Positions 1 through 26,780 of a stretch of DNA of 26,780 nt are shown here, one piece after another (the stretch's first letter is position 1; the number at the start of each line of letters is the position of its first letter). The translations under genes and the position numbers were made by a program. Source of the DNA: a virus; the IMG/VR virus record IMGVR_UViG_3300023116_000284, positions 1 through 26,780 of that record; one strand, given 5' to 3'. Under the pieces are notes generated by a model that saw only the letters and a list, made by a program, of their open reading frames with translations, had not been told where the DNA came from and ran no database searches.

Positions 1-3000
1 CAAAACCATACCGGTTGTGATGTATCCATTATATTTACCGATAACCTGATCTGACAAAGATTCTTCATCAATATTTAAAGTTGTTGAAGATGCGGAGTAA
101 TTTTCTGCTACGAAAATTGAACTATTGTATGGATTAGAAGTATAAGTTGTAGATGGATTATTATAGGGTCCTGTCTTATGATTTGAGTTTGCTACTCTTG
201 CACTGAATAATTGAACACCATCAACATATCCCCTAACAGTTTCTCCAACCTCAAATACTCCAGATACCATTTCGATTTCAATCAGTTTTGGAATAATATC
301 AAGCCCAGAAGAACCATCGAAGAAAGAATAATATCTTGTAAATGGTTTTAAATTTGTCGATTTATAAGTTACATTTCTTGAACGAATGTGTGGGTCAGGT
401 ACACTAGATGTTTTAACAATTTGTGTATAATTTGGACCCCATCCTGTGACAGTTCTAGATCCACCATCAACATAGACATTTCTTACCCAAGTGTCCTTGG
501 ATGGTCTCAAACTAATATTTCCAGTATACTCAACAACATTAAATTCATTAACGTTTACGACTCTAGATGCAAATTCTTGAGAAATCCACTTTTCAGATTG
601 ATACTTCAGAGTGATTACATCACCACTTTTTTGGACATTGGAATCTAATAAATTTACACCATCAGATGCTAATGCAGTTTCTAGTTTAATTGATTGCACA
701 TCTGAAGAAGATTGCAAGAAACCATTTTCAATATCAAAATCACATTTTGATAAAGATCTATCACATCTATTTTCATCTCTAAAATCATCTACAAAGAAAC
801 CGGACTTAAATCTATCAAACCCATCAGCATCTCTGACTTGAAGTGTTTTAGTATCAACTTCTAGGAGAGAAAGAGTAGTTAAAGTTTCTAAATTAGATAC
901 ACGATCTTCAATATCACCAATATCTCTCATAGTGTATCTTCTATTGTCAACCAATGTTATATTTGCATCATCTGGATTGTAAAGATATGCAGGATATTCA
1001 ATAGTTGCAATATTCATTACATCATCTGTATCTACTGGTGGTTTAGGACTTACAGAAGATACACCTTTAATGACACTGAAGTTACCCTCTTTATTGAGGA
1101 CAACTTTATCTATTCTTGGAAGATAAAAATCATATCCAATCAATGAGCTTTCTGCTGGAGATACTACTAGTGATGGGTTTATACCAGCAGTAGAAAAGTC
1201 TCTACTTGCAAATGCAAATGGTGATGATACAGAAGAGGTGAACTTTGCTACTCTTGGTCTGAAATCTAAAGTATCAGAAGCTCTAACTGTATTTGAGATG
1301 TGTGGTATATCTGCACCAAATCTTTCAGAGTCATATGAATTTACGGTGTAAATATCACCATCATCATCGGAAGGAACTCTATAGTAATCAAATATTACAC
1401 GAAGTTTATGATTTGGAATGTAGGAATTATTCTTTCTAACAATTCGTGAGTAATCGTAGTATTGACTTCTCTGCCCCTTATCCAAATCAAACTTGTTGGT
1501 AATATCTTGATAATTTCCCAACGCAATTGATTGAATAGTTGAAGATATATCAGACTCTTCAAAGTCAACTACTTCACCTACTCTGAATTTATTCGTATTT
1601 AAATACACAAACTCAACATCAGTAGAAGAAACTCTAGTTACAATTTGTGCTATAGCACCACTTGTCTTACCTTTTATTTTTTCACCTAAAATAGAATTGG
1701 TGTTTAAAGAAAGACCAGATGGGAATTTGAGAGAATCTAAAGTTGGTAAACTTGAATTATAAGATTCGTGTATTGCGATAACTTTTACAACATCTGGCAA
1801 ATTCAAAGATATTTCTCTATCTTCTACACGCAATCCATAATATGAGTTTGTTGACAATCCACTAATATTTGTAGATATTCCAGATGAAGTATTCGATATA
1901 ACTAATTTTTCACTTCTTACATATTCTTTTTGCTTATTTTGAATACCATTTTTTCTAACGGTTACATTTACAACAGTATTTGTAGTTCCAGAAGTCAATC
2001 CATTAATGGTAATGTTACCTCCACCGGAATCAAGAGTAAATTGGTCAGAAGTTAGTGTTTCTACAGTGCCATCATTGTAAAAAACACCATATCTTTCTGC
2101 ATCAAAACTTTCAAAAAATGCACTGGTAATACCAACATCACTAATTGGAATTGTTATGCTTCCTCCAGTAGCATTATAACCACTAAGTTGCTTAGATACT
2201 GTTAAATTAGAATTAGAAAGATTTACTGAAGAAACATTGTCCGACTGTATCTTTGAATAAAGACCTCCGATTTCTCTTGCTAATGGTGTTCCAAGGGAAA
2301 AAGTTACTTTTTGTGTAGTACTAGGATAACCACCATCACAAACATCAGATACATTTGGAATGTCATTCGCAAGTGTCATAGTGAGACCATCTGCACTAAC
2401 AGAACTAACTCTGTTGTATGTTTCTGTGCTTAGACCTGAAAGTTGATATCTAATAATAGTATCTGTTTTGATACCGACAAAATTATTTCCTGGGGAAGTT
2501 ACATTACCAGAATTGTCAATAGTAATTGTATCGGTAATACTGAAGTTTTTAGGCAAAGATTTTTGTAAAACAGTATCTGCAACAAAATCTACAGTAATTC
2601 CGGAATATGATGATGCGTCTTGATAAACTGACTTAACATCTTCAATTCCATAAGATTTTGTAGATGCTACAGACCTAGAAACCAACGTGGTTTCATTGAT
2701 TAAAATTTGTTCTCCCTGAGAGAATACACCTGACACTTGAGTGAGTGTTAATTCGGTCCCAGAAGCAGCATTAACTACATATCCAGTTGCTCCACTACTA
2801 ACACCCCTTATAAACGAAGTTGCTGGGCACTCAGATGCTGTTAAAGACTTGTTTACTGTCAAGAAAGTATATGTTTGAATGTCAAACATATAAAGGTCCC
2901 AATCGGTAGATGCTCCGGAATATGGTGCATCGGATACACTAAAACTATATACCCGAGCATCTCCAATTTTTACACCAGTCCCACTAGTAGTGGAATTTCT

Positions 3001-4275
3001 TCTTCGACTGTAAAGTTCTATTGGTGTATTTGAATTGACATTGACACCAATATATGGAGTTCCGAAAACATTGTTTACCTTAAGTAAGGTGCCAAATTCA
3101 AATGGTACAAGAGATGATGATACATTTTTAGTTTCTCTTGGCTTATCTACATCTAAAATAGTTGTAGAAACTGAGTTAACATCATAACCCTTTACATATG
3201 CTCGTCCAGCCGACACTTTGACGGATAGTAAATCATCTGAGGGATTATTTCCTTCATCAGTCTTTTGTTCAGATGAATATACTCCACCATTAGATAATCC
3301 ATCATTTAAAGAATTATCTACATCAACAATGAAATCATCTAATGAATAGTTTCCAGATTCATCATATGTTCTCTTAGCAATGTAATCCTTGATTATATTA
3401 TAGACGGATGTATCTTGTAACTTTTTAACAACACCGCCATCAACCTTTAAAAGCTCTACAAATGACTTATCGTCAAAATCAGTTAGACTTTTTTTAGATA
3501 GAGATGTAGTTATTCTTAATCTGTCTGCTCCAGGGGCAGAATAATTTGAGAATCCTTTCGCATTATCGTAAAGAGAATTATCGTCTTTTGCAGAAATAAC
3601 TTTCTCTACAATTGTTAATCCAACCCTATATGATGGTATATCTGAATATGGGTCTAATACTATTGTGTCAGAAGATACGTTTACAAAAGTTCCTCTTATG
3701 AAATATACACCTTCACCAATAGATACTGATGATCCTCTTGAACAAGCATCTGAAGATAATAGTGATGCAACCGTGCTTCCTGCAGTTACAGTTGTATTAC
3801 CATAAGTAAAAGTTTCTTCAGTGATTAATGTCTCACCATTATCAAAATATGAAATTTCATTATTGTCTCCAGACCTTAAATACTTTACAAACAGTGTAAG
3901 ATTTGTGGTCTCATCAGCAGTTGATGCTGCCAAATATTTGTCTACTTTGGCAACAATTCCTGTGGTTTGTCCCCTTATCTTTTTCCCTACTAATTGACTA
4001 GCATAAACTTCAACATCAATGCCAAGATGTTGGTCATTAATTTTTACAGAATAATATTCATTATCATAAGATATATTTCCAGGAATCACCATCGATCCCT
4101 CTTTGAAAATATGACTACCAAATGATTCTACTTGATTTTGTAGAATTGATTGTAAAGTCGTTAATTCCCTTGCCTGTACAGGAAATCCTGGTTTAAATAA
4201 AACCCTATAGAAATTATCGTCCTTATCAAAATCATCATAATAAGGATTTATATTGAGATTTGTTTTCTGTGGCAT
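1..4275 (-). CDS. DUF4815-type baseplate/tail structural protein (3' end outside window)
   Basis: The frame is open from an ATG at 4275 down to base 1 (1425 codons) with no stop, so the C-terminus lies outside the window. The N-terminus reads MPQKTNLNINPYYDDFDKD, then an FKPGFPVQARELTTLQSILQ stretch. This is the signature I recall for the DUF4815 protein of T4-like cyanophages, found beside gp8. By synteny it holds the gp9/gp10 place of T4, so a role in the outer baseplate wedge or in fibre attachment is likely, but this is inference. The rest is beta-rich and Ser/Thr/Asn-rich, with short repeats of the RG-xx-SGATG-xV type. The start lies 3 nt after the gp8 stop. There is no clear Shine-Dalgarno sequence, so translation may be coupled to gp8. 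A late promoter motif lies 99 nt upstream, inside gp8. Confidence 0.85.
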   Translation of the reverse strand, partial: MPQKTNLNINPYYDDFDKDDNFYRVLFKPGFPVQARELTTLQSILQNQVESFGSHIFKEGSMVIPGNISYDNEYYSVKINDQHLGIDVEVYASQLVGKKIRGQTTGIVAKVDKYLAASTADETTNLTLFVKYLRSGDNNEISYFDNGETLITEETFTYGNTTVTAGSTVASLLSSDACSRGSSVSIGEGVYFIRGTFVNVSSDTIVLDPYSDIPSYRVGLTIVEKVISAKDDNSLYDNAKGFSNYSAPGADRLRITTSLSKKSLTDFDDKSFVELLKVDGGVVKKLQDTSVYNIIKDYIAKRTYDESGNYSLDDFIVDVDNSLNDGLSNGGVYSSEQKTDEGNNPSDDLLSVKVSAGRAYVKGYDVNSVSTTILDVDKPRETKNVSSSLVPFEFGTLLKVNNVFGTPYIGVNVNSNTPIELYSRRRNSTTSGTGVKIGDARVYSFSVSDAPYSGASTDWDLYMFDIQTYTFLTVNKSLTASECPATSFIRGVSSGATGYVVNAASGTELTLTQVSGVFSQGEQILINETTLVSRSVASTKSYGIEDVKSVYQDASSYSGITVDFVADTVLQKSLPKNFSITDTITIDNSGNVTSPGNNFVGIKTDTIIRYQLSGLSTETYNRVSSVSADGLTMTLANDIPNVSDVCDGGYPSTTQKVTFSLGTPLAREIGGLYSKIQSDNVSSVNLSNSNLTVSKQLSGYNATGGSITIPISDVGITSAFFESFDAERYGVFYNDGTVETLTSDQFTLDSGGGNITINGLTSGTTNTVVNVTVRKNGIQNKQKEYVRSEKLVISNTSSGISTNISGLSTNSYYGLRVEDREISLNLPDVVKVIAIHESYNSSLPTLDSLKFPSGLSLNTNSILGEKIKGKTSGAIAQIVTRVSSTDVEFVYLNTNKFRVGEVVDFEESDISSTIQSIALGNYQDITNKFDLDKGQRSQYYDYSRIVRKNNSYIPNHKLRVIFDYYRVPSDDDGDIYTVNSYDSERFGADIPHISNTVRASDTLDFRPRVAKFTSSVSSPFAFASRDFSTAGINPSLVVSPAESSLIGYDFYLPRIDKVVLNKEGNFSVIKGVSSVSPKPPVDTDDVMNIATIEYPAYLYNPDDANITLVDNRRYTMRDIGDIEDRVSNLETLTTLSLLEVDTKTLQVRDADGFDRFKSGFFVDDFRDENRCDRSLSKCDFDIENGFLQSSSDVQSIKLETALASDGVNLLDSNVQKSGDVITLKYQSEKWISQEFASRVVNVNEFNVVEYTGNISLRPSKDTWVRNVYVDGGSRTVTGWGPNYTQIVKTSSVPDPHIRSRNVTYKSTNLKPFTRYYSFFDGSSGLDIIPKLIEIEMVSGVFEVGETVRGYVDGVQLFSARVANSNHKTGPYNNPSTTYTSNPYNSSIFVAENYSASSTTLNIDEESLSDQVIGKYNGYITTGMVL

Positions 4276-4278
4276 TTT

Positions 4279-5847
4279 TTAGAATTCCAGGATAATTTTA
4301 ACGTCTTCTTTTTGTCTAGAATTTCTTGAAATCTCTGGGCGGTTATCAAGATAAATTACATCCCCTGACCCTTTATTTATCTCAGGTGATGATAAACCAC
4401 TTACAAATTCTGAACCAAGAGAAATGGTTTTACTTCCCAGTGTAAGTGTACTGCCAGTAAATGCTACACTTACTTGTTGACTAAAACTTGGTCCGTTGAT
4501 TGGTTTTGTTGATGATTGAAATTCATAAAGTTGACCTTCAGAACTGACACCAACATAATCTTCAGTATCATATGATACTTGATTTAAGAAAAGAGACCTA
4601 TCATGAAAATACTTGACAATCTTAGTTTCACTATCAAATGATGCTACATAAGCTTTTGCTTTTCCAATAACACTACCAGAGTTATTGGTCACCTCTTGCT
4701 CTATAACATTTCCAACAGATAATGTTTCTGTCGTAGCATTATCAAATTTAATAGATCCTAATGATGAGAAAGTATTTTGGGAATATAATGATGTTGAGTC
4801 AACTACTGTTGGATTTTTTATAATCCCTATTTGTCCAAAGTTTGAATTAAGTGGGAAATCTTTTGTTGAATCGTCAAATCTAGTGTACATTAAAATTTTA
4901 TCCGCACCTAACTCTTTATAAATGTCATATCCATGACCTTTTGATGGTGGAATAATGGGAATCAAATTTGCCTTTACATCAACACTAGAAGAAATTGAAT
5001 CCAAATCCACCATTCCATAAGTGTATCCACTTCCACCAGAAACAACAGTAACATTACTTATAGTGTTATCATTATCAACAGTGACACTGACTTTTGCTCC
5101 AGAGCCATCACCAACAACATTTAGAGTATATTGTCCAGCACTGTATCCAGACCCAGGATTTTCAATATAAACTTTTTTTATTTGATTTAAATTTACATCT
5201 GAATTTCCATTATCTCTAACTGCTTTAATCTGAGCATTGGTAGTTGTTGACCAATCATTTGGTAAAGTTATATACTCGATAGAATCAAATTTCACAATGT
5301 CACTTGGGGATATTGTAAACAAATACTTCCAAATATATCCATCACCACTAAGACCTGCTTTTGAGGGCTCTAAATCTGTAAATGTTGGTTCATCTACAGA
5401 TTCATTTCCTGTTGGATTTACACTAGAAGCACCGTTATCGATACAAATGTATACTTTGTATTCACTATTGACTACGTAATATTTTGCATCGTAAAGGTTT
5501 AATGCACCTGTTGTTGGTGCAGGATTACTTATATCATAATCATGACGATACATTTCATATACTTCATCTTGTTTCCACTCAACTTTTCTAACTACCCTTC
5601 TAGCATTTTCTGAGGTTACTCTCTTACCATACATCATCACATCACCAACAAAATTTAGATAGTCAAAACTATCTGTTGGGTTGGGTGTATCAGTATCCCA
5701 ATCAGTACTTCTTTGGGGAGAAGCACTTGGACTTTTTGGATTTGAAAGTCCTACAAAAACGTAATATGAATTGGAAGTATCAGTTACCGAGTTTATAAAA
5801 TTTTCAGCGTTTAATATTCTAAACTGATTTGTTACAATTGCCGCCAT
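4279..5847 (-). CDS. gp8: Baseplate wedge protein gp8
   Basis: This 522-residue protein has the N-terminal pattern of T4-family gp8: the chain opens with AAIVTNQFRILNAENFI, then a YYVFVGLSNP strand, and later GDGYIWKYLFTISPSDIVKF near residues 168-187. Gp8 is a dimeric component of the baseplate wedge that binds gp7 and gp10. It is longer than T4 gp8 (about 330 residues). The extra length includes two GSGY-type beta repeats near residues 232 and 272, of the same kind found in the giant upstream protein. The gene sits between that protein and the DUF4815 gene, as in other cyanophages. A perfect TATAAATA late promoter box lies 18 nt before the ATG, so gp8 can start its own late transcript. The ATG has only a weak ribosome binding site. 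The family call is firm; the function of the extra repeats is unknown. Confidence 0.88.
   Translation of the reverse strand: MAAIVTNQFRILNAENFINSVTDTSNSYYVFVGLSNPKSPSASPQRSTDWDTDTPNPTDSFDYLNFVGDVMMYGKRVTSENARRVVRKVEWKQDEVYEMYRHDYDISNPAPTTGALNLYDAKYYVVNSEYKVYICIDNGASSVNPTGNESVDEPTFTDLEPSKAGLSGDGYIWKYLFTISPSDIVKFDSIEYITLPNDWSTTTNAQIKAVRDNGNSDVNLNQIKKVYIENPGSGYSAGQYTLNVVGDGSGAKVSVTVDNDNTISNVTVVSGGSGYTYGMVDLDSISSSVDVKANLIPIIPPSKGHGYDIYKELGADKILMYTRFDDSTKDFPLNSNFGQIGIIKNPTVVDSTSLYSQNTFSSLGSIKFDNATTETLSVGNVIEQEVTNNSGSVIGKAKAYVASFDSETKIVKYFHDRSLFLNQVSYDTEDYVGVSSEGQLYEFQSSTKPINGPSFSQQVSVAFTGSTLTLGSKTISLGSEFVSGLSSPEINKGSGDVIYLDNRPEISRNSRQKEDVKIILEF
4374..4381 (-). promoter_or_regulatory. Candidate internal late promoter for the DUF4815 gene
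   Basis: The minus strand reads GATAAATA inside the 3' end of gp8, 99 nt before the start of the DUF4815 gene. It matches NATAAATA and parallels the box before the giant gene in both sequence and distance. It lies in coding sequence (EINKGSG region), so the call rests on motif and placement only. Confidence 0.4.
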
Positions 5848-5865
5848 CTTAATAGCTTTTTTCTA

Positions 5866-5873
5866 TATTTATA
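5866..5873 (-). promoter_or_regulatory. T4-type late promoter for gp8
   Basis: The minus strand reads TATAAATA, the T4 late promoter box and an exact match to the cyanophage late consensus NATAAATA. It lies in the only gap (39 nt) between the giant structural gene and gp8, with its downstream edge 18 nt from the gp8 ATG. Transcription would start a few bases later, giving a very short leader. Known late promoters of this type are used by the phage sigma factor gp55 with the sliding clamp. Confidence 0.75.
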
Positions 5874-5886
5874 ACTCATTATCAAA

Positions 5887-8800
5887 TTACGATAATCTCT
5901 TTCTCAAACTACCATTACTTCTCAATCCAAATCCTCTTCTTTGAATTGTTGGGAATGTTGATAGTCCGGAATCAACAGTCAATCCAGTTACACCAATAGA
6001 TATTGGTGAAGATGATCTAGTTAAACCAAACAATCTTCCCCACGAGAATCTTCCAACAGGACTTGTAACAGTTCCAGATGTTGTTACTCCACTAGTATTA
6101 CTTCCAGAATCAATATTGACAACAATATTTGCATTTCCATCACCCAAATCGGTTTTAGATTTGATTATATAAACATTGTCAACATAGCTAGTGCCAATTC
6201 CAATAACCGCAGAATCACTATCATCAATAGAAGTTATACCAGATCCAACTCTGGTTTGACTGATATAAATTGGATATCCAACTATAAGGTTAGTGTATGC
6301 TGAAGTAGTATCACTATTCAAGAAGAATTGTAATCCTGATGGGACACCAACTCCTGCAGTAGGAATAATTCCAGTCACAATTCCAGAAGACCCTGTTACA
6401 TTAGAAATGTTAGTGACATTCTCATAGATTACATTTTCAGTTGGTGCAAGAACTTGTGGTGAATTTGATTGCGTGTAACCAAGTCCTGGATTTGTAATGG
6501 TTACTGAAGTGATACTACCAGCAGTAATAGATGCTGTTGCTGTTGCTGTTGTGCCAATACCAACACCTATAGTTGATGGTGCTGCAATAGACAATGAAAC
6601 AGAAGATCCAGTATATCCAGACCCACCATCAACTATCGTTAAAGAGCTAATAGTACCTGCAATAGAAACATTTGCAGTTATTTCTGCTGCTACAGGATTT
6701 GACTCAATAACAATAAGACCATCTACATTATCAATAACAACTGATGATTCATTTTCTTCATAGTTAAAGAATTGTGCATCATCTACAAATATTCCAGTAT
6801 CAGTATCAGATACATCACCAATAATTCTTGCGGTAGGATATATTTGAGATTCAATGGAATCTCTTGTCTTGTAAATAAACTGTCCCTCAACAAAAATATC
6901 ATTTTTTTGTTTTGACCAATCTGTTGGTTTATAATTTACTTCATCAATACCATCTCCAGTGTAAATATTTGTTTTGACTTCATTGGAAGCAGTAATATCA
7001 AAAATACTTCTTTCCTCTTGAGAAACAGTTAAGGAATTTGTATTATCCTTATTAATTTTCAAGATATCACCCACTTCTATAGAAGCATTAATTTCAACTA
7101 AATCACTATCTTCACCGCGTGTTCCTCTATAGAAGAATATTGCTACATTGTCATCTTCTTCTGGAGCCTCTGTAAATCTAATAGAAGTGCCACCATCAAA
7201 AGTATATGCTTTTCCTGGTTCTTGCAATACACCGTTTACGAATATCAACAGAAGTTGACTCAAATCAATATTAGGATTAGATGTTTCAAAACTCAATAAT
7301 TGTGTATTATAATATAGTGGGAATCTAGTTGTGCTTCCATTTTGCAAATTCTTTACAGAATCTATGTAATCTAATTCTCCAAACTGCCACGCAGAGAAGG
7401 AATCGTTAAATGTATCAATAACTCTTAATTGGAATTGCTCAACAACGGATGGTAAATATCCATCAGTAACTAATCCAACGGGTGTAATTACATCACCAGG
7501 TCTAAATCCATAACCAGGTCTTGAAATTTTAAAATTTGTTACTTCGAATAAAGTAGACCCAATTCCAGTTCTTGTTGAAGCACCAACTTCTAAAGAAACC
7601 AGTAAACCAGTTCCTGTTTCAGTTGTAGGTCCAATGTCCCTTCTAGAAACACCAATTACTTCAAGATTTTCATAAGATGGTGTAGATACTTGTATCTGTG
7701 TTTCATTAGAGTATCCACTACCACCATTAGAAACATTGAAACTTAGTGACCCACCAACACCAGGAGTTGCCGTTATTATTGCACCACTACCAGTACCTTG
7801 AGGGTCATAAGCAGTCACTCCGATGGATATGATATTGTTGTATCCAGATCCAGTATTATCTGTAGTGCCAATACCAATGCTATTTTGAATTACACCACTA
7901 TTGATTACTGCCGTTACGGAGGCACCAACTAAAGGTGCATAACCAAGACCTGGTGTTGATCCGAGTGAAACAATGATTCCACCTCTTGGAAGTTGGTTTT
8001 GGTTTACATCATAATCAGATATGAATAAATCACCACCAACTAATGTGGTAATTCCACTATACTGTACACTTGTTACACCTACACTTTCGATAAATTTATA
8101 GTTATTTCCAGAGTTGTTTTCTGTTGTTGGAGTTTGGAATATATCATTAACTAACAGTATTCCACTGCCAGTTTCAATACCCGTAGTATTTGCTCCACCA
8201 ACAGTAACAGTATATGTTGCCCCAATACCAGTAAACTGTTTAGAAATGTCATCATAAATTTTGTTTGTGGTATAATCATTTCTTAAAAATACTCTTCCAC
8301 CAAAAGATGATTTTGGTGTGGGTAAATTACTCTCATTAAATCCATCATCGACAGATCCTCTTGGTGCTTCTAAGAAGAAGATTTTATTGTTTACAATATT
8401 AAATGAACCTGAATAAATGTATGCGACGGTTCCATCAGTATGTGATGCTGCTGAAGATCCAGCCGCACCCCTAGAAACTTCGACAACATTAAAGTTGCCA
8501 CTTTCTGTTATGGGTCCAACAGAAGTTGTAGCAATACCAACTGATATTACTTGTGCATATTCATCATCTATTTTAAGCAAATCTCCAGTAAATATTGATG
8601 AGATTCCAGTCAAAGCAAAGAATGATGATGCACTTCCAATAGATCCACCGTTATCAACTAATACTGAAGATGAATTTGTGAATGCAATTGGGCTTTGTAT
8701 TACATCATCAACCGTAATGATTGTTTTTTCCATTCTCTTATACATTTCAAGAGTGTGAGCATTTCCATCACCAACGGAGCTGTAAGTTAAAGCTATACCA

Positions 8801-11800
8801 GCATTAGCGTCTGCTTCACTACTTGCCAACTTGAATTGTGCATCATTGACCCTGATAGCATACACCTCATTTGGAAGATTTCCTGCACCATATACTTGAA
8901 TATCACTAAATGGCTCACCGTCAAAAGATGATGCAGAAACATATTCAAGTCTTTCACCCGTTGAGAAGAAGTGATTTGCTACTGTAAACAATCCAGTGCC
9001 AATATTTAATGTTGTTGCTGGATTAAATGTTTTTTGGAAAATTGGAATTCCATTAGTACTAAGATCGAATAATTCTAGGTCAGAATTATTTCTTCCAAAA
9101 TAATTTGATAATGTGAAGGATTCTAAAATAGTACCGTAAGTGAGATCATTAGGAGTATTTGTAGAATCAGTTTCAATTTGGACCAATTCACTATAAGATT
9201 GTGTAGTGACAATTCCTGTTACTCCAGCATCTGGATAGAATTTAACGACTAAATTGGATCCATCTATTTCCGACCCAAATGTTCCAATTCCTGTAGAAAC
9301 TGACTCGGATAAGAATGGATATTGTGTAATTTGTGTATCGTTATTTGAATTGATAACTAATAATTGATGTAGTGCAGTTGTTTGTCCATATCCAACTCTT
9401 ATATACGATTTAATAGTGCTAACATCATCTTTTAAAACTGACAATACTGTTGAAATTCCAGTGAAGGATTGATAGTTGCTTTCCAATCTTGCAGTTTTTA
9501 CTGAGGAGTCTGGTTGCCCATCAGATTTAAATATATACGTGCCTATACCGAGAGATGTTGGACCAAATTCAATAATCTTTGTTCTTACAAGAACTGAGTT
9601 ATTATCTTCATTATTATAAGTTAATGTTAACACTCCACTGTCTATGTTTGCACTAAAATATCCAATAAGATTTGAATTTAAATAAGTATCAAATTCATTA
9701 TCAAAATAATATTCTGAAATGTAAGTATCAGTGCCGTTATGATTTAAATAAACTTCAAGATAATTAACTTCTTCAGTAGATTGATTTTTAATCTCTGCAT
9801 TAACAAGTAAGGATAATACTGTTGAAGTATCTCCACTAAACAATGTTTCAGAAGAACCAGATGATACTATTGCGTTAGATCCTATTAAATTGATAAAACC
9901 GACAGATTGTGTACCAATACCAGCCTCAGTAATTAAATAGTTATTTCTTAAAACTTTAATATCGTAGTTTGTATCAAAAGGATTGCTAGGTATAAATCTT
10001 AATACTGCTTTTTTAGTAATTTCGTTATATAATCCTACCAATTCACCAACTTCAGTCGATGTGTTATACAATGATCCTCTTTCTGCAAAGATTATACCAC
10101 TATCACTAGATTTGGATGGTAATGATATAACTTCTGAGGATTGCAATTCTGTTCCAACAATAGATTTAATCTGTACTAAAAACTTATTATATCCACCCAA
10201 AATATTATAACTTATAATGTCTTTATACAATAATGTATCTCCATCAGAGTTAGAAAACTCTTCGTTAATATTGTCAATGGGTAATACTCTATTTGATATA
10301 CAATCAGTATAACTTGATAATGTTCTATTTTGGAATTGTATAAGTCTCGTTTTTCCTTCAAATGAGTCTACATCAAGTGCAAAATCAAAATTATTAATAG
10401 TTTCCACATTTCTAGCACTAAAAATGTCTAATATAGATCCACTTGAAGAATCTGAAGCCACATTACTAGTGCTTAATCCAACGAGAGGGGTACTAATAAT
10501 CTGTGTATCTGCAAAATTCTTCAATCCACTGGTGTGAAGTAGACGATTTACTGGATTTACAATATCTTCATATTCTTTTTCACTCTTTATTGAATATGAA
10601 AGATTTTGGTAATAATCATTATCAGATGTGACCTGATAATCTGTGTTTAGTTTGCCAGTATCATTAGACCATCCTAAATTTTTCTTACTTGAATAATCAA
10701 TTTCAAAAATTCCATTATTGTAGGTAATATTTTCAATTGTTGCCAAACTTCCAGAATTTTTTCCTAAAATAACATCACCTTTTTTCAAGAGATAGTTTCC
10801 ATAAATTTTTACACTATCTTTAGTATTTTCAGATACTATTAGGTCAGTTTCTACATAATTGCCACCATTTGAAACTAATAGAATTTCATCAATAATAAAG
10901 TCTACTGAAGTTTGTTTTACTGTAAATACTGGATAATTAGACGAATTAACTACTGTTGCATAAGAGTTTTGAGCAACTAGAGCTGTTCCTGGATTTGTAG
11001 TATAATCTGAAATGTCTAAAATTAATTCTGCTGGATTTGAATTTGTATAACTTAAAACTGGGAATAGATTATATTTGTGGTCGGATGAGTTGAATCCATC
11101 TCCACTAATAGATTCATCTACTAATAAATTTTCCAAAAATACTTTGTCACCAATTTTAAACGGATCAGTTGCAAATCCTAATATTGGTGTTGATAAAATA
11201 AGTGTTAAATTACCTGGGGTTGAGTCCGTGCATTCTTCTATTCCAACACCATTATCATTATTAATTGCATAAACCTTACTAACCTCATCGGATAATCCTT
11301 TGGGGACATTCAATATTTCTATCTCACTAATCGATGATCCTTGAATTCTAGCTTCTAGAATACCTGTATTATATACATCTCCAGTAGATGGATTTACTAC
11401 AACTAAATCTGGAGGTGATTGGTAATAATATCCACCAAAAGTAATTTCAATTTGACTAATTGTATTGTTGTTACTTAACTCAATTGTCGGTGAAATAAAT
11501 GCTTCTGGATTTAAAGTTTTATCGGCTGAGAAATTATATCCAGAATTTTCTATGGTAAGTTGATTTAATTTTCCGATATTATCCGATTTTGGTTTAATTT
11601 CGGCACCAAGACCAGAAGAAGAAGTAATACTTGCAAATTCTGGCAATGTATCATAATTAAATCCCTTTGAATTGATTTTTATGGAATCAACTCCACCTCT
11701 TGCATTTGTGGAAGATGTGGAATACTTCAATGTATTAGTATTACTTTGATTATATGATAAACTTTCTGGATAAGATTTTAATGATATCTTAAATGTGGTG

Positions 11801-14800
11801 TTTCCAGTATCTGATATTACATATTCACCATTATATTCACTATCATTGAATAATATTTTAGATGCTCCATTTACATCTTTATCATTAATAATAGAATTGC
11901 CAGAGTTTTCTAAGTTATAATAGAGTATGTTTGGTAAATCACTACCATAATTCAATGTTAATGAAGCACCAGAGGATCCAGGTGTTCCAGATTTTATTAC
12001 ATTGAATGATGTGGAAGACCCAACGGAAACAAATTCATTATAGAAATTTTCATCGGTGTAAATTTTGAAATCATATCCAGACAATGATGAATCCTCTAAA
12101 TTAACAAGTAAATTATTATTACGAATAATATTAAATAATGGATTGATTTGAGACAATGATTGTCCAGTACCTCCAGTAGAAGTAAAGTCGATTACAGATG
12201 GTGGTGAAGATAATGCATCATAATATGTCTGACAAATATTAACGGTATCATCATCAATTCTATTAATGTAGTATGACCCCGTTTCTAATCCAGAAATTAG
12301 TGTGCTTGATGAATCGTAGAATATTTTATCTCCGGTAATTAATCCGTGAGAAGGTAGAGATATGGTATTATTTGTATCGTCAACTGCACCAGATTCAAAA
12401 CTAATCGGATTTATGAGTAGTTTATTATATTGCGAATTATACTTAACTGTTACTTCAGAATAAGTTCCAATTCCAGTAGTTTGATTCGGTATTACCGTTA
12501 AGTTAACCTTATCACCATCTTGCAGTAAATGATTTGTTAAAGTAGTTACTTCAGATTTTATCTCTTCAACCTTTGCAGTTACCTGTGTAAAGTTAGATTC
12601 AAGTGAATATTGGTAATCAGTATCATCACCATTAGCAGTGAATGATCTGAAATATAATCCCTCAGTGCTTGTTGTTAGTCCAACAGTCGTTGTTAGACCA
12701 ATATAGTCCTTAGACTTATTAATCACATATAATGTTTGTGGTAAATCAAATACACCACCAGTACCAGTTGTAGAAACTTTAATTGGATTACCAGATGAAG
12801 TAAATACTACACTCTGCGATGTTTTAAAGTTATGATTTGGTGCATAAATGCTTTGTGTCGGTATAGAAATAACTTTTGTTATATCACCAATTTCATAATT
12901 TAAACTTGATGAAATTCCAGTTTGAGTTCCAAATCCAACCGACTGTAATGGATTGAAATAAAGTTTATCATTTAACTTAGATTCAAAATATGGTGTGCTT
13001 AGATTTAAGATAATCTTTCCTGTTAGAATACTTACTTCATCAGATTGCGAATGTGCCGTTGCACTAATTCCTCTTAAAGTTCTTACAACACTATTATCTG
13101 GGAAAATATTGATGACTGATAAAACCTCATCACCTATCGAAAGTGAAGACCCTACTGATAGTGTAGATGGTATTCTAGAAATATAAATGTCGGTTACAAC
13201 ACCAGATACAGCATTACTTGGGACTTCTTTTATTAGATAAACACTTTCATTAGAAACATTGGCAATATGACTATCCGACAACCCATTGACAAAAGATGAA
13301 GTATTTGATACTACTATACTATCTTGGTCATTTACTTGATTGACTTCATCAATGTATAAGGAAACCGTATTTTTGTCTTCCCAAATAACCTTTGCTGACT
13401 GATATGTATCAGCAGTAGTTACTACACTTGTTATAGTTTTGCCACTAAGAGTCTTAACTTGGACAGAAAGACCTCCTCCACTAGTATTGGAATTATCAAA
13501 TACTACTTTATCCCCAACGGCATAATTATCACCAGATGCAGTTACTTCTAAATCATTTACATCTCCCTCAATAATAGAATCTACATTTGACTTTAATTTT
13601 ATTAAATTATCTGGCGTTCCAATAAAATCATTACTGGAATTATTTTCAGAAACTTTATATGGGAAAGTATTTCTTATAAGATTTGAATTGTTGAAATCAA
13701 AATCTTGATTTATTGTCTGTTTAACAGGAAGAGACTTAAAACTGTTACCGATAAAATATGGGAATGATGGAGATAAAGTTGTCGTATTTAATGAGGCAAA
13801 ATATGCATAGACACCATTAGGGAATTCTGGTGTTACACAATATCTTCCATTATATTCGTCAAGGTCTTTTCCTCCAACAAATTCATAATCTTCAACAAAC
13901 AAACCAGAAACAATAGAAGAAGGTCTATCAGTTACTGATGCTGTCGTATAACCACTCTCCATAACTTTTAGACTGGAACTATTACTTAAAGGATTGGAAT
14001 AACCATAAGCACCATATATTGGATTTCCATCATAAGCCCAACCAATAATTGGGGAGTGATTTGATCCATTATCAGAAAACTTGTCTCTGATATTAGATCC
14101 ATAACTTAAAATTCCATACTCTAAACCTTGATTATTATTCTTGTTTTCTATTATAATCTCTTCACCAAATCTTGAATGATAATCAATAGTTAAATCTCTA
14201 ACATTTGCTTCCGCATAACATCCAGATCCTCTTGCAACTACACTAATAGTGGTATTCGAATCATAATTGGCACCAGGATTAATTACGATTACATCAGTTA
14301 TTGATCCACCAGAAACAACTGCCCTCAGCTTAGCACCTACACCACTACCGTTAACAATTAATTCTGGTGCTGATGAATATCCACTACCACCAACTAATAA
14401 ATTGATGTCTAAAATTCTACCATTGCTGATAATAGGAGAAATTTCTGCTCCGTTTCCAGAAGATATGATGATATCTGGTTTTTTGTGGAAATTGATGATT
14501 TCTGTGCCGTAGCCACTACCTTCCTCATAGAGATGAATATCAGTTATTTCACCAGTAATAACTGGAGTTGTTGTAATAGTTCTAACACCAACATTTTCAT
14601 CATAAACTACGTTAAGATTTACCTCAATTTTTGGATAATTAAAAGTATGATATCCTGATCCAATACTTGATAAGTTTACATAATTTTTTGTAATATAATT
14701 TGATGATATGGTTGCACCAACACCAGCACTTGCAACTCTAAAAGTATCGTCATCAGTCTTTATAACATAGTAACTAAAATCTGTAGATAATCCTGATACT

Positions 14801-17766
14801 ACACTTCCAGTTGTTGAGTAGTTTATGATATCACCATCAGAAAATCCATGATTTTTAAAGGTTATGGTGTCATTTGCTGTAGAGATAGACTCCGGTTTTA
14901 CAATTATTTTTCTATTTTGATAATTGCTTCCAGGATTTAGCACTACAATGGATCTAAGGGTATTCTTACCTTCATATGTTCTAAACTTATGAATTCCTGA
15001 GGCAACTGCACCATTAGGTCCTGCTGTAGTAAATCCAACTGTGTTAATTCCACTATTGTAGTCTGACAAACTATAATAAAGTTTAATGGTTTGGTCATTA
15101 ACAACTTCTGCATAATAAATTGACCCATTAGATAATGTGCCAGTAGATAATTCATTTGATGTGAGAGCTCCATAAGTTCCCACACCAATAGCAGTATTAC
15201 CGTTTCTATTATAGACAATAGGTTGTCCATTATAGAAATTATGATTAGATGAGAAGGTTAAAGTTTCTGACTCAACATCAAGACCTCCACCCAAATAATT
15301 TAATCTAGAATCGAAATCAACTTCACGATATCTCTTTTCTACTACTGGTTTTAAAACTGCTCCATTACCATTTCCTCCTGTTAAGGATGCTGATATAACC
15401 TCATTGACATCAAAGTCTTGAGGATCTACAATAACTTCTTTTAATGTGCCACTTAAATTTGAATAAGAAAGTGCCGTAGTTCCTACAGAAGGAGATGTTA
15501 TTGATATATCAGGTGGATTAACTACATCATATCCACTACCACTATTGAATACTGTAATGTCCTTAATAGGTCCATAATAAACTTTATCTCTAGACTTATA
15601 GTTTATTAACTCAACACCATTTGCAAAAATACCTGTAGAACCTGGAGTAGTATTTTCTTTGGTGCCAATTTTGATATTTTTCTTGTTAGGTATCTTTTTA
15701 AGAATCTTTTGGGGACTTATTAATTCATCTTTTTGGGAATATAAGATAAAATTGTGAGATCCTACAACCTGACTATTAAAAGTAAACTCAACATAATTAT
15801 CATTTAGAATTAATGATCTTGATTTATATAATTTTATTTTATTATTTGGAGAGAGAACTTTTACATAATAATCACCCTCTTCAAGTCCTATAAGTGAAAC
15901 ATTACTTGGTTTATAATATATTCTATCACCAGTTAAAAATTCTACACTGCTATCGAACGAAATGATGGAATACCTATCTGTAGAAGAATTATATCCTTGT
16001 AGTGTAGTTGAATTTGCAGTGGATATCGAAGATTTTTTTACACTCTCTTGAATCTCATATGACGGCAAAGAATTTGATGCCACATAGAAATATTCATTAT
16101 TCTCATTGTAGAGATTTTGAACATCACTAACTAAAACATCATTTCCATACTTAATAGGTGTTGCAGAACTTTTAGCAGTTTTTAAATTTCTACGAATAGA
16201 AAGATTTTTATTTAAATGTTCTGTGGTAAAACCAACATTGCTTAAAACTACATAATCATTAAATATTGCATCAATAGTTGCATTTTCACTGTAAGTGGTT
16301 TCGGATATTTCATCTAAAATTTGTACTGTGTCGCCAACACTTAAAGTAATATCATTGACAATAGAATCTTTCAAGAAGAATCTAAGATCACTTGGATTGT
16401 AGTAATCTACAGCATATCTTGGGCTAGTATTATATGTCCAAGAATTAGCAAAAATTTCTTTATAAGTTTTATCAGACTCTGGATTTAAAATCTTTTCACC
16501 TACATTTTTAAAATATATTTTTTGATCAGTAGATAATAATTTAATATCACTAGTACCTTTAAAATTAGATAATACTCCGGTTATACGTACATCAACCCTT
16601 TTGTTAATATCTCCATCTTCATATCCATAGAAAGATTCGTCAATACGCAACTCACCTTTAATTGGTATTTCTGTAACAACACCTGTACAATCTAAGAATT
16701 GATTTACAGTCTTAGAAGTGTAATTAATCTTATCGCTTCCAAAAATTAATGTGCCAGAATTTGGAAATCCTATTGTAGAATCTACTGTAATTACAGATGC
16801 ACCTATACTTACAGAATTAATCGCAGTTACTTTTGGTTGAACTGCAAATGATCCTTGATTACTATCAGTGTCGTCATATCCAACGAACAATGAAAGTCCA
16901 TAATATGTGCTAACACCTACATTTGAAAATATTTCTACTTCAGAAACAGAAGCAAATGTTTCTGAATCTGAAGATTTTCTAATTGTCTGACCCTTTAACT
17001 TGCTTGGGTCTCCAGAAATAACTTCAACTGCTATATTTTCTCTTCTTAAATATCTTGCTGAAGATGGCTTTATTAGATAATCTTCTAAGTCAACAATTTC
17101 TGGAGTTATACCATAAAGAACATTGAAAAGAATTTTGAAAGATTCTTCAGTTCCTTTTGATTCATATAAACTCTTTGCTTCCTTGATGAAGTTATTGACA
17201 TCTAAATCAGATACAAATTCTACATTTTCTAATCCAGGTGTGTATGTATATTTTAATTTTTTATAAAACTCTTTTAAAAATTCAGCACTAAGATTTTTTA
17301 CATCTGCTCCAGCAGTATGTGATGCTGCTTTTGATGTGCTGAAAATTAATTCTTCTGGATTTAAGTCCGTTTTATAGGAAGTTACAGCACTAAATCCTCT
17401 TACACATCCAATAAAACTTGATGGAGTTTTGCTAGTGTAAGTGAAAATCTCATCATCAATCTGAAAAAGACCATACTCTGCAGGAAAACCTTTAGTAGAA
17501 CTTACTGTTATTGTAGTTTCTTCATCATTAATATCGGCAGAAAGAGTAATATCACCACTAATTACTTCAGGGGTAAGGTTGTCAATCTTAAGATACTGAT
17601 CTAAGTTATTGGCAAGGTCAGCAGGTCCACTCTGATACTCTTGAGATATGTAATATTGCTTTAAAAAATCTATCGATTTAGGACTTTCAGAACGTAAAAA
17701 CTCTGGTAATTGGTTCTCAATAATTTGTTGAACTTTTACCCTCGTCTCAAATCCAGTTTTTATCAT
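5887..17766 (-). CDS. Giant baseplate wedge/structural protein in the gp7 position, with YHYH motif
   Basis: This 3959-residue protein lies between gp6 and gp8, the slot of T4 gp7 (about 1030 residues). Residues 1-260 look like a baseplate-docking head: an amphipathic start (QQIIENQLPEFLRSESPKSI), then YESKGTEESFKILFNVLYG at 201-219, a motif seen in phage baseplate proteins. The rest is a chain of beta modules. (a) IDDE-type modules with a following RG lie near 76-133, 313-356, 1533-1588 and 3056-3118. (b) H-x-F-xTGD-x-Y modules lie near 844, 972, 1646, 1809 and 2934. (c) GSGY repeats lie near 743, 1086, 1129, 1164, 3308, 3349, 3714 and 3762. GWAYDGNPIYGAYGYS at 1242-1257 matches the YHYH-domain motif. 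The tail is basic (RRGFGLRSNGSLRKRLS). The start follows the gp6 stop by 1 nt and has GAGGG upstream. Structural role: strong; identity with gp7: inferred from position only. Confidence 0.85.
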   Translation of the reverse strand: MIKTGFETRVKVQQIIENQLPEFLRSESPKSIDFLKQYYISQEYQSGPADLANNLDQYLKIDNLTPEVISGDITLSADINDEETTITVSSTKGFPAEYGLFQIDDEIFTYTSKTPSSFIGCVRGFSAVTSYKTDLNPEELIFSTSKAASHTAGADVKNLSAEFLKEFYKKLKYTYTPGLENVEFVSDLDVNNFIKEAKSLYESKGTEESFKILFNVLYGITPEIVDLEDYLIKPSSARYLRRENIAVEVISGDPSKLKGQTIRKSSDSETFASVSEVEIFSNVGVSTYYGLSLFVGYDDTDSNQGSFAVQPKVTAINSVSIGASVITVDSTIGFPNSGTLIFGSDKINYTSKTVNQFLDCTGVVTEIPIKGELRIDESFYGYEDGDINKRVDVRITGVLSNFKGTSDIKLLSTDQKIYFKNVGEKILNPESDKTYKEIFANSWTYNTSPRYAVDYYNPSDLRFFLKDSIVNDITLSVGDTVQILDEISETTYSENATIDAIFNDYVVLSNVGFTTEHLNKNLSIRRNLKTAKSSATPIKYGNDVLVSDVQNLYNENNEYFYVASNSLPSYEIQESVKKSSISTANSTTLQGYNSSTDRYSIISFDSSVEFLTGDRIYYKPSNVSLIGLEEGDYYVKVLSPNNKIKLYKSRSLILNDNYVEFTFNSQVVGSHNFILYSQKDELISPQKILKKIPNKKNIKIGTKENTTPGSTGIFANGVELINYKSRDKVYYGPIKDITVFNSGSGYDVVNPPDISITSPSVGTTALSYSNLSGTLKEVIVDPQDFDVNEVISASLTGGNGNGAVLKPVVEKRYREVDFDSRLNYLGGGLDVESETLTFSSNHNFYNGQPIVYNRNGNTAIGVGTYGALTSNELSTGTLSNGSIYYAEVVNDQTIKLYYSLSDYNSGINTVGFTTAGPNGAVASGIHKFRTYEGKNTLRSIVVLNPGSNYQNRKIIVKPESISTANDTITFKNHGFSDGDIINYSTTGSVVSGLSTDFSYYVIKTDDDTFRVASAGVGATISSNYITKNYVNLSSIGSGYHTFNYPKIEVNLNVVYDENVGVRTITTTPVITGEITDIHLYEEGSGYGTEIINFHKKPDIIISSGNGAEISPIISNGRILDINLLVGGSGYSSAPELIVNGSGVGAKLRAVVSGGSITDVIVINPGANYDSNTTISVVARGSGCYAEANVRDLTIDYHSRFGEEIIIENKNNNQGLEYGILSYGSNIRDKFSDNGSNHSPIIGWAYDGNPIYGAYGYSNPLSNSSSLKVMESGYTTASVTDRPSSIVSGLFVEDYEFVGGKDLDEYNGRYCVTPEFPNGVYAYFASLNTTTLSPSFPYFIGNSFKSLPVKQTINQDFDFNNSNLIRNTFPYKVSENNSSNDFIGTPDNLIKLKSNVDSIIEGDVNDLEVTASGDNYAVGDKVVFDNSNTSGGGLSVQVKTLSGKTITSVVTTADTYQSAKVIWEDKNTVSLYIDEVNQVNDQDSIVVSNTSSFVNGLSDSHIANVSNESVYLIKEVPSNAVSGVVTDIYISRIPSTLSVGSSLSIGDEVLSVINIFPDNSVVRTLRGISATAHSQSDEVSILTGKIILNLSTPYFESKLNDKLYFNPLQSVGFGTQTGISSSLNYEIGDITKVISIPTQSIYAPNHNFKTSQSVVFTSSGNPIKVSTTGTGGVFDLPQTLYVINKSKDYIGLTTTVGLTTSTEGLYFRSFTANGDDTDYQYSLESNFTQVTAKVEEIKSEVTTLTNHLLQDGDKVNLTVIPNQTTGIGTYSEVTVKYNSQYNKLLINPISFESGAVDDTNNTISLPSHGLITGDKIFYDSSSTLISGLETGSYYINRIDDDTVNICQTYYDALSSPPSVIDFTSTGGTGQSLSQINPLFNIIRNNNLLVNLEDSSLSGYDFKIYTDENFYNEFVSVGSSTSFNVIKSGTPGSSGASLTLNYGSDLPNILYYNLENSGNSIINDKDVNGASKILFNDSEYNGEYVISDTGNTTFKISLKSYPESLSYNQSNTNTLKYSTSSTNARGGVDSIKINSKGFNYDTLPEFASITSSSGLGAEIKPKSDNIGKLNQLTIENSGYNFSADKTLNPEAFISPTIELSNNNTISQIEITFGGYYYQSPPDLVVVNPSTGDVYNTGILEARIQGSSISEIEILNVPKGLSDEVSKVYAINNDNGVGIEECTDSTPGNLTLILSTPILGFATDPFKIGDKVFLENLLVDESISGDGFNSSDHKYNLFPVLSYTNSNPAELILDISDYTTNPGTALVAQNSYATVVNSSNYPVFTVKQTSVDFIIDEILLVSNGGNYVETDLIVSENTKDSVKIYGNYLLKKGDVILGKNSGSLATIENITYNNGIFEIDYSSKKNLGWSNDTGKLNTDYQVTSDNDYYQNLSYSIKSEKEYEDIVNPVNRLLHTSGLKNFADTQIISTPLVGLSTSNVASDSSSGSILDIFSARNVETINNFDFALDVDSFEGKTRLIQFQNRTLSSYTDCISNRVLPIDNINEEFSNSDGDTLLYKDIISYNILGGYNKFLVQIKSIVGTELQSSEVISLPSKSSDSGIIFAERGSLYNTSTEVGELVGLYNEITKKAVLRFIPSNPFDTNYDIKVLRNNYLITEAGIGTQSVGFINLIGSNAIVSSGSSETLFSGDTSTVLSLLVNAEIKNQSTEEVNYLEVYLNHNGTDTYISEYYFDNEFDTYLNSNLIGYFSANIDSGVLTLTYNNEDNNSVLVRTKIIEFGPTSLGIGTYIFKSDGQPDSSVKTARLESNYQSFTGISTVLSVLKDDVSTIKSYIRVGYGQTTALHQLLVINSNNDTQITQYPFLSESVSTGIGTFGSEIDGSNLVVKFYPDAGVTGIVTTQSYSELVQIETDSTNTPNDLTYGTILESFTLSNYFGRNNSDLELFDLSTNGIPIFQKTFNPATTLNIGTGLFTVANHFFSTGERLEYVSASSFDGEPFSDIQVYGAGNLPNEVYAIRVNDAQFKLASSEADANAGIALTYSSVGDGNAHTLEMYKRMEKTIITVDDVIQSPIAFTNSSSVLVDNGGSIGSASSFFALTGISSIFTGDLLKIDDEYAQVISVGIATTSVGPITESGNFNVVEVSRGAAGSSAASHTDGTVAYIYSGSFNIVNNKIFFLEAPRGSVDDGFNESNLPTPKSSFGGRVFLRNDYTTNKIYDDISKQFTGIGATYTVTVGGANTTGIETGSGILLVNDIFQTPTTENNSGNNYKFIESVGVTSVQYSGITTLVGGDLFISDYDVNQNQLPRGGIIVSLGSTPGLGYAPLVGASVTAVINSGVIQNSIGIGTTDNTGSGYNNIISIGVTAYDPQGTGSGAIITATPGVGGSLSFNVSNGGSGYSNETQIQVSTPSYENLEVIGVSRRDIGPTTETGTGLLVSLEVGASTRTGIGSTLFEVTNFKISRPGYGFRPGDVITPVGLVTDGYLPSVVEQFQLRVIDTFNDSFSAWQFGELDYIDSVKNLQNGSTTRFPLYYNTQLLSFETSNPNIDLSQLLLIFVNGVLQEPGKAYTFDGGTSIRFTEAPEEDDNVAIFFYRGTRGEDSDLVEINASIEVGDILKINKDNTNSLTVSQEERSIFDITASNEVKTNIYTGDGIDEVNYKPTDWSKQKNDIFVEGQFIYKTRDSIESQIYPTARIIGDVSDTDTGIFVDDAQFFNYEENESSVVIDNVDGLIVIESNPVAAEITANVSIAGTISSLTIVDGGSGYTGSSVSLSIAAPSTIGVGIGTTATATASITAGSITSVTITNPGLGYTQSNSPQVLAPTENVIYENVTNISNVTGSSGIVTGIIPTAGVGVPSGLQFFLNSDTTSAYTNLIVGYPIYISQTRVGSGITSIDDSDSAVIGIGTSYVDNVYIIKSKTDLGDGNANIVVNIDSGSNTSGVTTSGTVTSPVGRFSWGRLFGLTRSSSPISIGVTGLTVDSGLSTFPTIQRRGFGLRSNGSLRKRLS

Positions 17767-17767
17767 C

Positions 17768-19624
17768 TTATACCCTCTTTAGTTCTCCGTTTAAGTAGCT
17801 AGAAGTAGTCTTATATCCGACTCCGGATATCTGTTCACCAGAAGTAATAGTATCCTTTATCATATTTATCTTGCTATCAGCAACTGAGAAACTAAGATAA
17901 AGGTCCTTCAGTCCAATAACATCATTTGACTCTGGATATGCCTGAATCTCAATAACGTTATTTTCTTTTTCTGTAGATGTTATATTAATTGTATTGAGTT
18001 TAATCTCACCTTTTACATAATCAACTGTTCCTGCAGATTGTATTTCAACAAAATACTTATCAGCACCAACAGGTTCTCTTACTATGCTCAGCACACCCAT
18101 TCCATCTTCGCCAGGAGTATCTGTGATGTAGAATGTTCCAGTTCTACCGGAAAGAGTGAAACCAGTGCTCTTAATATTAAATCCTTCTTTTACATAACGG
18201 AATGCATTTCCATAACATAATTCATACTGAGCAGACTCATTAATTGCTGCTCTTAGATTTCTTCTAAGAATAACTCTTGTAATATTTGATGTAATTGCAT
18301 TATCAACGTTATCAATTGTTTGACACAACTTACTATACTTAAATCTGCCACCAAACTTATTAATATTTGAAGATGAGAATGTATTCAATGTATTTGTAAT
18401 TGATGTCTTCAAATCATTTGGAGTTGATGCCTGAGATGGGTTATAGTATACTGCAGAGTCAACTTCAACATAAAGAACCTTAAGGTCGATGATTTGTTGA
18501 TTGATGCCAGACAATGAATAATTCTTTAATTTAGAAAGTATTGTTTCCTTGTCAAAGTCAGAAACAAAATCACCATTCTTTGGTTTGATACTAATAATTA
18601 CATTGCCAAATTGTGGAGGATCTAATTCCTCACCACCAACTACAGATACTGATTCAGTATTTGGATAGATTGATTGAATAATTGCCTCATAATCACGGGC
18701 AGTTACTGCTCTATACTGAGATGAATATAGTCTTGGTGCAAAATACTTGATAGATTCAATACTTTCAATATCTCCACCATTAGATGATGCAGTATTTGTT
18801 GTTACAGTGACTGATGTTGGACCTACAATTTGATCTAAAGAACCAACTAAACGTCCAGAGAAGGCAAAATCAGATGCTCCATTACCTTCAACACCGTCAG
18901 TAACGATATAAGTGACCGTAACGACTGCGCCATTGGTCAATTTCTTACCAAAATAACCATCACCAAATAATAATTCATATTTTTCATCCTGAACTTCCTG
19001 AAGAAGATAGATTTCAGAGTCAGAATTTAGGTTAATAATATTATCAACACGTGAATATTCCTTTTCATCAACTTTTACAACGATTGTAGCAGTATCAATG
19101 AAGGAATTATTTAAAATAAATCTCTGATCGAGGGATCCATCAACTACAAAACTGTTTCTAAGTAGTGTGCCCTGGTAAATGTCAATACCAGAGAATGTTG
19201 CAGTGCCAGAAGAAACTACAGTAGTAATACTTTCTGGAATTGAGAAGATGTAATTACTATCTTCAACGGATCCTACGCACACTAGACCCTCCTCTAAGGT
19301 TAGTGTAGGACTACTTGTGTCTGTTACCACGGATAGTGTTATATTTGCCTTAGAGGAGCTCCTGGACCGAGGTACATAACCAATATTTCTTGCCAAAGAT
19401 ACGACGTTTTCCCTCAATGTTGCCGAATCCAAGAAGGATTCGTTGACAATCATATTGGAATTGAATGCCGTAATGTAAGTATTATAGGCAAGAGTGTCGA
19501 TTAAGACAGAAAAGTTAGATCCCTCAAAGTCAAAGTCCGTAAAATTGGAATTTGCCCTGAGATAATCCTTAATTTGTGCTCTTATCTGGTCAAAATCTAG
19601 GTTTGTAAACTTTGTAAAAGGCAT
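17768..19624 (-). CDS. gp6: Baseplate wedge protein gp6 (J-like)
   Basis: This is a 618-residue protein; T4 gp6 has about 660. The N-terminal third has the gp6/baseplate J pattern: FTDFDFEGSNFSVLIDTLAY, then NSNMIVNESFLDSATLRENV and LARNIGYVPRSRSS (about residues 37-108). The middle contains YRAVTARDYEAIIQSIYPN, the region that follows the core in J-like proteins. Gp6 forms the inner ring that joins adjacent wedges in the contractile tail baseplate and holds it together before sheath contraction. The gene starts 1 nt after gp25 and ends 1 nt before the giant structural gene, so the three form one translational cluster. The AGG within the last gp25 codons can serve as its ribosome binding site. 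Near its 3' end it contains a GATAAATA box that may serve the next gene. Confidence 0.92.
   Translation of the reverse strand: MPFTKFTNLDFDQIRAQIKDYLRANSNFTDFDFEGSNFSVLIDTLAYNTYITAFNSNMIVNESFLDSATLRENVVSLARNIGYVPRSRSSSKANITLSVVTDTSSPTLTLEEGLVCVGSVEDSNYIFSIPESITTVVSSGTATFSGIDIYQGTLLRNSFVVDGSLDQRFILNNSFIDTATIVVKVDEKEYSRVDNIINLNSDSEIYLLQEVQDEKYELLFGDGYFGKKLTNGAVVTVTYIVTDGVEGNGASDFAFSGRLVGSLDQIVGPTSVTVTTNTASSNGGDIESIESIKYFAPRLYSSQYRAVTARDYEAIIQSIYPNTESVSVVGGEELDPPQFGNVIISIKPKNGDFVSDFDKETILSKLKNYSLSGINQQIIDLKVLYVEVDSAVYYNPSQASTPNDLKTSITNTLNTFSSSNINKFGGRFKYSKLCQTIDNVDNAITSNITRVILRRNLRAAINESAQYELCYGNAFRYVKEGFNIKSTGFTLSGRTGTFYITDTPGEDGMGVLSIVREPVGADKYFVEIQSAGTVDYVKGEIKLNTINITSTEKENNVIEIQAYPESNDVIGLKDLYLSFSVADSKINMIKDTITSGEQISGVGYKTTSSYLNGELKRV
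17863..17870 (-). promoter_or_regulatory. Candidate internal late promoter for the giant structural gene
   Basis: The minus strand reads GATAAATA inside the 3' end of gp6, 97 nt before the ATG of the 3959-codon gene. It matches the cyanophage late consensus NATAAATA. The same word lies 99 nt before the DUF4815 gene. Being inside coding sequence, it could be chance. Confidence 0.4.
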
Positions 19625-19625
19625 A

Positions 19626-20027
19626 TTACCTGGTTGCCTCTAAGATAAATGTAAATTCTTGAGTCGGAAAGTCCTGACCAATGATATCAAAGATAACATT
19701 ACATTCAAATGTGTTGTCATCAGGTTGTGGATTGACCTGAACCTCAACATTTTCCACTCTTGGCTCAAAATTTTCGATTGTTGTAAGAATTTGGTCCTGA
19801 ATTACACTCGCCGTGCCATAATCAACAAACTCAAAGAGACTTGCTCTTACATCAGACCCTAAAAGAGGTTGAAAAAACCTCTCTGTAGGGATAGTTTCAA
19901 CCAAATTTCTTACAGAACGACGAATTGCATTCTCATTTTTAAGAATAGGTAGGTCTTTTGTCACCGGATGAGGGTCAAAAGACAAACTAATGTCCTTAAA
20001 TGCTCTTGATATCCGAGTGACTGCCAT
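19626..20027 (-). CDS. gp25: Baseplate wedge protein gp25 (GPW/gp25 family)
   Basis: This 133-residue protein matches the T4 gp25 size (132). It shows the family layout: an opening strand SRAFKDISLSFDPHPVTKDL, then LKNENAIRRSVRNLVETIPT and ERFFQPLLGSDVRASLFEF, followed by an alternating strand pair with VEVQVNPQPDDNTFECNVIF. Gp25 is the conserved inner wedge protein that contacts gp6 and primes sheath polymerisation. Despite its lysozyme-like name it is structural. It is the first gene of the gp25-gp6-giant gene cluster and lies 23 nt below a CATAAATA late promoter box. The ATG has no strong Shine-Dalgarno sequence. Confidence 0.93.
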   Translation of the reverse strand: MAVTRISRAFKDISLSFDPHPVTKDLPILKNENAIRRSVRNLVETIPTERFFQPLLGSDVRASLFEFVDYGTASVIQDQILTTIENFEPRVENVEVQVNPQPDDNTFECNVIFDIIGQDFPTQEFTFILEATR

Positions 20028-20049
20028 TGATCAGAAGGTTTTCTTGACT

Positions 20050-20057
20050 TATTTATG
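20050..20057 (-). promoter_or_regulatory. Late promoter for the gp25-gp6 cluster
   Basis: The minus strand reads CATAAATA, a match to the cyanophage late consensus NATAAATA. It lies 23 nt before the gp25 ATG, in the short gap after the 86-residue gene. No terminator separates the two genes, so read-through from the upstream late promoter is also possible. Confidence 0.6.
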
Positions 20058-20058
20058 C

Positions 20059-20319
20059 TCAAGACCAAGGATTTCCATAATTTGGCTCTGTGCCATACTC
20101 CCAATCATCATAATCATCATCATTACGAATCTTTTCATGTAATTCTGACTGTTTTTTTAAGTCATGTGTCTTCTCATAGTCCATAATCTCTTGAAGAAAT
20201 TGCTTCTTCTCCTCATATACATTAATGTTTTGCATCGAACCATAATCTGAGGCAAGACGATCCGTGCCCCACATCTCTCTCATATAGTCTCTATTACGAT
20301 CGACAGGTGATTGTCCCAT
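20059..20319 (-). CDS. Conserved cyanophage hypothetical protein, 86 aa
   Basis: This is a small acidic, hydrophilic protein. The first half (VDRNRDYMREMWGTDRLASD) is charged, the middle (YEEKKQFLQEIMDYEKTHDL) should form a helix, and the tail is rich in Asp, Tyr and Trp (DDDYDDWEYGTEPNYGNPWS). It has no cysteine, signal peptide or membrane segment. I do not recognise a function. A good AGGAG site lies 7 nt before the ATG, and a late promoter box lies about 59 nt upstream, so it should be expressed with the baseplate genes just downstream. A role in tail or baseplate assembly is possible but unproven. Confidence 0.75.
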   Translation of the reverse strand: MGQSPVDRNRDYMREMWGTDRLASDYGSMQNINVYEEKKQFLQEIMDYEKTHDLKKQSELHEKIRNDDDYDDWEYGTEPNYGNPWS

Positions 20320-20328
20320 TTTTAGCTC

Positions 20329-20346
20329 CTGATTTATAAAAATCAG
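20329..20346 (-). repeat. Leader hairpin overlapping the ribosome binding site of the 86-aa gene
   Basis: A perfect 7-bp inverted repeat, CTGATTT and AAATCAG with a 4-nt loop, lies in the leader of the 86-residue gene. The last bases of its 3' arm begin the CAGGAG ribosome binding site. Folding would sit directly against the site and could tune translation or stabilise the 5' end. There is no following T run, so it is not a terminator. Confidence 0.45.
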
Positions 20347-20377
20347 AACTTTTAGAGGGGTTGCTATCCCTTATTCG

Positions 20378-20385
20378 TATTTATT
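20378..20385 (-). promoter_or_regulatory. Late promoter for the 86-aa gene
   Basis: The minus strand reads AATAAATA, a match to NATAAATA, immediately after the T run of the upstream terminator. It is the natural entry point for late transcription of the 86-residue gene and, by read-through, gp25. Confidence 0.6.
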
Positions 20386-20390
20386 TTCAT

Positions 20391-20414
20391 AAAAAAAGAG
20401 GGGTCATCCCCCTC
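20391..20414 (-). terminator. Intrinsic terminator of the glycosyltransferase operon
   Basis: On the minus strand a 6-bp stem GAGGGG/CCCCTC with a 5-nt loop is followed at once by seven T residues. It lies 7 nt after the stop of the 45-residue gene. It separates the operon from the late module, whose promoter starts 5 nt beyond the T run. Confidence 0.85.
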
Positions 20415-20420
20415 CTGATA

Positions 20421-20558
20421 TTAACCTTTGCCTTGACCGCGATACTTCTTCCGTGCTTTATTGCGAGAAGACGCAGCATACTTGGTATGAGATCCCGCTC
20501 CTTGACGAGTTTTCTTAGGAGCTCCCTCCACATAACCACCACCTTTACGCATAGCCAT
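20421..20558 (-). CDS. Small basic Gly/Lys-rich conserved phage protein, 45 aa
   Basis: The ORF runs from ATG at 20558 to TAA at 20421. The product starts MAMRKGGGYVEGAPKKTRQG and ends with RNKARKKYRGQGKG, so about a third of its residues are Lys or Arg. It resembles a short basic protein that recurs in T4-like cyanophages. Its charge suggests nucleic acid binding, possibly RNA or packaged DNA, but no domain is recognisable. A strong AAGGAG site precedes the ATG. This site lies inside the last codons of the upstream 53-residue gene, which implies co-expression. A terminator follows directly. Confidence 0.75.
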   Translation of the reverse strand: MAMRKGGGYVEGAPKKTRQGAGSHTKYAASSRNKARKKYRGQGKG

Positions 20559-20560
20559 AA

Positions 20561-20722
20561 TTAATACTCCTTAGTAATCTTAGTTTCAAGTTCTTGTGGT
20601 CTTGGAAAACCTGTCTGATAAAACTCTACCGACAGGTCCTCCATCATATCAAAGTATTCCTCCTCCGTCAAGTTCTCACCTAAGACCTTGTTGTTATGGA
20701 GAATTGTATACCTTTCTGTCAT
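20561..20722 (-). CDS. Small conserved phage protein, 53 aa
   Basis: The ORF runs from ATG at 20722 to TAA at 20561. The product starts MTERYTILHNNKVLGENLTE, continues with an acidic helix (EEEYFDMMEDLSVEFYQ) and ends FPRPQELETKITKEY. It is acidic and soluble and looks like a typical short T4-like cyanophage protein: a beta hairpin plus helix. I do not recognise a function. It starts 4 nt after the glycosyltransferase stop and ends 2 nt before the 45-residue basic gene, so the three genes form one operon. The acidic and basic neighbours could be partners, which is speculation. Confidence 0.75.
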   Translation of the reverse strand: MTERYTILHNNKVLGENLTEEEYFDMMEDLSVEFYQTGFPRPQELETKITKEY

Positions 20723-20726
20723 CGTA

Positions 20727-21488
20727 TCAAATTACCCTTGTCTTTTCGTGACCAACTCTGATACGAGGGTCGCACCAAATTTCAAAGCCTGCTTCCTTTG
20801 CATCCAGACAGAAACTTACATCCTCTCCACACATATCCTGAACTTCCCCAGATTCAAAGACTTGCATTTTAGGAGCAAACCAAGGATACTTCATCTCCTC
20901 ATGCTCAAAGACTCCGTGCTTAATCAACAACCACCCAAATCCTGCATAGTCAACAGTAAATGGCTTCTTACGTCGTGACATCGTTTCACCAGTCTCATGA
21001 TTCATTACTCCACCATTGTTTCGGAAATCATCTTCCTCCATCCAGTGTGCAACACTCGTCGTACGTCCGTCCTCAGTCATATACCATCCACTGGCAATGT
21101 CCTGATCCATCAATACCAACTGATAAAACTTCTCAGTATTAAACACAATATCACTATCAATCCATAACTGATAGTCATACTTTAACTTCCCGTCCCAGGG
21201 AATTTGGTCAGGTCCTCGCAGCACATTCGCACCTAAACATTTGCATCTTGCAAAGTTTACCATCGATGAATAATCTTGCGAAATTTGAATGCTTGCTCCT
21301 GCCTGCACTAAATCAAAACACAATTGCACGAAGTTTTTGAGATACGTATACGAAACACCTCTCCCAGGTAGACAGAAGACAATTGCCTTCCCTTTTACCA
21401 TCTCACGTGCCTTGTCGTAATCCCACTCAGATGCTTCGCGTCCCTGTGTGCTCGGTGCTTTTGCTTTTACAGTAAATCCTTTAGCCAT
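20727..21488 (-). CDS. Glycosyltransferase-like protein (GT-A fold), 253 aa
   Basis: The protein begins with about 33 polar residues, then a buried strand AIVFCLPGRGVS at 35-46. It continues with a helix region and IQISQDYSSMVNFAR at 67-81. DYQLWIDSDIVF at 105-116 contains a DSD at 111-113, the DxD-type metal and sugar-nucleotide site of GT-A enzymes. A second acidic motif, CGEDVSFCLDAKEAGFEIWCD (220-240), fits the catalytic base and exit helix region, with RVGHEK at the end. This fits a family 2-like transferase that could modify phage DNA, a virion protein or a host surface sugar; the acceptor cannot be read from sequence. It is first in an operon with two tiny genes. A TTGACT-17-TATGAT promoter lies close upstream, with a 14-bp palindrome between it and the ATG. 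Confidence 0.72.
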   Translation of the reverse strand: MAKGFTVKAKAPSTQGREASEWDYDKAREMVKGKAIVFCLPGRGVSYTYLKNFVQLCFDLVQAGASIQISQDYSSMVNFARCKCLGANVLRGPDQIPWDGKLKYDYQLWIDSDIVFNTEKFYQLVLMDQDIASGWYMTEDGRTTSVAHWMEEDDFRNNGGVMNHETGETMSRRKKPFTVDYAGFGWLLIKHGVFEHEEMKYPWFAPKMQVFESGEVQDMCGEDVSFCLDAKEAGFEIWCDPRIRVGHEKTRVI

Positions 21489-21492
21489 AAGT

Positions 21493-21506
21493 AAGTAACG
21501 TTACTT
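21493..21506. repeat. 14-bp perfect palindrome between promoter and glycosyltransferase start
   Basis: AAGTAACGTTACTT is its own reverse complement. It lies between the -10 box (21511-21516) and the ATG at 21488, over the expected transcription start. The position fits a dimeric repressor operator, or a tight RNA hairpin at the 5' end. Confidence 0.5.
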
Positions 21507-21510
21507 CAGT

Positions 21511-21539
21511 ATCATACAGTATTATCTAGTCAAAGTCAA
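21511..21539 (-). promoter_or_regulatory. Sigma70 promoter of the glycosyltransferase operon
   Basis: On the minus strand TTGACT (21534-21539) and TATGAT (21511-21516) are separated by exactly 17 nt. The promoter lies between the stop of the 59-residue gene and the glycosyltransferase ATG. This strength suggests early expression by the host polymerase. Confidence 0.75.
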
Positions 21540-21541
21540 TA

Positions 21542-21721
21542 TCAGTCTTTTATTTCGGTTATCACTATACAGTCTCCCTCAACCTCCATGTTTATCTGGG
21601 TGCCTTCATACCACTCAAATTCACTCAATACCCACTCAGGTATCGTTATATAATACTCCCCAGTAATTGCATCGACCTCTACAGTCGTAAAATTTTCCTC
21701 CGGATTTTTTTGCATTTCCAT
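21542..21721 (-). CDS. AbrB/SpoVT-like small protein, 59 aa
   Basis: The ORF runs from ATG at 21721 to TGA at 21542; a second ATG two codons later (21715) is an alternative start. Residues 18-57 have the swapped-hairpin AbrB pattern: DAITGEYYITIPEWVLSEFE, then WYEGTQINMEVEGDCIVITE. This is the familiar layout of antitoxin-type DNA-binding proteins: a strand ending in IP, a short helix, a 'W-x-G-x-x-I/V' turn, then two strands. Such proteins bind DNA as dimers and are transition regulators or antitoxins. No toxin gene is adjacent. Its neighbour downstream carries a palindrome in its promoter region, so it could be a regulator there. It is acidic rather than basic, which argues for caution. Confidence 0.65.
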   Translation of the reverse strand: MEMQKNPEENFTTVEVDAITGEYYITIPEWVLSEFEWYEGTQINMEVEGDCIVITEIKD

Positions 21722-21898
21722 GTTTTCGTCTCTTGATTTTATATAGAAAACTTGTGAGTTTTATATTGATCTGGTGAGTGTAACACTTTATAGCTTAGGG
21801 GAGGTTGGGGTTTTATGAACGGGGGCTTAACGCGCCCCCCGTTACAAAACGTTAAATATAAAACAACTGCCAAATCACGCACACATAAGCATAACGAA
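21722..21898. other. Intergenic region with a long GC hairpin
   Basis: There is no coding sequence. On the minus strand, AT-rich TATA-like words (CTATATAAAATC near 21737-21748) precede the 59-residue gene and may hold its promoter, but no convincing -35 box is seen. The region also contains the 21818-21843 hairpin. Confidence 0.4.
21818..21843. repeat. GC-rich hairpin (AACGGGGGC / GCCCCCCGTT)
   Basis: An inverted repeat of nine bases per arm with one bulged C and a 7-nt loop. No T run follows on either strand, so a classic intrinsic terminator is unlikely. It lies downstream of the hairpin that ends the 206-residue gene and could be a back-up terminator or an RNA-stabilising structure. Confidence 0.5.
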
Positions 21899-21921
21899 TA
21901 GGGGGCAATCACTGCCCCCTA
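21899..21921 (-). terminator. Terminator-like hairpin after the nuclease-like gene
   Basis: A perfect 9-bp stem, TAGGGGGCA and TGCCCCCTA with a 5-nt loop, starts 8 nt after the stop codon of the 206-residue gene. The downstream T run is poor (TTCGTT), so termination may be partial. The 12 nt joining stop codon and stem are identical to those after the 136-codon gene at 23265-23276. Confidence 0.6.
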
Positions 21922-21929
21922 AGTATAAC

Positions 21930-22550
21930 TCAACCCAGCAACTCAGAGAGCACAGTGTTACCCTCACCCAGAAGGATTTCAGTGGGGAGAGGAACGAATT
22001 GCAGATACTTTGCAGCAGGTTTGATGATACCCATTTGCGTCAGGATGCAATCTTCCTCACCCACAATCAGTTGCAGTTGAGAGAACGAATCCTTACGTCC
22101 AGAGGATGCATTCCACACGTTAGATTCGGTCAGGTTAGTGTCAATCAGCACCATGCCGAAAGTATCAATCTGATTGTCGTTGAAAGTGTACTTAATGCTC
22201 CACACAAGGTTAGTTTTAGCACCCCCAAAGTGGGAGGTTTTGTTACCCGTAGCAAAGGAGGATTTAGAGGCACCTCCCATTAACTTAAACTCAACAGGTT
22301 GCCCTTCGATGATGTAATCGTAACCAGCAACTTCTTCACGTTTGCCATCAATGCCCAGGGTCTTAATGCCTGCTTCGATTACCTCATTCACAATGTATTG
22401 GAAGATCTTTGTGAAGTCTGCAGTCTCCATGCCACCGTCTTTGATCTGTTGCAGAGTCTTACCATAAAGACGGAACTCCTCTGCAACATAGCGGTTGGTC
22501 TCTTTGATGACGTAGGAGGTCAGGATCTCAAGAGTGTTGGTCAGGGTCAT
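21930..22550 (-). CDS. Putative PD-(D/E)XK nuclease-like protein, 206 aa
   Basis: Residues 1-70 look helical (TSYVIKETNRYVAEEF and KIFQYIVNEVIEAGIKTLGI). GYDYIIEGQPVEFK at 76-89 has the spacing of a PD-(D/E)XK nuclease core, with D78, E87 and K89 as candidate catalytic residues and E57 or E59 as a possible helix acid. A polar loop (GGASKSSFATGNKTSHFGG, 92-110) and a long sheet (LVWSIKYTF, FGMVLIDTNL) follow, as in type II restriction-like folds. It could therefore cut DNA or be an inactive relative. No methyltransferase is adjacent. It lies at the start of a GC-richer stretch, has its own TATAAT promoter and ends in a hairpin. A generic hypothetical protein is the alternative; the nuclease call is inference from one motif. 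Confidence 0.6.
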   Translation of the reverse strand: MTLTNTLEILTSYVIKETNRYVAEEFRLYGKTLQQIKDGGMETADFTKIFQYIVNEVIEAGIKTLGIDGKREEVAGYDYIIEGQPVEFKLMGGASKSSFATGNKTSHFGGAKTNLVWSIKYTFNDNQIDTFGMVLIDTNLTESNVWNASSGRKDSFSQLQLIVGEEDCILTQMGIIKPAAKYLQFVPLPTEILLGEGNTVLSELLG

Positions 22551-22566
22551 GAGTCGGAAGAGTGGT

Positions 22567-22585
22567 GGAGGGTCCGTTGCCCTCC
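22567..22585 (-). repeat. Leader hairpin of the nuclease-like gene
   Basis: A perfect 6-bp stem GGAGGG/CCCTCC with a 7-nt loop lies in the leader, between the -10 box and the ATG at 22550. The arm nearest the start (CCCTCC) is anti-Shine-Dalgarno-like and the distal arm (GGAGGG) Shine-Dalgarno-like. It could influence translation. Confidence 0.4.
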
Positions 22586-22595
22586 GATGTGTTTA

Positions 22596-22601
22596 ATTAT
22601 A
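22596..22601 (-). promoter_or_regulatory. TATAAT -10 box for the nuclease-like gene
   Basis: The minus strand has a perfect TATAAT 46 nt before the ATG. A CCGACA word about 19 nt further upstream is a fair -35 match with long spacing. This suggests sigma70-type, likely early, transcription. Confidence 0.5.
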
Positions 22602-22648
22602 GGGCATTGAGGTGGCACCCTGTCGGATGTGTACCACCTGTCAGATTG

Positions 22649-22876
22649 TCACAGGTCTGCCATCATGTCGTTGATTTCGATTCCGTCGATTGCGGGGTCA
22701 TCCCAGCGGCAACCGTCTGGGGTCTCTTTGCTGCCACACTCACGGAGCATGGAAACCAGGTCCTGATACGTGCGGCACTCTTTGGCGGCACCATACAGAC
22801 CCTCATCGTTCTGAATCCAGAGGGCAACGTTCCAGGTCGCCCAGTTTGCCCATCCGTTGAAAGTGGTTGCGGTCAT
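22649..22876 (-). CDS. Small conserved hypothetical protein with NGWxNxxTWNVALW motif, 75 aa
   Basis: I chose the ATG at 22876 over one 14 codons upstream (22918), because the extra residues are rich in Arg, Thr and Pro and unlike the body. The product then begins MTATTFNGWANWATWNVALW and continues IQNDEGLYGAAKECRTYQDL. The W-rich N-terminus is the kind seen in small proteins shared by cyanobacteria and their phages. The second half is acidic (DDPAIDGIEINDMMADL). The function is unknown to me. It has no membrane segment. No Shine-Dalgarno sequence precedes either ATG. The gene lies in the GC-richer stretch, and its codons end in G or C far more often than those of the structural genes. Confidence 0.7.
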   Translation of the reverse strand: MTATTFNGWANWATWNVALWIQNDEGLYGAAKECRTYQDLVSMLRECGSKETPDGCRWDDPAIDGIEINDMMADL

Positions 22877-22918
22877 GTCGTTTGTGGTTGTTGAGAGTAT
22901 TCTACAGGGTCGCCGCAC

Positions 22919-23104
22919 TCAGTCACGGTCGGAGATGTGCCAGCGTCCCCACTGTCCCTGAGGTCGGGTTGCTTCCCACTTGGCAAACCATGCCTGAGGG
23001 TCAGCAGCGGCAGCATCACGGATTGCCTGACGACGGCGATTCTCAGCGATGACCTGCTGAGTGTAGTCTGCCATGATGGCATTGAGGTCGGGTGTTTTCT
23101 TCAT
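22919..23104 (-). CDS. Small helical hypothetical protein, 61 aa
   Basis: The product starts MKKTPDLNAIMADYTQQVIA, forms a charged helix (ENRRRQAIRDAAAADPQAWF) and ends with a Trp-rich tail (KWEATRPQGQWGRWHISDRD). I do not recognise the family. The frame has clear amino-acid bias, and the ATG at 23104 sits just below a perfect TATAAT, which supports this start. It belongs to the GC-richer group of genes. Another frame over the same span (22873-23082) is also open but has poorer composition and no promoter fit. Confidence 0.6.
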   Translation of the reverse strand: MKKTPDLNAIMADYTQQVIAENRRRQAIRDAAAADPQAWFAKWEATRPQGQWGRWHISDRD

Positions 23105-23110
23105 GTCATC

Positions 23111-23116
23111 ATTATA
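23111..23116 (-). promoter_or_regulatory. TATAAT -10 box directly before the 61-aa gene
   Basis: The minus strand reads TATAAT followed by GATGAC and then the ATG. With usual spacing, transcription would begin at or next to the A of the ATG, giving a leaderless mRNA. The -35 region (CCGAAA) is weak. Confidence 0.4.
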
Positions 23117-23236
23117 AGCACGGGGTCGGACGGTTTCGGGGTATGAGTGGACAGTCTGAAAAGTGGCACACGGTCCGGGATAGGTGGGGGGAGCGTGCTA
23201 GGATGAAGGTAGACTCTCCGGTAAAAAAGAAAGTAT

Positions 23237-23264
23237 AAAAAAAGGGAGGCAATGTGCCCCCCTT
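23237..23264 (-). terminator. Intrinsic terminator of the 119-aa gene
   Basis: On the minus strand AAGGGGGGCA and TGCCTCCCTT form a 10-bp stem (one G-U pair, 3-nt loop) followed by a run of seven T residues. It starts 9 nt after the stop codon. The connecting sequence from stop to stem is the same 12 nt as after the nuclease-like gene. Confidence 0.85.
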
Positions 23265-23273
23265 AAGTATAAC

Positions 23274-23633
23274 TCAGACCAGCAGGTCAGTTGTAGCAAG
23301 GGCACCAAGTCTCATGCCATTACGAAACTCAGTGGTGAAGAACTCAGTGCCATTGTATAAACGAATGAACCAATTGAAGTCCTTTTGAAATACACCCTCA
23401 CCAGGGATTCCATGCTCCGAAAGAATAGCATTGAGACGGGACTTGGTAGTGTTAGATTGCCAACCACCATCAAATAGACGGATGTAATCATCACCCACGT
23501 CTGCAATGTGGTTGCCGTGCAGATACACTTTAGACTCGTTAGTATCAGCATCAAACTCTACACGAGTGTTGGCAGACTGCCAGTCAGCATTGTTGCTGAT
23601 AGCATCATTCATCTGGGTTTCGATCTTACGCAT
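23274..23633 (-). CDS. Conserved cyanobacterial/cyanophage hypothetical protein, 119 aa
   Basis: I chose the ATG at 23633 (product starts MRKIETQMNDAISNNADWQS). An upstream ATG at 23684 would place the sigma70 promoter inside the gene. The body alternates strands and turns: NTRVEFDADTNESKVYLHGN, then TKSRLNAILSEHGIPGEGVF (a helix and loop), then QKDFNWFIRLYNGTEFFTTE. This resembles small proteins of cyanobacteria and their phages of unknown function; there are no cysteines, signal peptide or membrane segments. The gene is a complete single unit with its own promoter and terminator. Its last codons, including the LL-x end, resemble those of the nuclease-like gene as part of a shared 3' cassette. 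Confidence 0.7.
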   Translation of the reverse strand: MRKIETQMNDAISNNADWQSANTRVEFDADTNESKVYLHGNHIADVGDDYIRLFDGGWQSNTTKSRLNAILSEHGIPGEGVFQKDFNWFIRLYNGTEFFTTEFRNGMRLGALATTDLLV

Positions 23634-23656
23634 GAGAGGTGAGGTCGTTTGACTTG

Positions 23657-23684
23657 AGAATAGAATAGACGATGATGGGGTCAA
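23657..23684 (-). promoter_or_regulatory. Sigma70-like promoter for the 119-aa gene
   Basis: On the minus strand TTGACC (23679-23684) and TATTCT (23657-23662) are 16 nt apart. The start of transcription falls about 15 nt before the ATG at 23633. This placement supports the shorter coding start. Confidence 0.55.
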
Positions 23685-23714
23685 TGGGGAGAATGGTGGA
23701 CACTCCCCCGACTG

Positions 23715-23897
23715 TCACACCAGGAAGGTGGAAGGGTCGCCGTAGTCTCCGACGATGTTGCCGAAGGCATCACGGATCTCAGCATACCCGAACTCCTCTG
23801 ACAGGTCCAGGCAAAGCAGCATGGCACGGTCCAGGTCCGTGGTGGTTTCGTTCTCCTCAGGAGCAGAGGGGCAGATGATGTCGTAGGTGTTTGTCAT
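23715..23897 (-). CDS. Small acidic hypothetical protein, 60 aa
   Basis: The ATG at 23897 is preferred to one at 23972, because the extra 25 residues (Cys, Pro, His-rich) do not look like folded protein and overlap an inverted repeat. The product starts MTNTYDIICPSAPEENETTT, has a helix DLDRAMLLCLDLSEEFGYAE and ends in IRDAFGNIVGDYGDPSTFLV. The final part resembles a short beta hairpin. The function is unknown. It lies at the upstream end of the GC-rich gene group. No clear Shine-Dalgarno sequence is present. Confidence 0.6.
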   Translation of the reverse strand: MTNTYDIICPSAPEENETTTDLDRAMLLCLDLSEEFGYAEIRDAFGNIVGDYGDPSTFLV

Positions 23898-23938
23898 GCA
23901 GTAATGATGCCACGGATCCAGGGGGTGTGGGGCACTTA

Positions 23939-23972
23939 GTGGACACCTAACGAACTGGCACAAGGTGTCCAC
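23939..23972. repeat. 10-bp perfect inverted repeat upstream of the 60-aa gene
   Basis: The arms GTGGACACCT (23939-23948) and AGGTGTCCAC (23963-23972) are separated by 14 nt. Located about 42-75 nt before the ATG at 23897, it could be an operator or an mRNA leader stem. No T run follows it. Confidence 0.5.
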
Positions 23973-24170
23973 AGTGGGGGTCTGGGGGTCTTACAATACG
24001 TGCACAACCGAAGGAGGGGCGGGGTAGCCCTGATGATGACAAACGTCGTCACTGCTCCCGCGATAAAATAATTTTAGTTTGCTACGATACCAATACGAAT
24101 TCGTATCATAAAAGTATAATACTATGAATTCGTATTGATATAACGATGTGACACTAATCAAAGTGGCACA
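23973..24170. other. Non-coding region with nested palindromes
   Basis: I see no gene. The left half is GC-rich (CCCCGCCCCTCC on the minus strand). The right half turns sharply AT-rich and contains the EcoRI-centred palindromes at 24091-24137. Confidence 0.5.
24091..24137. repeat. Nested inverted repeats centred on GAATTC
   Basis: CAATACGAATTC (24091-24102) and GAATTCGTATTG (24126-24137) form a perfect 12-bp inverted repeat. The left arm is part of a perfect 14-bp palindrome, ATACGAATTCGTAT (24093-24106). The interval contains another odd palindrome, AGTATAATACT. It lies downstream of the 51-residue ORF. Confidence 0.6.
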
Positions 24171-24326
24171 TTATATCTCCATTTCAAATTCTTTTATGTT
24201 AATGTTAATATCTTCGTCACTATGGAGGTGTAACAAATCTCTCCAATTTAGATCTTGTAGATCTAAATCATCATAACACATGATGTCTAGTGTTATACTT
24301 ACTAGGCGCTTGTTATGTGTTAGCAT
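24171..24326 (-). CDS. Small acidic hypothetical protein, 51 aa
   Basis: The ORF runs from ATG at 24326 to TAA at 24171. The product starts MLTHNKRLVSITLDIMCYDD and continues LDLQDLNWRDLLHLHSDEDI, ending NINIKEFEMEI. The acidic 'DLxWRDLLxLxxDEDI-x-I-x-IKEFE' pattern looks like a folded small protein and is typical of tiny cyanophage proteins. Translation might instead start at the internal ATG (residue 16, position 24281), giving 36 residues. No Shine-Dalgarno sequence precedes either. It lies 30 nt after the 54-residue ORF and could be co-transcribed from the late promoter at 24609. The function is unknown. Confidence 0.55.
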   Translation of the reverse strand: MLTHNKRLVSITLDIMCYDDLDLQDLNWRDLLHLHSDEDININIKEFEMEI

Positions 24327-24356
24327 GATGGGTGCATATGTGTGTGCTAGATCGTA

Positions 24357-24521
24357 TCACGCATAATGCCTATACGCAAGTGCGTCAAGATCTTGCGTAT
24401 TATGTGCATAGTCCTCGTCGAGTTCTTGTACGTCGAGTTGTGCATGATACTCGTAGTACGTATCCTCGTCGAGATTATAATCGTTTCCAAACGTATAGTC
24501 GAGATCGTAATCGTCGTACAT
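24357..24521 (-). CDS. Tiny very acidic Asp/Tyr-rich protein, 54 aa
   Basis: The ORF runs from ATG at 24521 to TGA at 24357. The product starts MYDDYDLDYTFGNDYNLDED and ends ALAYRHYA, with repeated LDED/LDE units. Almost a quarter of the residues are Asp and nearly a fifth are Tyr. Such composition could mimic DNA or RNA (as small phage anti-restriction and inhibitor proteins do), but this is speculation. Codons are unusual for this genome: Leu-Asp-Glu is written CTC-GAC-GAG, which creates repeated palindromes. A perfect TATAAATA box lies 88 nt upstream, and a 12-bp inverted repeat occupies the leader. The opposite strand is also open across this span, but its product would be a biased hydrophobic string, as expected of an antisense frame. 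Confidence 0.5.
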   Translation of the reverse strand: MYDDYDLDYTFGNDYNLDEDTYYEYHAQLDVQELDEDYAHNTQDLDALAYRHYA

Positions 24522-24525
24522 AAGT

Positions 24526-24596
24526 CTCGTCGAGATCTGATGGTTACTTGGATATTATATCACGAATCTCGACGGAAATCAACGGATCTCGACGAG
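24526..24596 (-). repeat. 12-bp inverted repeat in the leader of the acidic ORF
   Basis: CTCGTCGAGATC (24526-24537) and GATCTCGACGAG (24585-24596) are perfect reverse complements 47 nt apart. One arm ends 4 nt before the ATG at 24521, so a fold would cover the ribosome binding area. Each arm also contains the odd palindrome CTCGTCGAG or CTCGACGAG, repeated in the ORF. Confidence 0.6.
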
Positions 24597-24608
24597 TTTC
24601 ATAACCAT

Positions 24609-24616
24609 TATTTATA
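24609..24616 (-). promoter_or_regulatory. Late promoter motif for the 54- and 51-aa ORFs
   Basis: The minus strand has a perfect TATAAATA. It lies outside any gene, upstream of two small ORFs and the leader inverted repeat, so its placement is more convincing than copies inside coding sequence. Confidence 0.6.
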
Positions 24617-24930
24617 AGTTCTCGACTAGATTTTTGTGGGTCTCCTGACATTTTCGCAGGGGAGCAACTTGACAAACTGTGCGTCTTTGTGCTAACGTGC
24701 TAAACTTGCATAAGGAGGTGACCTTTCTATAAGGTTTTAGAAGGGTTTTAGTGGAGTTTTTATAAGGTTTTAGAGGGGTTTTAGTGGAGTTTTTATAAGG
24801 ATTAGGAGAGGATTAGAAGGGTTTTAGAAGGGTATTATGATACGATTTCTTATCATTATCCAGTCTTATTATGAATACTTATTGAGACACATAAGAAAGC
24901 AATTTATATTAAAAAACATATTTAATTAAT
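24617..24930. other. Non-coding region with repeats and no gene
   Basis: No credible ORF is present on either strand. It contains an imperfect stem near 24642-24664 (CTCCTG and CAGGGGAG), a plus-strand TAAGGAGGTGACC word at 24710-24722, the 11-bp repeat array, and plain AT-rich sequence from 24842 to the terminator. Confidence 0.5.
24733..24841. repeat. 11-bp periodic repeat array (about ten units; 33-bp higher-order unit)
   Basis: The plus strand can be cut into successive 11-mers: GGTTTTAGAAG, GGTTTTAGTGG, AGTTTTTATAA, GGTTTTAGAGG, GGTTTTAGTGG, AGTTTTTATAA, GGATTAGGAGA, GGATTAGAAG (10), GGTTTTAGAAG, GGTATTATGAT. The first six form two nearly identical 33-bp blocks (24728-24760 and 24761-24793 in a shifted frame, one difference). 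T-runs recur near the helical repeat. It is not coding, because stops occur in every frame. Confidence 0.8.
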
Positions 24931-24952
24931 AAAAAACCCCTAAAAAGGGGTT
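24931..24952 (-). terminator. Intrinsic terminator of the small-gene operon
   Basis: On the minus strand AACCCC and GGGGTT form a 6-bp stem around a short T-rich loop, followed by a T run (TTTTATT). It lies 24 nt after the stop of the 63-residue gene and ends the operon that enters from the right edge. Confidence 0.82.
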
Positions 24953-24975
24953 AAAAAGAGTATAAAATTGTTTTT

Positions 24976-25167
24976 TTAGGGTATAAGAGTTTTACTCTGT
25001 GCAGTTGGTCCTAATCCTGTCTTAGGGTTAATCAGAAACCTTTGAGGTGATGGATTAGGTTTTCCATCCTTAGTCTTCAATGGTGGCATTATTCTATAAG
25101 GTGCAAGACTTCTTATATTATTACTAGATGCTTCTACTTCAGTAATAAACTCTTGAAATGTTTTCAC
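24976..25167 (-). CDS. Small protein with KTFQEFITE N-terminus, 63 aa
   Basis: The frame starts at a GTG (25167) and the product opens MKTFQEFITEVEASSNNIRS. The 'K-T/S-F-x-x-F-I-x-E' opening recurs at the N-terminus of many unrelated-looking T4-like marine phage proteins, which supports this start despite the GTG and weak ribosome binding site. The rest is Pro/Lys-rich with little predicted structure (PPLKTKDGKPNPSPQRFLIN, then PKTGLGPTAQSKTLIP). A late promoter word AATAAATA lies 26 nt upstream, inside the preceding gene, suggesting late expression. A virion-associated role is possible. It is the last gene before the terminator. Confidence 0.65.
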   Translation of the reverse strand: MKTFQEFITEVEASSNNIRSLAPYRIMPPLKTKDGKPNPSPQRFLINPKTGLGPTAQSKTLIP

Positions 25168-25179
25168 TGTTGGTGTTGA

Positions 25180-25428
25180 TTACTTCTCATCATATTTATT
25201 TGCTCTTGACTTAATGTATTGTAGTTGATGATAATACTCTGGGAAACACAATACTAATGTATGAGTCTTATGATGTATTGGACAATGTTGTATATCTTCT
25301 TTATCCTTACACCTTACTCCAATCTCAATCGTTATGTATTGTGAGTCCTTATAATACACCCATCCTTCTACTGAATGTTTTTCTTTATTCCACCTTACAT
25401 AATCATCTACACTGGGGTCATAAGGCAT
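25180..25428 (-). CDS. Conserved T4-like cyanophage hypothetical protein, 82 aa
   Basis: The product starts MPYDPSVDDYVRWNKEKHSV, then EGWVYYKDSQYITIEIGVRC, then a CPIHHKTHTLVLCFPEYYHQ stretch. It is a compact beta-rich protein of a type common in T4-like cyanophages. The Cys and His residues at 39, 48, 51 and 52 could bind a metal, but the pattern is not a standard zinc motif. The function is unknown. Its start overlaps the 3' end of the upstream frame by 22 nt, and its stop lies 12 nt before the next gene, so it is part of the operon. Its last codons carry a late promoter word for the downstream gene. Confidence 0.75.
   Translation of the reverse strand: MPYDPSVDDYVRWNKEKHSVEGWVYYKDSQYITIEIGVRCKDKEDIQHCPIHHKTHTLVLCFPEYYHQLQYIKSRANKYDEK
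25193..25200 (-). promoter_or_regulatory. Candidate late promoter for the KTFQEF gene
   Basis: The minus strand reads AATAAATA, matching NATAAATA, 26 nt before the GTG start at 25167. It lies within the last codons of the 82-residue gene. Position favours function; composition alone could also produce it. Confidence 0.45.
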
Positions 25429-25654
25429 TGCATTAAAGGATTAAGATTTAAGGGCATAGAAGTATAAGGAGATGTATCGTTAATCTCTACTACATCTCCT
25501 ATTGTTTTAGAATTGATTGGGGCATGGAATTGTTTTGTTTTGGTGTTATAGAATCCCCAGATGGTATAAGTTGAAGCACCACCATTATAGACAAACCTAC
25601 GATGACAATGCAACCAGATACTAATAAAAAGGCGATTGTGCTTTCTTGACTCAT
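25407..25654 (-). pseudogene. Probable single small membrane-anchored gene split by a -1 frameshift
   Basis: Two overlapping frames look like halves of one protein. From ATG at 25654 the product opens MSQESTIAFLLVSGCIVIVG with one membrane helix (about residues 7-29), but that frame then drifts into polar sequence and stops at 25499. The -1 frame, open to 25407, becomes protein-like from about 25600 (VYNGGASTYTIWGFYNTKTK, then QFHAPINSKTIGDVVEINDT, then SPYTSMPLNLNP) but has no start codon of its own nearby. Joined near 25590-25600 they would give about 82 residues: an N-terminal anchor and a small soluble beta domain. Explanations are a sequencing indel, a real mutation, or recoding. The function is unknown. 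Confidence 0.5.
25499..25654 (-). CDS. Small single-pass membrane protein as read without frameshift, 51 aa
   Basis: This is the intact ORF that contains the membrane helix described for 25407-25654. As it stands the product is 51 residues: a short polar N-terminus, a helix rich in Val, Ile and Leu (about residues 7-31), and a polar tail (PSGDSITPKQNNSMPQSILK). It starts 20 nt after the upstream gene's stop. If the downstream frame is a separate or frameshifted part, this may be only the N-terminal half of the real product. I cannot tell which from sequence alone. Confidence 0.45.
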   Translation of the reverse strand: MSQESTIAFLLVSGCIVIVGLSIMVVLQLIPSGDSITPKQNNSMPQSILKQ

Positions 25655-25674
25655 AACTATAATTCTTTGGTGGT

Positions 25675-25839
25675 TTATGGGGTATCAGGCACAGCACGGA
25701 GTCGGTTGGGATTGTATCCTTCTGCAAGCAATTCTTCAAGTCGTTTTTTTGCTTGCTCTTTTGTAAGTTTGACATCACTAGCAAAAGTTACGTTCCAATC
25801 ATTAGTGCACAATTCTTCGATGCGATATAAAGTTTCCAT
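25675..25839 (-). CDS. Conserved small cyanophage protein, 54 aa
   Basis: The ORF runs from ATG at 25839 to TAA at 25675. The product starts METLYRIEELCTNDWNVTFA, followed by a helix (DVKLTKEQAKKRLEELLAEG) and YNPNRLRAVPDTP. The 'KLTKEQxxxRLEELLAEGYNPNRLRA' core is typical of a very common tiny T4-like cyanophage protein of unknown function. It starts 6 nt after the preceding gene stops. It explains the N-terminal half of a longer overlapping frame (up to 25784), which is only a shadow here. Confidence 0.8.
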   Translation of the reverse strand: METLYRIEELCTNDWNVTFASDVKLTKEQAKKRLEELLAEGYNPNRLRAVPDTP

Positions 25840-25845
25840 AGTTGT

Positions 25846-26076
25846 TTAAGTTGTAAAAGAATCAATAATACCACTCTCATATTCATCCTTGAGAGTAAAC
25901 TTCTGAGCACTGACAACATTAGACATAATTAAATGATTATACTCATCATCATACGTTTGTTCATCAGCAAGAATTGTAAATGCCTCAGTGTCATTCTCTG
26001 CAATCAGATTAATTACACCTCCATACTCAGAAGAAGGAAATGGCACCCAGTAGTCAACAATGTATAAAGATTTCAT
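25846..26076 (-). CDS. Conserved small cyanophage protein, 76 aa
   Basis: The product starts MKSLYIVDYWVPFPSSEYGG, then VINLIAENDTEAFTILADEQ, and ends with an acidic tail (LKDEYESGIIDSFTT). The beta-alpha-beta feel and the 'YWVPFPSSEYGG' stretch are familiar from T4-like cyanophages. No enzymatic motif is visible. The start overlaps the upstream gene's stop in an ATGA arrangement, which indicates coupled translation. The function is unknown. Confidence 0.8.
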   Translation of the reverse strand: MKSLYIVDYWVPFPSSEYGGVINLIAENDTEAFTILADEQTYDDEYNHLIMSNVVSAQKFTLKDEYESGIIDSFTT

Positions 26077-26270
26077 TCTTGGTTTGGTGTTTGCTCAGTA
26101 AGTTTATCATATTTAGATGTCTGAGTCAACTGTATCTGACGCTCTAACTCATACTTAATTCCATATAACTTTCCACACATATAATTCTCATACACATTTC
26201 CTTTGAGTAACTTAATCATATTGTGTGTTTGCATTAATGCCAGATGGAGTTTTACTTCTTCAGTCATCAT
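26073..26270 (-). CDS. Small helical hypothetical protein, 65 aa
   Basis: The product is mostly helical and charged: MMTEEVKLHLALMQTHNMIK, then LLKGNVYENYMCGKLYGIKY, then ELERQIQLTQTSKYDKLTEQ. Heptad-like spacing of Leu and Ile in the first helix suggests self-association. No known domain is recognised. It overlaps both neighbours by 4 nt (ATGA type), so it is translated in step with them. Confidence 0.72.
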   Translation of the reverse strand: MMTEEVKLHLALMQTHNMIKLLKGNVYENYMCGKLYGIKYELERQIQLTQTSKYDKLTEQTPNQE

Positions 26271-26491
26271 AGAAACTCTGACATATAATAATCAACAGTA
26301 ACCTCTAACTCTGCTGCTCTCTGCTCATAGATATTCCCAATCTCTTCCTGTACATCATCACCATGCTTCCTCCTATAAACAGTTCTACCACCATCTGGTG
26401 ATTCATACACATACTTACTCATCTCCATGTCAGCATGTTTCATAAAATCCTCAAATGCATTGCAAAACTGTCGGATGTCCTCTTCATTCAT
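26267..26491 (-). CDS. Small acidic hypothetical protein, 74 aa
   Basis: The product starts MNEEDIRQFCNAFEDFMKHA, has a charged middle (YESPDGGRTVYRRKHGDDVQ) and ends with a helix (EEIGNIYEQRAAELEVTVDY). It is soluble and acidic, with no known domain. A very strong AAGGAGATAT site 7 nt before the ATG fixes the start. It overlaps the next gene by 4 nt. Confidence 0.75.
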   Translation of the reverse strand: MNEEDIRQFCNAFEDFMKHADMEMSKYVYESPDGGRTVYRRKHGDDVQEEIGNIYEQRAAELEVTVDYYMSEFL

Positions 26492-26503
26492 ATTAATATC
26501 TCC

Positions 26504-26701
26504 TTAGTTGATAAGAGTAAAGTTAGGAGCCCACATAACTTCATAACTACCCTCCTCTTGTTCTGCAACTATCCACTCCTCATACTCTTCATAAAGAGCA
26601 AGACAGTTGTTCTCTTCCTCAACCTCTGCAAAACTTTGACAAAGTGCAAAAATATGCTCCATTTGTCCGTGAACCATTTCGATGCGTTGCTCGTCAGTCA
26701 C
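26504..26701 (-). CDS. Small acidic hypothetical protein with GTG start, 65 aa
   Basis: The frame starts at a GTG (26701), with AAGGGAG about 9 nt upstream, which supports the non-ATG start. The product begins MTDEQRIEMVHGQMEHIFAL and has a Glu-rich middle (CQSFAEVEEENNCLALYEEY) ending in APNFTLIN. It is probably helical and strongly acidic; the function is unknown. It overlaps the stop of the upstream reading frame by 8 nt and is followed 12 nt later by the next gene. Confidence 0.7.
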   Translation of the reverse strand: MTDEQRIEMVHGQMEHIFALCQSFAEVEEENNCLALYEEYEEWIVAEQEEGSYEVMWAPNFTLIN

Positions 26702-26780
26702 TGAAAGTGTCTCCCTTGTGTGGTTGAATGTATTGTAGCAAGAATGGAGGCAGTGTCAGTATTTCAAGTTGATTGTTCAT
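26694..26780 (-). CDS. End of an upstream small gene, or a 28-aa ORF (edge)
   Basis: The frame is open from the right edge to TGA at 26694. The window's last three bases happen to form an ATG, so the visible 28 residues (MNNQLEILTLPPFLLQYIQP, then HKGDTFSD) may be complete or the tail of a longer gene. The stop overlaps the next GTG start, which fits operon packing. Confidence 0.4.
   Translation of the reverse strand: MNNQLEILTLPPFLLQYIQPHKGDTFSD

Follow-up and report, generated by a model that had tools for sequence, protein, structure and literature searches.

The window, that is the whole stretch of DNA that was analysed (26,780 bp), is a record of a T4-like cyanophage, a group that is among the most abundant viruses of the ocean. 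The baseplate genes gp25 (19626-20027), gp6 (17768-19624) and gp8 (4279-5847) are located on its minus strand, together with an ORF of 3,959 aa that takes the position of gp7. To the right of these genes lies a conserved non-coding element of about 770 bp (24171-24935), the middle part of which is a helically phased array of repeats. Many T4-like viruses infecting cyanobacteria of the sea and of fresh water share this element. From left to right, the following order was found: a 51-aa ORF on the minus strand, CTCGWCGAG palindromes, a sigma70-like core on the plus strand, the array, a box block, an AT-rich tract and convergent genes.

The 51-aa ORF (24171..24326, minus strand) matches PHROG 12516 (E 6e-11). 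By tblastn it was detected in S-SKS1, S-SRM01 and S-T4 and in 29 viral contigs. The matches adjoin the core in 78 loci, and every locus whose left flank reaches 600 bp or more has one. The encoded protein is acidic and conserved, and its ORF accompanies the element in nearly every locus. Neither a Pfam nor a PDB relative was found, and no similarity to RepEA or RepEB of T4 was detected. PSSM2_098, the ORF annotated left of the P-SSM2 core, was also considered as a relative; it matched only four loci, overlaps the palindromes and is probably not a real one.

Four copies of CTCGWCGAG are present at 24414, 24465, 24526 and 24588 (24414..24596), a count that none of 100 shuffles reached. The motif occurs in 77 of 79 relatives, on average 4.2 times in the 450 bp on the left. 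For four genomes that are complete or large, the copies beside the core represent 6/6, 2/2, 1/1 and 5/11 of all copies. Judging from the sequence, the palindromes are likely protein-binding sites. A consensus scan located among them a sigma70-like promoter directed toward the 51-aa ORF (24554..24582, minus strand; TTGATT-17-TATAAT with an extended -10), and S-SKS1 displays TTGACA-17-TATAAT at the same place.

The core (24669..24714, plus strand) is a sigma70-like promoter, TTGACA-18-TAACGT, with an extended -10 and the conserved initial transcribed sequence CTAAACTTGCATAAG. Together with its relatives it follows the pattern TTGACA-17/18-TAnnnT with TG ahead of the -10, which by sequence corresponds to an early sigma70-type promoter. 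Beyond the array (24724..24837, plus strand), the box block (24838..24887) consists of the palindrome-type module GATACGATTTCTTATCATT and of CTTATTGAGA. The AT-rich tract TTTATATTAAAAAACATATTTAATTAATAAAAAA (24888..24935) is a candidate unwinding element, based on its stability and on the relatives. A terminator-like hairpin (24935..24952, minus strand), placed for the minus-strand genes coming from the right, was detected by pattern scan and may insulate the element.

A second conserved intergenic stretch, GGGGCGGGGTAGCCCTGATGATGACAA...CCCGCGATAAAATAATT, was noticed at 23990-24090 of the window. An intergenic stretch in DSL-LC03 matches it with 75% identity over 85 bp, and a similar text is present left of the P-SSM2 core. 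The stretch of the window gave no Rfam match.

Periodicity and curvature of the array

The initial annotation had described a row of about ten 11-mers with a 33-bp higher-order block in a non-coding region, and the analysis confirmed this with small corrections. TRF reported a period of 11 with 9.6 copies (24733-24837) and a period of 33 with 2.3 copies and 95% match (24724-24800), so the larger block begins somewhat earlier than had been described. Compared with dinucleotide-preserving shuffles, the autocorrelation was 0.63 at lag 11 (0.32 in shuffles, z 6.6) and 0.74 at lag 33 (z 8.2), and the spectral peak was at 10.9 bp. The roughly ten units are of the TTTTAG, TTTATAAG and GATTAG types. 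Two minus-strand genes flank the array, and no gene-like ORF covers 24724-24837. The plus strand of the array is nearly free of C (3% C at +46 to +146).

In order to compare the array among viruses, a set of 85 non-redundant relatives and 84 control stretches was used. The best lag was 10 or 11 in 68 of the 85 relative arrays and in 11 of the 84 controls; this per-locus count is fairer than z-scores over the set, which overstate independence because the loci are akin. The lag profile of the relatives has peaks at 10, 11, 20, 22 and 33 and troughs at 5 and 15-16. Their common spectral peak was found at 11.0 bp, in support of the phasing with the DNA helix that had been proposed. A loss of the period among relatives, which would have spoken against the initial annotation, was not observed. 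The unit sequences vary, including TTTATAAG, TTTTAGAG, GACTCAGAGG, CACAAGACC and others. The conserved property of the array is its period of about 11 bp and not the sequence of its unit. A comparison of unit number, which had been suggested as a check, revealed arrays from nearly nothing to about 300 bp in length. This suggests that the array may not be essential.

Curved DNA had also been predicted from the repeats. A wedge model was applied with the parameters of Bolshoy et al. (1991). In the window, the ratio of contour to end-to-end distance of the array was 1.49 vs 1.10 +/- 0.06 in shuffles (p about 0.002), and the array and the adjacent AT segment were the most curved 105-bp pieces. Among the relatives, the predicted curvature exceeded that of shuffles at p<0.05 in 18%. 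The prediction is therefore strong for the window and weak for its relatives, and curvature itself is probably not what is conserved.

Box block and AT-rich tract

Four types of box were distinguished between the array and the AT-rich tract. TTCTCAA/TTGAGAA boxes are present in 34 of the 85 relatives, the palindrome of the window type in 17, at least two forward DnaA-type boxes in nine and an AGTATCT-type block in eight; none of the four was observed in 17 relatives. No locus carries two types, and the types are exchanged at one position.

The spacing of the DnaA boxes is mostly 11-12 or 20-21 bp across loci. In DSL-LC03 (172.8 kb), seven of the 13 exact TTWTCCACA boxes lie within 457 bp around the core, and in S-SKS1 three of nine fall in a 51-bp stretch directly downstream of the array. 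The core model missed, or nearly missed, S-PM2, S-SM2 and Syn9, yet their tightest box clusters (19,231-19,264, 58,064-58,093 and 52,565-52,597, respectively) are found at the same map position. P-TIM68 likewise has a pair of DnaA boxes at this map position (58.2 kb), at a distance of 2.1 kb from gp25. In six genomes two exact boxes come within 60 bp of each other, and in all six they do so only 2-9 kb upstream of gp25. In the window, no DnaA box was found near the array.

The AT-rich tract of the window is among the top 0.3% of its least stable 60-bp pieces, and the tract is conserved in the relatives with a median AT content of 0.87. In five genomes, the tract adjoining the boxes ranks within the top 0.01-3% genome-wide. 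Clustered DnaA boxes accompanied by an AT-rich tract were observed in S-SKS1, DSL-LC03, S-SM2, Syn9 and S-PM2 and in nine contigs. S-PM2 carries a further array, of the AAATCTTAAGAAATCTT type and with periods of 17 and 34 bp, at 19,459-19,613, just upstream of the promoter and the DnaA boxes.

Distribution and map position

A blastn search revealed homologous regions in S-SKS1, S-SRM01 and S-T4, and a blastn search with the core matched P-SSM2 and P-SSM5. At least 120 stretches of viral contigs matched a degenerate core pattern, and a sequence model built from the core alignment detected S-SKS1, S-SRM01, P-SSM2, DSL-LC03 and three large contigs. Altogether, more than 100 viral contigs carry the core, as do S-SKS1, S-SRM01, S-T4, P-SSM2 and DSL-LC03. 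An independent route gave the same picture: where the flank was sufficient, contigs retrieved through the 51-aa ORF have either this core or a diverged form of it, usually with an array. The core model matched the S-T4 record MH412654 twice, at 2,960 and 174,529 (171,569 bp apart), which suggests that a terminal duplication of about 9.5 kb was left uncollapsed in the record. In effect, the core is single-copy per genome.

Diverged versions of the element are present in S-SM2 and Syn9, and probably also in S-PM2. S-SM2 combines the core TTGACA-17-TAGAAT with CCCAGACACATT, two DnaA boxes, the AT-rich tract and a homologue of the 51-aa ORF. Syn9 retains a core remnant inside the annotated gp87; the match to the core model is weak (E 0.02) and was accepted because DnaA boxes follow at the right place. 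In S-PM2, a TTGACA promoter is accompanied by an AT-rich tract and three boxes. The small ORFs annotated over the element and its DnaA boxes, gp86/gp87 of Syn9 (52,477-52,797) and SSM2_086 of S-SM2 (57,997-58,101), are probably not genes. The core model and the box search found no counterpart in P-SSM4, S-CAM7, S-SSM7, S-RSM4, S-CRM01 and S-H9-1.

In S-SKS1, S-SRM01 and P-SSM2, every nearby annotated gene on both sides reads against the core, which is therefore not an obvious mRNA promoter. Of 70 contigs, 48 have a first right-hand ORF directed against the core. A GIY-YIG endonuclease-like ORF is inserted right of the core instead in at least 14 relatives (L083, L119, L106, L038, L114, L149, L123, L064, L086, L098, L078, L074, L144 and L152). 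These ORFs share the strand of the core and are inserted 200-350 bp to the right of its start, and the genes further out are on the opposite strand. By analogy with segC beside T4 oriE, they may be homing beside a conserved site.

The element lies upstream of gp25-6-7-8 in every isolate having it, and the core points away from these genes. The distance to gp25 is 4.6 kb in the window, 5.2 in S-T4, 6.7 in P-SSM2, 7.5 in DSL-LC03, 8.1 in a contig (G001), 8.7 in S-SKS1, 10.4 in S-SRM01, about 2.9 in S-SM2, 5.7 in Syn9 and about 7.5 in S-PM2. On the genome maps, the core lies at 151.3 kb in S-SKS1 and at 65.9 kb in P-SSM2. An RNA started at the core would be antisense to its neighbours and run away from gene 6.

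A candidate replication origin

Replication, packaging and promoter control had been offered as functions of the array, and the first of them fits best. Given the conserved promoter, the phased array, the boxes, the AT-rich tract, the single copy, the antisense orientation and the map position of oriE, a replication origin is the best reading. On sequence grounds, it is likely that many T4-like cyanophages (Kyanoviridae) use the element as their main origin of replication, with the array as the iteron-like part of that origin. In the literature searched, only predictions were found of where and how replication starts in these phages, namely a single theta origin in Syn9 (Weigele et al. 2007, as cited in the review PMC2984593). 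This prediction concerns the same phage group and likewise gives one origin per genome. No report of a cyanophage origin with an R-loop, DnaA boxes or non-coding repeats was found in the mostly open-access literature that was searched.

The closest known layout is that of T4 oriE. The initial view that the array matches no standard phage element is only partly right, since oriE likewise has a promoter with iterons of about 12 nt at this map position. According to the T4 record (NC_000866), oriE is located at 79,355 in the (-) strand direction, and its primer RNA is the complement of the gene 5 transcript. It is upstream of genes 6-7-8 by 1.7 kb and is directed away from this group. RepEA, repEB and the GIY-YIG gene segC lie beside it. 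According to the review PMC3016281, oriE has an early promoter and 12-nt repeats at even spacing. The cyanophage element shares an early promoter (predicted by sequence), repeats of similar length, the position upstream of genes 6-7-8, an antisense RNA predicted to run away from gene 6, and the neighbouring GIY-YIG gene. In contrast, the T4 repeats are within the coding sequence of gene 5, whereas the cyanophage array is non-coding. RepEA and RepEB have no relative in the cyanophage element, and no DnaA-box cluster is described at oriE in the record or in the sections consulted of PMC3016281. By analogy the element may work like oriE, and it is not filed as a proven member of that class. A phage origin of this layout is known; the non-coding 11-bp array, the exchangeable box module and the host DnaA boxes of some lineages are new to the literature searched.

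At T4 oriF and oriG, a promoter is followed by an A+T-rich unwinding element (PMC3016281, sections consulted), as in the cyanophages. However, those origins use a MotA-dependent middle promoter and motA is absent from cyanophages (PMC2984593), while the cyanophage core has a TTGACA -35 and an extended -10. DnaA-dependent origins such as oriC and iteron plasmids resemble the element of S-SKS1, DSL-LC03, S-SM2, Syn9, S-PM2 and nine contigs in their TTWTCCACA clusters at helical spacing beside an AT-rich tract. They differ in that the element also has a strong outward promoter and the 11-bp array, and in that many lineages, the window among them, carry other boxes.

In the mechanism that we propose, host RNA polymerase would start at the sigma70-like core early in infection and make a non-coding RNA that crosses the array, enters the AT-rich tract and is antisense to the genes nearby. 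The phased array and the adjoining box block would keep an initiator on a single face of the helix. This would be host DnaA in some lineages, through the boxes mostly 11-12 or 20-21 bp apart, and another protein in others, including that of the window. Transcription and initiator would jointly open the AT-rich tract, where the core RNA could prime the leading strand and the T4-type replisome would be loaded.

Several further properties were evaluated with regard to the origin. The maximum of the detrended GC skew in P-SSM2 lies 214 bp from the core. The local skew step exceeded the 96th percentile in four of eight genomes, S-SKS1, Syn9 and S-SM2 not being among them, and gene content confounds this measure. 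GC skew was accordingly discarded as proof of an origin. The stability of the RNA:DNA hybrid over the array is ordinary (81st percentile) and thus lends no special support to R-loops. An R-loop favoured by the C-free strand was also rejected, the GC skew of 0.83 in the window vs a mean of 0.05 in relatives being a peculiarity of the window. A T4-like packaging site was dismissed as well, with the terminase genes about 40 kb away in P-SSM2.

It is unlikely that the locus is instead a gene for a regulatory non-coding RNA, made early, with a 5' row of 11-nt protein- or ribosome-binding motifs, and titrating a host factor or silencing the neighbours in antisense. Such a gene would fit a strong, conserved promoter that leads into no sense gene, as well as the AGG/GGAG motifs in the array units, and S-PM2 does make at least one antisense RNA, CfrI (PMC2984593). 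However, the period of the DNA helix is kept while the unit sequence is not, and the structure of the array transcript is not significant in the window (z -1.2). An Rfam search of 22,500-26,780 returned only sub-threshold chance matches, and clusters of DnaA boxes with an AT-rich tract are not expected in an RNA gene.

The element could also be the control region of the divergent 51-aa ORF, in which array and palindromes act as operators and curved DNA modulates the promoter; this we regard as improbable. The linkage of ORF and core in essentially every locus and the palindromes around the promoter facing the ORF speak for it. On the other hand, another promoter of opposite direction stands between the array and the ORF promoter, which are over 140 bp apart. 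Moreover, the DSL-LC03 homologue of the ORF is 12.6 kb away, whereas core, boxes and AT-rich tract are still together there.

A purely architectural role of intrinsically curved DNA, in nucleoid folding, packaging or as a recombination hotspot, agrees with the window having its most curved pieces here. It is very improbable in view of the weak curvature of the relatives and of a map position not near the terminase genes. Least credible is a selfish or neutral repeat expansion without function beside a promoter: unit number and sequence do vary greatly across relatives, but diverged arrays keep a period near 11 bp far above control, and the array always has the same core on one side and the same box/AT block on the other.

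Returning to the replication origin, a more specific form of it can be put forward tentatively. The fixed core and the phased array may constitute a single origin with an exchangeable initiator, into which lineages plug boxes either for host DnaA or for a phage initiator. If so, control of initiation would pass from host type to phage type by the swap of a module of about 50 bp, and a putative phage initiator would assemble along one face of the array.

The element provides a precise, testable candidate site in many isolates, and suggests that the layout of T4 oriE is common to very distant T4 relatives. The DnaA boxes point to recruitment of the host initiator by several lineages, which is outside the picture of T4 given in the consulted sections of PMC3016281. 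The array also bears on the T4 'iterons', the role of which is recorded there as ill defined. In T4 itself (NC_000866), the repeats beside oriE in gene 5 (79,426-79,540) show a 24-bp period, and the repeated structure of the protein may explain them rather than replication.
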